Below, piece by piece: positions 1-51,805 of a DNA stretch of 51,805 nt (its first letter is position 1; every line of letters starts with the position of its first letter). The notes beneath the pieces were generated by a model. The model ran no database searches. It had not been told where the DNA came from and saw only the letters and a list, made by a program, of their open reading frames with translations. The stretch is from Acidobacteriota bacterium. GTDB lineage: Bacteria; Acidobacteriota; Terriglobia; Terriglobales; Acidobacteriaceae. The stretch is taken from the NCBI GenBank assembly GCA_021810625.1, contig JAJZIJ010000018.1, positions 1-51,805 of the forward strand, written 5' to 3'. A program made the position numbers and the translations under genes.

Positions 1-120
1 CGCTGCTCATGAACGTCCATCGCTCCCCACGCCATCCCCGCACCCTCCACGTTTGCGCTTCACTTCGCGCCAAAGTGTAAAGCATCTCCCGGGACGTTGT
101 GTTAAGTATGTCTTGAGACT

Positions 121-145
121 GTACAAATCGAGACCTGGGGCACCC
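121..145 (+). repeat. Half copy of the GGGGCACCC palindromic element
   Basis: The stretch CGAGACCTGGGGCACCC at 129-145 matches the right half of the elements at 10818, 25393 and 40605. The left stem arm is degenerate: GAGACTGTACAAAT stands where CCAGGTCTCAAAAT is expected. I found no partner copy in inverted orientation downstream of the three following genes, so this is an orphan. Bases 1-164 hold no other gene that I can support. Confidence 0.7.
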
Positions 146-164
146 GGTACCCGGCTGACTTTTA

Positions 165-1769
165 TTATGCGTGGCGTTCGCGGCGTTTGCGGTAGACAAC
201 GCGCACCTGATCGCGCCAGCGTTCGTCGAGCGCAATCAAAGTCCACTCCACCTGCGGCGAAAGATATTGCAGTACGATTTCTGTGGCTGGGTGAATGCGC
301 AGCGAGGGCGCGACCAGATAGAGCAGCGGCGCGTCGGGATGCAAAGTTTTGCCTGTGAAATATCCAAAGCGCTGCAACTCGGTTTGCCCGGCGGCGTCTC
401 GTTGCGCCAGATGCCAGCGCACGCGCATCCAGTAATCCAGCGCCTGGAGCGCCAGATGCAAATCCTCTTCCGCCTTTAATTCCAGCACGGCCAGTCGTCC
501 ATCGCGCCGCGCAGCCAGCAGGTCAAGCACGGCGCGGTCTGCGGCAGAAAACGCCGGCACCTGCGCGTAGACCGGTTGCGGCTCACATTGGGGATCAATG
601 CTATCGAGGGAAAAACGCAGCACGGACTCCAGCCATCGCTCCGATTGCAGGCGATAGAGCGCATCGCGCTTGTTGCCATCGGGACGACGACGATCCACAA
701 GCTGGCGCAGCAGCGCGCGCAGCGCTGGCTCGGTTTCCTCAGTCAGCGCGGTTTCGCTGGCTCCCGCGCCAAAGGTGATTTCCTCAATCCGCGCAAAACT
801 GTTCGCAGCCAGATCCGCGCGCGCGCGCGCAAACTCCAACCCATGCCAGAGAAAGCCCACCTCGCTGCCACTCCGCGCCACAACTTCCATGCGCTCACGA
901 AACGGCTCCGGCATCATCTCCCGCACGCGCCGGATCGTCGCGGCAAATCGCTCCTGCACCGCCTGGGTATTCGGCGCATGGATCAGATGCGTTTGCAGAT
1001 TGCCCTGGTCGCGGTAATCGCGCAACCATAATTCTTCTGTGCGTTCGTCAAGTTCGTAGAGTTCCCACTTGGCCGCCTTGGGGTGCATCCAAGCCAGCCG
1101 CGCTGCCGTTGTCTCGGCTGCGCCCGCAGGCACGATGAGGCGTAGCCCTTCGACGACACGCTGGCCCGCGCGCTGCGTTGGATGTTCGCGGCAGTGATGC
1201 AGCCAGAGAATGCCCAGCGTTAAAATGCCGTCGATCATGGCGGGCGACTCCTCGGCATGGACGGCAATCACGGCCCAGGCCGCTGTACCGCGCACTTGCA
1301 GCCCACGCGCATAGGCAGGGCCAAAGCTGCGCTCCAAATCCATCGCCGCGCGCAGGCCGTCCACTTTATAGTCAGGAAATTGCCGCGTCAGCACGCGCTC
1401 CAGCAGGACGAGATACTTCGTCCGCGCAGCCTCGCGTTCACTGGGCTGACGCCGGTCGCGGTCTGGCACCAGCTCCAACGTCTGCGGACGCGCCTGCCCC
1501 ATGCGCAGCACACTGATGCGCAGCACACCTTTGCGCTCGGTGATGCCCACCACGCGGCGGATCAGGTTCCGCTCCTCTGACCAGAGATGCAACACGCAGC
1601 GGCCATGCTCGGCGGCCACGGAGTATCGCGCCGAGCGAAAATCAAAGAGCAGCTTGCCATCTTCGAGCAGCGCTGCTGCGGGATGCTCAGCGAGAAAAAC
1701 AGAGATGCGCTCGGATAATTCCGACGGTGTGGGCGTTGATATTTTCTCTGTCAAGACCGGACCAATCAA
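165..1769 (-). CDS. Hypothetical protein with RecB-like PD-(D/E)XK nuclease signature near the C terminus
   Basis: A 534-residue soluble protein that I do not recognise as a named family. Near the C terminus, D416, the E430-L-K432 tripeptide on a predicted strand (LAVLELK) and a following helix with Q442-x3-Y446 form the D...ExK...QxxxY pattern of the RecB/Cas4 branch of the PD-(D/E)XK nuclease fold. This is pattern reading, not a profile hit. The N-terminal 400 residues show no motif known to me. The first usable start is a TTG at 1767-1769 with no clear Shine-Dalgarno, so the true start is uncertain; another in-frame TTG lies five codons in. The gene lies just downstream of the membrane-protein gene at 1778-2377 on the same strand and may be co-transcribed with it. 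Codon use is GC-rich like the core genes, unlike the next two genes. Confidence 0.75.
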   Translation of the reverse strand: MIGPVLTEKISTPTPSELSERISVFLAEHPAAALLEDGKLLFDFRSARYSVAAEHGRCVLHLWSEERNLIRRVVGITERKGVLRISVLRMGQARPQTLELVPDRDRRQPSEREAARTKYLVLLERVLTRQFPDYKVDGLRAAMDLERSFGPAYARGLQVRGTAAWAVIAVHAEESPAMIDGILTLGILWLHHCREHPTQRAGQRVVEGLRLIVPAGAAETTAARLAWMHPKAAKWELYELDERTEELWLRDYRDQGNLQTHLIHAPNTQAVQERFAATIRRVREMMPEPFRERMEVVARSGSEVGFLWHGLEFARARADLAANSFARIEEITFGAGASETALTEETEPALRALLRQLVDRRRPDGNKRDALYRLQSERWLESVLRFSLDSIDPQCEPQPVYAQVPAFSAADRAVLDLLAARRDGRLAVLELKAEEDLHLALQALDYWMRVRWHLAQRDAAGQTELQRFGYFTGKTLHPDAPLLYLVAPSLRIHPATEIVLQYLSPQVEWTLIALDERWRDQVRVVYRKRRERHA

Positions 1770-1777
1770 TCCGGGAT

Positions 1778-2377
1778 TTATGAGTGGGCTAGCTTAAGTT
1801 CAGAATTTCTAACATTCATTTCTAACATGTATGTTTCGTCTTCAATAGGCCGGATACTCCGAATCAGCATTTCCTGTCTATCGCGTTGCACATTCATCGG
1901 CTTTTTATGAAACAAACGTATCACCACGTAGGGAACGAACAGCAGCGCACACAGACAGGACAGCAGTACACCTGTCAATGAAGTATTGAGATGTCTCGCA
2001 AGGATAAGCTGCATCTTCCTGTGCGCATCTTGCATGAGCGCGCGTTTACCCTCAGGGAGTAATGCAATATCCTGGTTCCATACATCAAGGAAAGATTTTC
2101 GCGCGACTGGCCTTATTGCAAGCCAGCTAACGAACATCTGCGGAATTCTAAACCTATGAGCATAACGGATCGTTCCATTCATCAACATGCGCAATCGGAC
2201 GTATGCGCTGTTGGAGAATTCAATCTCTCCCTTCGCAGCAGCTAAAAAAAGATCGTCACGAACGGCAAACAGTCGTTGCCGAAGGACATCCAAACGGTAT
2301 TCGCTCCAGCAAATCAATAGATACCAGATAGCAAAGATTGCCAGAAGAAAGTGTAGTGCATTGCTAATGTTATTCAT
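1778..2377 (-). CDS. Hypothetical membrane protein, 199 aa
   Basis: Not recognised. The protein starts with a hydrophobic segment (about residues 7-24, rich in L, A, I, W) and has a second strongly hydrophobic stretch at about 134-156. The roughly 110 residues between them are charged, and the tail is basic then acidic. That suggests two membrane spans with a soluble loop. The ATG is preceded by GAGGA at a good distance, so the start is well supported. Base composition is visibly AT-richer than the tldD or tyrS regions, which hints at acquisition. Its stop lies 8 bases before the start of the nuclease-like gene. No function is proposed. Confidence 0.7.
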   Translation of the reverse strand: MNNISNALHFLLAIFAIWYLLICWSEYRLDVLRQRLFAVRDDLFLAAAKGEIEFSNSAYVRLRMLMNGTIRYAHRFRIPQMFVSWLAIRPVARKSFLDVWNQDIALLPEGKRALMQDAHRKMQLILARHLNTSLTGVLLSCLCALLFVPYVVIRLFHKKPMNVQRDRQEMLIRSIRPIEDETYMLEMNVRNSELKLAHS

Positions 2378-2463
2378 GGCAAATCCTCAGGATTGGTGTC
2401 TCCACGTTTAGTTAGACGGCTTGAAGAGCGATCAGGATCAATGATTTTTTACAACTGCTCCTT

Positions 2464-2501
2464 CATTGAGGATAACTCTTCACATTGAGGATAACTCTTC
2501 A
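2464..2501. repeat. Perfect 19-bp tandem duplication over a stop codon
   Basis: Two identical 19-bp units, CATTGAGGATAACTCTTCA, lie at 2464-2482 and 2483-2501. The duplication sits at the 3' end of the minus-strand gene at 2480-2797. It creates that gene's present TGA by shifting the frame, since 19 is not a multiple of three. Confidence 0.95.
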
Positions 2502-2797
2502 ATCTTCTTTTTGCGCAATTGGCGCTGTTGTTTTCCGTAGACAAGTGCCCCAGCGCCAAAAAAATACGCCAAAGTTTCGCTTATCTTGAAATCGCCTAAA
2601 AACTTAATGGCGATATCGGCGAAGGTATAGCGGCCCGCCAAATCGTGGATCATCCCACGCACAATCAATAGTCCAAAAACTGGCGCTGAAAATTTGATCA
2701 ATGTGCGAGCCGTCTCAAAAATCTGGTCGATCAATCGAATAAGTGTAGGCGCATACGCCTCAAAGTTTCGATTTGGCCGATCAGCGGAATGGCTCAT
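2480..2797 (-). CDS. Small hypothetical membrane protein, C terminus altered by a tandem duplication
   Basis: A 105-residue protein that I do not recognise. Hydrophobic stretches at about residues 34-48 and 72-88 suggest two membrane segments, followed by a very basic tail (KQQRQLRKKK). The ATG at 2795-2797 has only a weak ribosome site. A perfect 19-bp duplication at 2464-2501 supplies the current stop. If one unit is removed in silico, the frame reads on after SSM through KEQL to a TAA, so the ancestral protein was probably four residues longer. The low GC resembles the gene at 1778-2377, and the two may have arrived together. Function unknown. Confidence 0.6.
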   Translation of the reverse strand: MSHSADRPNRNFEAYAPTLIRLIDQIFETARTLIKFSAPVFGLLIVRGMIHDLAGRYTFADIAIKFLGDFKISETLAYFFGAGALVYGKQQRQLRKKKIEELSSM

Positions 2798-2872
2798 TTG
2801 GATACCGATGTTGAATTCCGTTGAGTATACCGCAAGATGTAGCAGGTTAATCTAAAAAATCATCTTACTGGT

Positions 2873-3409
2873 TTACCATCCCATACGCTGGCGCAGGCCG
2901 ATGATGTGCGCGGTGTGATGACGATTGTGCCAGGCGTGCAACGCGAGTCCCTGCTCCAGCGTCACCTCTCCCATGACGGGATGTTTGTAGCCGCACTGCG
3001 TCCATTGTTTTTCCTGCAAGGAACAGAGGAGCACAACCCAGCGCGTTTGCAGTGCTTCCAGTAGTTGCAGTGAGACCTCCACTGGCAGCGTGCGGGCATC
3101 TTCAAGCTGCGCCCAGGCGTGCTCATCAAAGGGCTTGATCTCGGGCCAGTCTTCGGTAAGCGCCCAGCGCGTTCGCTCGTTGGCCGCTGTATTGCTATCT
3201 GCCAGATGATGCACCACCTGCCGCGCCGTCCATCCGCCTTCGCGGTACGGCGTGTCGAGTTGCGCCTCGCTCAGACCACGCACGGCCTCGCGTACTGTCT
3301 GCGGAGAGTTTGCCAACACAATAATGGCCTCTGCGCGTTGCTGCGCGGTCATGCTCTGGGGGCGAATGAATTTCCCAACGGGGTAGCGAATATCCTCTTC
3401 CATGCACAT
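2873..3409 (-). CDS. DinB-superfamily metal-binding protein, YfiT/BstA-like putative thiol S-transferase
   Basis: The protein aligns by eye over its whole length with Bacillus subtilis YfiT/BstA (178 residues there and here). Shared blocks are YP-G near the N terminus, LDTPYREGGWTARQVVHHLADS, and a C-terminal HAWHNRHHTAHI block ending RMGW. By analogy the metal ligands are a His of the HH pair at 67-68, then H161 and H165. The family is a four-helix bundle binding one metal; BstA transfers bacillithiol to electrophiles such as fosfomycin. Whether this bacterium makes bacillithiol cannot be seen here, so the cosubstrate is open. I chose the ATG at 3407-3409. The longer reading frame would run into the divergent tldD leader and adds residues with no counterpart in the family. 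It is divergent from tldD. Confidence 0.85.
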   Translation of the reverse strand: MCMEEDIRYPVGKFIRPQSMTAQQRAEAIIVLANSPQTVREAVRGLSEAQLDTPYREGGWTARQVVHHLADSNTAANERTRWALTEDWPEIKPFDEHAWAQLEDARTLPVEVSLQLLEALQTRWVVLLCSLQEKQWTQCGYKHPVMGEVTLEQGLALHAWHNRHHTAHIIGLRQRMGW

Positions 3410-3498
3410 CACGCTATCACAAGAAGCGGCGCAGGTCTGCGTTTGCCGCAACCTTGCGCGGAACCTACAATCCAAAGTAGAAGCAGGAGTGTGTCTGT

Positions 3499-4998
3499 AT
3501 GCCCAGAACCGTACCCAGTGCCCAGCCGAATGGAACTTCCAACACCACGTCGCACCCTGCAAACGACATGCGCGCCACGCGGCAATTTTTTTATGAACGA
3601 CTCGGCCTCAGTGATCGCTTGCTGGAACGCTGCCTGGGCGAGGCGCTCTCTGCGGGCGGCGACTACGCCGATCTCTACTTTGAGTACGTGACGGCCAGCA
3701 GTCTGGGTCTAGATGAATCCCTGGTGAAATCGGCGAGCCAGGGCATCAGCGCTGGCTGCGGCATTCGCGTTGTCTCCGGCGAGCGCACGGGCTACGCCTA
3801 CACCGACGATCTCTCCGCCGAACGCCTGTTGCGCGCCGCGCGCACAGCAGCCTACATTGCCAGCGGCCCGGCCAAGCAACCCATCGCCGGATTTACCGAA
3901 GCGGCTGCGCCCTCGCTCTATCCCATTGCGGGATTGAGCGTTGATGCTGAAGTCTCGGCCAAGCTCGAACTGCTGCAACGCGCTGACCGCGCCGCGCGCG
4001 CCTATGATGCGCGTATCGTGCAGGTGCGGGCCAGCTTTGCCGATGAGTTGCGCCGCATTCTGGTCGTCGCCTCCGATGGCAGCTTTGCCGCCGACACGCA
4101 GCCAATGGCCCGTTGCAATGTTTTTGTTATCGCAAAAGATGGCGAGAATATAACGCGCGGCACCTCTGGCGGTGGTGGGCGCGTGATGATGAATTTCTTT
4201 TTGACAGAAAAAACTCCAGAACACTTTGCCGTGGAAGCAGCGCGACAGGCCGTGCTGCAATTGAGCGCCGTAGCTGCGCCCGCTGGAGAAATGGAAGTGG
4301 TGCTCGGCCCTGGCTGGCCCGGCATTTTGCTGCATGAGGCCGTGGGGCATGGCTTGGAAGCGGACTTCAATCGCAAGAAAACCTCGGCCTTTGCCGGGTT
4401 GATCGGGCAGCAGGTCGCCAGCCCAAAGGTTACAGTGGTCGATAATGGCGTGATTCCCAATCGGCGCGGTTCGCTGAATGTTGACGATGAAGGCTCGCCC
4501 ACGCAGGAGACGGTGCTAATTGAAAACGGCGTGCTCAAAGGCTATTTGAGCGACAAGCTTTCCGCGCGACTGATGGGCATTGCCGACACCGGCAACGGAC
4601 GCCGCGAGAGCTACCAGCACATTCCCATGCCGCGCATGACCAACACCTATATGCTCAGCGGCGAGGACGCGCCGGAGGATATTCTGCGCAGCGTGAAGCG
4701 CGGCCTGTATGCCGTCAACTTTGGCGGCGGGCAGGTGGACATTACGAATGGAAAATTTGTCTTCTCCGCGTCGGAGGCGTACCTGATCGAAGACGGCAAG
4801 ATCACCGCGCCGGTCAAAAATGCCACGTTGATTGGCAATGGCCCGGAAGCACTGAAGTATGTCTCAATGGTCGGCAACGATCTGGCGCTGGATGAAGGCG
4901 TGGGCACCTGCGGTAAGGCCGGCCAGAGCGTCCCGGTCGGCGTTGGCATGCCGACCATCAAGCTGGATAAGATGACCGTCGGCGGCACGGGAAATTGA
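3499..4998 (+). CDS. tldD: TldD metalloprotease subunit
   Basis: TldD is the catalytic subunit of the TldD-TldE heterodimeric zinc protease, which degrades or matures unfolded peptides (in E. coli, microcin B17 precursor and the CcdA antitoxin). The HEAVGH zinc motif is at residues 279-284, in the typical context HEAVGHGLEAD. The C-terminal block GTCGKAGQSVPVGVG followed by KMTVGGT is diagnostic. At 499 residues it is slightly longer than E. coli TldD. An internal ATG at 3568 (MRATRQFF) would give 476 residues and fits the family N terminus better, whereas the 3499 ATG has a GGAG about ten bases upstream. The partner subunit pmbA follows 285 bp downstream on the same strand, with two repeat elements between them. 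Confidence 0.95.
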   Translation: MPRTVPSAQPNGTSNTTSHPANDMRATRQFFYERLGLSDRLLERCLGEALSAGGDYADLYFEYVTASSLGLDESLVKSASQGISAGCGIRVVSGERTGYAYTDDLSAERLLRAARTAAYIASGPAKQPIAGFTEAAAPSLYPIAGLSVDAEVSAKLELLQRADRAARAYDARIVQVRASFADELRRILVVASDGSFAADTQPMARCNVFVIAKDGENITRGTSGGGGRVMMNFFLTEKTPEHFAVEAARQAVLQLSAVAAPAGEMEVVLGPGWPGILLHEAVGHGLEADFNRKKTSAFAGLIGQQVASPKVTVVDNGVIPNRRGSLNVDDEGSPTQETVLIENGVLKGYLSDKLSARLMGIADTGNGRRESYQHIPMPRMTNTYMLSGEDAPEDILRSVKRGLYAVNFGGGQVDITNGKFVFSASEAYLIEDGKITAPVKNATLIGNGPEALKYVSMVGNDLALDEGVGTCGKAGQSVPVGVGMPTIKLDKMTVGGTGN

Positions 4999-5035
4999 AA
5001 TATAACCGTTACGGCTGGCTACAACAACGAGAGGG

Positions 5036-5141
5036 TCATTCTGAACGAGGTCGCGTGAGCGACCGAAGGGAAGAATCCAGAGAATCATGGCAGCGCATAC
5101 AAGGCGAGTACCTTCTGGATTCTTCGCTTCGCTCAGAATGA
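5036..5141. repeat. MITE-like inverted-repeat element, copy 1
   Basis: A roughly 106-bp unit begins TCATTCTGA and ends TCAGAATGA. Its arms share the GAAGAATCCAGA / TCTGGATTCTTC sequences, so it can fold into one long imperfect hairpin. Closely related copies lie at 11715-11831 and, inverted and truncated, at 40469-40538. It encodes nothing. No clear target-site duplication is visible. Confidence 0.85.
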
Positions 5142-5182
5142 TTCTTTTTATTTAGCGTGGTTTGTTTTTTTGATTCTGCATT

Positions 5183-5247
5183 CCCTCAGCGGCTAAAGCC
5201 GCATCTGTTTTCGACATTTACGGACGGGCTGAAGCCCGTCCCTTTCA
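5183..5247. repeat. Double-hairpin intergenic repeat, copy 1
   Basis: CCCTCA, then a small hairpin CGGCTAAAGCCG, a spacer, then a strong hairpin GGACGGGCTGAAGCCCGTCC and CTTTCA. The same order of blocks occurs at 31671-31737. It sits between tldD and pmbA, downstream of a MITE-like copy, so it could shape mRNA stability or read-through between the two subunit genes. Confidence 0.85.
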
Positions 5248-5283
5248 GGATGATTTTTTTATTTAGCGTGAGGAACTTTAAAA

Positions 5284-6663
5284 ATGAGCACAACCGAAAC
5301 ACGCAACGCGAACGCCGACATCGACCAGGAATTTGTAGCTTCCATTGTTACAAAAGCGATGCGCGCTGGGGCCAGCGATGCCGAGGCCGTCTATGCCGAT
5401 GGCGATGAGTTTGAAGTCGAAGTTCGCATGGGTGAGGTGGAGACGCTGAAAGAATCCGGCTCGCGCGCGCTGGGACTGCGTGTGTTCATCGGCCAGCGGA
5501 CGGCCTCAACCTCCACCAGCGACCTGTCGGCGGAAGGCATTGAGCGGCTGGTCTCCGGCGCAGTGGCGCTGGCTGCGGTTACGTCCGAAGACCCTTTCGT
5601 TGGGCTGCCCGATAAGGAGGATTTCGGCGCAATTCCTGGCGATCTTGAACTCTTCCACGAGGATGTGTACTCCCTGCCCGCGCAGGAGCGCATCGAGTAT
5701 GCGCGTCGCGCCGAGGCTGCGGCGCTGGCCTACGATGCGCGGATTACCAACTCCAAAGGCGGCAGTTTTAATGCCGCGACCGGGCGGAAAATTCTGGCAA
5801 ATTCGCGGGGCTTTATCGGGGAGTATCGCACCAGCTACTGCTCCATTGCGGCGCAGCCCATTGCGCAGGCTCCCGATGGCGCGATGCAGCGCGATTACTG
5901 GTATACCGATGCGCGTTCACTGCGACTGCTCGGCAGCCCGGAGGCGGTTGGGCAGGAGGCTGCGCGTCGCGCTCTGCGGCGGCTGGGCGCGCGCAAGGTA
6001 AAGACGCAGCGCGTTCCGCTGGTTTTTGCGCCGGAGATTGCGCCCTCAATTTTGAGCGAGGTGCTGCACGCCGTCAATGGCGATGCGGTCTATCGCAACG
6101 CATCGTTTCTGGCGGGCAAGCTGGGAGAGACCATCGCCGCCGCCAACATCACCATTGTCGATGACGGCACGATGCCGGGACGATTCGGAACCAAGCCGTT
6201 TGATGGCGAAGGACTCCCCACGCGCCGAACGATGGTGTTGGAACGCGGCGTATTGCAGAGCTACCTGTTGAACACCTACACGGCGCGAAAATTGAACTTG
6301 CGCTCGACGGGCAATGCGGCGCGCGGGCTGGCAGGCACGCCGGGCATTGGCGCGGGAAATTTTTATCTGGAACCGGGCACAGAAACGCAGCAGCAGATTT
6401 TGGCCGCCATTCTCAGCGGTCTCTATGTAACGGAGTTGCTTGGCCACGGCGGAAATATCGTCACAGGAGACTACTCCTGCGGCGCGTCGGGATTGTGGAT
6501 TGAAAATGGCGAGCTTGCCTATCCTGTCGAAGAGATCACCATCGCCGGAAACATGAAAGAGATGCTGCACAACATTGCGGCCATCGGCAGCGATCTGATT
6601 TTTTATGGCTCGGTCGCCTGCCCGACGATTCGTATTGAAGGCATGACCATCGCGGGGGAGTGA
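5284..6663 (+). CDS. pmbA: PmbA/TldE, non-catalytic partner of TldD
   Basis: This 459-residue protein belongs to the PmbA/TldD superfamily but lacks the HExxxH zinc motif, as expected of TldE. Family features seen are the N-terminal A-G-A-S-D-A-E and V-E-V-R-M-G-E-V blocks, the S-R-A-L-G-L-R-V-F segment, the ILANSRG region, and the C-terminal G-L-Y-V-T-E-L-L-G-H-G segment. TldE forms a heterodimer with TldD, helping to form the substrate channel. The ATG has GAGG about ten bases upstream. Adjacency to tldD supports an obligate pair. It is convergent with the transporter gene, with a hairpin terminator-like element between. Confidence 0.93.
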   Translation: MSTTETRNANADIDQEFVASIVTKAMRAGASDAEAVYADGDEFEVEVRMGEVETLKESGSRALGLRVFIGQRTASTSTSDLSAEGIERLVSGAVALAAVTSEDPFVGLPDKEDFGAIPGDLELFHEDVYSLPAQERIEYARRAEAAALAYDARITNSKGGSFNAATGRKILANSRGFIGEYRTSYCSIAAQPIAQAPDGAMQRDYWYTDARSLRLLGSPEAVGQEAARRALRRLGARKVKTQRVPLVFAPEIAPSILSEVLHAVNGDAVYRNASFLAGKLGETIAAANITIVDDGTMPGRFGTKPFDGEGLPTRRTMVLERGVLQSYLLNTYTARKLNLRSTGNAARGLAGTPGIGAGNFYLEPGTETQQQILAAILSGLYVTELLGHGGNIVTGDYSCGASGLWIENGELAYPVEEITIAGNMKEMLHNIAAIGSDLIFYGSVACPTIRIEGMTIAGE

Positions 6664-6673
6664 TGACTTGTTT

Positions 6674-6716
6674 CCCCCACTCTAGCCGCAAACAACGCGG
6701 CTAGAATGGGGCACCC
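6674..6716. terminator. Hairpin with GGGGCACCC tail between convergent genes
   Basis: The stem TCTAGCCGC (6681-6689) pairs with GCGGCTAGA (6697-6705) around a 7-base loop. The pairing extends past a C-A mismatch into CCCA/TGGG, then runs into the constant GGGGCACCC tail. It lies between the convergent stops of pmbA and the VIT-type gene, a place where a bidirectional terminator is expected. There is no T-run, so termination is an inference. It is a variable-stem relative of the elements at 10818 and 51640. Confidence 0.6.
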
Positions 6717-6727
6717 GCCCGTCCCCT

Positions 6728-7444
6728 TCATAGTGGGTGCGCGCTGAGCGCCTTGGCCAGCGCATAGGCCGCTGCCGCCGCCACGCCACCGATCAGCGTT
6801 GTCTGCAACGCAGCCTTCCACGTTCCCGATCCGGTCAGGCGGCCCTTGATCGCGCCAAAGACGAAGAGCGCAACCAGTGTAATCGCCACCGAAGCGTGGA
6901 GAGCCTGCGCTCCAGCAGCAAGCAGCATGTACGGCAGCAAAGGGATAAATCCGCCTGCGATGTAGGAAAGCGCAATCACCAGCGCGCTCTGGCGGGCGCG
7001 ATTGTGGGCCGGTTCCTCCAGACCGAGTTCAAAGCGCATCATGAAATTCACCCACGCTTTGGGATTGCGCTTGAGCGCCCACAGCACTGGCTTGCCCTCG
7101 GCGCGTGTCACTCCATACTCGGAAAAAATTGTGTAGATTTCCTCTTCTTCATCGGCGGGACGCTCGACAATCTCGCGCTCCTCGCGCCTGCGTTCGCTGG
7201 CATAGTGCTCGGCATCGCCGCGCGCGGCCAGATAGCCGCCCAGTCCCATCGCGATGGAACCAGCGGCAATCTCCGCCAGCCCTGCCAGCACGATGATGCG
7301 CGACGACCCCACAGCGCCGGAGAGTCCGGCAGCCAGGGCAAAGGGAACGGTCAGGCCATCGGACATGCCGATGACCACATCGCGCACGGTTTCCGTGGAT
7401 TGAAAATGCTTTTCTTCGTGGGGATGCAAGGAATGCGCCGTCAT
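6728..7444 (-). CDS. VIT1/CCC1-family membrane transporter
   Basis: Probable Fe2+/Mn2+ transporter of the VIT1/CCC1 family. Family features visible are the N-terminal block TVRDVVIGMSDGLTVPFALA (first membrane helix with the conserved D-G-L-T-V-P), an A-G-L-A-E-I-A-A-G-S-I-A-M-G-L-G-G-Y-L helix, and a cytosolic insert rich in Glu and Arg (about residues 75-130). Three C-terminal helices follow, with S-Y-I-A-G-G-F-I-P-L-L-P-Y. The acidic insert in this family binds cytosolic metal. About 238 residues from the ATG at 7442-7444; a further in-frame ATG at 7474 adds ten residues with no hydrophobic or family character. It starts just beside the DUF5522 gene's stop, all on the minus strand. Confidence 0.88.
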   Translation of the reverse strand: MTAHSLHPHEEKHFQSTETVRDVVIGMSDGLTVPFALAAGLSGAVGSSRIIVLAGLAEIAAGSIAMGLGGYLAARGDAEHYASERRREEREIVERPADEEEEIYTIFSEYGVTRAEGKPVLWALKRNPKAWVNFMMRFELGLEEPAHNRARQSALVIALSYIAGGFIPLLPYMLLAAGAQALHASVAITLVALFVFGAIKGRLTGSGTWKAALQTTLIGGVAAAAAYALAKALSAHPL

Positions 7445-7473
7445 AGGGCGCAGTGTACCGCACGCATGGGCCA

Positions 7474-7668
<195 letters not shown>

Positions 7669-9405
7669 TCAGGCGATTCCCTCCGCGCTGCGGCCTGCCG
7701 CGCCATTCCCGGCGCGACCGCGAAGGCGCGCAATCAATTGCTGCGGCAGCGTGGAGCCAGTTGCGCGCAGCACTCCCCAACAGAGCAGGAACCACGCTGC
7801 GCTGCCGCACGTTAACAACAGCAAATCCGCGCGATAAGTTTCGGCAGCGGGCAACCATCGCGCCAGAAAAAAGATTCCTGCGCCGCTGGTAGTTGCGGCC
7901 AGCAGCGCGCGCCCCAGTTCGGAGAATTCCAGCCCCCGCGCTTCGACCAGTCCGCGCGCATTGAGCAGAAGCGCCAAAACTACTGTCTGCACGGTGATGC
8001 CAATGTCCGAAGCCAGCGCCAGGCCCACCACGCCCATGCGATGAAACATCCACCCATAGAAAGGGATCGAGATTGCTGCAATCAACGTGCTGGCGACCAT
8101 TGGCGTCAGCGTATTGCCTGCGGCATAAAAAGCGCGCGCATAGATGGCCTGCGCGGCCCACATGCAGAGCGATCCGGCGAAGATGGCAAAGTACAACGCG
8201 GTTGCGGTCGCATCGGAGGAATGAAAATCTCCGCCACGCAGAATCAAATCCACCGCCGGACGCGCCAGCGCGATCATCCAGGCGGAGAGCAAAAATGCAA
8301 AGGCAAAGATGCGCGTCACCGAGCGGTTGACCGAGGCGGCAAATTCTTTCATCCGACCCTTGCCCGCCAGCGAAGCAAAAAACGGCAGCGAAGCCGCGCC
8401 AGCAGCCTGTCCCAGTATCGCCATCGGCGTGCTGAAGAGCCGCTTGGCATAGCCGAGGCGCGCAATGTCTCCACGTCCATGCGAGGCGAAGTAGGAGAGA
8501 ATCCAGGTATCGACCGTGACCAGAGAAACGCCGATCATCAGGGGAATGGAGAGCCGGAGCCACTCGCGCAGGCCGGGATGTGACAGGTCGAGATGGAAGC
8601 GGAAGCGCATCCCCACGCGATACGCGCCAATGGCGTTCAGCAGGAACCAGCCCGCCGTCGCGCCCACCAACGCGCCGATAGCCAGCGAAGAAACTCCACA
8701 ATACCGCGCCAGCAATACAGCGCCAGCAATAATGCCAACGTTGTAGAGCAGCGGCGCAATCGCCTGATAGGTGAATTGCTTGCGCACCATCTGTACCGCT
8801 GCCAAAATTCCTCCAGCAAAAAAGAAGAGCTGGCCGGGCAGCAGGATGCGCGTCATGCGCGTGCAGAGCGCGGCTTTTTCCGCATCGAAGCCAGGGAAAA
8901 AGATGCGCGTGTAACTGGAGGCAAAGATTTCCGCCAGCAGAATCGCCGCGCCCAGAACCAGCAGCATCGTGCTCAGAATTACCGACAGCGCCTCTTCGCC
9001 TTCGGCCTCCTTGCCCTGTTCGCGGTAGTGGCTCAGCAGGGTGATGATGGTAATCGAAGCCACGCCACCAACCAGTAAGTAGGTAATCATCTCCGGCAAT
9101 TGAAAAGCGGCGCGATAGGCGTCCGTCTGGGAACCGGCACCGAAAAAATAGGCAATGATCTTCTCTCGCGCCAGACCGATGATGCGCGAAAGAAAAGTGG
9201 AGGCCATCAGCAGCAGCGTGGCGGAAAAGGCCGTGTGCTGGTGCGAGAGCCGCAGCCAGGCCCATCGACGCGCACCTGTACGCGGAGCTGCGCTCTGCGT
9301 CGCTGCCGATTTATTCTCTACCTGCTTCGCTTCGTCCATTCGTAGGCGCGCATCCGTAGGCATGATTGTATCCGGCTTACGGTTGTTCACGCCGATGTTC
9401 CACAC
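7669..9405 (-). CDS. murJ: MurJ/MviN lipid II flippase
   Basis: MurJ moves lipid II across the inner membrane for peptidoglycan synthesis. This 578-residue protein has a non-conserved polar N terminus (about 55 residues), then around 14 hydrophobic segments of the MOP-superfamily pattern. The diagnostic block T-F-L-S-R-I-I-G-L-A-R-E occurs near residues 70-81, followed by F-G-A-G-S-Q-T-D-A-Y-R-A-A-F-Q-L-P and later R-A-F-Y-A-A-G-N-T-L-T-P-M. An internal ATG (MPTDARLR) could be the true start, since it still leaves the whole first helix. The gene sits directly after the FmdE-like gene and is followed by DUF5522, forming a three-gene minus-strand unit. Confidence 0.93.
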   Translation of the reverse strand: MWNIGVNNRKPDTIMPTDARLRMDEAKQVENKSAATQSAAPRTGARRWAWLRLSHQHTAFSATLLLMASTFLSRIIGLAREKIIAYFFGAGSQTDAYRAAFQLPEMITYLLVGGVASITIITLLSHYREQGKEAEGEEALSVILSTMLLVLGAAILLAEIFASSYTRIFFPGFDAEKAALCTRMTRILLPGQLFFFAGGILAAVQMVRKQFTYQAIAPLLYNVGIIAGAVLLARYCGVSSLAIGALVGATAGWFLLNAIGAYRVGMRFRFHLDLSHPGLREWLRLSIPLMIGVSLVTVDTWILSYFASHGRGDIARLGYAKRLFSTPMAILGQAAGAASLPFFASLAGKGRMKEFAASVNRSVTRIFAFAFLLSAWMIALARPAVDLILRGGDFHSSDATATALYFAIFAGSLCMWAAQAIYARAFYAAGNTLTPMVASTLIAAISIPFYGWMFHRMGVVGLALASDIGITVQTVVLALLLNARGLVEARGLEFSELGRALLAATTSGAGIFFLARWLPAAETYRADLLLLTCGSAAWFLLCWGVLRATGSTLPQQLIARLRGRAGNGAAGRSAEGIA

Positions 9406-9996
9406 TCAATCCAATGGCTGATAGTAGCGCATTTCTGGAGCGGCGCAGCCGTGGCACAGCGTTTGTCCTTCGCGCAGCACAAAGCGGTCGTAGTTGATGC
9501 CCTCGCCGCAAAGGGCGCAGGCAACGCGCTCGGACTTGTAGCCGGGAAACTCCCGCGCATCGAGCGGAACGCGCACCCACTGCTCGGCAAATAGAATCTC
9601 GTCCGGCAGCTCGCGATAGGCCAGCATCTGCTGCTGATTTTTATTTTCGATCTCTGGATGCAATTGTCGCGCCGCGTCTTTGGAGGATTCCCTGGCGGTA
9701 ATGCGAATCGCGCGGCCTGTGGAGAGATCGACGAACGTCGCAGCCATCTTGCCCCAATCGAGAAATTTGAGAGCGCGCTTGCCCAGCCGACAGCCTGTGA
9801 CCACGGCAATGGCGTCGGTCGCGCAGCGGTCGATCTCGACAAACGTCACCAGCCGCTTGCGATCTTTTCCGCGAGGGTCTTCGATGCCAAGCTGCTGACA
9901 CCCTCGTAGCGCCATACGCACGCCCAGCACCTGTCCCGCGCACAAGTGCCCATGCGCCGTCTTCGCCTGCTCCAGCAACTCTTCCAAGTTCTGCAT
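9406..9996 (-). CDS. FmdE-family protein with C-terminal zinc finger
   Basis: The N-terminal AHGHLCAGQVLGVRMA (H15, H17, C19) is the metal-binding signature of the FmdE domain. It is followed by V-E-I-D-R-C-A-T-D-A-I-A-V-V-T-G-C, also typical. Near the C terminus, CALCGEG...CHGC forms a DksA/TraR-like four-cysteine zinc finger. FmdE proteins are named for their link to formylmethanofuran dehydrogenase operons, but bacterial homologues have unclear roles, often in metal or molybdopterin contexts; I do not assign a reaction. The ATG at 9994-9996 follows AGGAACC. An upstream in-frame TTG lacks such a site and would add nine residues. The stop is immediately before the murJ start. Confidence 0.85.
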   Translation of the reverse strand: MQNLEELLEQAKTAHGHLCAGQVLGVRMALRGCQQLGIEDPRGKDRKRLVTFVEIDRCATDAIAVVTGCRLGKRALKFLDWGKMAATFVDLSTGRAIRITARESSKDAARQLHPEIENKNQQQMLAYRELPDEILFAEQWVRVPLDAREFPGYKSERVACALCGEGINYDRFVLREGQTLCHGCAAPEMRYYQPLD

Positions 9997-10035
9997 GGTT
10001 CCTATGCTAGCGCTGTTTTCCAAATATGCGCGGGA

Positions 10036-10734
10036 TTAGTTTGTGCTGTCGTCTACGGATTCTCCCCCTTCGGCCAGCGCGGAGGTCAAACCAAATAACT
10101 GGTAGCTAACCGCAGCGCCACCCGTGGGATGAAAGGTTACTTGCAAGGGCTGGCGCTGCCATGTTGCCGCAGTGCAGGCGGGCGTGGGATGATTCTCCGC
10201 CGTCCACTTGCCCAGCGCTTTGGCCACCAATGGCCGTCGCGCTCCAAGCTGCGCGACAACAGCATAGAGATGCGTGCCTGTGGCCGAAAGGCCGCAATAG
10301 GCCGCGTAATCGCGGAACCAGACCACCTCCGAAATGGCTGGATCAAATTTCGGCAGCCGCAGCACGCTGATGTGCGCGGTCACGCGATCCACCCACAGCC
10401 ATGAGCCAAGACTCCATATCCAATGCTCGCCGCTCTCGCCCGGCAGCGCATCGTTCAACCGCGTGGCGCTCCGCACCACAAAGCTGCGGTCGGTCACTGC
10501 GTGCATCTCGCCCGCCGTCCACTCCAGCACGCGACCATCGACGACCAGCGGACGCGCGCGCAGCGTGGCTGGCTTCGTGTTCGAGGACGCAGCCTGCGCG
10601 GGAGCGGCATAGGGAACACTGCGCCATGCTCCCAGCGCGACGGTATGTACCTTGGCGAAGGAGGGCAGGCAGTAAAGAAGAACACTGCATGCAGCAAAAA
10701 TTTTGAACGACCGGAGAGGCGTGGGGAGAACCAT
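10036..10734 (-). CDS. Hypothetical exported protein
   Basis: Not recognised. From the ATG at 10732-10734 the protein has a basic N terminus and a hydrophobic core ending in an A-x-A-like site (about LPSFA-K), consistent with a Sec signal peptide. The mature part (about 205 residues) is rich in Trp and Ala, with W-I-W-S-L-G-S-W-L-W-V and several short beta-like blocks and two separated cysteines. No catalytic motif is seen. A TTG 12 codons upstream, preceded by AAGGGG, is an alternative start. It lies upstream of the FmdE gene on the same strand and could be the first gene of that unit. Confidence 0.7.
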   Translation of the reverse strand: MVLPTPLRSFKIFAACSVLLYCLPSFAKVHTVALGAWRSVPYAAPAQAASSNTKPATLRARPLVVDGRVLEWTAGEMHAVTDRSFVVRSATRLNDALPGESGEHWIWSLGSWLWVDRVTAHISVLRLPKFDPAISEVVWFRDYAAYCGLSATGTHLYAVVAQLGARRPLVAKALGKWTAENHPTPACTAATWQRQPLQVTFHPTGGAAVSYQLFGLTSALAEGGESVDDSTN

Positions 10735-10817
10735 GCGGATCAGCGTAGCCGAGCGCGTGCCGAGATACAAGCCCCTTTATGAAGCGCGTCCTGCGCATAC
10801 GGGAGGGTCTTGGTTTT

Positions 10818-10849
10818 CCCAGGTCTCAAAATCGAGACCTGGGGCACCC
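10818..10849 (+). repeat. Palindromic GGGGCACCC element, left partner of pair 1
   Basis: CCCAGGTCTC (10818-10827), loop AAAATC, GAGACCTGGG (10834-10843), then GCACCC. The stem is a perfect 10 bp. The tail points towards the HEPN-like gene. Its inverted partner is at 11654-11688 on the other side of that gene. Confidence 0.95.
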
Positions 10850-10864
10850 ATGCTAGCTGGCACA

Positions 10865-11527
10865 CTACTCAGGAATATGTTCCGATACGAATCGCCGTAC
10901 ATCTTCAATCATTTGAGATACGTCCTCATTGTTAAATTGGCTTGAATTTCCATGTGCGGCATTATTCCGTATATCTGCTAGAGCGGTAATTTGTTTCTGG
11001 ACGAGCAGATTATAGACACCCTTCTTTGCTAAATCTGCATTCATTTTGTCGAGCTTGCCGAGCGGAATCGTTTCGCGTGTGCATAGATCACGCAGGGTTG
11101 TTTCCAAGACAACGCCTGCAATCACTGCCGCAGCAACTTTATAGTTGTTGCGAAGCAACTCAGATGCCTGCTCTAGCTCAGAGTCAAAAACTTCTGCTTG
11201 AATAAGCCCACGCATCGAAGACAGATAGCCACCTTCAAAATCTTCTTTTACGGATACAAACACAGCCTTCTGCATTTTGAATATGTCGTAATTTGTCGAC
11301 ATTTTGAATGATGACTCCAGCTTCTCAAACTCTAAAATATATGAGGAGTTAGACTCACAGATTCGGTGCAGCAGGTTTTTTACTTTCACACGCCAGCCCA
11401 AAAGCATTTCTTGATCTACATAATCGTACTGACCCAAAAAGCCGTCACTCCCCCGGCGCTTAGTTTCTTCAACCCTCTGTGCCTGTTGGATCAATTCGGC
11501 AAATTGTTTTTCAAGTATTTTGTTCAT
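10865..11527 (-). CDS. HEPN/DUF4145-like protein in a repeat-bracketed cassette
   Basis: A 220-residue, mostly helical protein. The C-terminal half holds a helix E-L-L-R-N-N-Y-K-V-A-A-A-V-I-A-G-V-V-L-E-T-T-L-R and then RNNAAH at residues 187-192, an R-x4-H pattern found in HEPN-fold proteins (DUF4145-like), where it can form an RNase active site. No nucleotidyltransferase (MNT) partner or other antitoxin is adjacent, so a toxin role is only a possibility. The ATG follows AGGAAGGTG at good distance. DNA here is clearly more AT-rich than the flanking tyrS and exported-protein genes. The gene is enclosed by two inverted copies of the palindromic element, as is the gene at 25478-26266. Confidence 0.75.
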   Translation of the reverse strand: MNKILEKQFAELIQQAQRVEETKRRGSDGFLGQYDYVDQEMLLGWRVKVKNLLHRICESNSSYILEFEKLESSFKMSTNYDIFKMQKAVFVSVKEDFEGGYLSSMRGLIQAEVFDSELEQASELLRNNYKVAAAVIAGVVLETTLRDLCTRETIPLGKLDKMNADLAKKGVYNLLVQKQITALADIRNNAAHGNSSQFNNEDVSQMIEDVRRFVSEHIPE

Positions 11528-11653
11528 GAACGCACCTTCCTAAAATCTCGGCATACAGCGTATCAGCTAGAATCCCGAGTCAAGAAATTCGGGGTGGGTA
11601 GTTGGCTGCAATACATTCCTTAACTTCCTTTCACCACGTAATTTCGCTACAGC

Positions 11654-11688
11654 GGGTGCCCCAGGTCTCGATTTTCGGAGACCTGGGA
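11654..11688 (-). repeat. Palindromic GGGGCACCC element, right partner of pair 1
   Basis: GGGTGCCCC at 11654-11662 leads into the stem CCCAGGTCTC...GAGACCTGGG with an 8-base loop. It is the inverted complement of the element at 10818-10849, with the tail facing the enclosed gene. Confidence 0.93.
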
Positions 11689-11714
11689 TGCAGCACATCT
11701 CCTCCCAAAGAGCG

Positions 11715-11831
11715 TTATTCTGAACGAAGGTCGCCATAGCGACCGAAGTGAAGAATCCAGAGAATGATGGCTGCATCGACGAAGCGAGTACCTTCTGGAT
11801 TCTTCACTCCGCTACGCTTCGTTCAGAATGA
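11715..11831. repeat. MITE-like inverted-repeat element, copy 2
   Basis: Starts TTATTCTGAACGAAGGTCGC and ends GTTCAGAATGA, with the same internal order as the copy at 5036-5141: GAAGAATCCAGAGAATGATGG, then a centre containing GCATCGACGAAGCGAGTACC, then TTCTGGATTCTTC. It lies between the second palindromic element and the tyrS stop. Together these repeats fill the 330-bp gap upstream of the HEPN-like gene; no coding region is supported there. Confidence 0.88.
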
Positions 11832-11857
11832 CTCGTCGTTGTATTTGGAGATGATGT

Positions 11858-13108
11858 TTATTCGATGACGGCAATCTTTGCGCGCTTGCCGACGCGGATT
11901 TCCAGTTCCACGCGCCCGTTGCCCAGCATCCAGGAATTTTCTTTATATATCTCGCCGTTGATCTTTACCGCGCCCTGCTTGATCTTTCTCTCTGCGTCTG
12001 TCCGTGATTCCGCTAATCCGCATTCAAAGATCAGTTTCGGTACGGAAATGAATGGCACATTCCGTGTCAACTTCACACGTTCCGTATTCTCTGGCATCTC
12101 GTCGCGCTGAAATTGTTTGGCCCAGTCCGCATCGGCTTGCAGTGCGGCGGCTTTGCCGTGGAAGTCCGCAACGATGGTGCGCGCGAGGCGTTTCTTGACC
12201 TCCATCGGATGATAATTAGGATCCAAGTAACCTTTTTGGGCGGCGGCAAGTCCGATCAACTGCTGCATCCGTGCTAACTCTGTCTGGCGCTCGTCAGTCA
12301 ATAGAACCCAGTAGCGCCACATCAAATCATCGGAGATCGACATCAGCTTGCCATACATCTCCAGCGGCGGCTCCTGAATGCCAATCGCGTTGCCCAGAGA
12401 CTTGGACATCTTCTGTACGCCGTCCAGACCTTCGAGGATTGGCATGGTCAGCACAATCTGCGAAGGCTGCCCGTAATGGCGTTGCAATTCGCGGCCCACC
12501 AGCAGGTTAAATTTCTGATCCGTCCCACCCATTTCGACATCGGCATGCAAGGCCACGGAATCGTACCCCTGCGCCAGCGGATACAGCAGTTCATGCAGGC
12601 TGATGGGCTGCTCGGCATTGAAGCGCTGATGGAAATCCTCGCGCTCCAGCATCTGCGAGACGGTGTATTTGGCCGCCAGTCGAATGATGCCCTCAAAGCC
12701 CAGCTTGTCCAGCCATTCGGAGTTGTAGCGCACCTCCGTTTTTTCCGCATCGAGAATCTTAAAGACCTGCGCCTTGTAGGTCGCGGCGTTTTTGTCCAGT
12801 TCCTCGCGGGAGAGCGGCTTGCGCGTGGCGGAGCGTCCGGTGGGGTCGCCGATCAGCCCGGTAAAATCTCCGATCAAAAAGACAACGGTGTGGCCCATGT
12901 CCTGAAAATGTTTCAGCTTGCGGATGAGCACGGTATGGCCCAGATGCAGGTCAGGCGCAGTGGGATCGAAGCCCGCTTTGATACGCAGGGGCTTGCCACT
13001 GGCGCGGGATTGCTCCAGGCGCTCGCGCAGGGCGGGCAGCGGAAGTATCTCCGCCACTCCTTTTTGCAGGTAGGCGAGTTGTTCGTCAACAGGTAGGAAT
13101 GCTTGCAT
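11858..13108 (-). CDS. tyrS: Tyrosyl-tRNA synthetase
   Basis: TyrRS charges tRNA-Tyr with tyrosine in the cytosol. It is a class I synthetase with HIGH motif HLGH at residues 55-58, a canonical KMSKS at 233-237, the tyrosine-pocket regions [13 protein letters not shown] and GGTDQKFN, and a C-terminal S4-like RNA-binding domain ([15 protein letters not shown]). The intact KMSKS and about 416-residue length match the TyrZ/TyrRS-2 type more than E. coli TyrS. I chose the ATG at 13106-13108; a GTG further upstream would intrude into the divergent fabZ promoter region. Divergent from fabZ with 89 bp between starts. Confidence 0.96.
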
Positions 13109-13178
13109 GGCGCTGTTCGCAGTATAAAGAAGTCGGCACGGCAACACGATTATGGGGAGATGCCCGCTGCAAAAGCCT

Positions 13179-13184
13179 TATAAT
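13179..13184 (+). promoter_or_regulatory. Candidate -10 box for fabZ
   Basis: A perfect TATAAT lies 13 bases before the fabZ ATG in the 89-bp gap shared with divergent tyrS. No good -35 hexamer is seen at 16-18 bp. If the box is used, the leader would be only a few bases long, fitting the lack of a strong Shine-Dalgarno. Confidence 0.35.
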
Positions 13185-13197
13185 CGGCTGGTCAGCT

Positions 13198-13743
13198 ATG
13201 GAAACCATCGAGAACACATCGCAAGAGGCAGGCGGCATCACCGCCCCGCTCGACATTGTCGAGATCATGGATATTCTTCCGCACCGCTACCCGTTCCTGC
13301 TCATCGACCGGGTGGTGGAGGTGGTACGCAAAAAGCGCATCGTCGCCATCAAAAACGTCACTGTCAACGAGCCATTTTTTCAGGGGCATTTTCCCGGCTT
13401 TCCCATCATGCCCGGCGTGTTGATTGTTGAGGCAATCGCCCAGGCTGGCGGCGCGCTGCTGCTGACGGAGTTCCCCGACCGCCACGAAAAATTGGTGCTC
13501 TTTACCGGCATTGAGAATGCGCGTTTTCGTCGGCCTGTGGTTCCCGGCGACCAGGTGCGGCTGGAGGTCGAAGTGATCCAATGGCGTCCACGCGCCGTGC
13601 GGATGCAGGGCAACGCGTATGTGGATGGCAAGCTGGTCTGCGAGGCTATGGTGATGTGCCAGATTGTGCCGCGCCAGCCGCGCAAACCCTCGGCTGCAAC
13701 CGCTCCCGCAGAAAACATCCCTGAGGCTGCTGTCGAAGCGTGA
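13198..13743 (+). CDS. fabZ: 3-hydroxyacyl-ACP dehydratase FabZ
   Basis: FabZ dehydrates 3-hydroxyacyl-ACP in fatty acid elongation and supplies or competes for the lipid A precursor. It is a hotdog-fold protein with PHRYPFLLID and GHFPGFPIMPGVLIVEA; H64 and E78 correspond to the catalytic His54/Glu68 pair of E. coli. The C terminus carries an extra Ala/Pro-rich tail of about 25 residues. The ATG at 13198 gives 181 residues; upstream frame extension has no family match. The stop overlaps the lpxA GTG by four bases (GTGA), indicating coupled translation in a fabZ-lpxA-lpxI operon. Confidence 0.95.
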   Translation: METIENTSQEAGGITAPLDIVEIMDILPHRYPFLLIDRVVEVVRKKRIVAIKNVTVNEPFFQGHFPGFPIMPGVLIVEAIAQAGGALLLTEFPDRHEKLVLFTGIENARFRRPVVPGDQVRLEVEVIQWRPRAVRMQGNAYVDGKLVCEAMVMCQIVPRQPRKPSAATAPAENIPEAAVEA

Positions 13744-14525
13744 GCATTCACCCCACCGCCATCGTGCATCCGGCAGCCAGCGTGCCCGCATCGGCCAGCA
13801 TCGGCCCATACTGCATCGTTGGAGCCGATGTCACTCTTGGCGAGGACTGCGAGCTGGTCTCGCATGTTGTACTCGACGGCCACACGCGCATTGGCCCGCA
13901 GTCGCGCATTTTTTCCTTCGCCGCGCTCGGCATCGCGCCGCAGGATTTGAAGTATAAAAACGAGCCGACGCGGTTGGAGATCGGCGAGCGCACCGTCATC
14001 CGCGAATCGGTCACCATCTCGCGTGGCACGGCTGGCGGCGGCGGCATCACCCGCGTGGGAAGCCATTGCCTCATCATGGCCTACGTACACATCGGGCACG
14101 ACAGCCAGATTGGCGACCATTGCATTCTGGCCAACGCTGCCACGCTGGCCGGTCATGTGACGGTGGAGGATTATGCAACCGTCGGCGCGCTCTGCCCGGT
14201 GCATCAATACTGCCGCATTGGGAGACATGCCTACGTGGGCGGAGGCACGACGATCACGCAGGATGTGCTGCCGTATTCGCTCACCTCGGCCAAACGCGAA
14301 ATACATGCCTACAGCCTGAATAAGATTGGCTTGGAGCGGCATGGCTTTACGCCAGAGCAGATGAAGGAATTACGCGCCGCCTATCGCGTGCTGCTGGCGG
14401 CCAAAAAAAATACCACGCAGGCGCTCGAAGAATTAAAGCATCGGCTGGCGAATCAAACAGCCGACGAGCACGTCGCCTATCTGGTTCAGTTCATCGAGGC
14501 CGCCGAGCGCGGCGTGATTAAATAA
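13740..14525 (+). CDS. lpxA: UDP-N-acetylglucosamine acyltransferase LpxA
   Basis: LpxA performs the first step of lipid A synthesis, moving a 3-hydroxyacyl chain from ACP to UDP-GlcNAc. The protein is a left-handed beta helix made of hexapeptide repeats from about residue 2 to 185. The catalytic region AYVHIGHDSQIGDHCILAN corresponds to E. coli INAHIAHDCTVGNRCILAN (catalytic His125). A helical C-terminal domain follows (GLERHGFTPEQMKELRAAYR). Starts at GTG 13740, overlapping fabZ. Length of 261 residues matches the family (262 in E. coli). Confidence 0.96.
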   Translation: MSIHPTAIVHPAASVPASASIGPYCIVGADVTLGEDCELVSHVVLDGHTRIGPQSRIFSFAALGIAPQDLKYKNEPTRLEIGERTVIRESVTISRGTAGGGGITRVGSHCLIMAYVHIGHDSQIGDHCILANAATLAGHVTVEDYATVGALCPVHQYCRIGRHAYVGGGTTITQDVLPYSLTSAKREIHAYSLNKIGLERHGFTPEQMKELRAAYRVLLAAKKNTTQALEELKHRLANQTADEHVAYLVQFIEAAERGVIK

Positions 14526-14543
14526 TTTTCCGGTCGAACCTTT

Positions 14544-15461
14544 ATGTCGATCCCATCCAAACCCGGCCTCGCAAAATTGGGCCTGATTGCAGGCAACGGA
14601 CGCTTCCCCTTCCTGCTGCTGGATGCCGCGCGCGCGCAAGGCACGGAGGTCGTCGTCGCGGCCATCCGCGAGGAGACCGACCCGGAGATGGATCAGCGCG
14701 CCGCCGCAGACTCCGGCATTCGCGTGCATTGGCTCTCGCTGGGGGAACTGTCGCGCCTGATCGAAATCTTTCAGCAGGCAGGCATTACACAGGCTGTGAT
14801 GGCCGGCCAGGTCAAGCACAAGCAAATCTTCTCCAGCATTCGCCCCGATTGGCGGCTGGCCAAGTTGTTGCTCTCCCTGCGCGCGCGCAATACGGACATG
14901 CTGCTGGGCGCGGTCGCCAAGGTACTCGGCGACGAGGGCATTGCGCTGATTTCCTCCACCACATTTCTGGAGCCGCTGTTGGCGCGGCCCGGCGTGATGA
15001 CCACGCGAGCGCCCAGCGAAGGAGAACTGCGCGATATCGAACTTGGACGCGACGTGGCTCGCGCCATTGCCGGCCACGACATTGGCCAGACCGTCGTGAT
15101 GGCCAGCCAGGCCTGCGTTGCCATCGAAGCGATGGAAGGCACCGACGCAACGATTCGCCGCGCCGGAGAACTGATGCAGTCCTTACTCGGTGAAGCCACA
15201 ATTGAAGACGAAGACCCAGCAGGAACCGCCGCGCCTGCGCTGGAGCGCAGCCTGACCGTCATCAAAGTCGCCAAGCCCCGGCAGGATCTGCGCTTCGATG
15301 TTCCTGTCATCGGCACGCAAACCATTCAGACCATGCAGCAGGCCGGAGCGACGTGCCTTGCGCTTGATGCCGGACAGACGCTCATCTTTGACCTGCCCGC
15401 TGTTCTTGCGGCGGCCAATGCTGCGGGCATCGCGATAGTGGCCAGCCCCGCCGAAGCGTAA
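14544..15461 (+). CDS. lpxI: UDP-2,3-diacylglucosamine diphosphatase LpxI
   Basis: LpxI hydrolyses UDP-2,3-diacylglucosamine to lipid X, replacing LpxH in many diderms. The protein shows the family layout. The N-terminal half has LGLIAGNGRFPFLLLDAARA and a V-M-A-G-Q-V-K-H block. The C-terminal half (former DUF1009 core) has T-T-F-L-E-P-L-L-A-x-P-G-V-M-T-x-R and D-I-G-Q-T-V-V-M-A-S-Q-A-C-V-A-I-E-A-M-E-G-T-D. It ends with K-V-A-K-P-R-Q-D-L-R-F-D-V-P-V-I-G-T-Q-T. An insert of about 20 acidic/Ala-rich residues (GEATIEDEDPAGTAAPALER) separates two of these blocks. It follows lpxA by 18 bases. Confidence 0.95.
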   Translation: MSIPSKPGLAKLGLIAGNGRFPFLLLDAARAQGTEVVVAAIREETDPEMDQRAAADSGIRVHWLSLGELSRLIEIFQQAGITQAVMAGQVKHKQIFSSIRPDWRLAKLLLSLRARNTDMLLGAVAKVLGDEGIALISSTTFLEPLLARPGVMTTRAPSEGELRDIELGRDVARAIAGHDIGQTVVMASQACVAIEAMEGTDATIRRAGELMQSLLGEATIEDEDPAGTAAPALERSLTVIKVAKPRQDLRFDVPVIGTQTIQTMQQAGATCLALDAGQTLIFDLPAVLAAANAAGIAIVASPAEA

Positions 15462-15491
15462 CCCGCTACACTTTGGAGGGAGGTTCCTGGT

Positions 15492-16067
15492 ATGCCCCTG
15501 ACGCGCATTTCTCTTGTGGCTGTGATTCTGATCGCCCTGGCTGCGATCCTGCTCGTCCTGGCCTTCGGCCTCTTGTTGACACACGTCAAGGCTGCCTTGA
15601 TCCCGATTCCACAGGTCGGCCAGATGGCTCCCGGTTTCACGCTTCCCTCGCAGGAAGGCACCCCGGTCAGCCTGTATCAATTTCGCGGCCAATGGGTCGT
15701 GCTCTACTTCTATCCCAAGGATCAAACGCCGGGCTGCACCCTTGAGGCGCGCCACTTCCAGCGCGACCTGTCGCAGTACGCTGCGGCTCATGCGGTTATT
15801 CTCGGCATCAGCGTCGATTCCGTAAAGAGCCATCAATCGTTCTGCGTCAAGGATGGACTGCACTTTACGCTCTTGGCGGATCAGGAGAAGAAGGTCGCCG
15901 CTGACTATGGCTCGCTCAACAATTACATGGGATTCAAGATCGCCAAGCGAAACACATTCCTCATCAATCCAGAGGGCATGATTGTGAAAGAGTGGATTGG
16001 CGTCAATCCCAACCACCACAGCGCCGAAGTTCTGGCTGCGCTTCAGGAATTGCAGAAGAAAAATTAA
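15492..16067 (+). CDS. Membrane-anchored PrxQ/BCP-type peroxiredoxin
   Basis: A thioredoxin-fold peroxidase that reduces H2O2 and organic peroxides. An N-terminal hydrophobic helix (about residues 7-30) is followed by the BCP/PrxQ core, GQMAPGFTLPSQEG and YPKDQTPGCTLEA, with peroxidatic C82. The usual nearby resolving Cys five residues later is absent. The next Cys is C118 in SHQSFCVKDG, which could be an alternative resolving residue in helix 3. The helix could be an uncleaved anchor placing the enzyme on the periplasmic face. The ATG has GGAGG upstream. It is last in the fabZ-lpxA-lpxI group, and its stop overlaps the convergent mraY stop by four bases. Confidence 0.92.
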   Translation: MPLTRISLVAVILIALAAILLVLAFGLLLTHVKAALIPIPQVGQMAPGFTLPSQEGTPVSLYQFRGQWVVLYFYPKDQTPGCTLEARHFQRDLSQYAAAHAVILGISVDSVKSHQSFCVKDGLHFTLLADQEKKVAADYGSLNNYMGFKIAKRNTFLINPEGMIVKEWIGVNPNHHSAEVLAALQELQKKN

Positions 16068-17197
16068 CGCAGCTTCAGGGTTGTCAGGGCAAGCAGCGCG
16101 AAGACCAACGCTGCAATCCAGAAACGAACAATCACCTTGGATTCCGACCAGCCCAGCAGTTCAAAATGATGATGCAGCGGAGCCATCTTGAAGATGCGTT
16201 TCCTGCGCAGCTTGTAACTGCCCACCTGGAGCATAACGCTGACGGCCTCCAGCACGAAGATGCCGCCGATAAAGGGCAGCAATAATTCCTGCTTGATGAT
16301 GACGGCGACCGTGCCAATGGCTCCGCCCAGAGCGAGTGAGCCGACATCGCCCATAAAAATCTCTGCCGGATGCGCATTGTACCAAAGGAAGCCAATGCTG
16401 GCTCCGACCATTGACCCGCAGAAAATGGTCAGCTCGGAAACCAGCGGCATACGCTGCAACTCCAGATAATCGGAGAAGACCTTATGTCCGCTAACGTAGG
16501 TAAGCACGGTGAGCGCGCCTGCGGCGATGATGGTGCAGCCGATAGCCAGCCCATCCAGCCCATCTGTCAGATTGACGGCATTGCTCGAACCCACCAGCAC
16601 CAGCACCGTGAAAAGAATAAATGGCAAAAAGGCCAGCGGCCACAGGTGCGGCGCGTGCTGCAAGGAATGCAGCACCATCTCCGGTCGAAAACGCTTGACG
16701 AAGGGAACCATCAGGCGCGTGGAATACTCCCCGCGCTGCTGCATCCAGGCCAGAAATAGCGCAATCGCCAGCGCGATGCCAATCTGTCCGCCCAGCTTGA
16801 CGCGGGCCGTCAGGCCCAGGTTGCGGCGATGGATTACCTTGATGTAATCGTCGGCAAAGCCGATGGCTCCAAACCCGGCGGTGGAAAGTACGGCCAGCCA
16901 GACAAAGGGATTCGACAGGTCGCTCCACAGCAGCGTTGGCACCAGAATGGCCACGCAAATCAGCAGGCCGCCCATCGTTGGCGTGCCCGCTTTTTTCTGG
17001 TGATCCCTGGGGCCGTCTTCGCGGATGTATTGGCCAATCTGAAATTCGCGCAGTTGTTCGATCAGAAAAGGGCCAATCAATAGCGCAATCAGCAGTGCCG
17101 TCATCGTGGCAAAGGCCGTGCGAAAGGTCAGATACCGAAAGATACGGAATGCGCGAAAAAAAGGAAACAGTCGTTGATAGAGCAGCCAGTAAAGCAA
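16064..17197 (-). CDS. mraY: Phospho-N-acetylmuramoyl-pentapeptide transferase MraY
   Basis: MraY makes lipid I from UDP-MurNAc-pentapeptide and undecaprenyl phosphate in the inner membrane. Ten hydrophobic segments are visible. The DDY motif is at residues 116-118 (GFADDYIK), NAVNLTDGLDG is at 206-216, and KMAPLHHHFELLGW occurs late; together these carry the Asp/His residues of the active site. The start is TTG at 17195-17197, supported by GGAGGA a few bases upstream and by similarity of M-L-Y-W-L to other MraY N termini. Unusually, no other division/cell-wall cluster gene sits next to it; the upstream gene on the same strand is a VWA protein. Confidence 0.96.
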   Translation of the reverse strand: MLYWLLYQRLFPFFRAFRIFRYLTFRTAFATMTALLIALLIGPFLIEQLREFQIGQYIREDGPRDHQKKAGTPTMGGLLICVAILVPTLLWSDLSNPFVWLAVLSTAGFGAIGFADDYIKVIHRRNLGLTARVKLGGQIGIALAIALFLAWMQQRGEYSTRLMVPFVKRFRPEMVLHSLQHAPHLWPLAFLPFILFTVLVLVGSSNAVNLTDGLDGLAIGCTIIAAGALTVLTYVSGHKVFSDYLELQRMPLVSELTIFCGSMVGASIGFLWYNAHPAEIFMGDVGSLALGGAIGTVAVIIKQELLLPFIGGIFVLEAVSVMLQVGSYKLRRKRIFKMAPLHHHFELLGWSESKVIVRFWIAALVFALLALTTLKLR

Positions 17198-17292
17198 GCG
17201 TCCTCCGGTGCCGGATATCGGCAGGCGCGTGGATTGCGGAGTTCTCTGGTTATGGTACCCGGTCAGGCCGCTTCTGTCGCCCTACTCGCACA

Positions 17293-18570
17293 TCAGCGTG
17301 GCCCATTGCCATGCTTTGGCGTTTCCGCCTGTCCTGTGGAGCCGGAAGCTGCGGAGGATTTCTCCTGCGTACCCTTCTGCGTGCCGGGGTAGTATCCAGC
17401 GCGTGTGCGCGCGCTTAGTTTGCCCATGCCTTTGGCCTTTACCTTCACGCGAATTGTTCGGTAGCCGCCCTCGCTCTCTGGCCGGGTGGAGTGGTAGCCG
17501 ATGGTGTACTGGTTGCGGATATCCTTTGCAACCTGCGCTGCGATGCCATCCACCCGCGACAGGGATTTGGGAAAATACGCCACCCCGCCTGTTTCATCGC
17601 TCAAGCGTTGCAGCGCGTGGCGGGCGCGCTTGGCCTCGCCGCCGCTCTCGTCCCCAAACAGCAGGCCAATGGAGTAGACAATCGGCCCCTGCAAATTCTG
17701 AATGCGGCGCACCGTCTGCTCCAGCGTGCTGCTGGAGCTGTTGTCCTCGCCATCCGTGATGATGAGCAAGACCTGCTTGGGACGCTTGGCAGCCTGCGCC
17801 AGATGATCCGCAGAGGCAATCACGGCATCGTAGAGCGCCGTGCCGCCTTTGGAGTCGATGTGGCTCAACCCCTGCCGCAACTTTGGAATGCTGGAGGTGA
17901 AGTCCTGATCCAGAAAAGCATCGTCGGCAAAATTGACGATAAAAGTCTCGTCGTCTGGATTGGACGCCTGCACCAGATCAAGCGCGGCGCGGTTCACGGC
18001 GGCCCGCTTGTCCTGCATGGAGCCGGAGTTGTCAATCAGAATGCCAAGGGAGATGGGAATGTCCTCGTTCCGAAAGGATGAAATCTTCTGCCGGACATTG
18101 TCTTCCAGAACGGTAAAATCTGGCTTGGTCAGCGTGGTCACCAGATGCTGATGCTTGTCGATCACGGTGACGTTCAGGACAACCTCGTCCACATTGGTGC
18201 GGAAGATGAAATTTCCATTTTCTCCGGACGGTGCTGCTTTTCCGGACGATGCCGCAGTTGTGGACGCATGGGTCGCCGCTCCCTTGGACGTATTGGCTGG
18301 CGGAGGCACATCATCCGGCGAGGCCACCGGGTCGCGATCCACTGTCAACGAAGGCTGCGCCTCCACAACGGGTTGCGGTTGAGTGCCGGAGGCGGGCGGG
18401 GTGTTCACGGTAGGGGAATCGTTGCTGGCAGACGGAGCGCTGGCAGCAGGCGGCGCAACAGGCGCGCCCACCGTTTGCTGCGGCGGCTGGGCTATCGACG
18501 ATCCCGAAGCCCACGCCAGACATGCAACAAACAGAATCCGCGAAACAACCTGTCGATGGCGTTGGAGCAT
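17293..18570 (-). CDS. Secreted VWA-domain protein (acidobacterial VWFA-related type)
   Basis: A signal peptide (residues 1-28, ending ASGSSIAQ) is followed by about 90 residues rich in Pro, Ala, Ser and Thr, then a von Willebrand A domain. The metal-binding MIDAS residues are visible: DNSGS at 180-184, the Thr of GGTALYD, and the Asp of ITDGED. Just before the domain is F-R-T-N-V-D-E-V-V-L-N-V-T-V-I-D, the lead-in typical of the acidobacterial VWFA-related family. Such proteins are thought to mediate protein contacts at or outside the cell surface; ligand unknown. The ATG at 18568-18570 follows AGGAT. Low-complexity linker length is likely variable among relatives. Confidence 0.9.
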   Translation of the reverse strand: MLQRHRQVVSRILFVACLAWASGSSIAQPPQQTVGAPVAPPAASAPSASNDSPTVNTPPASGTQPQPVVEAQPSLTVDRDPVASPDDVPPPANTSKGAATHASTTAASSGKAAPSGENGNFIFRTNVDEVVLNVTVIDKHQHLVTTLTKPDFTVLEDNVRQKISSFRNEDIPISLGILIDNSGSMQDKRAAVNRAALDLVQASNPDDETFIVNFADDAFLDQDFTSSIPKLRQGLSHIDSKGGTALYDAVIASADHLAQAAKRPKQVLLIITDGEDNSSSSTLEQTVRRIQNLQGPIVYSIGLLFGDESGGEAKRARHALQRLSDETGGVAYFPKSLSRVDGIAAQVAKDIRNQYTIGYHSTRPESEGGYRTIRVKVKAKGMGKLSARTRAGYYPGTQKGTQEKSSAASGSTGQAETPKHGNGPR

Positions 18571-18820
18571 ACGATCCTGCACACGCAAGCGCCGTCCCAA
18601 ACGGCGACTCTTTCCAGAGATTCAACGTCCACTTTCAATGTACGCCACTTTTCTTTCTTCTTTGCGTCGGAGTTTCAACCCTGCGGACACGTTCTTCCCC
18701 GCGAAAATTGGAGGCTGCTGCGATACAATCCAGTAGGGACACAGCAATGCAGTTTTGAACCCATCCCATGAACGCGCCACAGGCCCATCCCCGCGCCTGT
18801 GCAGGAGTTTTCGACAGGTT
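18571..18820. other. Divergent intergenic region, 250 bp
   Basis: The gap between the VWA gene (leftward) and the DUF1015 gene (rightward) must hold both promoters. A TACAAT hexamer at 18724-18729 is a possible -10 box for the rightward gene, without a convincing -35. No repeat element and no small gene is seen. Confidence 0.4.
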
Positions 18821-20161
18821 ATGGCCCGCATCTATCCATTTCGAGCATGGCGGTATAATCCCGCCCAGGTTTCTCTTCAGAACGTTGTCACGCAGCCTTA
18901 CGACAAAATCTCTCCCTCCATGCAGCAGAGCTACTACCAGCGCAGCCCTTACAATCTGGTTCGCATCATTCTTGGCCTGCCGGAGTTGTTCGACAACGAG
19001 GAGAACAATGTTTACACTCGCGCCGCGCAGGATTTTTCCACCTGGCGCGCCAATGATGTGCTGATCCAGGACGCGGAGCCAGCCGTCTTTGCCTATTCGC
19101 AGACTTTTCGCGTACCGGGAACGGATGTGATGCGCGAGCGACGCGGATTCATCGCGCTTGGCGAACTTTGCGACTACAGCCAGGGCGTGGTGCATCGCCA
19201 TGAGCAAACGCTGGCCAAGCCCAAGGGCGACCGTCTGCGCCTGCTGCAAGCGACACGCGCCCACTTCGGCCAGATTTTCATGCTCTACTCCGACCCGGTG
19301 CATACCGCCGAAAAGCTGCTGTTTTCCAGCGCCAGCGCGCCGCACGCGGAAGTCACCGACGAATATGGCGTCATCCATCGGGTATGGCGCGTCAGTGATC
19401 CGGCCACGTTGAACATGCTGCTGAGCGCGATGCAGGATAAAAAACTGATCATCGCTGATGGACACCATCGTTATGAAACGGCGCTGAATTACTCACGGGA
19501 GCACGCGCCCAAGGATGGTGCCTCGACACGCTCGCAGGAAAGCGCAACCTCGGCGTTGCCCCAACCTCCATATCCAGAGGCGGCGGCCATGATGACCTTT
19601 GTCAACATGGATTCCGAAGGCCTGACCATTCTGCCCACGCATCGCGTGGTCTTTGGGCTGGCTAACTTCGATGCAGACAAGTTCCTTTCCAAGGCGGGCG
19701 AATTTTTTCAGGTGCAGTCCCTGCCGGAACAAGCCGATGCCACCACGCTTCAGCAACGGTTGACTGAGGCAGGCGCGCAGGGGGCCGCTTTTATCGCGGC
19801 CACGCGCAAGGGCAGGTATCTGTTGATCTCAAAACGTGCCGCCATCGACGCGGCGCTGCCCACGCTTGCCGAGCGCCAGCGCAAGCTGGACGTGGTGCAA
19901 CTGCACAAAATTATTTTGGAGCGGCTGCTGGGCATCTCCGAGCAGGCCATTCTCGATCAAACACACCTGCGCTATTACCGGGACACCTCCGAAGCCATCC
20001 AGCAGGTTGCGGGAGCGCAGGCGGATGTAGCCTTCCTGATGAATCCCGCCACGCTCGACCAGCTTCGCGAGGTCGCCTTCGCTGGCGATGTAATGCCACA
20101 GAAGTCCACCGACTTCTTCCCCAAATTGCTGAGTGGCCTTGCCATCTATGCGCTGGACTAA
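18821..20161 (+). CDS. DUF1015 family protein
   Basis: This 446-residue protein has the full DUF1015 pattern. It starts M-A-R-I-Y-P-F-R-A-W-R-Y, then V-V-T-Q-P-Y-D-K-I-S, S-P-Y-N-L-V-R-I-I, and F-A-Y-S-Q-T-F. The most conserved block, L-I-I-A-D-G-H-H-R-Y-E-T-A-L, follows, and the C-terminal F-L-M-N-P-A-T and M-P-Q-K-S-T-D-F-F-P-K-L complete the pattern. The family is often annotated as a SerC-linked uncharacterised protein; its reaction is not known to me. The ATG at 18821 has AGG upstream and matches the family N terminus. The upstream 22-codon extension has no similarity. The following amidase gene starts inside its last codons. Confidence 0.9.
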   Translation: MARIYPFRAWRYNPAQVSLQNVVTQPYDKISPSMQQSYYQRSPYNLVRIILGLPELFDNEENNVYTRAAQDFSTWRANDVLIQDAEPAVFAYSQTFRVPGTDVMRERRGFIALGELCDYSQGVVHRHEQTLAKPKGDRLRLLQATRAHFGQIFMLYSDPVHTAEKLLFSSASAPHAEVTDEYGVIHRVWRVSDPATLNMLLSAMQDKKLIIADGHHRYETALNYSREHAPKDGASTRSQESATSALPQPPYPEAAAMMTFVNMDSEGLTILPTHRVVFGLANFDADKFLSKAGEFFQVQSLPEQADATTLQQRLTEAGAQGAAFIAATRKGRYLLISKRAAIDAALPTLAERQRKLDVVQLHKIILERLLGISEQAILDQTHLRYYRDTSEAIQQVAGAQADVAFLMNPATLDQLREVAFAGDVMPQKSTDFFPKLLSGLAIYALD

Positions 20162-20882
20162 AAATGCGGCGCAGACCTGTTGCCGCAGGGCAGCCGGAAT
20201 GCTTTTTCTGGTGGCCACGGGAGTCTACGCGCAGCAGGGAAGCCAGAGTTTGCGCGCAACGTCGCCTCCGCCGCCATCACCGGAGGATCACGGCTACGTC
20301 GTTGTTCTGGATGCGGCGCATGGCGGAGCCAATCTGGGGGCGCTGCTCCAGGCGGGCCTGGATGAAAAAACCTTTACGCTGAATCTGGCAAATCGTTTGT
20401 CCGCGCAATTGCGCGCGCGCTCCATTTCCGTCATACTCACGCGCAATGCCGATGTGGATATTTCCGGCGACGCGCGGGCCGGGAGCATGAACCATGCCCA
20501 TGCCGCCGCTTGTCTCAGCCTGCACGCAACGGCCTCTGGCAACGGGGTTCACCTGTTCACCTCCTCGTTGCCGTCGCGCGCCGATGCTGCGGGGCAGCGC
20601 GATTTTGTGCCCTGGCAAACAGTCCAGTCGCGTTTCATCACGCAAAGCCTTCGCCTGGAATCGGAGGTAAAGACGGCGCTGGCGCGTGAGCAGATTCCCG
20701 TCCTGCTGGGGCGCACAACGTTGATGCCGCTGGAGAGCGCCACCTGTCCCGCTATTGCCGTGGAGATCGCTCCGCTGAATGCCAGCACCCCGGCCACAGA
20801 CCCCAAATATCAGCAGCAGATCGTGGATGCGCTGGTCTCGGCCCTCACCCACTGGAGTACGGATTGGAGGACGCAGCCGTGA
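20148..20882 (+). CDS. N-acetylmuramoyl-L-alanine amidase, Amidase_3 type, divergent
   Basis: Predicted zinc amidase cutting the MurNAc-L-Ala bond of peptidoglycan in the periplasm. A signal peptide (to about residue 29, G-V-Y-A) is followed by the Amidase_3 core. This has VVLDAAHGG (first zinc His; relatives usually have DPGHGG), the Glu of L-D-E-K-T-F-T-L-N-L-A-N-R-L, the His of AACLSLHATAS, and the catalytic Glu of PAIAVEIAPLN. All four key residues are present, so activity is plausible despite the altered first motif. It overlaps the end of the DUF1015 gene; a GTG at 20133 is an alternative start. Its stop overlaps the next start (GTGA), forming a tight chain with gerMN and murI. Confidence 0.85.
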   Translation: MRWTKNAAQTCCRRAAGMLFLVATGVYAQQGSQSLRATSPPPPSPEDHGYVVVLDAAHGGANLGALLQAGLDEKTFTLNLANRLSAQLRARSISVILTRNADVDISGDARAGSMNHAHAAACLSLHATASGNGVHLFTSSLPSRADAAGQRDFVPWQTVQSRFITQSLRLESEVKTALAREQIPVLLGRTTLMPLESATCPAIAVEIAPLNASTPATDPKYQQQIVDALVSALTHWSTDWRTQP

Positions 20883-21535
20883 TTCCACGCTGGCAGCAGA
20901 GTATTTTCTGGATTCTTCTGGTTAGCATCGTGGGCATGGCTGCGTTTCTGATCCGACTGCGGGAGCGCGCCCAGCATCGACTGCTGGCCGTGCAGGATGT
21001 GGCGCCTCTGACTGCTGCCACCGACGCGCCGCCTGTCCCCGTTACCCTGATGATGGCCAACGATGCCGACGGTTCTCTAATGCCCGTGCAACGTTCCGAG
21101 ACACTGCCCAGCGAGACAACGGCGCGCGCGCGCGCCCTGCTTGAGGTTCTTTTCAGCGAATATGCCGCGCCGAACTCGCTCCATCCACTTGCCGCGTTGC
21201 CTGCGGTCGCCGATGTCTATCTGCTGCCGTTGCCCACATCGCCGAGTCAGCCACCGGGTCAGCCGTCATCGGGCCAGCCGCCAGCCAGCCCTGACGATCT
21301 GGCTGTGGTGAATCTGAGCGGGAATTTTGTGGCGCACCATCCCTCTGGCATTGAGACCGAGACGCTCACGTTGCTCTCCGTTGCCAGCACGTTGCACGCC
21401 AACATGCCCCAGATTACGCAAGTGCATTTTCTGGTGGATGGCCAGCAGAAAGACACCCTGGCCGGCCACGCCGATCTGACGCGAAATTATCTGACCACCG
21501 AGCATGAGGAAAGCACTGTGGAGAGTCTCCCATGA
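20879..21535 (+). CDS. GerMN-domain membrane-anchored protein
   Basis: An N-terminal hydrophobic helix (about residues 8-25) anchors a periplasmic part. The second half fits the GerMN (sporulation/germination) fold: T-A-R-A-R-A-L-L-E-V-L-F, V-A-D-V-Y-L-L-P-L, D-L-A-V-V-N-L-S-G-N-F, T-E-T-L-T-L-L-S-V-A-S-T-L, Q-I-T-Q-V-H-F-L-V-D-G. A Pro/Ser/Gln-rich insert of about 20 residues interrupts the domain. In non-spore-formers GerMN proteins are often paired with amidases, as here. The GTG at 20879 overlaps the amidase stop and has GGAGG eight bases upstream, so I prefer it to the earlier TTG. It overlaps murI by four bases (ATGA). Confidence 0.88.
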   Translation: MIPRWQQSIFWILLVSIVGMAAFLIRLRERAQHRLLAVQDVAPLTAATDAPPVPVTLMMANDADGSLMPVQRSETLPSETTARARALLEVLFSEYAAPNSLHPLAALPAVADVYLLPLPTSPSQPPGQPSSGQPPASPDDLAVVNLSGNFVAHHPSGIETETLTLLSVASTLHANMPQITQVHFLVDGQQKDTLAGHADLTRNYLTTEHEESTVESLP

Positions 21536-22395
21536 GCGCGTTGCTGCGGATTGGCGTCTTTGACTCCGGCTTTGGTGGCCTCACCGTGCTGCGCGCGTTA
21601 TTGCCGCAGATGCCTGCGGCGGAGTTTCTCTACGTGGGCGATACGGCGCGACTGCCCTACGGCTCCAAATCCCAGGCCACTATTGCGCGCTATGCCGTGG
21701 AGAGCGCGCAATTTCTGGTGGCTCAGGGTGCAGCCTATCTGGTGATTGCCTGCAATACGGCCAGCGCTCTGGCGCTCGACGCCATCCGCGATGCGGTCAC
21801 GGTTCCCGTCCTCGGCGTCATTGAAACCGGCGCAGCCAGCGCCGCAGCCATCAGCAAAAGCCGCGACGTTCTGGTGCTGGCCACCGATGCTACCGTGCAA
21901 AGCCATGCCTATGCCCAGGCCTGCGCCGCGCATGGGCTGCGCGCTCTGGAAAAATCCTGCCCGCTGCTGGTGCCGTTGATTGAGGAGGGCTGGACGGAGC
22001 ATCCCATCACCGACGAAGTGCTGCGGATTTATCTGGAAGAGGCGATGCAGACGGCGCGGGAGCGTGGTTCCACGCCGGACACCGTGCTGCTGGGCTGCAC
22101 GCACTATCCGTTGCTGCGCCCACTGCTGGAGCGCGCGCTACCCCCGTCCATGCAAATTTTGGATTCTGCGGAGACCACCGCCGCCTGCGTTCGACACGAC
22201 CTGGAAGCGCGCAACCTGTTGCCACCGGAAAGTCTTTCGTCCCTGCACGCCGCACGCGGCGAGGACGAGACTCCCTCCCCGGCCAGTCGTTGCCGCTTTT
22301 TTGCCACGGATTCCATCGACAAGTTTCAACGGCTCGGCAGCCGATTTCTCGGCCATTCCATGCAGGCGGTGGAGCTGATGGATCTCGGCGGCTGA
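21532..22395 (+). CDS. murI: Glutamate racemase
   Basis: MurI makes D-glutamate for peptidoglycan. The two-domain Asp/Glu racemase shows the N-terminal IGVFDSGFGGLTVL, V-G-D-T-A-R-L-P-Y-G, catalytic C74 in ACNTAS and C189 in GCTHYPLL. Length of 287 residues is slightly long because of a C-terminal insert rich in Ser, Pro and Glu (about residues 238-255). The ATG at 21532 overlaps the stop of the gerMN gene by four bases, so amidase, GerMN protein and racemase are probably made from one transcript, all serving the cell wall. Confidence 0.96.
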   Translation: MSALLRIGVFDSGFGGLTVLRALLPQMPAAEFLYVGDTARLPYGSKSQATIARYAVESAQFLVAQGAAYLVIACNTASALALDAIRDAVTVPVLGVIETGAASAAAISKSRDVLVLATDATVQSHAYAQACAAHGLRALEKSCPLLVPLIEEGWTEHPITDEVLRIYLEEAMQTARERGSTPDTVLLGCTHYPLLRPLLERALPPSMQILDSAETTAACVRHDLEARNLLPPESLSSLHAARGEDETPSPASRCRFFATDSIDKFQRLGSRFLGHSMQAVELMDLGG

Positions 22396-22458
22396 TATGC
22401 TTAAATTTCGTGTTCAATTTTGCGCGGCCTACCGCGTGTAGCCCCCTACGGAGGAAGC

Positions 22459-23226
22459 ATGTTGCATCTTGAAGATCGCGTGGCCGTTGTTTTCGGCCTG
22501 GCGAATAAACGCTCCATCGCCTTTGGCATTGCACAGAAGCTGCACGCCGCTGGCTGCAAGCTTGTCATCACCTACCAGAACGAGCGTGTGCGTCAGGAGG
22601 CGGAGGGTCTGCTGGCCGAACTGCCCGGGGCCGAGGCATTGTTGTGCGATGTCTCTTCCGACGCTGAAATTGATCGCGTCTTTGCCCAGATCAAGGAGCG
22701 GTACGGCAAGCTGCATGTTCTGGTTCACTCCCTGGCCTTTGCGCCCGCCGAGGATCTGAAGAATGACTTTCTCCAGACCAGCCGGGATGGGTTCCGCATT
22801 GCCCATGATGTCAGCGTGTATTCGCTCGTTGCATTGTCTCGCGCCGCAGCCCCACTGATGACCGAAGGCGGCAGCATCATCACCATGACCTTCTATGGCG
22901 CGGAGAAGGTGGTTCCGCATTACAAGGTGATGGGCGTGGCCAAGGCCGCGCTGGAGGCCACCGTGCGCTATCTTGCCTATGACATGGGGAAACAGAACAT
23001 TCGCGTCAACGCCATCTCCGCCGGGCCGATCAAAACGCTGGCCGCGCGCGGCATCGGTGCCCTGGGCGAGATGCTGAAGTACCACGCGGAACGCTCCCCA
23101 CTGCATCGCAACACCGAGCAATTGGAAGTGGGTGGCGCGGCGGCTTTTCTCGCCTCCGATCTGGCATCGGGAATCACCGGCGAAGTCATCTACGTGGACA
23201 GCGGCTACAACATCGTTGGATTTTGA
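22459..23226 (+). CDS. fabI: Enoyl-ACP reductase FabI
   Basis: FabI reduces trans-2-enoyl-ACP in the last step of each fatty-acid elongation cycle, using NADH. It is a short-chain dehydrogenase of the FabI subtype. The cofactor site is G-L-A-N-K-R-S-I-A-F-G-I, and the catalytic residues Y155-x6-K162 occur in YKVMGVAK, with Y146 preceding them as in E. coli (146, 156, 163). The C terminus V-D-S-G-Y-N-I-V-G is typical. The ATG at 22459 sits behind GGAGGAAGC, a strong ribosome site; the frame upstream has no family similarity. It is convergent with tsaE. Confidence 0.95.
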   Translation: MLHLEDRVAVVFGLANKRSIAFGIAQKLHAAGCKLVITYQNERVRQEAEGLLAELPGAEALLCDVSSDAEIDRVFAQIKERYGKLHVLVHSLAFAPAEDLKNDFLQTSRDGFRIAHDVSVYSLVALSRAAAPLMTEGGSIITMTFYGAEKVVPHYKVMGVAKAALEATVRYLAYDMGKQNIRVNAISAGPIKTLAARGIGALGEMLKYHAERSPLHRNTEQLEVGGAAAFLASDLASGITGEVIYVDSGYNIVGF

Positions 23227-23259
23227 ACTTTCAAGCAGAAGAACGGCGACGAGCGGCGG

Positions 23260-23772
23260 TCAGGCGCGCAGGCGCAACGTGATGCGCCGTTCGTCACCAC
23301 GAATGGAATCCATCACAATTTCCCCATCGCTGTGCGCGACGATCCAGGGAAATTTTTCGCCCCACTCGATCAACAGGATGCTCTCCGGTGTCAGCAATTC
23401 TTCAATACCGAGCGTGTCCAACTGACGCTGACTTTCAATGCGGTATAGATCAAGATGGTACAGCCGCACCGTTCGCGCTGCGCCTTCCCTTGGCTCCATT
23501 TGACCTTCGTACTCGTGGATCAGCGTGAAGGTTGGGCTGGTCACTTCCTCCGGCTCGGCTGCGCCAAGCGCTGCGACCATTCCCTTCACCAGCGTTGTTT
23601 TACCCGCGCCCAGATCGCCACGCAACACCATCATCTTCGGCGGCGGTAACTGCTTTGCCAGTTTGCGACCCAGCGCAATGGTCTCGTCGCTCGAATGCGT
23701 CGTATACACATGGGAGATTGCAAACGGAGAAACGGATTCCTGGCTCACGGACGGCGGCCCTCCTGCAACCAT
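23260..23772 (-). CDS. tsaE: tRNA threonylcarbamoyladenosine biosynthesis ATPase TsaE
   Basis: TsaE is the P-loop ATPase that drives turnover of the TsaBD complex making t6A37 in tRNAs. Walker A is GDLGAGKTT at residues 52-60. Other family marks are V-T-S-P-T-F-T-L-I-H-E-Y, H-L-D-L-Y-R-I and L-L-I-E-W-G-E-K-F. The first 20 residues are not conserved, so the true start may lie further in, but no better ATG with a ribosome site is seen. The gene overlaps the 3' end of nnr by 28 bases, a common nnr-tsaE arrangement implying one transcript. Confidence 0.94.
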   Translation of the reverse strand: MVAGGPPSVSQESVSPFAISHVYTTHSSDETIALGRKLAKQLPPPKMMVLRGDLGAGKTTLVKGMVAALGAAEPEEVTSPTFTLIHEYEGQMEPREGAARTVRLYHLDLYRIESQRQLDTLGIEELLTPESILLIEWGEKFPWIVAHSDGEIVMDSIRGDERRITLRLRA

Positions 23773-25337
23773 GTATATCCATCATGGCAGACTGGAGCGC
23801 GAAAGGCTTGCGAAAGATGCGCCAGCGTGTCGGTTGCCAGCAGGGTGTGCTGCTCCAGATCGGCAACAGCGACATCGGCAGCCGCGCCATGCAGCCACAC
23901 TGCTGCTTCGACGGCCTCGGCCACGCTGTTCTTGTATTGGCCCAGCAGCGCGGCCACAATACCGGTCAGAATATCTCCGCTGCCTCCCTTGGCCATTGCA
24001 GGATTGCCGCTGGTGTTTACGCCCACGCTGCCATCGGGATGCGCGACCAGCGTCCGCCAGCCTTTGAGCACCAACGTAACTTGATGCCGCTCGGCAAACT
24101 CTCGCGCCACGCGAATGCGATCCTGTTCCACGTCGGCAATGGTTGTGCCGAGCAAGCGAGCCATCTCGCCGGGATGCGGCGTCAGAACGAGCGCGCGCCC
24201 GCGCCCATCCAGCAGATCGGCCTTGCCTGCAAATGCGTTCAGTCCATCGGCATCCAGCACGAGTGGAAGATTTGTCTCCTGCACCAAACGCCGCGCAAAG
24301 GCTGCTGTCTCGGCATCGCGCCCCAGCCCCGGCCCAATCGCAAGAATAATTTTTTCGTCGTGTAGAAATTCTTTTTGCAGTCGATCAAGATTTTGGATGG
24401 CGATGCTCCCCAGCGCGGTCTCCGCCAGCGGGAAGGTCATCGTCTCCGGCGCAACCACCGCGACCGTATGCGCCAGACTTGCTGGAGCCGCCGCCGTCAC
24501 CAGGCCCGCGCCCGCGCGCAGCGCGGCCAGCGCCGTCATTGCAGGAGCGCCCGCTTTTCCTTTGGAACCTCCGATGACCAACACATGACCATACGTTCCC
24601 TTGTTTGCGTCCAGCCTTCGAGGCGGCTCGACCACTCGCTTTGCAGCGCCAGTCCAATGCAATCCAGTCGAAGAAAGAATCGCCTCCTCTGGCGATCCAA
24701 TGGCTGCGACCGCCAGCGGCCCGCGCTTCGCCGCTCCGGTCAGAGCGCCGAAAGCATGAGCCAGCTTGGGCGCGGTAAAGGTGAGCACGGCATCGGCGCG
24801 CATCACAGGCTGCATCTGAAATGCCGTGGCATCGGCATCCCATCCAGAGGGAAGATCGACGGCCAGCACGGGCGCGGAAGATTGCTCCAGCGCATTGCGC
24901 GCGGCCAGCGGCAACCCTTGCAGCGGAGGATGGAATCCAGTGCCAAAGATCGCGTCAATAAATAAATCCGTTTGCGTGAAGTGTGCCCGCATCTCCGCGC
25001 AGGCAAGATCGGCCTCGGTCGCCAGCACAATTGGATTCTCCGCAAGCTGGTCGCAGGCACGCCGCGCCGCGCCCTGCAATTGTTTTGGCTCCGCCAGCAG
25101 CACCGTGACAACCTGCCTGCCTTCGGCGATCAGATATCGCGCCGCCACCATGCCATCGCCACCATTGTTGCCCTTGCCGCAGAGAATCGTAATGCGCCGC
25201 GCCAGTGGATACTCCAGTAATGCGAAACGCGCCACGGCCTCGCCTGCGCGTTCCATCAGTGTGTGCAGCGGCACGCCATGTTGCTGCGCGGTACGTTCGT
25301 CACAGGCGCGCATCTCTGCCGCAGTCAAAATCCTCAT
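23745..25337 (-). CDS. nnr: Bifunctional NAD(P)H-hydrate epimerase / ADP-dependent dehydratase
   Basis: This enzyme repairs hydrated NAD(P)H. The N-terminal epimerase domain (about 1-210) shows M-E-R-A-G, CGKGNNGGDG and D-A-I-F-G-T-G-F. The C-terminal dehydratase domain of ribokinase-like fold (about 225-510) shows G-H-V-L-V-I-G-G-S, G-P-G-L-G, L-D-A-D-G-L-N, L-T-P-H-P-G-E-M-A-R-L and N-P-A-M-A-K-G-G-S-G-D-I-L-T-G. The 530-residue length fits the fused YjeF type. Starts at ATG 25335-25337; its 3' end overlaps tsaE. Confidence 0.95.
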   Translation of the reverse strand: MRILTAAEMRACDERTAQQHGVPLHTLMERAGEAVARFALLEYPLARRITILCGKGNNGGDGMVAARYLIAEGRQVVTVLLAEPKQLQGAARRACDQLAENPIVLATEADLACAEMRAHFTQTDLFIDAIFGTGFHPPLQGLPLAARNALEQSSAPVLAVDLPSGWDADATAFQMQPVMRADAVLTFTAPKLAHAFGALTGAAKRGPLAVAAIGSPEEAILSSTGLHWTGAAKRVVEPPRRLDANKGTYGHVLVIGGSKGKAGAPAMTALAALRAGAGLVTAAAPASLAHTVAVVAPETMTFPLAETALGSIAIQNLDRLQKEFLHDEKIILAIGPGLGRDAETAAFARRLVQETNLPLVLDADGLNAFAGKADLLDGRGRALVLTPHPGEMARLLGTTIADVEQDRIRVAREFAERHQVTLVLKGWRTLVAHPDGSVGVNTSGNPAMAKGGSGDILTGIVAALLGQYKNSVAEAVEAAVWLHGAAADVAVADLEQHTLLATDTLAHLSQAFRAPVCHDGYTWLQEGRRP

Positions 25338-25392
25338 GCTGTCGTTGTACGCAACTGCGCGGATTTCCGCAACATGGAAGGGAGATGAGAAT

Positions 25393-25424
25393 CCCAGGTT
25401 TCAAAATCGAAACCTGGGGCACCC
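25393..25424 (+). repeat. Palindromic element with compensatory base pair, left partner of pair 2
   Basis: CCCAGGTTTC (25393-25402), loop AAAATC, GAAACCTGGG (25409-25418), then GCACCC. Relative to the other copies, one C-G pair of the stem is replaced by T-A on both arms, preserving the 10-bp stem. The tail points to the DUF5677-like gene. Confidence 0.93.
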
Positions 25425-25477
25425 GGGTTTTCTCTCTGCTACACTCTTCGTGTTTGAACAGTGCAAGGTAGGCACCG

Positions 25478-26266
25478 ATGACACATGTAAGCGATAGCGG
25501 ATCCGACGACAGCAAGAGGCCAACGGCCCTTGTCATAGAAAGAATAGAAAAACTGGCATTGAACATCATGAACTGTCAGGCTGAAGAAGAGCACGTCTGG
25601 TACAAACATCTGCTTCTCGGCATTCTCAACTCCGCGTTGCTGGACTACCGATATGTTGAGAGCGGGGTCAAGCACAAATCGGCTTATTTGGCTGCGTGGA
25701 GTTGCCGGAATTTACTCGAGTTGAATGTAATCACTGTCTATATCCTCGAATCCGCCAAAAATGCCACTGACTTTAAGAACGATTTCGTTGTTGATGTGAA
25801 GGAGTTTTACGAAGCTATTAGCAAAACGCACAAGACTGGCCATAAAAAACTGATCTCGATGTGGAAGGAAGTAAATGAGGGTATGGAAGGACCAATGAAA
25901 GAGGCGATGGAGGCTGCGCTACAACGCGAGATACAGAATGGCCCGCAGAGTCAGACTACGGATGACGAAGCAGAAGCCTACACACAAGTGATGATCGATT
26001 TTGGAATTGATCCAAAGCTTAGGCCGAAGCAGTCCCGTGACATTGCGAAACTCGTTTCTCGAAGCGAAGAGTTCCAACCCATGTTCAAGGTGTGTTCCAA
26101 GATCATGCACAGAACAGCCTTTTCAATCGCCTCAAGTGTAATGAAGGGAAGCCTTGACGCAACTCTTCCATGGTTGGAGTCAACGGCATTTATGGAATTG
26201 TTTTCCATTGGTGAACTGATCGGGGAGCACTACAAACGAAATGGAGTAGCGTCTCCAACAAACTAG
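25478..26266 (+). CDS. DUF5677-like helical protein in a repeat-bracketed cassette
   Basis: A 262-residue, mostly helical protein. A-W-S-C-R-N-L-L-E-L-N-V-I-T (R77, E81) and the later K-V-C-S-K-I-M-H-R-T (H211) resemble the paired Arg/Glu and Ser...His signatures of DUF5677-type, HEPN-like proteins; this is pattern reading and moderately sure. The middle (about 110-200) is highly charged. The ATG follows AGGTAGG. Base composition is AT-richer than neighbouring nnr and tyrA. The gene is alone between two inverted palindromic elements, in the same arrangement as the gene at 10865-11527. Function unknown. Confidence 0.7.
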   Translation: MTHVSDSGSDDSKRPTALVIERIEKLALNIMNCQAEEEHVWYKHLLLGILNSALLDYRYVESGVKHKSAYLAAWSCRNLLELNVITVYILESAKNATDFKNDFVVDVKEFYEAISKTHKTGHKKLISMWKEVNEGMEGPMKEAMEAALQREIQNGPQSQTTDDEAEAYTQVMIDFGIDPKLRPKQSRDIAKLVSRSEEFQPMFKVCSKIMHRTAFSIASSVMKGSLDATLPWLESTAFMELFSIGELIGEHYKRNGVASPTN

Positions 26267-26273
26267 AAATCCT

Positions 26274-26355
26274 GGGTGCCCCAGGTCTCGCTTTTGAGAC
26301 CTGGGATTTTCCAGCCCATAGTAGCCGCAAAGAACGCGACGCATGTAGGGCACCC
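26274..26355. repeat. Composite double-hairpin element with GGGTGCCC/GGGCACCC ends, right partner of pair 2
   Basis: GGGTGCCC (26274-26281) opens the first hairpin CCCAGGTCTC / GAGACCTGGG (26280-26305). A spacer and a second imperfect hairpin around AGCCGCAAAGAACGCG follow, closed by GGGCACCC (26348-26355). The ends are exact inverted repeats. The same composite occurs in reverse at 40552-40636. Confidence 0.88.
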
Positions 26356-26380
26356 GGCTGCAAGGAAAGGATGCGGAGGA

Positions 26381-27301
26381 TTAAAAACGTTTGCGGAAGC
26401 GGTTGGCGCGTTCAAATTCCTCGCGCAGCTCCGGCTGCTTGAGATTTTCGCGCAGATGCGCCAGTCGTTGTTCGAGCGCCAGCAGCGTGGCGGCCAGCGG
26501 CTCGGTGTTGGTCTGCGCGATATCCCGCCACATGGAGAAAGGGCTGGCACCCAGACGGGTCATCTCGCGCATGGCGCGTCCGCCCACCTCGCGCAACTCC
26601 TCGCGGTGCGCATCCGAGCCGCCAAACTCATCTTCCAGCAGCGCGGCCAGCGCCGTTCCCACCATCTGCGGCAGATGGCTGGCCCAGGCGCACAACTCGT
26701 CATGGCGCACCGGGTCAACGTCCACAATGCGGCTGCCGAATCGCTGCACCCAGCCACGCCACTCCCGCCGCCGTTTCTCTTCGAGAGCCAGAGCTTGCGT
26801 ACCAGGCCGAATATTTTTTTCTGGAGTTGAAGAAAAGAGCCAAACCGCGTTGCGGAAGAGTTCCGCCTCCGCATGGGACGCGCCCTGTACCTCTTTGCCC
26901 GCCATCGGATGTCCGGCTAAAAATCCCGCCCGGTTTTCTCGGTTAAAAAGCGTGGCGGCGCGTTCGCAAATCTTCTGCTTGGTGCTGCCAACATCCGTGA
27001 CCAACTGGCCGGGGCGCAGCACAGGAGCCAGCCGCTCCATCCAGTCCAGAATGCCCATCACGGGCGTGGCCAGCACGATCAGGTCGCTGGACAGCGCGGT
27101 AGCGAGTGGATCGTCTGCAACCTGCTCCAACGCGCCATTTTGCTGCGCGATCCTTGCTTCCTCTGGATTTTTATCCCAGCCCGCAATGCGCCCGGAGAAT
27201 CCCTGCGCGCGCAGCGCCAGCCCGATGGATGCGCCAATGAGTCCTGTGCCGAGAATCGTAATCTGCTGCACCGAACTCGTGGACACGGCACCCTCCGGCA
27301 T
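26381..27301 (-). CDS. tyrA: Prephenate dehydrogenase
   Basis: TyrA oxidatively decarboxylates prephenate (or arogenate) in tyrosine synthesis. The N-terminal Rossmann motif is I-L-G-T-G-L-I-G-A-S. It is followed by the substrate-site regions A-T-P-V, D-V-G-S-T-K, G-H-P-M-A-G-K-E-V-Q-G and the C-terminal helical domain with H-D-E-L-C-A-W-A-S-H-L-P-Q. No ACT domain is present, so feedback regulation by tyrosine, if any, is at another site. The ATG follows GGAAAG. The gene is last in the minus-strand aromatic cluster, 9 bases after aroF. Confidence 0.93.
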   Translation of the reverse strand: MPEGAVSTSSVQQITILGTGLIGASIGLALRAQGFSGRIAGWDKNPEEARIAQQNGALEQVADDPLATALSSDLIVLATPVMGILDWMERLAPVLRPGQLVTDVGSTKQKICERAATLFNRENRAGFLAGHPMAGKEVQGASHAEAELFRNAVWLFSSTPEKNIRPGTQALALEEKRRREWRGWVQRFGSRIVDVDPVRHDELCAWASHLPQMVGTALAALLEDEFGGSDAHREELREVGGRAMREMTRLGASPFSMWRDIAQTNTEPLAATLLALEQRLAHLRENLKQPELREEFERANRFRKRF

Positions 27302-27310
27302 CTTTCCAAC

Positions 27311-28330
27311 TTAGGAGATCGAACGCTTCACAGCGGTGGCAACGAGGCGCAGTTCCTCCATGAGCGTTGCAAATTGCTCTGGGAAGAGCGACTGCGCGCC
27401 ATCCGACACGGCCTTGTCGGGGTTGGGATGGACTTCCATCAACAGGCCATCGCAACCAGCGGCCACGGACGCGCGCGCCAAGGCGGGCACCAGATCTCTG
27501 CGTCCCGTGCCGTGCGAGGGATCGCCCAACACGGGCAGATGGGAGAGATGCTTGAGCACAGGGATTGCGGAAATATCCATCGTGTTGCGCGTGTAGGTCT
27601 CGTAGGTGCGAATGCCGCGCTCACAGAGCATGACATCGTAATTTCCGCCGGAGAGAATGTACTCTGCGGAGAGCAGCACCTCCTCGATGGTGGCGGCAAT
27701 GCCGCGCTTGAGCAGCACTGGCCGACGCGCCAGACCCAGTTCGCGCAGCAGATTGAAATTCTGCATATTACGCGCGCCCACCTGGAAGCAATCGACGTAG
27801 GGCAGCATCAACTCAATCTGCGAAATCTCCATCACTTCGCTGATGATGAGCAGGCCCATGGCATCGCCCACCTCGCGCAGCAGCTTCAGTCCTTCAATCC
27901 CCATTCCCTGGAAGGAGTAGGGCGAGCTACGCGGCTTGTATGCGCCACCGCGCAGAAACTTCGCGCCCGATGCCTTCACCTGTTTGGCGGAGGTAAAAAT
28001 TTGCTCGCGCGATTCAACCGAGCACGGCCCCGCCATGACGACAATTTCCTTGCCGCCCACTTCGACTCCATTGGAGAAACGAATCACCGTTCCCTCCGGA
28101 CGAAAGCCGCGCCCCGCCAGCTTGTAGGGGAAGGTGATCCGATGTGCCTCTGCGACTCCGCTCATTAGTTGAAAATCCTGCACATCAAAACTGGCCGGAC
28201 TACCTACGCCTGCCAAAACCGTCTGCTGCGTGCCCGTCGTGCGATGCACGTTGAATCCAATATCAACCATCCGCGAGATCACATTCTGAATTTGTTCTTC
28301 GGTGGCGTTTTCTTTCATGGCAACAATCAT
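27311..28330 (-). CDS. aroF: 3-deoxy-7-phosphoheptulonate synthase (DAHP synthase, type I-beta)
   Basis: DAHP synthase starts the shikimate pathway from PEP and erythrose 4-phosphate. An N-terminal ferredoxin-like regulatory domain (about 1-70, [14 protein letters not shown]) precedes the TIM barrel. Barrel marks are [38 protein letters not shown] and D-P-S-H-G-T-G. The regulatory domain in this subtype can bind tyrosine or a chorismate mutase partner, which fits the aroQ gene 58 bases upstream in the same operon. Start choice agrees with the conserved MIV-M N terminus. Confidence 0.95.
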
Positions 28331-28388
28331 GATCGTCTTAACCTGTTCCGTAGCGTTATTTTTGGAGCGCTGTTTCTGTTATTTTTCT

Positions 28389-28703
28389 TCATCGTGTCTT
28401 TTGCGATTCGCCGCTTCCGCCTGTTTTTTTGCGTTGCGAGGCAAGCTCGTTCTGCTGCAAGGAGCGCATCACATCAATGATCCGCTCATAAATATGCGTC
28501 AATTCGATGTCCGGCAACGGCCCTGGATTGGACTTGCGCACATTCTCAAAAATCACGCTCTCTCGCGCTGGCTCATACACCGGAAGATCGGTTGCATCCT
28601 TCAAGCGGCCAATTGCCTGCGCTGCAAGCGCCCGTTCGCTGAGCAGGCGCACAATCTGCCGATCCAGTTCGTCAATTTTGCGTCGCCATTCTGCTATATC
28701 CAT
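28389..28703 (-). CDS. aroQ: Chorismate mutase, AroQ type
   Basis: AroQ converts chorismate to prephenate, feeding Phe and Tyr synthesis. The all-helical protein shows W-R-R-K-I-D-E-L-D-R-Q-I-V-R-L-L-S-E-R (helix 1 with the active-site Arg), A-I-G-R-L-K and a C-terminal helix I-Y-E-R-I-I-D-V-M-R-S-L-Q. A basic, non-conserved tail of about 15 residues ends the protein. I chose the ATG at 28701-28703 because GAGGTG lies just upstream and the frame beyond it has no similarity. Lying between trpA and aroF, it is the branch-point enzyme of the cluster. Confidence 0.92.
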   Translation of the reverse strand: MDIAEWRRKIDELDRQIVRLLSERALAAQAIGRLKDATDLPVYEPARESVIFENVRKSNPGPLPDIELTHIYERIIDVMRSLQQNELASQRKKTGGSGESQKTR

Positions 28704-28821
28704 TTCGCACCTCAGGTCTGCCTGCGGAGACACCGACACGATGTCTTGTCCGCGTTCCCTGGCAGGGAGTGATGTTTTCTATCCTAAATGAGAGGCGCTT
28801 CTTTGGAGAAAAGAATCGCTT

Positions 28822-29622
28822 TCAGGATGGAATCGCCAGCGTTTCTCCGGTTGCCACGGGTGCCACGCCCAGCCCGGAGAGAAACGCGGCCACCGCCGTC
28901 GGAGCCTCTGCTGGCGTGGACTTTTCAATGATGGCTACAATGGCGCTGCCAATCACCGCCGCATCGGCAAATGCCCCCACCGCTGCGACGTGGGCCGCGC
29001 TGGAGATGCCAAAGCCCAGCGCAATGGGGAGCTTTGTATAGCGCCGAATCCGCTCCACCAACTGCTGCGCGCCGTCGGCCACCTGCGATTGCGTGCCCGT
29101 AATTCCGGTGCGCGAGATGGCATAGACAAATCCCTCGGATGCCTTTGCGATCTGCTCCAAACGCGCATCTGGACTGGTCGGCGCTGCCAGAAAAATGGGC
29201 TGCAATTTGTGTCGCCGCATAGCGTCGCGATACTCCTCGGCCTCTTCGACAATCAGGTCTGTCACCAATACGCCATCCACGCCCGCCTCCTGCGCCAACG
29301 CGCAGAACTTCTCCAGCCCCAGGCGGAGAATCGGATTGAGATAGGAAAAAATCACCAGCCCGGTCTGGGGACGCTCCGCGCGCAACTCCCGCGCCAGCGC
29401 CAGCACATCGGTCAGCCGCGTTCCATGCAGCAGCGCCCGCTCGCTGGCTCGTTGAATGACCGGCCCGTCGGCCAGCGGATCGCTAAAGGGAACGCCCAAC
29501 TCCAAGACATCCGCGCCCGCGTCAATGGCGGCCAGCGCGATTTGTTTTGACGTGGCAAGGTCTGGGTCGCCGATGGTCAGGTAGACGACGATTCCCGGCT
29601 TGTGGCGAAATTGAATTGACAT
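28822..29622 (-). CDS. trpA: Tryptophan synthase alpha chain
   Basis: TrpA cleaves indole-3-glycerol phosphate and passes indole to TrpB through the alpha-beta tunnel. The TIM barrel shows catalytic E41 and D52 in ELGVPFSDPLADGP (E. coli Glu49/Asp60 spacing). Y-L-N-P, A-A-P-T-S, Y-A-I-S-R-T-G-I-T-G and G-F-G-I-S-S follow. The N terminus is about eight residues shorter than E. coli TrpA. The ATG has GGGAG about nine bases upstream, inside the end of trpB; the two genes are separated by four bases. Confidence 0.96.
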   Translation of the reverse strand: MSIQFRHKPGIVVYLTIGDPDLATSKQIALAAIDAGADVLELGVPFSDPLADGPVIQRASERALLHGTRLTDVLALARELRAERPQTGLVIFSYLNPILRLGLEKFCALAQEAGVDGVLVTDLIVEEAEEYRDAMRRHKLQPIFLAAPTSPDARLEQIAKASEGFVYAISRTGITGTQSQVADGAQQLVERIRRYTKLPIALGFGISSAAHVAAVGAFADAAVIGSAIVAIIEKSTPAEAPTAVAAFLSGLGVAPVATGETLAIPS

Positions 29623-29626
29623 TTTT

Positions 29627-30847
29627 CTATGCTCCCTGCAACTTTAGTTCGCGGGCCAGGATGCCCATATCCTTGTCGCCACGACCGGAGATGTTGACCA
29701 GCAAAATATCGCTGCGTTGTAGTTTGGGAGCCAGTCGCATCGCCTCGGCGACGGCGTGCGCGCTTTCCAGCGCGGGCAAAATCCCTTCCATGCGGGCCAG
29801 CGTAACGGTGGCGTGCAGCGCCTCGGCATCGGAAGCGGAGACATACTCAGCGCGGCCAGAGTCGTGCAGCGCGGCGTGCTCCGGGCCAACGGAGGCATAG
29901 TCCAGGCCAGCGGAGACCGAATGCGTCAGCGACACCTGCCCCGCGTCATCCTGCAATACGTAGGAATACGTTCCCTGCAACACGCCCGGCGAGCCGCCCT
30001 GGAAGCGCGCCGCATGTTCGCCGGAACCTGTGCCGCGTCCTCCGGCTTCCACGCCAATCAGGCGCACATTTTTGTCAGGAATAAATTCAAAAAAAGCGCC
30101 CATTGCATTTGACCCACCGCCCACGCAGGCGATGATCGCCGACGGCAAACGCCCTTCGGCCTCCAGAATTTGCGCGTGCGCCTCCAGGCTAATCACCTTC
30201 TGAAAATCGCGCACCATTGTGGGGTAGGGATGCGCGCCCAGAACGCTGCCCATACAGAAATACGTGTTGCGGACATTTGTCACCCAATCGCGCATCGCTT
30301 CGTTGATGGCATCTTTCAGCGTGGCCGATCCAGAACTGACCCCGCGCACCTCCGCGCCCAGCAGCCGCATTCGGTAGACGTTCAACTCCTGGCGACGCAT
30401 GTCCTCTTCGCCCATATAGATCACGCACTCCATGCCGAAGAGCGCGCAAACCGTGGCCGTGGCTACGCCATGCTGCCCCGCGCCCGTCTCGGCAATGATG
30501 CGTCGCTTGCCCATGCGCCGCGCCAGCAATCCCTGACCGATGCAGTTGTTGATTTTGTGTGCGCCGGTGTGCAGCAGGTCTTCGCGTTTCAGATAAATTT
30601 TTGCCCCGCCCAGAAATTCCGTCAGCCGCGCAGCATGGTACAGCGGTGTTGGCCTTCCGGCGTAGTGATGCAGCAGGTAGGCCAGTTCACTGGTAAAGGC
30701 CGGATCAGCCTGCGCTGCGGCATACGCGCTCTCCAACTCCTCCAGCGCCGCCATCAACGTCTCTGGAACGTAGCGACCCCCGTAGGCTCCAAAGCGTCCG
30801 GCGATGGCCGAGGAGGGTTTTGATTCCGTGGCTGTAACCTTGCTCAC
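29627..30847 (-). CDS. trpB: Tryptophan synthase beta chain
   Basis: TrpB condenses indole with serine using PLP. The PLP lysine is K98 in [13 protein letters not shown]. Other family marks are [25 protein letters not shown] and [25 protein letters not shown] and S-G-R-G-D-K-D complete the set. The 406-residue length is typical of the TrpB1 type. Starts at GTG 30845-30847, with GGAAG upstream; the first 15 residues before R-F-G-A-Y-G-G are not conserved. It lies between trpF and trpA in the operon. Confidence 0.97.
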
Positions 30848-30872
30848 TGCGATGCTTCCTTTCTCAAATTTC

Positions 30873-31565
30873 TCAAAACTTTTCCAACGCGGCTGCCGCC
30901 ATTCGCGCCGTGTGGATCAATGCGGACACGCGCTGCGGGTCTTTTCTCCCCGGCTGCGCCTCCACGCCACTCACCACATCCACGCCCCAGGGCCGCAGCG
31001 TGGCGATGGCCTGTGCTACATTCTCCGGCTGCAAGCCTCCGGCGACAATCAAGCGCAGATGCGGCGCTTCACGAAAAAAAACTTCACGCGCTGCATTCCA
31101 GTCGAACACAACGCCCGTACCGCCCGGCTTGGTCGCTGTGCAGGAGTCAATGAGCACGGCATCGACAGCCGCATGTTCGCGCAATGCGCGTAGCTGCGCG
31201 GCAAAACGATCGACATCAGCATCGTAATGCAGCACCTGCAGGATGCTGAAGCGTCGCGAATCTCCGGCCAGCCCAGCAAAGTGCCGTCGGAGTCGCGCTG
31301 CCAGGCCCGTCTCGTCCGCAGCGTGTAACTGCACGCCGGTTAGTCCTGCCTCGCGTGTCGTGTTTACAATCGTGTCAAAATCTGCATCGACAAAAACGCC
31401 GTATTTTTCAATACTACGCGGCAGATGCTCCGTAATTTGACGCACCGCTTCTGGCATCATCTGGCGTGGACTCCGCGCAAAAACAAAACCGACAGCATCC
31501 GCGCCATGCTTGACGGCAAGCTGCGCATCCTCCAGCGTCGTGTTGCCACAGATTTTGATCCACAT
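30873..31565 (-). CDS. trpF: Phosphoribosylanthranilate isomerase
   Basis: TrpF isomerises PRA to CdRP in tryptophan synthesis. The barrel begins M-W-I-K-I-C-G-N-T with catalytic C6. [17 protein letters not shown]-x-E, the catalytic acid region D-A-V-L-I-D-S and G-G-L-Q-P-E-N-V follow. G-V-D-V-V-S-G-V-E and P-G-x-K-D complete the family pattern. I chose the ATG at 31563-31565; an upstream GTG adds 18 residues with no family match. It is 25 bases before trpB and separated from trpC by a 277-bp gap that carries a double-hairpin repeat. Confidence 0.94.
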
Positions 31566-31670
31566 TGTCTGCCGCTCTGCTTCCGTTGCTTTCGTTGCTG
31601 CGTATAGTCGTTCTATCACTCTCGCGGCTCATCGCGAAAAAGCTGGTAGTAGGTCAGGCTGAAAGGCTAT

Positions 31671-31737
31671 CCCTCAGGGGCTAAAGCCCAAAGGGATTTT
31701 TCAGGGATACCGGACGGGCTGAAGCCCGTCCCCTTCA
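31671..31737. repeat. Double-hairpin intergenic repeat, copy 2, between trpC and trpF
   Basis: CCCTCA, GGGCTAAAGCCC, a spacer, then GGACGGGCTGAAGCCCGTCC and CTTCAA, the same layout as 5183-5247. A further stretch at about 31772-31812 (TGTCATCCCGACCAAAGGTCG onward) distantly resembles the left end of the MITE-like family. These two elements account for the gap between trpC and trpF; no gene is supported there. Confidence 0.8.
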
Positions 31738-31842
31738 AGCGAAACTCAAATTGGCCCACTACGAAAAATCTGTCATCCCGACCAAAGGTCGCTGGACGAC
31801 CGGAGTGGAGGGAGCTGCGTTCCCATGTCCGCGCCACCATCG

Positions 31843-32673
31843 CTATATGTACTGCGTCGCTCCCGGCAGCGTCGCTTCTGCCAACAACGTTTGCAGCGCC
31901 TGTCCCGGCTCCGGCTGCCGCATCAACGATTCGCCAATCAAAAACGCCGCATAGCCTGCCTCGCGCAACCGCGTAATATCCGCAGCCGTGTGAATGCCGC
32001 TCTCGGCAACGCGAACGATGTTCGCTGGCAACAGTGCCGCCAGTTCCAGAGCCGTCTCCAGCCGCACGTCAAAGGTTCGCAGATTGCGATTGTTCACGCC
32101 GATGGCATCCGCGCCTGGATCGAGAATGCACAGATCGAGCACGCGGGTCGCCTCCTCTGCATCGTGCACCTCGCAGAGCACATCCAGACCCTGCGCGTGG
32201 GCCACATCCGTCAGGCTCTGCAACGCGGCATTATCCAGCGCGGCGGCAATCAATAGAATCGCATCCGCGCGATGCGCCTTGGCTTCGAGAATCTGAAACG
32301 CATCGACGATAAAATCCTTCCGCAGGCATGGGAGCGTGACGGCGGCTGAGGCCAGCTCCAGATTCTCCAGGCTGCCCTGAAAAAATTGCTCCTCGGTCAA
32401 TACGGAGAGCGCGGCAGCTCCGGCAGAGGCCAATGCCCGCGCCAAAGGCACAACAGAAAATTCAGGCCGGATCAGTCCCCGCGAAGGCGAGGCTTTTTTT
32501 AATTCCGCAATGATGGCCGGGCCAGTGGCAGCAGCCTTGCGCAGTGCCCGGACAAATCCGCGCGGCGCGTGTTCCGCGGCCCGCCGCTCCAGCGCGCGCA
32601 GGTCGGCGGAATTTTTGCGCGCCGTCACTTCGCGCCGGGTCGCTGCCAGAATTGCATCGAGATGCGTCGCCAT
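31843..32673 (-). CDS. trpC: Indole-3-glycerol phosphate synthase
   Basis: TrpC closes the indole ring of CdRP. The TIM barrel has the expected catalytic regions: I-I-A-E-L-K-K-A-S-P-S-R-G, S-V-L-T-E-E-Q-F-F-Q-G-S, L-P-C-L-R-K-D-F-I-V-D, C-E-V-H-D, I-G-V-N-N-R-N-L and V-A-E-S-G-I. The ATG at 32671-32673 has no Shine-Dalgarno upstream. Instead the message reads CCTCCT there, so translation may start by another route. It is the first gene of the minus-strand aromatic cluster. trpE, trpG and trpD are not in this window. Confidence 0.95.
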   Translation of the reverse strand: MATHLDAILAATRREVTARKNSADLRALERRAAEHAPRGFVRALRKAAATGPAIIAELKKASPSRGLIRPEFSVVPLARALASAGAAALSVLTEEQFFQGSLENLELASAAVTLPCLRKDFIVDAFQILEAKAHRADAILLIAAALDNAALQSLTDVAHAQGLDVLCEVHDAEEATRVLDLCILDPGADAIGVNNRNLRTFDVRLETALELAALLPANIVRVAESGIHTAADITRLREAGYAAFLIGESLMRQPEPGQALQTLLAEATLPGATQYI

Positions 32674-32946
32674 AGGAGGAAGGCTCTACTTGGAATCTCC
32701 AGTATAAACGGGCCTTGCGCGGTGGGTGGCGGCGGGTGGATTGCTGGTGTTCTTTAAGATGGCTGCTCGTCTTTTTGAGGAGCCATGCGGAGCCTGCCTT
32801 GAGCGAAAGCGAAGGAAATCATTTGGAGCATCCTGATCTCATCTTCTGTCTCATCTTCTCCGCCAGCATTTTTGGGGATTTCCATTCCAATCCCCACCGA
32901 CTGGCGGCTGGCCTGCATTGCCACAGACAGCTTTACAATTTAGGGT
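32674..32946. other. Divergent intergenic region, 273 bp
   Basis: Contains the promoters for leftward trpC and rightward DUF2461. No T-box, leader peptide with Trp codons or terminator pair was recognised before trpC. A short GAGCGAAAGCGAAGGAAATC stretch at 32800-32819 is a possible remnant of the MITE-like repeat. No gene is supported. Confidence 0.4.
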
Positions 32947-33660
32947 ATGGTCAAACCTTCCGCGCCACATTTCACTCCCGAAGCGCTTACGTTTTTGCGC
33001 GCGCTGGCGCGCAACAATCGCCGCGAGTGGTTCACGCCGCGCAAGCCTGCTTTTGAAGAAACATTAAAAGCTCCCATGCACGCCGTTATTGATGCCATCA
33101 ACGATGCCATGCAGGACTTTGCGCCGGATCACATCCAGCCTCCGCAGAAGTGCATGATGCGCATCTACCGCGATACGCGCTTCTCTGCCGACAAGACTCC
33201 CTATAAGAAATGGGTCGCCGCCTGGTGGTCGCGCAACGGGCTGGAAAAGACCTCCGGTGGCGGATTTTATTTCCATCTTTCGCCCAAAGAATTGGTCATC
33301 GCCGCTGGCGTTTATATGCCTGGGCGCGAGCAACTCCTGGCCATCCGCGCCTATCTGCTGGAGCATCACGAAGAATTGCGGCAGCGGTTGCAAGATCGCA
33401 AACTGCGCGCGCGGATGCAGGAGTTCGATGGGCTGCGTCTCACACGACCTCCCAAAGGATTTCCCCCTGACCATCCGGCAATGGATTTGCTGCTCTGCCG
33501 ACAGTGGGGGGTGAGCGCAACGCTGCCCGCAGCGGTCGCCTTGCAACCGACATTGCTGCGCGAGATCGTCGAGCGCTTTCGCGCCGCCGCGCCTGTCGTC
33601 GAACTGCTGAATCGTCCTTTGATTACGCGCTTGGCGGCGCAAAGGCGCGTAATTTTCTGA
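32947..33660 (+). CDS. DUF2461 family protein
   Basis: The protein matches the DUF2461 pattern: F-L-R-A-L-A-R-N-N-R-R-E-W-F near the N terminus, K-C-M-M-R-I-Y-R-D-T-R-F-S, D-K-T-P-Y-K-K-W, G-G-G-F-Y-F-H-L-S-P-K-E, G-V-Y-M-P and R-L-T-R-P-P-K-G-F-P-P-D-H-P. The family is widespread and of unknown activity. The 237-residue length is typical. The ATG follows TTAGGGT. It stands alone, divergent from trpC. Confidence 0.92.
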   Translation: MVKPSAPHFTPEALTFLRALARNNRREWFTPRKPAFEETLKAPMHAVIDAINDAMQDFAPDHIQPPQKCMMRIYRDTRFSADKTPYKKWVAAWWSRNGLEKTSGGGFYFHLSPKELVIAAGVYMPGREQLLAIRAYLLEHHEELRQRLQDRKLRARMQEFDGLRLTRPPKGFPPDHPAMDLLLCRQWGVSATLPAAVALQPTLLREIVERFRAAAPVVELLNRPLITRLAAQRRVIF

Positions 33661-33950
33661 TGCGGACTGGGCGCTGCCGTCGCCAATTCCGGTAAAAAAC
33701 GGCTAAAAACCGAAGAAACCCAAACAAAATCTGTAAATTCCTGTGGAAATGGCAGATTTCCCATTGACAAAGTGTTGCAAAAGACGCAAGGTAGACGGCG
33801 TAGGGTTTCGTTAGACCCGCATTGATGCTGGAGATTCATGCTGGCAATCCATGCCTGGGCCGCTTCCTGAAATCCGGGAAAGGTATCCAACGGAATCTGA
33901 AAACGGGCGACCGCAAGGCGCACCGATACGCAATAGGAGGAAATCACAAC
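33661..33950. other. Upstream region of the HU gene, 290 bp
   Basis: No gene or known repeat is seen. A TTGACA at 33764-33769 and a TTGCAA at 33775-33780 could serve as -35 boxes for HU, but no convincing -10 follows at the right spacing. The strong AGGAGG at 33936-33941 is the HU ribosome site. Confidence 0.35.
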
Positions 33951-34247
33951 ATGGCATCAGGTATGACTAAAACTCAACTTGTTCGGCACATGGCCGAGAA
34001 GCTCGAACTAACCAACAAACAGGCTGCGGCCTTTCTCGATCTTCTGGCGGAAACAGCCGTCAAGGAGACCAAGAAGAGCGGCGTCTTTGTAATTCCAGGC
34101 CTGGGTCGTCTCGTCAAGGCCGAGCGTAAGGCGCGCATGGGCCGCAACCCGCAAACCGGCGAGGCCATCAAGATCAAAGCCAAAACCGTCGTCAAGTTCC
34201 GTGTGGCCAAGGCTGCAAAGGACACGATCGCACCGCCCAAGAAGTAG
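33951..34247 (+). CDS. HU-family DNA-binding protein
   Basis: A 98-residue nucleoid protein of the HU/IHF superfamily. The two N-terminal helices (M-T-K-T-Q-L-V-R-H-M-A-E-K-L-E-L-T-N-K-Q-A) are followed by F-V-I-P-G-L-G-R-L and the DNA-binding arm with R-K-A-R-M-G-R-N-P-Q-T-G-E-A-I-K-I-K-A-K. The basic C-terminal tail (AKDTIAPPKK) is typical. The ATG at 33951 has a perfect AGGAGG nine bases upstream, which decides the start against the longer upstream frame. Likely highly expressed, judging by this site. Confidence 0.95.
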   Translation: MASGMTKTQLVRHMAEKLELTNKQAAAFLDLLAETAVKETKKSGVFVIPGLGRLVKAERKARMGRNPQTGEAIKIKAKTVVKFRVAKAAKDTIAPPKK

Positions 34248-34442
34248 TCGCGCATGTCGCGCGGCAACAATGGAAAGCCAGGAAGCGCAGGGTTCCGGTT
34301 CAGTCCCGTCCCTGCGCCCCTTGTTGGGATGTTTCTTCCGTGCCAGCGATGTCAACGTGATCTTGCCGCTTTGGCAGAAGCGCCGCGCCCACTTGACCGC
34401 GCTCAGCCGACCCTCAACAACAGATTTCGCAAGTCCTCCTCG

Positions 34443-35216
34443 ATGATTCTCTGGGTCTTCGTGGCGGCCCTCTTCGCCGTCGCGACGGGCTGCAACCAGG
34501 GACTGCCCCCGGCCATTCTCCTTGCGAATCACAACACCGCATCCCAGGCGCGCTACACGCAAATTGATCCTGCCACGGCGGGCACGATTATCGGCACCAT
34601 TCATTTTGCAGGGGCCACGCCACGCCGCATCGCCATTGACATGACCCCCTATCCCGCCTGCGCCTATGCCAGCAAAACACCAAATCTGAGCGAGCAATAC
34701 GTGGTTCACAACGGCAGGCTGGCGAATGTCTTCGTCTACGTGCAAGCCGGACTTGGCGCAAAGAGATACGCGCCACCGACCACTCCCGTCGTGATCGACC
34801 AAAGAGGCTGTCGCTACATTCCGCATGTTATCGGCGTCATGGCGGGCCAGCCGGTCGAATTTCGCAACAGCGATCCAACTTTGCACAACATCCATGCTGC
34901 ATCCATCACGCCGGGCAACCCGGAGTTCGACATCTCCCAGCCGCCGAGGGGTGGCGCGCAGCAGCATATTTTTGCCATGCCGGAGTTGATGATTCCCCTG
35001 CGCTGCGATCTCCATCCCTGGATGGAGGCGTATGTCAACGTTGCTTCCAGTCCGTTCTATGCCATCTCTGATGCTGACGGCCACTTCGAGATCAAAGGCC
35101 TGCCGCCGGGAACCTATACGATTGCAGCAGTGCATGAAAAGCTCGCCAGCAAGGTGATGCAGGTCACGGTACCCGCCAAATCGACGGTTCAGGCGAACTT
35201 TATCTTCCGAAAATGA
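34443..35216 (+). CDS. Cupredoxin-like lipoprotein with carboxypeptidase-regulatory-like domain
   Basis: From the ATG at 34443 the protein opens with a hydrophobic segment ending A-T-G-C (C17), a weak lipobox, so it is probably exported and perhaps lipid-anchored. Near the C-terminal half, N-S-D-P-T-L-H-N-I-H (H148, H151) and R-C-D-L-H-P-W-M (C188, H191, M194) provide the His, Cys, His, Met set of a type 1 copper site. After that, D-A-D-G-H-F-E-I-K-G-L-P-P-G-T-Y-T-I-A-A-V-H-E is a carboxypeptidase-regulatory-like beta domain. I infer an electron-transfer or copper-binding role; partner unknown. Longer starts at 34254 or 34329 add a Cys-containing basic leader that would bury the signal sequence, so I disfavour them. 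Confidence 0.82.
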   Translation: MILWVFVAALFAVATGCNQGLPPAILLANHNTASQARYTQIDPATAGTIIGTIHFAGATPRRIAIDMTPYPACAYASKTPNLSEQYVVHNGRLANVFVYVQAGLGAKRYAPPTTPVVIDQRGCRYIPHVIGVMAGQPVEFRNSDPTLHNIHAASITPGNPEFDISQPPRGGAQQHIFAMPELMIPLRCDLHPWMEAYVNVASSPFYAISDADGHFEIKGLPPGTYTIAAVHEKLASKVMQVTVPAKSTVQANFIFRK

Positions 35217-35261
35217 TGCATTGCGGGCGCAGTGCTGCTATAACTAGAGTCATCCACGACC

Positions 35262-36350
35262 ATGTATACCAAGCACAATATAGGCATTCTGGGCGCGACC
35301 GGAATGGTCGGCCAGCGCTTCATTCAACTACTTGAAAACCACCCGTGGTTTCAAGTCACCTGGCTTGCGGCCAGCGACCGCTCCAGCGGCAAGCGCTACG
35401 GCGAGGCCGTTCGCTGGAAGCTGGATACGCCGCTGCCTGCCCACATCGCAGCGATGCCCGTTTCTGCGGCCACGCCAGAGGGCGCGCCGTCGATCATCTT
35501 CGCTGCGCTCGACAGCGACATTGCGCGCGAGATGGAGCCAAAGTTCGCCGCCGCCGGTTGCGCGGTCATCTCCAACTCCAGCGCCTTTCGTATGCAGGCG
35601 GATGTGCCGTTGGTGATTCCAGAGGTCAACGCAGATCACCTGGCCCTGATCGAAGAGCAAAGCTGGCGCAAGGCCAGCGGCGGATATATCGTTACCAATC
35701 CAAATTGTTCGGCCATCGGACTGGTGCTTGCGCTCAAGCCGCTGGAGGAACGCTTCGGCATCCGCGCCGTCTTTGTCAGCACGATGCAGGCTGTCAGCGG
35801 AGCGGGCTATCCCGGCGTGCCTTCGCTGGATATCATGGGCAACGTGGTTCCCTTCATCCGCAACGAAGAAGAAAAGCTGGAAGAAGAGACGGGCAAGCTG
35901 CTCGGCAAGCTCCACGGCAACGGCATCACGCATCTTGATGCCAAGGTTAGCGCGCACTGCAATCGCGTGGCGGTGGAAGACGGCCACACGGAGAGCGTCA
36001 GCATTCAACTGCGCTCCAAGGCCACACGCGAGGAGGTTCTTGCGGCATGGCGGGAGTTTCAACCGCTACGCGGGCAGAAACTGCCTACCGCGCCGGAGCA
36101 GCCCGTCGAGTTTGATGCTGCCGAAGATCGTCCGCAACCACGACTGGATCGCATGAGAGGCCGCGGCATGGCCGCTGTTGTTGGACGTTTGCGTCCGTGC
36201 AGTTTGCTGGATTGGAAGTTCACCGTGCTCTCGCACAACACCATTCGCGGCGCGGCAGGCGCAGCGCTGCTGAACGCGGAGTTGCTGGCTGCGCAAGGCA
36301 AGCTGCTGCCCACCTGCGTGGCAGCAGCGTCCGCAGGAGCACGCGCATGA
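35262..36350 (+). CDS. asd: Aspartate-semialdehyde dehydrogenase (archaeal/fungal type)
   Basis: Asd reduces aspartyl phosphate to the semialdehyde, the branch point to lysine/DAP, threonine and methionine. The Rossmann motif is G-I-L-G-A-T-G-M-V-G-Q-R. The catalytic cysteine is C149 in N-P-N-C-S-A, and the catalytic His is H242 in R-V-A-V-E-D-G-H-T-E, a spacing typical of the archaeal/fungal subfamily. The last 60 residues include the conserved L-S-H-N-T-I-R-G-A-A-G. TATAAC at 35239-35244 is a possible -10 box. First gene of the lysine operon; its TGA overlaps the lysC ATG (ATGA). Confidence 0.95.
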   Translation: MYTKHNIGILGATGMVGQRFIQLLENHPWFQVTWLAASDRSSGKRYGEAVRWKLDTPLPAHIAAMPVSAATPEGAPSIIFAALDSDIAREMEPKFAAAGCAVISNSSAFRMQADVPLVIPEVNADHLALIEEQSWRKASGGYIVTNPNCSAIGLVLALKPLEERFGIRAVFVSTMQAVSGAGYPGVPSLDIMGNVVPFIRNEEEKLEEETGKLLGKLHGNGITHLDAKVSAHCNRVAVEDGHTESVSIQLRSKATREEVLAAWREFQPLRGQKLPTAPEQPVEFDAAEDRPQPRLDRMRGRGMAAVVGRLRPCSLLDWKFTVLSHNTIRGAAGAALLNAELLAAQGKLLPTCVAAASAGARA

Positions 36351-37783
36351 AAATCGTCGTCATGAAATTTGGGGGCACCTCTGTGGAGGATGCCGCTGCC
36401 ATCCAACGCACGTCGGAGATCGTCGCCGGACGCCGCGCCAAAGGTCTGGCTCCCGTGGTCATCGTCAGCGCCATGTCCAAGGTGACGGATCAATTGCTGG
36501 CCGCCGCCAACGCTGCCGAGCGCGGCGACGGCGCTGGGGCGCTGGCCATCAGCGCGCGCCTGCGCCATCGACATCTGGAGACGGCACGGGCATTGCTCTC
36601 TGGCGCGGCATTGCAGGACACCTCATCCTGGCTGGAGCAGCAGTTCCAATCGCTCGACGACCTGCTGCGCGGCCTTGCGGCGGTGCAGGAGTTGACGCCG
36701 CGCACCTCCGACCTGGTTGTCTCGCATGGGGAACGACTCTCCAGCCGCATCATCGCGGAGTTTTTCGCGCAACGCGATCTGGACGGCGCGCACGTTGATG
36801 CTCGCGCCTGCATTGTCACCGATGCGCAGCACGGACGGGCCATGCCGCTGGAGTTGGAGACAGAGCAGAATCTCGCCCGCCATGTGCATCCCCTGCTCGC
36901 GCAGAAAAAAATTCCCGTGTTGGGCGGATTTATCGCCGCGACCGCCGAGGGCATTACCACCACGCTGGGCCGTGGAGGATCAGACTTCACCGGAGCCTTG
37001 GTGGGGCGCGGCCTGGATGCCAGCGCCATCGAAATCTGGACGGATGTCAACGGAATTATGACCACCGACCCGCGTGTCTGCGCGGATGCGCTGCGCGTCA
37101 AGGCCATCAGCTTTGAGGAGGCCGCAGAGCTGGCCTACTTCGGCGCGAAGGTGCTGCACCCGGCCACGATTTTGCCCGCCGTGCAGAAGAACATTCCCGT
37201 CTGGGTGCTCAACTCAAAAAATCCAGAAAATGGCGGCACGCTGATTACCGCGCAGGCGCCGCATAGCCGCAATCCCTTCAAATCCATCGCCATCAAGCGC
37301 AAGCTGACCATCATCGACATTGTGGCGGGCCGCATGTTAATGACGCACGGCTACATGCGCGCCATCTTCGAGGTCTTTGATCGGCACAAGTGCCCGGTGG
37401 ACATGGTTTCCACATCGGAGGTCAGTGTCTCGCTCACCGTCGATTCCAATGAACGCCTGCCGCAGATCGCCGCTGATCTGGGCAAGCTGGCCGACGTGAA
37501 ATACGAAGGCCGCAAGGCACTCATCTGCATGGTTGGAGAAAACATCCGAGGACAGAGCGGCATCGCGGCGCAGGTCTTCACTGCCATCCGCCATGTCAAC
37601 GTGCGCATGATCTCGCAGGGCGCTTCCGAGATCAATATGAGCTTTATGCTGGAGGAAAGCGATGTCGAGGAAGCAGTACGCGCATTGCATGCGTATTTCT
37701 TTCAAGACCCCGATCCTGAGATATTCGACGTGGCAGCACGCGATGCCAATGCCGCTCGCCTGGAAACAGCACAAAAAAATTAG
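36347..37783 (+). CDS. lysC: Aspartokinase, monofunctional
   Basis: LysC phosphorylates aspartate. The N-terminal kinase domain begins M-K-I-V-V-M-K-F-G-G-T-S-V (K7) and contains T-L-G-R-G-G-S-D-F-T-G and the W-T-D-V-N-G-I-M-T-T-D-P-R region. Two C-terminal ACT-like modules follow from about residue 310 (V-S-T-S-E-V-S-V-S-L-T-V-D and N-V-R-M-I-S-Q-G-A-S-E-I-N), which normally give lysine or threonine feedback control. The start overlaps the asd stop and has GGAG nine bases upstream. Length of 478 residues matches the long single-chain type. Confidence 0.96.
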   Translation: MKIVVMKFGGTSVEDAAAIQRTSEIVAGRRAKGLAPVVIVSAMSKVTDQLLAAANAAERGDGAGALAISARLRHRHLETARALLSGAALQDTSSWLEQQFQSLDDLLRGLAAVQELTPRTSDLVVSHGERLSSRIIAEFFAQRDLDGAHVDARACIVTDAQHGRAMPLELETEQNLARHVHPLLAQKKIPVLGGFIAATAEGITTTLGRGGSDFTGALVGRGLDASAIEIWTDVNGIMTTDPRVCADALRVKAISFEEAAELAYFGAKVLHPATILPAVQKNIPVWVLNSKNPENGGTLITAQAPHSRNPFKSIAIKRKLTIIDIVAGRMLMTHGYMRAIFEVFDRHKCPVDMVSTSEVSVSLTVDSNERLPQIAADLGKLADVKYEGRKALICMVGENIRGQSGIAAQVFTAIRHVNVRMISQGASEINMSFMLEESDVEEAVRALHAYFFQDPDPEIFDVAARDANAARLETAQKN

Positions 37784-37791
37784 CAGCGGAA

Positions 37792-38487
37792 GTGGAGAGC
37801 ATCTTGCGCATTCTGGTTCTCGGACGCGGTAAAACGGGCAAGCTGGTGGCGGAAGTCGCGCAGGAACGCGGTCACAGCGTCCACGCCCTTGATGCCGACG
37901 AAAACCACAATGCCCGTTCTCTGACACCCGCCACGCTAGCCAGAGTTGAAGCCGTTATCGACTTCACCACGCCCGAAGCCGTCCTTCCCAACCTGCGCGC
38001 CTGCCTGTCCGCTGGAGCAAAAATCGTCGTTGGCACCACGGGCTGGTATGGCCATCTCGCCGAAATGCGCGCCCTCGCGGAACGAAAAAACGGAGCGCTG
38101 CTGTATGGAACAAATTTTTCTTTCGGTGTGCAGCTTCTCTATCGCATGGCCAGTGTGCTGGGCCAGGAGGCGCGCGGCTTCCGCTTTCACATTGATGAAA
38201 CCCATCACATCTCCAAGAAGGATGCGCCCTCCGGCACGGCGCTCTCGCTGCAATCGGTTTTGGCTGCCACGCCGTTTGGCGCGGGCGCGGAGATCACCTC
38301 CCACCGCGAAGGCGAGGCCGTCGGTCTTCATCGCCTGGAGCTAACCGGAGCCGAAGAGCGTATCGTCGTCGAGCATGAAGCGACCTCCCGCAGAGCCTTT
38401 GCTGTGGGTGCGGTACGCGGCGCGGAGTGGCTCTCCACGCGCACCGGCTGCCACGACTTCCATGATGTTTTTACGCAGATTTTGTAG
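37792..38487 (+). CDS. dapB: 4-hydroxy-tetrahydrodipicolinate reductase
   Basis: DapB reduces the DapA product to tetrahydrodipicolinate. The N-terminal nucleotide-binding loop is L-V-L-G-R-G-K-T-G-K-L, shorter than in E. coli. Next come the D-F-T-T-P, V-G-T-T-G-W and G-T-N-F-S-F-G-V motifs. The catalytic block E-T-H-H-I-S-K-K-D-A-P-S-G-T-A has H138 and K142 in the positions of E. coli His159 and Lys163. At 231 residues it is of the compact type. Starts at GTG 37792, eight bases after lysC; a TTG four codons later has a GGAG at better distance and is an alternative. Confidence 0.94.
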   Translation: MESILRILVLGRGKTGKLVAEVAQERGHSVHALDADENHNARSLTPATLARVEAVIDFTTPEAVLPNLRACLSAGAKIVVGTTGWYGHLAEMRALAERKNGALLYGTNFSFGVQLLYRMASVLGQEARGFRFHIDETHHISKKDAPSGTALSLQSVLAATPFGAGAEITSHREGEAVGLHRLELTGAEERIVVEHEATSRRAFAVGAVRGAEWLSTRTGCHDFHDVFTQIL

Positions 38488-38599
38488 CGCTTCCTGCACA
38501 CGGAAGAAAAATCATTCGGCCTTGCACGGAAGATTTCGCGATAGACTTCAGAGATAGAGCATTTTTTTTGAAATGGAAATTTTGAACGGAAAGGGCAGG

Positions 38600-39517
38600 A
38601 TGGAAATTTCTGGATGCGGCACTGCGCTGGTGACTCCGTTCTATGCAGATGGAAGCGTGGATGAGCTGGCGCTTGTCTCGCTGGTCAACTGGCAGGTTGA
38701 AAGCGGCATAAATTTCCTCATCCCTTGCGGCACCACGGGCGAGACACCCACGCTGCGCGAATCCGAATGGCTGCGCGTCGTTCAGTTGGTGGTGGATACC
38801 GTGCAGGGCCGCGTTCCGGTCATTGCTGGCTGCACGCACAACTCCACGCATGAGGCTGTTCGCCGCGTCCAACTGCTCAATCGCATGGAGGGTCTCAGCG
38901 GAATTCTGACCGCCAATCCCTACTACAACAAGCCTATGCAGGAGGGCCAGTACCAGCACTTCCGCGCCATTGCAGAGGCCACACATTTGTCGGTCATGCT
39001 TTACAACATTCCTGGGCGCACCGCCGTCAATCTGCTGCCGGAGACGGTTGTCCGCCTCGCGGAACTGGGCAACGTCGTCGCCATCAAGGAATCCAGCGGC
39101 AACCTGCAACAGATCACCGAGCTGATCCACATGGCTCCCGCCAACTTTCGCGTCCTGGCTGGCGACGACAACATCGCGCTGGCTGTGGCGTCCGTCGGCG
39201 GCGCGGGTGTTATCTCGGTTGCATCGAACGAGATTCCCGCGCAGATGTCCCAGATGGTCGCCGCTGCGCTCAAAGGCGACTGGGCCACAGCGCGCCAACT
39301 GCATCGCCGCTGCTATCCGCTGATGGTCGCCAACTTCTGTGAAACCAATCCCGGCCCGGTCAAGTGCGTGCTCTCCATGATGGGCCGCATTCAGGAGAAT
39401 TACCGCCTGCCGATGGTGCCCGTGCAATCGGCTACCCGCGTCAGACTGGAAACACTGGCCAGGGAAATGGGCCTGTTGTCGTCAGTATCCGCGGCAGCAG
39501 CCGCGCCCAAAAAATAA
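38600..39517 (+). CDS. dapA: 4-hydroxy-tetrahydrodipicolinate synthase
   Basis: DapA condenses pyruvate with aspartate semialdehyde. The barrel opens [19 protein letters not shown], catalytic Y135 in Y-N-I-P-G-R and the Schiff-base lysine K163 in V-A-I-K-E-S-S-G follow, with T-A-N-P-Y-Y-N-K-P between them. From the ATG at 38600 (preceded by GGAAAGG) it has 305 residues; an ATG nine codons earlier lacks a ribosome site. The gap from dapB is about 110 bp, so an extra promoter is possible, but the order in the lysine operon is kept. Confidence 0.96.
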
Positions 39518-39536
39518 GCTGCGGAACAGGACGACC

Positions 39537-40382
39537 ATGCACGATACCCGACTAGAAGCTCGCATTGAAGCTGCATTTGCCGCAGGCGCAGCCGCTGTTG
39601 GCGACCCTGCCTCCGAAGCCGCATTTTTTGAACTACGCGAGGCCCTGGAGGCGGGCACGCTGCGCGCTGCCGCTCCAGACGCGGGCACGCCGCTGGGCTG
39701 GCGCGTCCATGCCTGGGTCAAGCGCGGCATTCTGCTGGGCTTTCGCCTGGGCCAGATGACGGCCACGGGCGCGGACTTCACCTCCATCGACAAGCACACC
39801 TATCCGGCGCGCCGCTTTACGCTCGCGGATCAAGTTCGCATTGTTCCCGGTGGCTCGGCCATCCGCGCCGGAGCTTATCTTGCTCCCGGCGTCGTCTGTA
39901 TGCCGCCGATGTACGTCAACGTGGGCGCGTATGTGGGCGAGGGAACCATGATTGACTCGCACGCGCTGGTTGGCTCCTGCGCGCAGGTCGGCAAGCGCGT
40001 CCATCTGAGCGCAGCCTCGCAGATCGGCGGCGTGCTGGAGCCGGTGAATGCCAGTCCGGTCATTGTGGAAGATGATGCGCTGATTGGCGGCAACTGCGGC
40101 GTGTATGAGGGCACCGTGCTGCGACAGCGCGTCGTGCTGGGCGCAGGGGTCATCCTGACGCGCTCAACTCCCGTGTACGATACCGTGCGTGGAGAGATTC
40201 TTCGCGCCACGGCAGAGGCTCCGCTGGTGATTCCCGAAGGCGCTGTCGTTGTGCCAGGTTCCCGCGCCATCCAGCGCGGCAAAGGCGCGGAATGGGGACT
40301 TTCGCTTGCCACGCCGATCATCGTGAAATATCGCGACGAAAAAACTGAGCTATCGCTGGAACTCGAAGACCTGCTGCGCTGA
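39537..40382 (+). CDS. dapD: Tetrahydrodipicolinate N-succinyltransferase
   Basis: DapD commits tetrahydrodipicolinate to the succinylase branch of DAP synthesis. The N-terminal helical region (about 1-90) contains [15 protein letters not shown]. It is followed by hexapeptide-repeat beta helix, with [37 protein letters not shown] and [20 protein letters not shown] completes the helix. A succinylase pathway implies DapC and DapE enzymes elsewhere; the aminotransferase at 50402 is a candidate for DapC. The ATG has AGGA upstream. Last gene of the lysine operon here. Confidence 0.95.
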
Positions 40383-40390
40383 TGCCTTTT

Positions 40391-40425
40391 CACCCTTCGC
40401 GAAAAGCGCAAAAGATGGGGCACCC
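40391..40425. repeat. Degenerate hairpin with GGGGCACCC tail
   Basis: CACCCTTCGCGAAAAGCGCA continues through AAAGATGGGG to CACCC. A small CGC/GCG stem lies inside, and the constant tail GGGGCACCC is at 40417-40425. It is a variable-stem relative of the palindromic elements, directly after dapD, and could help to end its transcript. Confidence 0.55.
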
Positions 40426-40468
40426 GCACCCGGCGGCTGACTTGTTCTGAGATTCCGTAGACAATGCG

Positions 40469-40538
40469 TCATTCTGAGCGAAGCGAAGAATCCAGAAGGT
40501 CTTCGCTTCGTCGATGCAGCCAGTATTCTCTGGGTTCC
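40469..40538 (-). repeat. MITE-like element, copy 3, inverted and truncated
   Basis: Reading the minus strand gives the right two thirds of the element at 11715-11831: CCAGAGAATACTGGCTGCAT, CGACGAAGCGAAGACC, TTCTGGATTCTTCGCTTCGC and TCAGAATGA. The other end is missing. Frames translated across it on the plus strand are spurious. Confidence 0.8.
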
Positions 40539-40551
40539 CATCTGACTTGCC

Positions 40552-40636
40552 GGGTATCCCTACATGCGCCGCGTTCTTTGCGGCTCATGTGGGATTTTGT
40601 AATTCCCAGGTCTCAAAATCGAGACCTGGGGCACCC
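40552..40636. repeat. Composite double-hairpin element, left partner of pair 3
   Basis: The reverse complement matches the composite at 26274-26355 over its length: GGGGCACCC at 40628-40636, stem CCCAGGTCTC/GAGACCTGGG (40605-40630), then the CATGAGCCGCAAAGAACGCG hairpin and an outer end GGGTATCCC, which is one base away from GGGTGCCC. The GCACCC tail faces the VOC and HxlR genes. Confidence 0.88.
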
Positions 40637-40658
40637 CGGCGGAATGTAGAGATGCGTT

Positions 40659-41087
40659 TTACGGCATCGGACGTTCGTGGATAATCATCCAGGATGTGCC
40701 GAACTTGTCCCGCAACATGCTGAAGCGATGAGCAAAAAATGTCTCATGCATGGGCATGAAGATTTCGCCACCGTCGGAGAGTAGCGCGTGAAGACGCTCT
40801 GCTTCCTGCGTGCTGGAAACGCTGAGCGAAAGATAGACGCTGCGCATGGGCTGAAAGCGATCCGATGGATAATCGCTGGCCATCAGCACTGTACCGCCGA
40901 TCTCCATGTGCGCGTGCAGAATGGCATCCTTCCAGTCCGGCGAAAAATTACTCGCCGGAATCTTTTCCGGTTCGGGGTGCTGGCTGAACGGCATCATCAT
41001 GGTGATCTTGCCGCCGAGATGCTTTTCGTAAAACTCGAAGGCGGCTTTGCAGTTGCCGCCGTAGTTGAGATAAGCGCGAAGTTTCAT
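40659..41087 (-). CDS. VOC-superfamily protein, PhnB/YjdN-like
   Basis: A 142-residue vicinal-oxygen-chelate fold protein of the PhnB-like group. It begins M-K-L-R-A-Y-L-N-Y-G-G-N-C-K-A-A-F-E-F-Y, followed by A-I-L-H-A-H-M-E-I-G-G-T-V-L-M-A-S-D and near the end F-A-H-R-F-S-M-L-R-D-K-F-G-T-S-W-M-I. No substrate can be assigned. The ATG overlaps the stop of the HxlR-type regulator gene by three bases (ATGA), so the regulator and this protein are translated together and likely form one stress-response unit. Confidence 0.9.
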   Translation of the reverse strand: MKLRAYLNYGGNCKAAFEFYEKHLGGKITMMMPFSQHPEPEKIPASNFSPDWKDAILHAHMEIGGTVLMASDYPSDRFQPMRSVYLSLSVSSTQEAERLHALLSDGGEIFMPMHETFFAHRFSMLRDKFGTSWMIIHERPMP

Positions 41088-41578
41088 GGTTTCTTTCTTC
41101 CTTTCCTGGGTTTGACTTTAGGGTTGAGTGGCGCGGTGAAGTGTGGAATGAGAGGCGTAGGATCACGCTGCTCCCAGCGGCGATAGGTCTCCGCTAGAAT
41201 GGCTTCGCGGTTCTGCTCCATCTGCGCGATCAAGGAGCAAGGCGCAGCCGTGTCTTCGTGATGCGCAGCCCAGATCAGCAGATCCAGCAGAACGGGAGCC
41301 AGAGCAATGCCCTTCGCTGTCAGGCGATAGTGAGTGCTGCGACCATCCCCGGCAACCGGCTCGGCAGTGAGCATCCCGACAGCTTCAAGCTTGTGGAGGC
41401 GATCCGCGAGGATGTTGGTGGCAATCCCCTCGCCAGAGTGTAGGAAGTCATGAAACGTGCGGTAGCCGCGCACCATCATGTCGCGGATGATGAGCAGCGA
41501 CCAGCGGTCGCCAAAGATATCCAGCGAGACACTGACCGGACAACCGGAACGACGCTTCAGATTGGATTTTTTCTCCAC
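41084..41578 (-). CDS. HxlR-family winged-helix regulator
   Basis: A MarR-like winged-helix regulator of the HxlR type. It has C-P-V-S-V-S-L-D-I-F-G-D-R-W-S-L-L-I-I-R-D, F-L-H-S-G-E-G-I-A-T-N-I-L-A-D-R-L, L-E-A-V-G-M-L and R-S-T-H-Y-R-L-T-A-K-G. C13 near the start of helix 1 is at the place of the redox-sensing cysteine in several HxlR members. A basic, Pro-rich tail ends the protein. It starts at GTG 41576-41578. A perfect 15-bp inverted repeat lies 11-47 bases upstream, very likely its own operator. It is the first gene of a two-gene unit with the VOC protein. Confidence 0.92.
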   Translation of the reverse strand: MEKKSNLKRRSGCPVSVSLDIFGDRWSLLIIRDMMVRGYRTFHDFLHSGEGIATNILADRLHKLEAVGMLTAEPVAGDGRSTHYRLTAKGIALAPVLLDLLIWAAHHEDTAAPCSLIAQMEQNREAILAETYRRWEQRDPTPLIPHFTAPLNPKVKPRKGRKKP

Positions 41579-41588
41579 GAGAGGACTT

Positions 41589-41625
41589 TACATAAATTAC
41601 TTGCAATTTACAAGTAATTTATGTA
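41589..41625. promoter_or_regulatory. Perfect inverted repeat, likely HxlR operator
   Basis: TACATAAATTACTTG (41589-41603) and CAAGTAATTTATGTA (41611-41625) are perfect reverse complements around a 7-base AT-rich centre. The core ACTTG-n7-CAAGT is of the kind bound by MarR/HxlR dimers. It sits just before the regulator's GTG start and would overlap its promoter, fitting autorepression. It is too AT-rich and too far from the next stop to be a typical terminator. Confidence 0.78.
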
Positions 41626-41648
41626 TGCCGTGGATATTACCTCTCGCC

Positions 41649-41680
41649 GGGTGCCCCAAGTCTCGATTTTGAGACCTGGG
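41649..41680 (-). repeat. Palindromic GGGGCACCC element, right partner of pair 3
   Basis: GGGTGCCCC (41649-41657), then stem CCCAAGTCTC with GAGACCTGGG (41671-41680), one A-C mismatch. It is inverted relative to the element at 40552-40636, with its tail facing the HxlR/VOC cassette. It lies 8 bases from the stop of the ThyX-like gene. Confidence 0.9.
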
Positions 41681-41687
41681 AAGTGCG

Positions 41688-43346
41688 CTAGCGTTGCAGT
41701 GGATCGACGACGGCGTTGATGTCCGTGACGCGAATCATTTTTGCCAGCGCGGGATGGTTCTTGGCGATGGCCGCGTACATTTCCCAGGCGACGCGGCGGT
41801 AGGAGATGTGTCCCTGCGGCGCGCTGCGCAGTTCTGAAATGTAGACCGCTTCAGAAAAATCCATCTTGAAGAGTGCGCGGCAGCGCGTGCCCAGAGGCAG
41901 CACATACTGCGCCGTTGCTGCGGCTTCGGAAATCTTTGCCAGCGCAAGCTGATCGAAGGCTGTGTGCGCCTGCCGCATCGTCTGCTCGTACTGTGCTTGC
42001 ATAGGCGAGGGCAGAGGCGTGTTGGGTAGCAGCTCTGGAATCTCAAAGCCGTGCGCGTTGGTGAAGCTCTGGATCGTCTGCACGCAGCGTCGATGGCGGT
42101 GCATATCGCGGAAGCCGCCAATGTCCATCAGAATATCAAAGCGGAAGGTGAAGCCAGAGGCGTATGCGCGGAGTAGCTCGTCGTGGCGGCCACGGTCGCG
42201 TGTGCCCAAAAGCAGCAGCTCGTCGCGCTTGGTAGCATCGAGCGCTGCGACATGATTGCGAATCTGGCGGTAGGGATAATGGCACGCGCTATAAAGCATC
42301 GTCGTAAGAATTTCGATTTCCAGGGATTCCGTTTGCGTGCCGGAATTTTCCACCAGATCGACCAGCGGCGCGGGCTGGATGGGTTCGTGACCGAAGAGTT
42401 CCTGCGTGGCCTGCTCCAACGCCGTGCGCGTTTTGGTGGCGTACTCCACGGGCGCGGCGTACTTGACCAGTGTTGGCGCGGCCTTGACCTCGCGCAGCAG
42501 CAGTGCGGCGGCCTCTTCGCCGAGCGTGGGATTGAGCGCGGCAATTTTCTGCTGCAAGGCTTCATAGGCTGAGGTCTGCACGTTCCAGGCTGGGCTGGCC
42601 GCAGCCTCGCGCAGCCGCTCGCCCAGACGACGCACTTCACCATGCGAGTGCGAGAGCAGCCGCGAGACCTGCGTCTCCAGTGTGCGCGCGTTTACGATCT
42701 GGCCCAGCGAGGTGTTGGCCGCCAGCGGCAACAAATAGCGAGCCACGTCAAAGGCGCGAGCGCGGAGCGTGCGGTCGTAAGCATCCTGCTTCATCTCCGC
42801 AGGCTTGGCAATGCGCTGGCTCAGTTCCTCAAAGGTCTGCTGCGAAAGCTGCTCGTAGGCGGAATAGAGCGCCTGGATATTTTCGTCGTAGAGTTTTTTT
42901 GTCGCGGCCTCAGCGCCAAACTCCGGCAGAAACCAGCCGCTCTTGCGGAAATTTTGATAGCGCGTGGAGCGCTCCTGTCCATCCCAGCGCTGCTCATCTA
43001 CCAGCACAATGGCGGCTAGCAGCGACAGCCGCTCCACGGCAAAGGCGACATGGGCCAGGTCGGCGATGGAGCGGTGCCCGTACTGAAAATAAAATGTGTT
43101 GAGAAACTGCTCGGCCCGCTGGCTGTTGAGTTCGCGCAAAGATTCCTTCATCGAGAGCGCCGAGCGGGAATACTTGGCCATCGCATAGGCCAGCACCTCC
43201 GGGTCTGCGCCGTGGACGGCGTAAACATCCGTCTCTGTTGCCGGGAGCGCGGCACGGGCAGAGGAGGCTGGAGCAGCTTCGCTGGAGGAGGGCATCGAGG
43301 CGGTGGGTTGCGTAAAAGGTTTTGAGGTCATCGTTCTGGGAAACAT
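41688..43346 (-). CDS. Tandem ThyX-like protein (duplicated flavin-dependent thymidylate synthase fold)
   Basis: About 552 residues hold two ThyX-like halves. In the first, Y-G-H-R-S-I-A-D-L-A-H-V-A-F leads to E-Q-R-W-D-G then Q-E-R-S-T-R-Y (124-130), matching the NExSxRY end of the ThyX signature but without its RHR. In the second, F-R-D-M-H-R-H-R-R (RHR at 417-419) keeps the other half but lacks NExSxRY. L-P-L-G-T-R-C-R-A-L-F-K-M-D-F and Q-G-H-I-S-Y-R end the chain as in ThyX. The split signature suggests an internally paired, possibly altered active site, so dTMP synthesis is not assured. I prefer the start at 43344-43346; an upstream frame extension lacks similarity. Confidence 0.82.
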   Translation of the reverse strand: MFPRTMTSKPFTQPTASMPSSSEAAPASSARAALPATETDVYAVHGADPEVLAYAMAKYSRSALSMKESLRELNSQRAEQFLNTFYFQYGHRSIADLAHVAFAVERLSLLAAIVLVDEQRWDGQERSTRYQNFRKSGWFLPEFGAEAATKKLYDENIQALYSAYEQLSQQTFEELSQRIAKPAEMKQDAYDRTLRARAFDVARYLLPLAANTSLGQIVNARTLETQVSRLLSHSHGEVRRLGERLREAAASPAWNVQTSAYEALQQKIAALNPTLGEEAAALLLREVKAAPTLVKYAAPVEYATKTRTALEQATQELFGHEPIQPAPLVDLVENSGTQTESLEIEILTTMLYSACHYPYRQIRNHVAALDATKRDELLLLGTRDRGRHDELLRAYASGFTFRFDILMDIGGFRDMHRHRRCVQTIQSFTNAHGFEIPELLPNTPLPSPMQAQYEQTMRQAHTAFDQLALAKISEAAATAQYVLPLGTRCRALFKMDFSEAVYISELRSAPQGHISYRRVAWEMYAAIAKNHPALAKMIRVTDINAVVDPLQR

Positions 43347-43480
43347 TGTGGCTGCTTCAGGGTATCGCAAAGGCGAAGGTGGGGGAGTGGAAAATTTTGC
43401 CGTGGGATTATTTTCAGGCAGATGTGGCGCAATTTTGGAAATTTTACTTTGAGCCATCCGCGTCAACGGCAACGCGGCCC

Positions 43481-45166
43481 TTAGACCTTCAGGTCTGCGG
43501 TCGCCAGAAATTTCGGCGGCTGGCGGTGTTGCGTGGCCTGCTCGAAGGCGTAGGCGAGCTTGAGCAGCGTAGGCTCGCTCCATGCGCGCCCAAAGAAGGA
43601 GATGCCCACGGGAAGGCCGAAGATAAACCCAGCCGGGACGGTAATGCTCGGATAGCCAGCGACGGCGGCTGGGGTGGAGACGCTTCCAATGTCACGATCT
43701 CCATTGACCAGATCGGTGGTAAAGGCCGGAGTACCCGTGGGAGCAACCAAGGCATCAAGCCGGAACTTGTCCATGACCGCGTCCATGCCTTCGGTTCTTG
43801 CAAGGTGGCGGCTTTTCGCAAGGGCATCCAGATATTTTTTGTCGGTCAACGGCCCTTTGGCCTGGGCCAGAGTGAATTTTTCCTGCCCGAAAAAAGGCAT
43901 CTCTTCTGTGGCGTGTGCCTCGTTGAACCGGATCAAATCCTCCAGCGTGCGCATGGGCGAGGCGGAGCCAAGACTCGCAAGATAGCTGTTGATGTCCGCC
44001 TTGAATTCGTAGGAGAGCGCCTGATCTTCCGAATCGCCCAATTTTTCGATGCTGTCCAGATTTGCCGGATCGACAATCGTCGCTCCCTGCTTCTTCATCG
44101 CGTCGAGAGCCTCCTCCATCAGCGTGTTCACCTTGTCGTCAAAGGCGGCAGATATATTGCGAACCACGCCAATCCTTGCACCACGCAAGCCATTCGCGTC
44201 GAGGAAGCGGGTGTAATCGGCCAGAGATTTGCCTCGACTCGGTATCGTTGAGGGGTCTGCGGCATCCACGCCTGTCAGCGCGCCCAGAAGAATGGCGGCA
44301 TCTGTTACTGTTCGCGCCATTGGGCCAGCCGTGTCCTGGCTGCGGGCGATGGGGATGATAAACGAGCGGCTCACCAGTCCCACTGTGGGTTTGATGCCGA
44401 CCACGCCATTCAACGAGGATGGGCACACAATTGACCCGTCTGTCTCCGTTCCAAGAGTCGCCGCGCACAAGTTGGCGGCGACGGCAGCGCCCGATCCAGA
44501 GCTTGATCCTGAAGGATTGCGATCCAGCGCGTAAGGATTGCGCGTCAGGCCGCCACGTCCACTCCAGCCGCCAGTGGAATGCGTCGAGCGATGATCCGCC
44601 CATTCGCTGAGGTTGGTTTTTCCCAGAAGGATGGCTCCCGCTGCGCGCAGCCTTTGCGCCACGAACGAATCTTGCGGAGGACGAACACCGACCAGCGCCA
44701 GCGAACCGGCGGTAGTTTGCATCTGATCTGCTGTGCCAATGTTGTCTTTGATGAGGATGGGGATGCCGTGCAGCGGGCCGCGCTGGCCCTTTGCCTTGCG
44801 CTCCCGATCCAGGTCTTCGGCAATCCTCAAAGCATCGGGATTTGTCTCAATGACGCTCTTGATTCCGGGGCCGCGCCGATCAATTTCCTCGATGCGCTCC
44901 AGGTATTTTTGCGTGATGGAACGGGCCGTGTACTGGCCAGACTTCATCTTGGTCTGTAGTTCGCTGATCGTGATCTCATCCAATTCAAAGGGTTGGACGC
45001 CTGGCGCAATTTCGCCGATTTCGGTGTGTTTCTGGTCGCGGGCGAGAGCCGAAGCCGCTGGAGTTGCGGCAATGCTGGCCGCCATTCCAGCCAATACGCC
45101 AGAGCGCAGGAACCTCCGGCGGGTCAAGGCAGACGAAGATTCATTTGTAGGGGAATTATGGCTCAC
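43481..45166 (-). CDS. Tat-exported amidase-signature-family hydrolase
   Basis: A twin-arginine signal (T15-R-R-R-F-L, hydrophobic stretch, A-S-A-L-A near 38-42) sends the folded enzyme to the periplasm. The amidase-signature catalytic triad is visible: K140 in P-I-L-I-K-D-N-I, cis-Ser S221 in N-P-S-G-S-S-S-G-S-G, and nucleophile S245 in E-T-D-G-S-I-V-C-P-S. The family also includes GatA, but the export signal and lack of gatB/gatC argue for a stand-alone amidase; substrate unknown. Starts at GTG 45164-45166 with a weak ribosome site. It is the last gene of the minus-strand exported-enzyme run before the ThyX-like gene. Confidence 0.93.
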   Translation of the reverse strand: MSHNSPTNESSSALTRRRFLRSGVLAGMAASIAATPAASALARDQKHTEIGEIAPGVQPFELDEITISELQTKMKSGQYTARSITQKYLERIEEIDRRGPGIKSVIETNPDALRIAEDLDRERKAKGQRGPLHGIPILIKDNIGTADQMQTTAGSLALVGVRPPQDSFVAQRLRAAGAILLGKTNLSEWADHRSTHSTGGWSGRGGLTRNPYALDRNPSGSSSGSGAAVAANLCAATLGTETDGSIVCPSSLNGVVGIKPTVGLVSRSFIIPIARSQDTAGPMARTVTDAAILLGALTGVDAADPSTIPSRGKSLADYTRFLDANGLRGARIGVVRNISAAFDDKVNTLMEEALDAMKKQGATIVDPANLDSIEKLGDSEDQALSYEFKADINSYLASLGSASPMRTLEDLIRFNEAHATEEMPFFGQEKFTLAQAKGPLTDKKYLDALAKSRHLARTEGMDAVMDKFRLDALVAPTGTPAFTTDLVNGDRDIGSVSTPAAVAGYPSITVPAGFIFGLPVGISFFGRAWSEPTLLKLAYAFEQATQHRQPPKFLATADLKV

Positions 45167-45251
45167 AAGTTCAATCTTCTCCGTGAATCGGGATCATTTT
45201 CGATGGAAGACCAGATACATCGTCTCATACGTCTGATGGATGCGGAAAATT

Positions 45252-46523
45252 TCAGTGGCCGGATAATTGCGCTCCCTGCTGTTTGAGAATCGGCTGCCCC
45301 TGCTTCACGACCACGACAAGACCGTCTGCATGTACGTTCGCATCGCGGATCAGCAGGCCCGTTTGCGCATGAATCTGCACATCGTTAAGCGTCATTCCTG
45401 TGATGGGCGACTCCGGCAATCCAACCAGGAGACCTGCCCGCTTGCTGCCCGTGGCGGTCAAATGCGTGATGGAAAAATTCCGAAACTGTGGCGTGTGTGG
45501 CCCGATCTTCTGGGCTGTATCGCTTGCCGGAAGCTTCCAATCTGGAGAGTATCCGTTGTAATACTCGCTGATCGAAATGGCAGTTCCGACATTGGTCATC
45601 GTGAGGTTGCGGTAGGCAATGTTCGCAATCACATTGCCGCGGTCACGGTTTGATTTGACGCGAATGCCAGCCTGCGTGCCGTGGAAGCGTATGTTTTCCG
45701 CCACAACATTGCGCACGCCGCCAGCCGTCTCGCTCCCGATGGACAATCCGTGGCCGTGCAGCAACGTCGAATCGCGGATGGTAATGTCGGAGCAGACTTC
45801 TTCAGGAACCCCGCGCTTCGGCAGGCCAGACTTGATCGCAATGTCATCATCGCCCGTGTCGATCTGAACATGCGAGATGTACACATGGCGCGACGAGACA
45901 GGATCAATGCCATCTGTATTCGGCGCATCGGGTGGATTCAGGATTTTAATGTCGCGCACCGTTACATCGGCGGATGAACGCAACGCGATGGTATACATCG
46001 GCGAATTTTTGAGCGTGATGCCTGCAATCAAAATATGCCGCGTTTTGTACAGGTCAATCAGCCAGGGGCGAGGTTTTTCCGGCGTGTTCGCAGCATCCTC
46101 CGCACGCGCGACAACCCACCACGGCTGGCCCTGCCCGTTGATGGTTCCCGCGCCTACAATCGCCACATCCGTTGCGCCATTCGAGGTGAGGAGCGGCTGG
46201 CGACGGTTTTCGTTTGGCAGCGTGGGATAGTCGTTTATATCCTGCGATCCGAGCAGCGTTGCGCCGCGTTCAATCTCCAGCCGAACGTGGCTGCGGAGTA
46301 CAAGAGGAGCGGTCAGAAATCTGCCGGAAGCAAGGCGCACGATTCCTCCGCCCCGTGCAGCGCATGAATCCATCGCGGTCTGGATCGCGCGCGTGTCTTT
46401 GGCGCGGCCATCGGCCTTTGCTCCATAGGCTCGCGGGTCGCAAATATGGCGGGGATTCTGCGTTTTTTTTGTCTGCGCTCCCGCCCGCGCTTCGCTCCAG
46501 GGCGCAAGGGCCAGCAGCAGCAA
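45252..46523 (-). CDS. Glycoside hydrolase family 28 (polygalacturonase-like), probable secreted enzyme with unusual start
   Basis: GH28 enzymes cut pectic or related polysaccharides. The parallel beta helix shows all family motifs: N-T-D-G-I-D (D204), D-T-G-D-D-D (D225, D226), G-H-G-L-S-I-G-S (H258) and I-R-V-K-S (K290). The first ordinary start codon is a TTG at 46521-46523, inside the hydrophobic core of the signal peptide. Further upstream, in frame, GAGGAGGAAGCC overlapping the preceding stop is followed by ATT at 46596-46598, which would add 25 residues and give a complete signal peptide. The true start may be that ATT. The mature enzyme probably begins near A-G-A-Q. Confidence 0.88.
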   Translation of the reverse strand: MLLLALAPWSEARAGAQTKKTQNPRHICDPRAYGAKADGRAKDTRAIQTAMDSCAARGGGIVRLASGRFLTAPLVLRSHVRLEIERGATLLGSQDINDYPTLPNENRRQPLLTSNGATDVAIVGAGTINGQGQPWWVVARAEDAANTPEKPRPWLIDLYKTRHILIAGITLKNSPMYTIALRSSADVTVRDIKILNPPDAPNTDGIDPVSSRHVYISHVQIDTGDDDIAIKSGLPKRGVPEEVCSDITIRDSTLLHGHGLSIGSETAGGVRNVVAENIRFHGTQAGIRVKSNRDRGNVIANIAYRNLTMTNVGTAISISEYYNGYSPDWKLPASDTAQKIGPHTPQFRNFSITHLTATGSKRAGLLVGLPESPITGMTLNDVQIHAQTGLLIRDANVHADGLVVVVKQGQPILKQQGAQLSGH

Positions 46524-46608
46524 CAGAACGAAACACAGCCTGTTGCCGCTGCCGAGATGTGCGGAGTTTGCCCTGAGCGATGCCGAAGGGTTCAGAATGG
46601 CTTCCTCC

Positions 46609-47766
46609 TCAATGGGCGCTGCTCAGGATTCCAGGGAACCACGTCACAGCATTGTCGTGGTAGAGCTTACGCAGGATCGACTGCGGCAGGTCGAGACCCT
46701 GCACGGTGCGGCCACTGTATTGCTCCACCAGCGTGTCGTTGGTGGCCAAGAAGCGCCAGTCATTCGCGTACTGCGTTTCCCAGACCAGAGCCACCTTTTG
46801 GGCGTCGTCGGTGGGAAAGAACTCATTATCCGTGGCGTAGATCAGGCGATCCTGATATTTGGTGATGAAAGCAATGATGTCAGCGCGGGGCTGTTGCATC
46901 AGGTACGGCATACGCGCGGCAAGATCGACGGCAAAATTCGGGTAGCGATCCAGATGCTGAGCCAGTTCGGGGAAGTTAGCTTCCATGCTTCCCAGATGCG
47001 CTCCCACCATGCGGAGATTGGGGTTTTCCTCCAGGATGTGATCCCGCGCCGCGAGGATTTGCTCTTTGGAGACCGGGTTCGGCTGCTTGTACATGTACCA
47101 TTCCGGGTTCTCCATGTAGTAGGAATAGTCGGGCGAAGCAGGGTTGGGGGCTTCCCACAGGCTGTTTGGGTCTGCGACGTGCGAGATCATGGTCTTGTGT
47201 TGGGCGGCGATGTCTTTATAGATCGGCTCGAAAATTGGATTGTCCGGCAGAATGTAGTTGCCCTTGGCATCCTTGAGTTCCATGCCGATGTTCTTCCATA
47301 TTTTGATGGCGACGGCTCCACGGGCGAAGTCCTGATTGATCTCGTGGATCGCCCCTTTGCTGAAGCCGGGCTGGTTGAACTTGAATGGGTCAAAGGTCGT
47401 GCATAAGGATGCGTGACCCGCGCTGTTGTGGACAACTCCCCAAGCGGCTGCGCGTTCTTTGGCATGATCGTTCCATATTGCGTTGTCTGGATTGGCGTTG
47501 TCCATGTCCACAAGAATGTCCAGGATATGCAGGTTGAGCCGATCGAACATGGCGAAGAATATCGGCGAACTCTGGTAGATATGTGTGTGCGTATCAATGG
47601 GATTGAGGGCGACGAATTCCTGCAATTCCTGGCTGGAGAAGGGGCCACTGACGGGCTTGGCTGCGGCGGTTGGTGTGGAAGTGGCGGGTGAGGACTGCAT
47701 TGCCGGTTGCTTGCTGCATCCTCCGACCAGAAACATCAGCGGCAGCGAAAAGAAAAGCTTTTTCAT
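46609..47766 (-). CDS. Lipoprotein amidohydrolase (Amidohydrolase_2 type)
   Basis: A lipobox L-V-G-G-C (C17) marks a lipoprotein. A Ser/Thr/Ala-rich linker leads to a TIM-barrel amidohydrolase with the metal ligands D-T-H-T-H (H60, H62), I-S-H-V-A-D-P, V-G-A-H-L-G-S-M-E and Y-A-T-D-N-E-F. Members hydrolyse or decarboxylate cyclic and aromatic acids or sugar lactones; the substrate here is unknown, though the neighbouring GH28 gene suggests a carbohydrate derivative. The ATG at 47764-47766 follows GAGGTGAACG. Its stop codon overlaps the ribosome site of the GH28 gene, implying coupled expression. Confidence 0.9.
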   Translation of the reverse strand: MKKLFFSLPLMFLVGGCSKQPAMQSSPATSTPTAAAKPVSGPFSSQELQEFVALNPIDTHTHIYQSSPIFFAMFDRLNLHILDILVDMDNANPDNAIWNDHAKERAAAWGVVHNSAGHASLCTTFDPFKFNQPGFSKGAIHEINQDFARGAVAIKIWKNIGMELKDAKGNYILPDNPIFEPIYKDIAAQHKTMISHVADPNSLWEAPNPASPDYSYYMENPEWYMYKQPNPVSKEQILAARDHILEENPNLRMVGAHLGSMEANFPELAQHLDRYPNFAVDLAARMPYLMQQPRADIIAFITKYQDRLIYATDNEFFPTDDAQKVALVWETQYANDWRFLATNDTLVEQYSGRTVQGLDLPQSILRKLYHDNAVTWFPGILSSAH

Positions 47767-47822
47767 CGTTCACCTCGTGAAGATTGTATTGTATGCGGTT
47801 GGCCATGTGGAACATGGCGGCA

Positions 47823-49250
47823 TCAAACGGCGTGATCCACGATCTCCTCATTTTCTGGATCCCAGTACAGCTTTTTGCCGCTCCAGTAGGATTGCGCGGC
47901 CATGATGCACACGATGGCGTGCGAGAAGCCATGATTCACCGTGGCATTCGGCTCTTTGCGATCCCGCATGGCTTCCAGCCAGTTCAGCATATGCCCCGTG
48001 TCGTCATCTCCCGGGCCAAGCGAGTTGGGCGGTGGCGCGCCCGGAACATGCACCATCTCCTCTCGATTGCCGGGAGGACTCGTCAGCGGCGCCCGCGTGT
48101 ATACCGGGCCGGTGTCGCCCGGCTCGTATTCTTTTCTTCCACCTTCATCGGTGACGGTGAACAGCGATGCTCCCTCGCCGCCATAGTTCACGATGGTGCC
48201 ATCGCGCCCCTGAATTCGTGAGAAGCTGCGGTAGCTGTTCCCGAAGGTGGTTTTGTAGGTGTAAAGAAATCCCTTGGGATAGGTGATGGCGGTAACGCAG
48301 GTGTCAGGATTCTCCCGTCCGTCTTTCCAGATAAAAATTCCTCCGTTCGCCACCACGCTCTCTGGGTAGGTCTCATCCATCCAGAGATGCACCATGTCGC
48401 TGCCGTGACTGAGCCACTGGTCGAAGATGCCCGATGAGTAATCCTTGTAGAGGCGAAACTCCAGGTACACATGCGGGTCGAACGGACGATCCGGCTTGCC
48501 CAGCAGCCAGCGCTTCCAGTCGGTGTCCTCCTCGCGGAGTTCCGACTTGCGCCCGTACAGCCACTGCTTCCACTCCATCTTTTCGTCCATCAACATTTTG
48601 GTGGAGATGCCCGTATCCACATCCACGAACCGCCAGCGCTCTTCGTTGACGTTCCACTCCTGCTCAATATGGACAACGTGACCGATGCGGCCTGAGCGAA
48701 CAATATCTCTCACCGCCAATGGATAGGGCTGGCTGCGGTGCTGCGTCCCCATCTGCACAATCTGCCTGGATGCCCTGACGACATTGCGGGCCTCTTTGGC
48801 CTCCGCGAGCACATTGGCAAAGGGCTTTTCGACGTAGCAATCCTTGCCCGCCTGCACCACGTCGATGCACAGCTTGGCATGTTGAAAATCTCCGGTCGCA
48901 ATCATCACGCCGTCGATGTCCTTGCGGGCCAGCATGTCCTCGGAATACTTGTAGGATTGTGGATTCAGGTTGAACACCTGCTTCACCTGAGCGGCGCGCC
49001 GCGCGCGGGCCAGACTCCAGATGTCGCACACGGCGACGGTTTCCACGGGAAATTGTTTGGAGGCAAGCTGCGCCATGTGTACGTGACCGTGGCTGCGCGC
49101 TCCGCAGCCGAGCTGGCCCAGCCGGATGCGATCATTCGCGCCCAGAATGCGGGCATACGAGCGGGCATCCAATCCGACGGTCATCGCCGCCGCTCCAGCC
49201 TGCTTGACGAACGTTCTGCGGTCGATTCCCTCTTGTTCCGGCTCTGCCAT
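47823..49250 (-). CDS. Tat-exported Gfo/Idh/MocA-family oxidoreductase
   Basis: The N terminus D-R-R-T-F-V-K-Q-A-G-A-A-A-M-T-V-G is a twin-arginine signal. Then comes a Rossmann domain with L-G-Q-L-G-C-G-A-R-S-H-G-H and the family motif V-E-K-P-F-A, and a C-terminal alpha/beta domain with W-L-S-H-G-S-D-M-V-H. Family members oxidise or reduce sugars with NAD(P), often with tightly bound cofactor when exported. The 475-residue length fits the large exported type. The ATG has AGGGGGA upstream. It lies between nagB and the lipoprotein amidohydrolase, all on one strand. Confidence 0.93.
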   Translation of the reverse strand: MAEPEQEGIDRRTFVKQAGAAAMTVGLDARSYARILGANDRIRLGQLGCGARSHGHVHMAQLASKQFPVETVAVCDIWSLARARRAAQVKQVFNLNPQSYKYSEDMLARKDIDGVMIATGDFQHAKLCIDVVQAGKDCYVEKPFANVLAEAKEARNVVRASRQIVQMGTQHRSQPYPLAVRDIVRSGRIGHVVHIEQEWNVNEERWRFVDVDTGISTKMLMDEKMEWKQWLYGRKSELREEDTDWKRWLLGKPDRPFDPHVYLEFRLYKDYSSGIFDQWLSHGSDMVHLWMDETYPESVVANGGIFIWKDGRENPDTCVTAITYPKGFLYTYKTTFGNSYRSFSRIQGRDGTIVNYGGEGASLFTVTDEGGRKEYEPGDTGPVYTRAPLTSPPGNREEMVHVPGAPPPNSLGPGDDDTGHMLNWLEAMRDRKEPNATVNHGFSHAIVCIMAAQSYWSGKKLYWDPENEEIVDHAV

Positions 49251-49310
49251 GATGTCCCCCTGTCGAATCCAGCGAAACCATCGTTCTTTTAGCGGTCTCC
49301 GTCTCGCCTG

Positions 49311-50117
49311 CTAGCTTCTGTTCGAGAGCAACGCCCCACTCAATTCCGCAGCCGACTCCGGGTCGAGATACACCGTGGCATCGGGATGCGTGCGCAGGAG
49401 TGTCGCCGGACAGGCAGTCGCAATCGGCTCCTCCAAGGTGCGCCGGACAATGTGGGCCTTCCGGGGGCCAGGCACGGAGACGATCAGTTTCGGCACGCGG
49501 AACAAGGTTGGAATGGTCAGCGTAATGGCGCGCTGGGAGACTTCTTCCAGGCTTTTGAACCAACCTTCTGCGAATTGCTGCTGGCGGCACGCTGCATCCA
49601 GTTGAACAATCTTCACGTCCTGGGGATCGTTGAAATCGGCCACGCCGGGATCGTTGAAGGCCAGATGCCCATTCTCTCCAATTCCCAGCAGGCAGAGTTG
49701 TGGGTTGGCGGCGCGTAGCTTTGCGGCATAATCCTGGCAAAATTGTTGCAAATCGTTTCCGGTTCCGTCGATCTCGTTGAACTCCAGCATGGCGACCTGG
49801 CTGGTCAAGCGCTCGCGCATATAGCGGCGAAAGGACGCGGGATGATCCACAGTCATGCCCACATACTCATCCATGTGGAAGCCGATAATGCGATTCCACG
49901 GAAGCCCCGGCGTTGCTGTCAGGGCGCGGAGCGTGGGGATTTGCGAGGCTCCAGTGGCAAAGATGACTCCGATATTTCCAGCGCGCTGACCCAGTTGCTG
50001 CATTGCTGCTGCCGCTGCCTGTGCCGCCGCCGCGCCCGCCGCTGCGCTGCTGGGGTGAATCTCCAGCTTGAGCGTTCCCGATGTGAGATGCCGGATTTCC
50101 GTGCTTTGTGCCGTCAT
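49311..50117 (-). CDS. nagB: Glucosamine-6-phosphate deaminase
   Basis: NagB converts glucosamine 6-phosphate to fructose 6-phosphate plus ammonia. The protein shows the family core: V-I-F-A-T-G-A-S-Q for the phosphate loop, F-H-M-D-E-Y (D83, E84) and L-L-G-I-G-E-N-G-H-L-A-F-N-D-P (E148, H151). These cover the catalytic Asp and the Glu-His pair. An Ala-rich helix at about 25-40 precedes them. The ATG follows GAGGC. It is the first gene and the only clearly cytosolic one in a minus-strand run with the Gfo/Idh/MocA, amidohydrolase and GH28 genes, so amino-sugar release outside the cell may feed it. Confidence 0.94.
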   Translation of the reverse strand: MTAQSTEIRHLTSGTLKLEIHPSSAAAGAAAAQAAAAAMQQLGQRAGNIGVIFATGASQIPTLRALTATPGLPWNRIIGFHMDEYVGMTVDHPASFRRYMRERLTSQVAMLEFNEIDGTGNDLQQFCQDYAAKLRAANPQLCLLGIGENGHLAFNDPGVADFNDPQDVKIVQLDAACRQQQFAEGWFKSLEEVSQRAITLTIPTLFRVPKLIVSVPGPRKAHIVRRTLEEPIATACPATLLRTHPDATVYLDPESAAELSGALLSNRS

Positions 50118-50401
50118 GATTGCCTCTGTCCTCTGTGTTGTGGGGGATGTCGTCCCTGCGTTGGTTGGGGCGCGTCGTCGCAGCTTGCAGCGCTACAGGA
50201 AATACTATAGGAAGATTTTCGCGTCGCGCAAGAACAAGAACAGAAAGACGGGGGTCGTGACGCCTTTTGCGTTTGCCTTGAAGCGAGAAGCGACTTCAGT
50301 CCATCCAGAATCGCCACGAACTGCACCCCTAAAAATCGGCGCAGCTTTCTTGGAACCCAACTCCACTTGGCGCGGCGGCGGCAATCTGCCAAACTATCTA
50401 T
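50118..50401. other. Divergent intergenic region, 284 bp
   Basis: Separates leftward nagB from rightward aspartate aminotransferase and must hold both promoters. No palindromic element of the families seen elsewhere occurs here, and no operator-like inverted repeat or gene was recognised. Confidence 0.4.
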
Positions 50402-51598
50402 ATGAACGCTCCCACCGCGCAAAAAATCTTAGCCGACCGTATCCACCGCATTGAAGTCTCGGCCACGATGGCCGTAACCGCCGAGGCCGCCAAGCTGCGC
50501 GCCCAGGGGGTCAAGCTTGTGGATTTTGGCGCGGGTGAGCCGCACTTTGCCACGCCGCGCCATGTCAAAGACGCGGCCATCGCCGCGATTGAGGCCAACT
50601 TTACGCGCTACACCGCCGTCAGCGGCATTCCAGAGCTGCGTCAGGCCATTGTCGAGCGCCACGCCGCCGACTTTGGCAGCAAGTACACGCCAGAGGAGGT
50701 CGTCTTCACCACGGGCGGCAAGCTGGCGCTCTTTCACGCCATTCAAGTGCTGGTCGATCACGGCGATGAGGTTGTTCTGCCCGTTCCCTATTGGGTCTCC
50801 TTCAAGGACATCATCCAGTACGCAGGCGGCAAGCCCGTCTATCTGCAAACCAGCGAGGCGGAGAATTTTCGCATCACGGCCAAGGCCATCGAAGGCGCAA
50901 TTACGCCGCGCACCAAGGCCATCATTCTCAATTCACCGTCGAATCCATCCGGCGCGGTCGTCTCGCCCTCCGATCTGGAGCACATCGTTCGGCTGGCCCA
51001 CGCGCGCGGCATCTATCTGCTGCTCGACGAGTGCTATGCCTACATTCAGTACACGGGCGTGCCCATCTCCGGCGGCTCGTTTACCGAGTGCAAGGATCAC
51101 CTGATGGTGCTCGGTTCGCTCTCGAAGACCTACGCCATGACGGGCTGGCGCGCCGGGTTTGCGCTCGGCCCCAAGCCAATTATTGCGGCCATGTCCAAGC
51201 TCCAAAGTCAGGACACGTCCTCGACGGCCTCGATTGTGCAGAAAGCCTCCATTGCCGCGCTGACGGGTTCGCAGCAGTGCGTGGCCGAAATGCGCGAGGA
51301 ATATCTCCGGCTGCGCGATCAGATTCTGACCGGGCTGCGCGCCATTCCCGGCATCACCTGCACGACCCCCGAAGGCGCATTTTATGTCTACCCCAACGTG
51401 GCGGCATTTCTGGGCAAGGGCGGCATCCGCTCGACCACGGAGATGGCGACCAAGCTGCTGCATGAGGCGCATGTCGTCACCGTGCCGGGCGAAGCCTTTG
51501 GCACCAAGGAACACATCCGCCTCTCCTACGCCGTCTCGCGCGCGGACGTGGACGAAGGGCTGCGCCGCATGAAAGAATTTTTCGCCAAGCTGGGGTAG
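50402..51598 (+). CDS. PLP-dependent aspartate-type aminotransferase (class I/II)
   Basis: A fold-type I aminotransferase of the 1-beta aspartate aminotransferase group. It has V-D-F-G-A-G-E-P-H-F-A-T-P, R-Y-T-A-V-S-G-I-P-E-L-R, N-S-P-S-N-P-S-G, D-E-C-Y, and the PLP lysine K242 in G-S-L-S-K-T-Y-A-M-T-G-W-R-A-G-F. Length of 398 residues fits. It could act as AspC, as prephenate aminotransferase, or as the DapC-type succinyl-DAP transaminase that the dapD operon needs; sequence alone does not separate these. Start at ATG 50402, with a short AT-rich stretch and no Shine-Dalgarno just before it. Confidence 0.93.
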   Translation: MNAPTAQKILADRIHRIEVSATMAVTAEAAKLRAQGVKLVDFGAGEPHFATPRHVKDAAIAAIEANFTRYTAVSGIPELRQAIVERHAADFGSKYTPEEVVFTTGGKLALFHAIQVLVDHGDEVVLPVPYWVSFKDIIQYAGGKPVYLQTSEAENFRITAKAIEGAITPRTKAIILNSPSNPSGAVVSPSDLEHIVRLAHARGIYLLLDECYAYIQYTGVPISGGSFTECKDHLMVLGSLSKTYAMTGWRAGFALGPKPIIAAMSKLQSQDTSSTASIVQKASIAALTGSQQCVAEMREEYLRLRDQILTGLRAIPGITCTTPEGAFYVYPNVAAFLGKGGIRSTTEMATKLLHEAHVVTVPGEAFGTKEHIRLSYAVSRADVDEGLRRMKEFFAKLG

Positions 51599-51639
51599 AG
51601 GGGAAACCTGCGTTCCTTTACGCACAACCACAAAAACAC

Positions 51640-51682
51640 GGTGCCCCCCACTCAAGCCAAAGGAAGGCTTGAATGGGCCACC
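51640..51682. repeat. Hairpin with GGTGCC/GGCCACC ends after the aminotransferase gene
   Basis: CCCACTCAAGCC pairs with GGCTTGAATGGG around AAAGGAA, with one C-A mismatch at the same place as in the element at 6674-6716. The outer ends GGTGCC and GGCCACC are nearly complementary. Its position 40 bases after the stop suits a terminator role; no T-run is seen. Confidence 0.7.
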
Positions 51683-51700
51683 TGTGATCTTTCAAGAGGT

Positions 51701-51805
51701 TGTCCATTCGAACTGAACCGGAGAAGCTGATTGTGACGAGCAATCTGTTTCAAAGGAGAAGATCGAATGGACATTCATAAGAATGCCCGACTTAGCTTTC
51801 GCAGT
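51701..51805 (+). mobile_element. Left end of an IS481-family insertion sequence (cut by window end)
   Basis: The stretch beginning TGTCCATTCGAACTGAACCG looks like the terminal inverted repeat of an IS481-type element, which usually starts TGT. It is followed after 66 bases by the start of a transposase frame. The right end lies outside the window. Confidence 0.6.
51767..51805 (+). CDS. IS481-family transposase, first 13 codons (partial)
   Basis: The ATG at 51767 follows AAAGGAGAAGATCGA, a strong ribosome site, and reads MDIHKNARLSFRS up to the window end. M-x-I-H-K-N-A-R-L is the typical N terminus of IS481-family DDE transposases. Too little is present to judge whether the gene is intact. 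Confidence 0.7.
   Translation, partial: MDIHKNARLSFRS

Follow-up and report, generated by a model that had tools for sequence, protein, structure and literature searches.

A probable heterotypic REPIN-like doublet of GGGTGCC-tagged hairpins in an Acidobacteriaceae genome

The question raised by this locus is what kind of element an 82-bp stretch with inverted ends and two hairpins represents, when a second copy lies inverted in the same stretch of DNA. The window analysed here (51,805 nucleotides) is contig C70 of a 74-contig, 2.45-Mb genome of a soil acidobacterium (Acidobacteriaceae) that is 99% complete; contigs, other genomes and loci are cited by C, G and L numbers, respectively. A first-pass annotation had described the composite and likened it to a REPIN or a small MITE. 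Here it is interpreted, with good though incomplete confidence, as a heterotypic and partly decayed REPIN-like doublet from a class of REPs tagged GGGTGCC, presumably spread by a RAYT. It is called REPIN-like, and placed outside the GTAG class, because the tag is GGGTGCC and not GT[A/G]G. REPINs are reportedly the subject of a paper by Bertels and Rainey from 2011.

Two composites built from tagged hairpins

The features are listed in Table 1. Copy 1 is as first described: the ends, GGGTGCCC and GGGCACCC, are complementary at 8/8 positions, and hairpin A, with a perfect 10-bp stem (CCCAGGTCTC/GAGACCTGGG) and a 6-nt loop, is followed by a spacer and then by AGCCGCAAAGAACGCG. Folded as a single strand, copy 1 is carried by its ends and by hairpin A (z -3.15 and -2.81), and its second hairpin is weak. 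Copy 2 has the A stem and the B core exactly, in the order of copy 1 and on the opposite strand, as had been claimed, and both of its hairpins are strong (z -7.75 and -7.65). The closed 8-bp inverted ends that had also been ascribed to it are confined to copy 1, the far end of copy 2 reading GGGATACCC instead of GGGCACCC. Both copies are composed of two closely spaced REP units inverted to each other, with one half decayed in each, and both are extragenic, lying between ORFs with family matches.

Table 1. Positions of tagged units, composites and bracketed genes (window coordinates unless a contig or locus is named)
Feature	Position	Strand	Remark
Composite copy 1	26274..26355	+	tag and hairpin A, spacer, decayed hairpin B, inverted tag
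REP-A unit of copy 1	26274..26305	+	GGGTGCC tag and CCCAGGTCTC/GAGACCTGGG hairpin
REP-B core of copy 1	26323..26338	+	AGCCGCAAAGAACGCG; stem weak here
Composite copy 2	40552..40636	-	A, spacer GGGAATTACA.., strong hairpin B, far tag decayed (GGGATACCC)
REP-A unit of copy 2	40605..40636	-
REP-B core of copy 2	40570..40585	-
Single REP-A	10818..10849	-	left side of bracket 10849-/11654+
Single REP-A, longer loop	11654..11687	+	right side of bracket 10849-/11654+
Single REP-A, compensated stem change GGTTTC/GAAACC	25393..25424	-	left side of copy 1's bracket
Single REP-A	41649..41680	+	right side of copy 2's bracket
Single REP-B	6675..6716	-	AGCCGCAAACAACGCG
Degenerate D-type REP	40391..40425	-	GGGTGCCCCATCTTTTGCG...
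REP-A part	126..145	-	flanks C71 RAYT gene (putative join); severed by insertion sequence, one end of which is window 101-125
REP-A loops interrupted by apparent insertion sequence ends	window 101-145; L001:1963-2007; C20:145; C34:81645; C40:125; C40:76809
Gene in copy 1's bracket	25478..26266	+	DUF5677 match below Pfam cut-off; ends 8 bp before REP tag
Gene in bracket 10849-/11654+	10865..11527	-	DUF4145 (23.4 against cut-off of 23.1 bits); RiboL-PSP-HEPN below cut-off
Glyoxalase-like gene and HxlR regulator gene in copy 2's bracket	40659..41578	-

A common rule describes the units, namely a GGGTGCC tag followed by a hairpin that starts with CCC and ends with GGG, with several stem classes. 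They were listed from every match to GGGTGCCCCA (at most one mismatch) in 189 kb of this genome, window included, which is a non-random sample lying mostly around search matches; some matches have no hairpin, such as the coding repeats of C11. The class letters A to E are labels coined in this analysis. Stem A is GGTCTC/GAGACC with paired variants, stem B CCTAGCCGC/GCGGCTAGG, stem C TTCAAGCC/GGCTTGA, stem D CCTTCGCG/CGCGAAGG and stem E CCTTGGCG, and the tag is present in units of all five classes. With a stricter rule, 54 units were counted in the 189 kb and five whole contigs (23 A, 16 C, 7 B, 7 D or E and 1 other), the C units including one at window position 6716 that is actually B-like. 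The palindrome expected of a REP is present in these units, with GGGTGCC where a GT[A/G]G tetranucleotide would stand; the GTAG or CGTC tag at one end that marks the two REP superfamilies in the accessible text of PMC3733652 is likewise replaced by this tag.

Hairpin A with its tag was found at 28 sites in the genome (at most three mismatches; backwards-pattern control 0), the B core at 18 sites (at most one mismatch; control 0) and the exact-ended pattern GGGTGCCC-N50..80-GGGCACCC at two places (26274-26355 and C53:20972; control 0), and the composite is therefore no product of chance. The single palindromes, suspected earlier of being one half of the composite, are indeed the same units standing alone. 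In 25 hand-chosen variants of stem A, 98.8% of cells are paired and both sides have changed at 5/10 pairs, values each reached by 0/500 shuffles; further pair types were reached by 3/500. Such paired changes would fit selection or copying of the hairpin, with the proviso that the near-match pattern search may favour some forms.

The tag also bears on the suggestion of a small MITE, that is, a non-autonomous DNA transposon with 8-bp inverted ends cut by a DDE transposase. The perfect 8-bp ends of copy 1, the small size and the further copies are what such an element would have, but these ends are the tags of two REP units, shared by single REPs and by the REPs that flank RAYT genes, and no target-site duplication was seen by eye at 26274-26355, 40552-40636, C43, C69 or C54. 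A classical MITE was set aside on these two grounds and is regarded as highly improbable.

It is conceivable, if doubtful, that the main role of the hairpins is to end transcription or to stabilise mRNA at the ends of genes, under selection whatever their origin. They are extragenic and near stops (26274 lies 8 bp after an ORF end, and a minus-strand ORF has its stop end 8 bp beyond 41680), their stems keep pairing through paired changes, and G001, a genome of the same genus, retains an A/C and an E/D doublet at the orthologous sites. Against this, the bases after the hairpins vary between copies, a regular T run is absent, and the five terminators predicted around copy 1 (1.3 expected) fall on the left tag (two), on the right tag with B (one) and elsewhere (two), with none on stem A. 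No sequence in the window reaches an Rfam gathering score, and an RNA family was rejected for that reason; a terminator as the main identity was rejected for the irregular bases after the hairpins and the 0/5 predictions on stem A. A terminator role and a RAYT origin are compatible and not mutually exclusive.

Recurrence of the layout bears on a simpler possibility, in which two unrelated extragenic palindromes stand side by side by chance and the composite is no unit. Stems A and B do differ and occur mostly as singles, and with one half decayed in each, neither composite of the window passes a strict doublet scan. However, the A/B layout returns beyond the window at C24:11573, C40:26363 and, more diverged, on C129 of G001, and an A/C layout is found on C53, on C36 and at C40:24652. 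The form A-GGGATTTTC..CCCATAGTA[AG]CCGCAAAGAACGC is common to 26274 and C24:11573, and a start A-GGGAATTACA.. to 40552, C40:26363 and, with stem C, C53. Moreover, pairs within 250 bp in the examined sequence of this genome are oriented 8 outward, 2 tandem and 0 inward. Chance neighbours are accordingly thought unlikely.

The preference for outward doublets is not general. In G001, 2 of the pairs within 250 bp face outward and 1 inward, and the counts are 20 outward, 29 tandem and 6 inward in 100 loci of other genera; REP-A pairs in 80 named loci among the matches listed are mainly tandem (18, with 2 outward and 0 inward). Mixed stems, differing at three or more of eight stem positions in the strict scan, were found in 3/8 outward pairs of this genome, 0/2 in G001 and 5/20 in other genera, and by that measure mixed doublets are a minority. 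The composite is one of a small set of partly decayed mixed doublets. In G163, doublets of 120-122 bp (L493, L494, L496, L498, L499 and L295) have A-like stems, either identical or with a difference at 1/8 compared positions, and resemble a homotypic REPIN population. A units broken by another repeat are found on C11, C21 and C32, where type-A stems (C11:104698, C21:219 and C32 near 24440) are split by a CCTGCCCTGAGCTTGTCGAAGG-like repeat nested in them.

RAYT genes, their flanking hairpins and the dispersal of doublets

Two genes of this genome are over the cut-off in a PF01797 profile search, and both are also over that of NCBIfam NF047646 (92.6 and 104.5 bits against 80); their proteins score higher as REP_Tyr_transpos than as PF01797. 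The C71 gene (164 aa) lies between a REP-A on the plus strand, 47 bp upstream, and a split REP-A on the minus strand, with the tags outward. The second of these is cut by an insertion sequence, with junctions (marked by a slash) of ..CAAAATCGAG/TGTACAG.. on C71 and ..CTGTACA/AATCGAGACCTGGGGCACCC in the window. We infer that C71 joins the left end of the window because the shared AATCGAG fits a 7-bp duplication, the same insertion sequence end at C20 having AAACGAG. The REPIN-like build first proposed is supported by the further composites, by the single units and by the presence of a RAYT gene that this REP flanks. No GGGTGCCCCA unit (at most one mismatch) was found in the 3.3-kb locus L002 of the second RAYT (C50), and no B, C, D or E stem was seen flanking a RAYT in this genome.

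Type-A or near-A REPs flank RAYTs likewise in G142 and G163, and in Acidicapsa dinghuensis (L372) a RAYT with 66% identity lies between REPs at 1703 (+) and 2278 (-). A tagged hairpin is present within 250 bp in 22/30 RAYT loci and on both sides in 15/30, against 7/600 and 0/600 random 495-bp stretches of this genome; these 30 loci are the best matches to the C71 RAYT, and more distant RAYTs are not represented in the count. Three of the eight loci lacking a tagged hairpin (G112, G146 and G126) are positive under a looser scan. The stems at RAYT loci vary (A, ACGTCTC, ACATCTC, CCGGTCCC, GTCCTAGC, ACCCGAGCC, AGGTTCGCG and others), while GGGTGCC is constant.

RAYT matches at 1e-20 are found in 107/150 genomes of the family, and REP-A is patchy (30/150 genomes, 17/79 genera; controls 0). 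REP-A is present in 13/19 genomes with the best RAYT matches versus 17/131 others, a hand count with a rank cut chosen after the listings had been seen. G001 has REP-A and no RAYT match at 1e-20. Exact REP-A was matched in at least 110 stretches outside this genome, and 78 of the 80 matches listed have acidobacterial names, including Terracidiphilus gabretensis, Occallatibacter savannae and Acidicapsa dinghuensis; the two exceptions are metagenome contigs labelled Formivibrio and Syntrophobacteraceae, which may be misbinned. Carriage by phages was rejected, as viral contigs gave no exact REP-A match, and so was carriage of the RAYT by plasmids, all 13 plasmid records having less than 60% identity.

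The loops of several REP-A units are broken by what seem to be insertion sequence ends, of at least three kinds (TGTACAGTCTC.., TGTCAAGTCCC.. and TGGGTATAAATAC..), as if the loop were a target. In addition, the ten bases GAAAGATCAC precede REPs in which the first tag base is A (C1:44034, C21:117, C29:26368, C37:115 and C69:827). Some of these REPs lie about 115 bp from a contig end, and another repeat seems to abut the tag; the ORF upstream of the one on C29 is, by reading of the sequence, no transposase.

In the interpretation proposed, each half of the composite is a REP, with a constant 5' GGGTGCC tag beside a hairpin whose stem varies by sub-class (A, B, C, D, E), and the unit consists of two REPs inverted to each other with their tags outward. 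The RAYT, a single-strand nuclease of the HUH/Y1 type with kinship to the transposases of IS200/IS605, would bind the single-stranded REP hairpin, for example at a fork, and would cut beside the tag, leading to the copying of the doublet to new extragenic sites. The common tag could allow units with different stems to combine into a doublet, in a manner like that of the Y and Z units in E. coli BIMEs. The sequence analysis itself shows the anatomy of tag and hairpin, the paired changes in stem A, the repetition, the RAYT genes with tagged hairpins beside them and the signs of dispersal of sister doublets; cleavage at the tag, copying via single strands and recognition of stem B, whether by this RAYT or by an earlier one, are inferred.

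Signs of dispersal are seen in sister doublets. The D/E doublets at C43:409-538 and C69:827-956 are nearly identical from tag to tag, with nearly the same spacer, and their flanks are unrelated. A D/D doublet at C54:17182-17313 is present in this genome, and the orthologous site on C144 of G001 is empty, with the GGATTCTTCGCTGCGCTCAGAATGA repeat uninterrupted there; the same doublet occurs elsewhere in G001, on C128, and about 60 bp of the left repeat flank are common too. It could be that repeat recombination carried this doublet. More generally, homologous recombination between repeats, or gene conversion, might have spread the doublets with no RAYT activity today, as the shared left flank at C54, the replacement between G000 and G001 of a stretch with a tRNA synthetase 3' end and the REPs kept in G001 with no RAYT match would suggest. 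The C43 and C69 copies, however, match tag to tag between unrelated flanks, and the right flank at C54 runs on into the empty site's own sequence; spread by recombination alone is considered rather unlikely. Movement by a RAYT remains the preferred reading, and these comparisons point indirectly to mobility for the sister doublets C43/C69 and C54, and not for the composite in the window.

Ten sites were tried in the empty-site comparison with G001. The doublets at C40:24652 and C62 are at the same places in both genomes; the flanks of C29 are on two contigs, C43 and C53 are one-sided, C36 and C60 have no match and C24 matches only via repeats. The G001 contig ends 12 bp beyond the copy-1 composite, and in G016, from another genus, the YjeF-type and prephenate dehydrogenase genes are adjacent, the whole block 25393-26355 being absent; neither genome gave an occupied/empty pair for this composite. 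REP-B 6675..6716 has a conserved counterpart at its orthologous site in G001 (L201:2581), and a diverged unit at L200:4589 of G001 occupies the orthologous place of REP-A 41649..41680. Window 10790-12107 and 40388-41645 are different DNA in G001, with no clean empty site. Opposite window 40388-41645, G001 (L200:1623-4583) has 2.96 kb to the left of the shared REP-A, with an mnmG-like gene (named from its translation) and not the glyoxalase/HxlR pair. Window 11858-12107, with the 3' end of a gene for a class I (W/Y) tRNA synthetase and the DNA around it, does not align with G001 (L201:6894-7263), and the two sides align at about 90%.

Genes between inward-facing units

Three inward REP brackets are present in the window. 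The composites form one side of 25424-/26274+ and of 40636-/41649+, and two single REPs form 10849-/11654+; the interior GC is 0.469, 0.549 and 0.437, respectively. The first-pass description of the composite as one side of a cassette bracket stands as a description, with AT-rich interiors in a first set of pairs, whereas the effect of orientation failed in a fresh set.

The first set comprised pairs 400-2000 bp apart with any stem class, for which GC inside was compared with GC outside. The 13 inward pairs had a mean difference of -0.086 (11/13 negative) versus 29 same-orientation pairs (0.016 and 0.002; p = 0.00012), a set that is not independent, as the idea came from pairs seen in this genome and G001. 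Compared with 8 outward pairs the p value was 0.025, and with this genome left out (5 inward pairs) it was 0.029. The set omitted the pair C34:80970/81645, split by an insertion sequence, and a too-degenerate pair on C116 of G001, both AT-rich and both known earlier, as well as pairs with less than 500 bp of outside sequence.

For the fresh set the hypothesis was fixed beforehand, and 40 loci were taken from G163, G086, G107, G167, G090 and G164; two of them had also been sources of other loci in the first set, a known inward pair was the reason for including one region, and one midway look was taken (20 loci, 1 inward pair, +0.017). The result was not replicated, with 4 inward pairs (-0.081, +0.017, +0.028 and +0.094) versus 12 of same orientation (p = 0.52). 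Of the fresh inward pairs, the only one in which both stems belong to class A is AT-rich, as was noted in hindsight. GC on the tag side and the hairpin side of REP-A did not differ in this genome (p 0.29, 0.19, 0.08 and 0.06 at 200, 400, 600 and 800 bp) or in relatives (p 0.29 to 0.96), indicating no general effect. Low-GC stretches are common, with 33 in six contigs of this genome and 4 of them inside REP brackets; an AT-rich stretch at window 1556-3095 (minimum GC 0.428) has no REP bracket.

The HEPN, DUF4145 and DUF5677 matches of the window genes are weak. Neither 10865..11527 nor 25478..26266 has an NCBIfam family, and PADLOC returned only weak matches for the first and none for the second. 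Inward pairs in G001 enclose a protein with RuvB_N/AAA and Mrr_cat domains (L134) and a gene of 268 aa whose only Pfam match is below threshold (L206); PADLOC gave type IV restriction-like matches for the L134 protein and OLD/GajA-like ones for a gene beside a single REP (L204). Neither Pfam nor PADLOC had a match for the genes bracketed on C22, C34 and L271.

In this genus, REPs facing with their tags inward could conceivably border single-gene cassettes of AT-rich accessory genes gained or lost between close species, with single-stranded REP hairpins and a RAYT serving as a recombination site; this is judged improbable. In this reading the genes, some with defence-like domains (AAA/RuvB_N with an Mrr nuclease, possibly HEPN), lie from a few to about 130 bp from the tags. 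There is a loose likeness to integrons, in which attC sites and an integrase serve the cassettes. AT-rich inward brackets are a feature seen in this genus and offer a clue, and no more than a clue, to the way in which accessory genes become established; a cassette mechanism is hypothetical, as the AT-richness of inward pairs failed in the fresh set.

Relation to known systems and other repeats

The arrangement resembles REPIN and REP-RAYT systems, as presented in the accessible text of PMC3686654, in that a RAYT is flanked by the same REP, the units are extragenic and REP classes differ between related genomes. It differs in the tag (GGGTGCC versus GTAG/GTGG) and in the different stem classes of the composite's halves. 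Doublets with mixed stems are already known, because the E. coli yafM RAYT has a different REP on each side (Y and Z2) and these two are also combined in BIMEs, according to the part of PMC2817692 consulted; those BIMEs have a GTAG tag and form tandem arrays, in contrast to the single doublets with quite different stems seen here. Compared with TnpA of IS200/IS605 (HUH/Y1), the RAYT shares the protein family (PF01797) and subterminal hairpins with a guide tetranucleotide are comparable, although the proteins of this genome score better as REP_Tyr_transpos and the flanking hairpins are inverted mutually.

Tyrosine transposases flanked by inverted repeats (TIRYTs, or TIRtrons) are described for Terriglobus, Koribacter, Acidobacterium and Granulicella in the available text of PMC3733652, where some of the repeats form families, dimers or clusters. 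Their shared motif is given there as GGGGWSAS, versus GGGTGCC here; individual TIR sequences are in the figures of that paper, outside this comparison, and may include GGGTGCC. The Class 3 TnpA-Y1 proteins (PMC6006769) are a near known group, to which the RAYTs described here may belong. A GGGTGCC-tagged REP class was not found in the literature text searched, figures and supplements lying outside that text.

If the proposed reading is true, Acidobacteriaceae have a REP/RAYT class distinguished by a constant tag of its own, GGGTGCC, and by stems that change freely. For three RAYTs the tag acts in recognition or in the choice of the cleavage site, as far as the accessible text of PMC8266576 describes, and a naturally different tag would offer a direct test of that rule. 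The mixed-stem doublets raise the question of whether one RAYT tolerates several stems or several RAYTs have acted.

Other repeats are present near the tagged units. A second interspersed repeat, TCATTCTGAGCGAAGCGAAGAATC, lies beside several REPs (window 5118-5141, 11753-11813 and 40469-40492), and the C54 doublet lies inside a copy of it. A 27-bp palindromic repeat with GGACGGGCTGAAGCCCGTCC is present in near-identical form at window 5221-5247 and 31711-31737.
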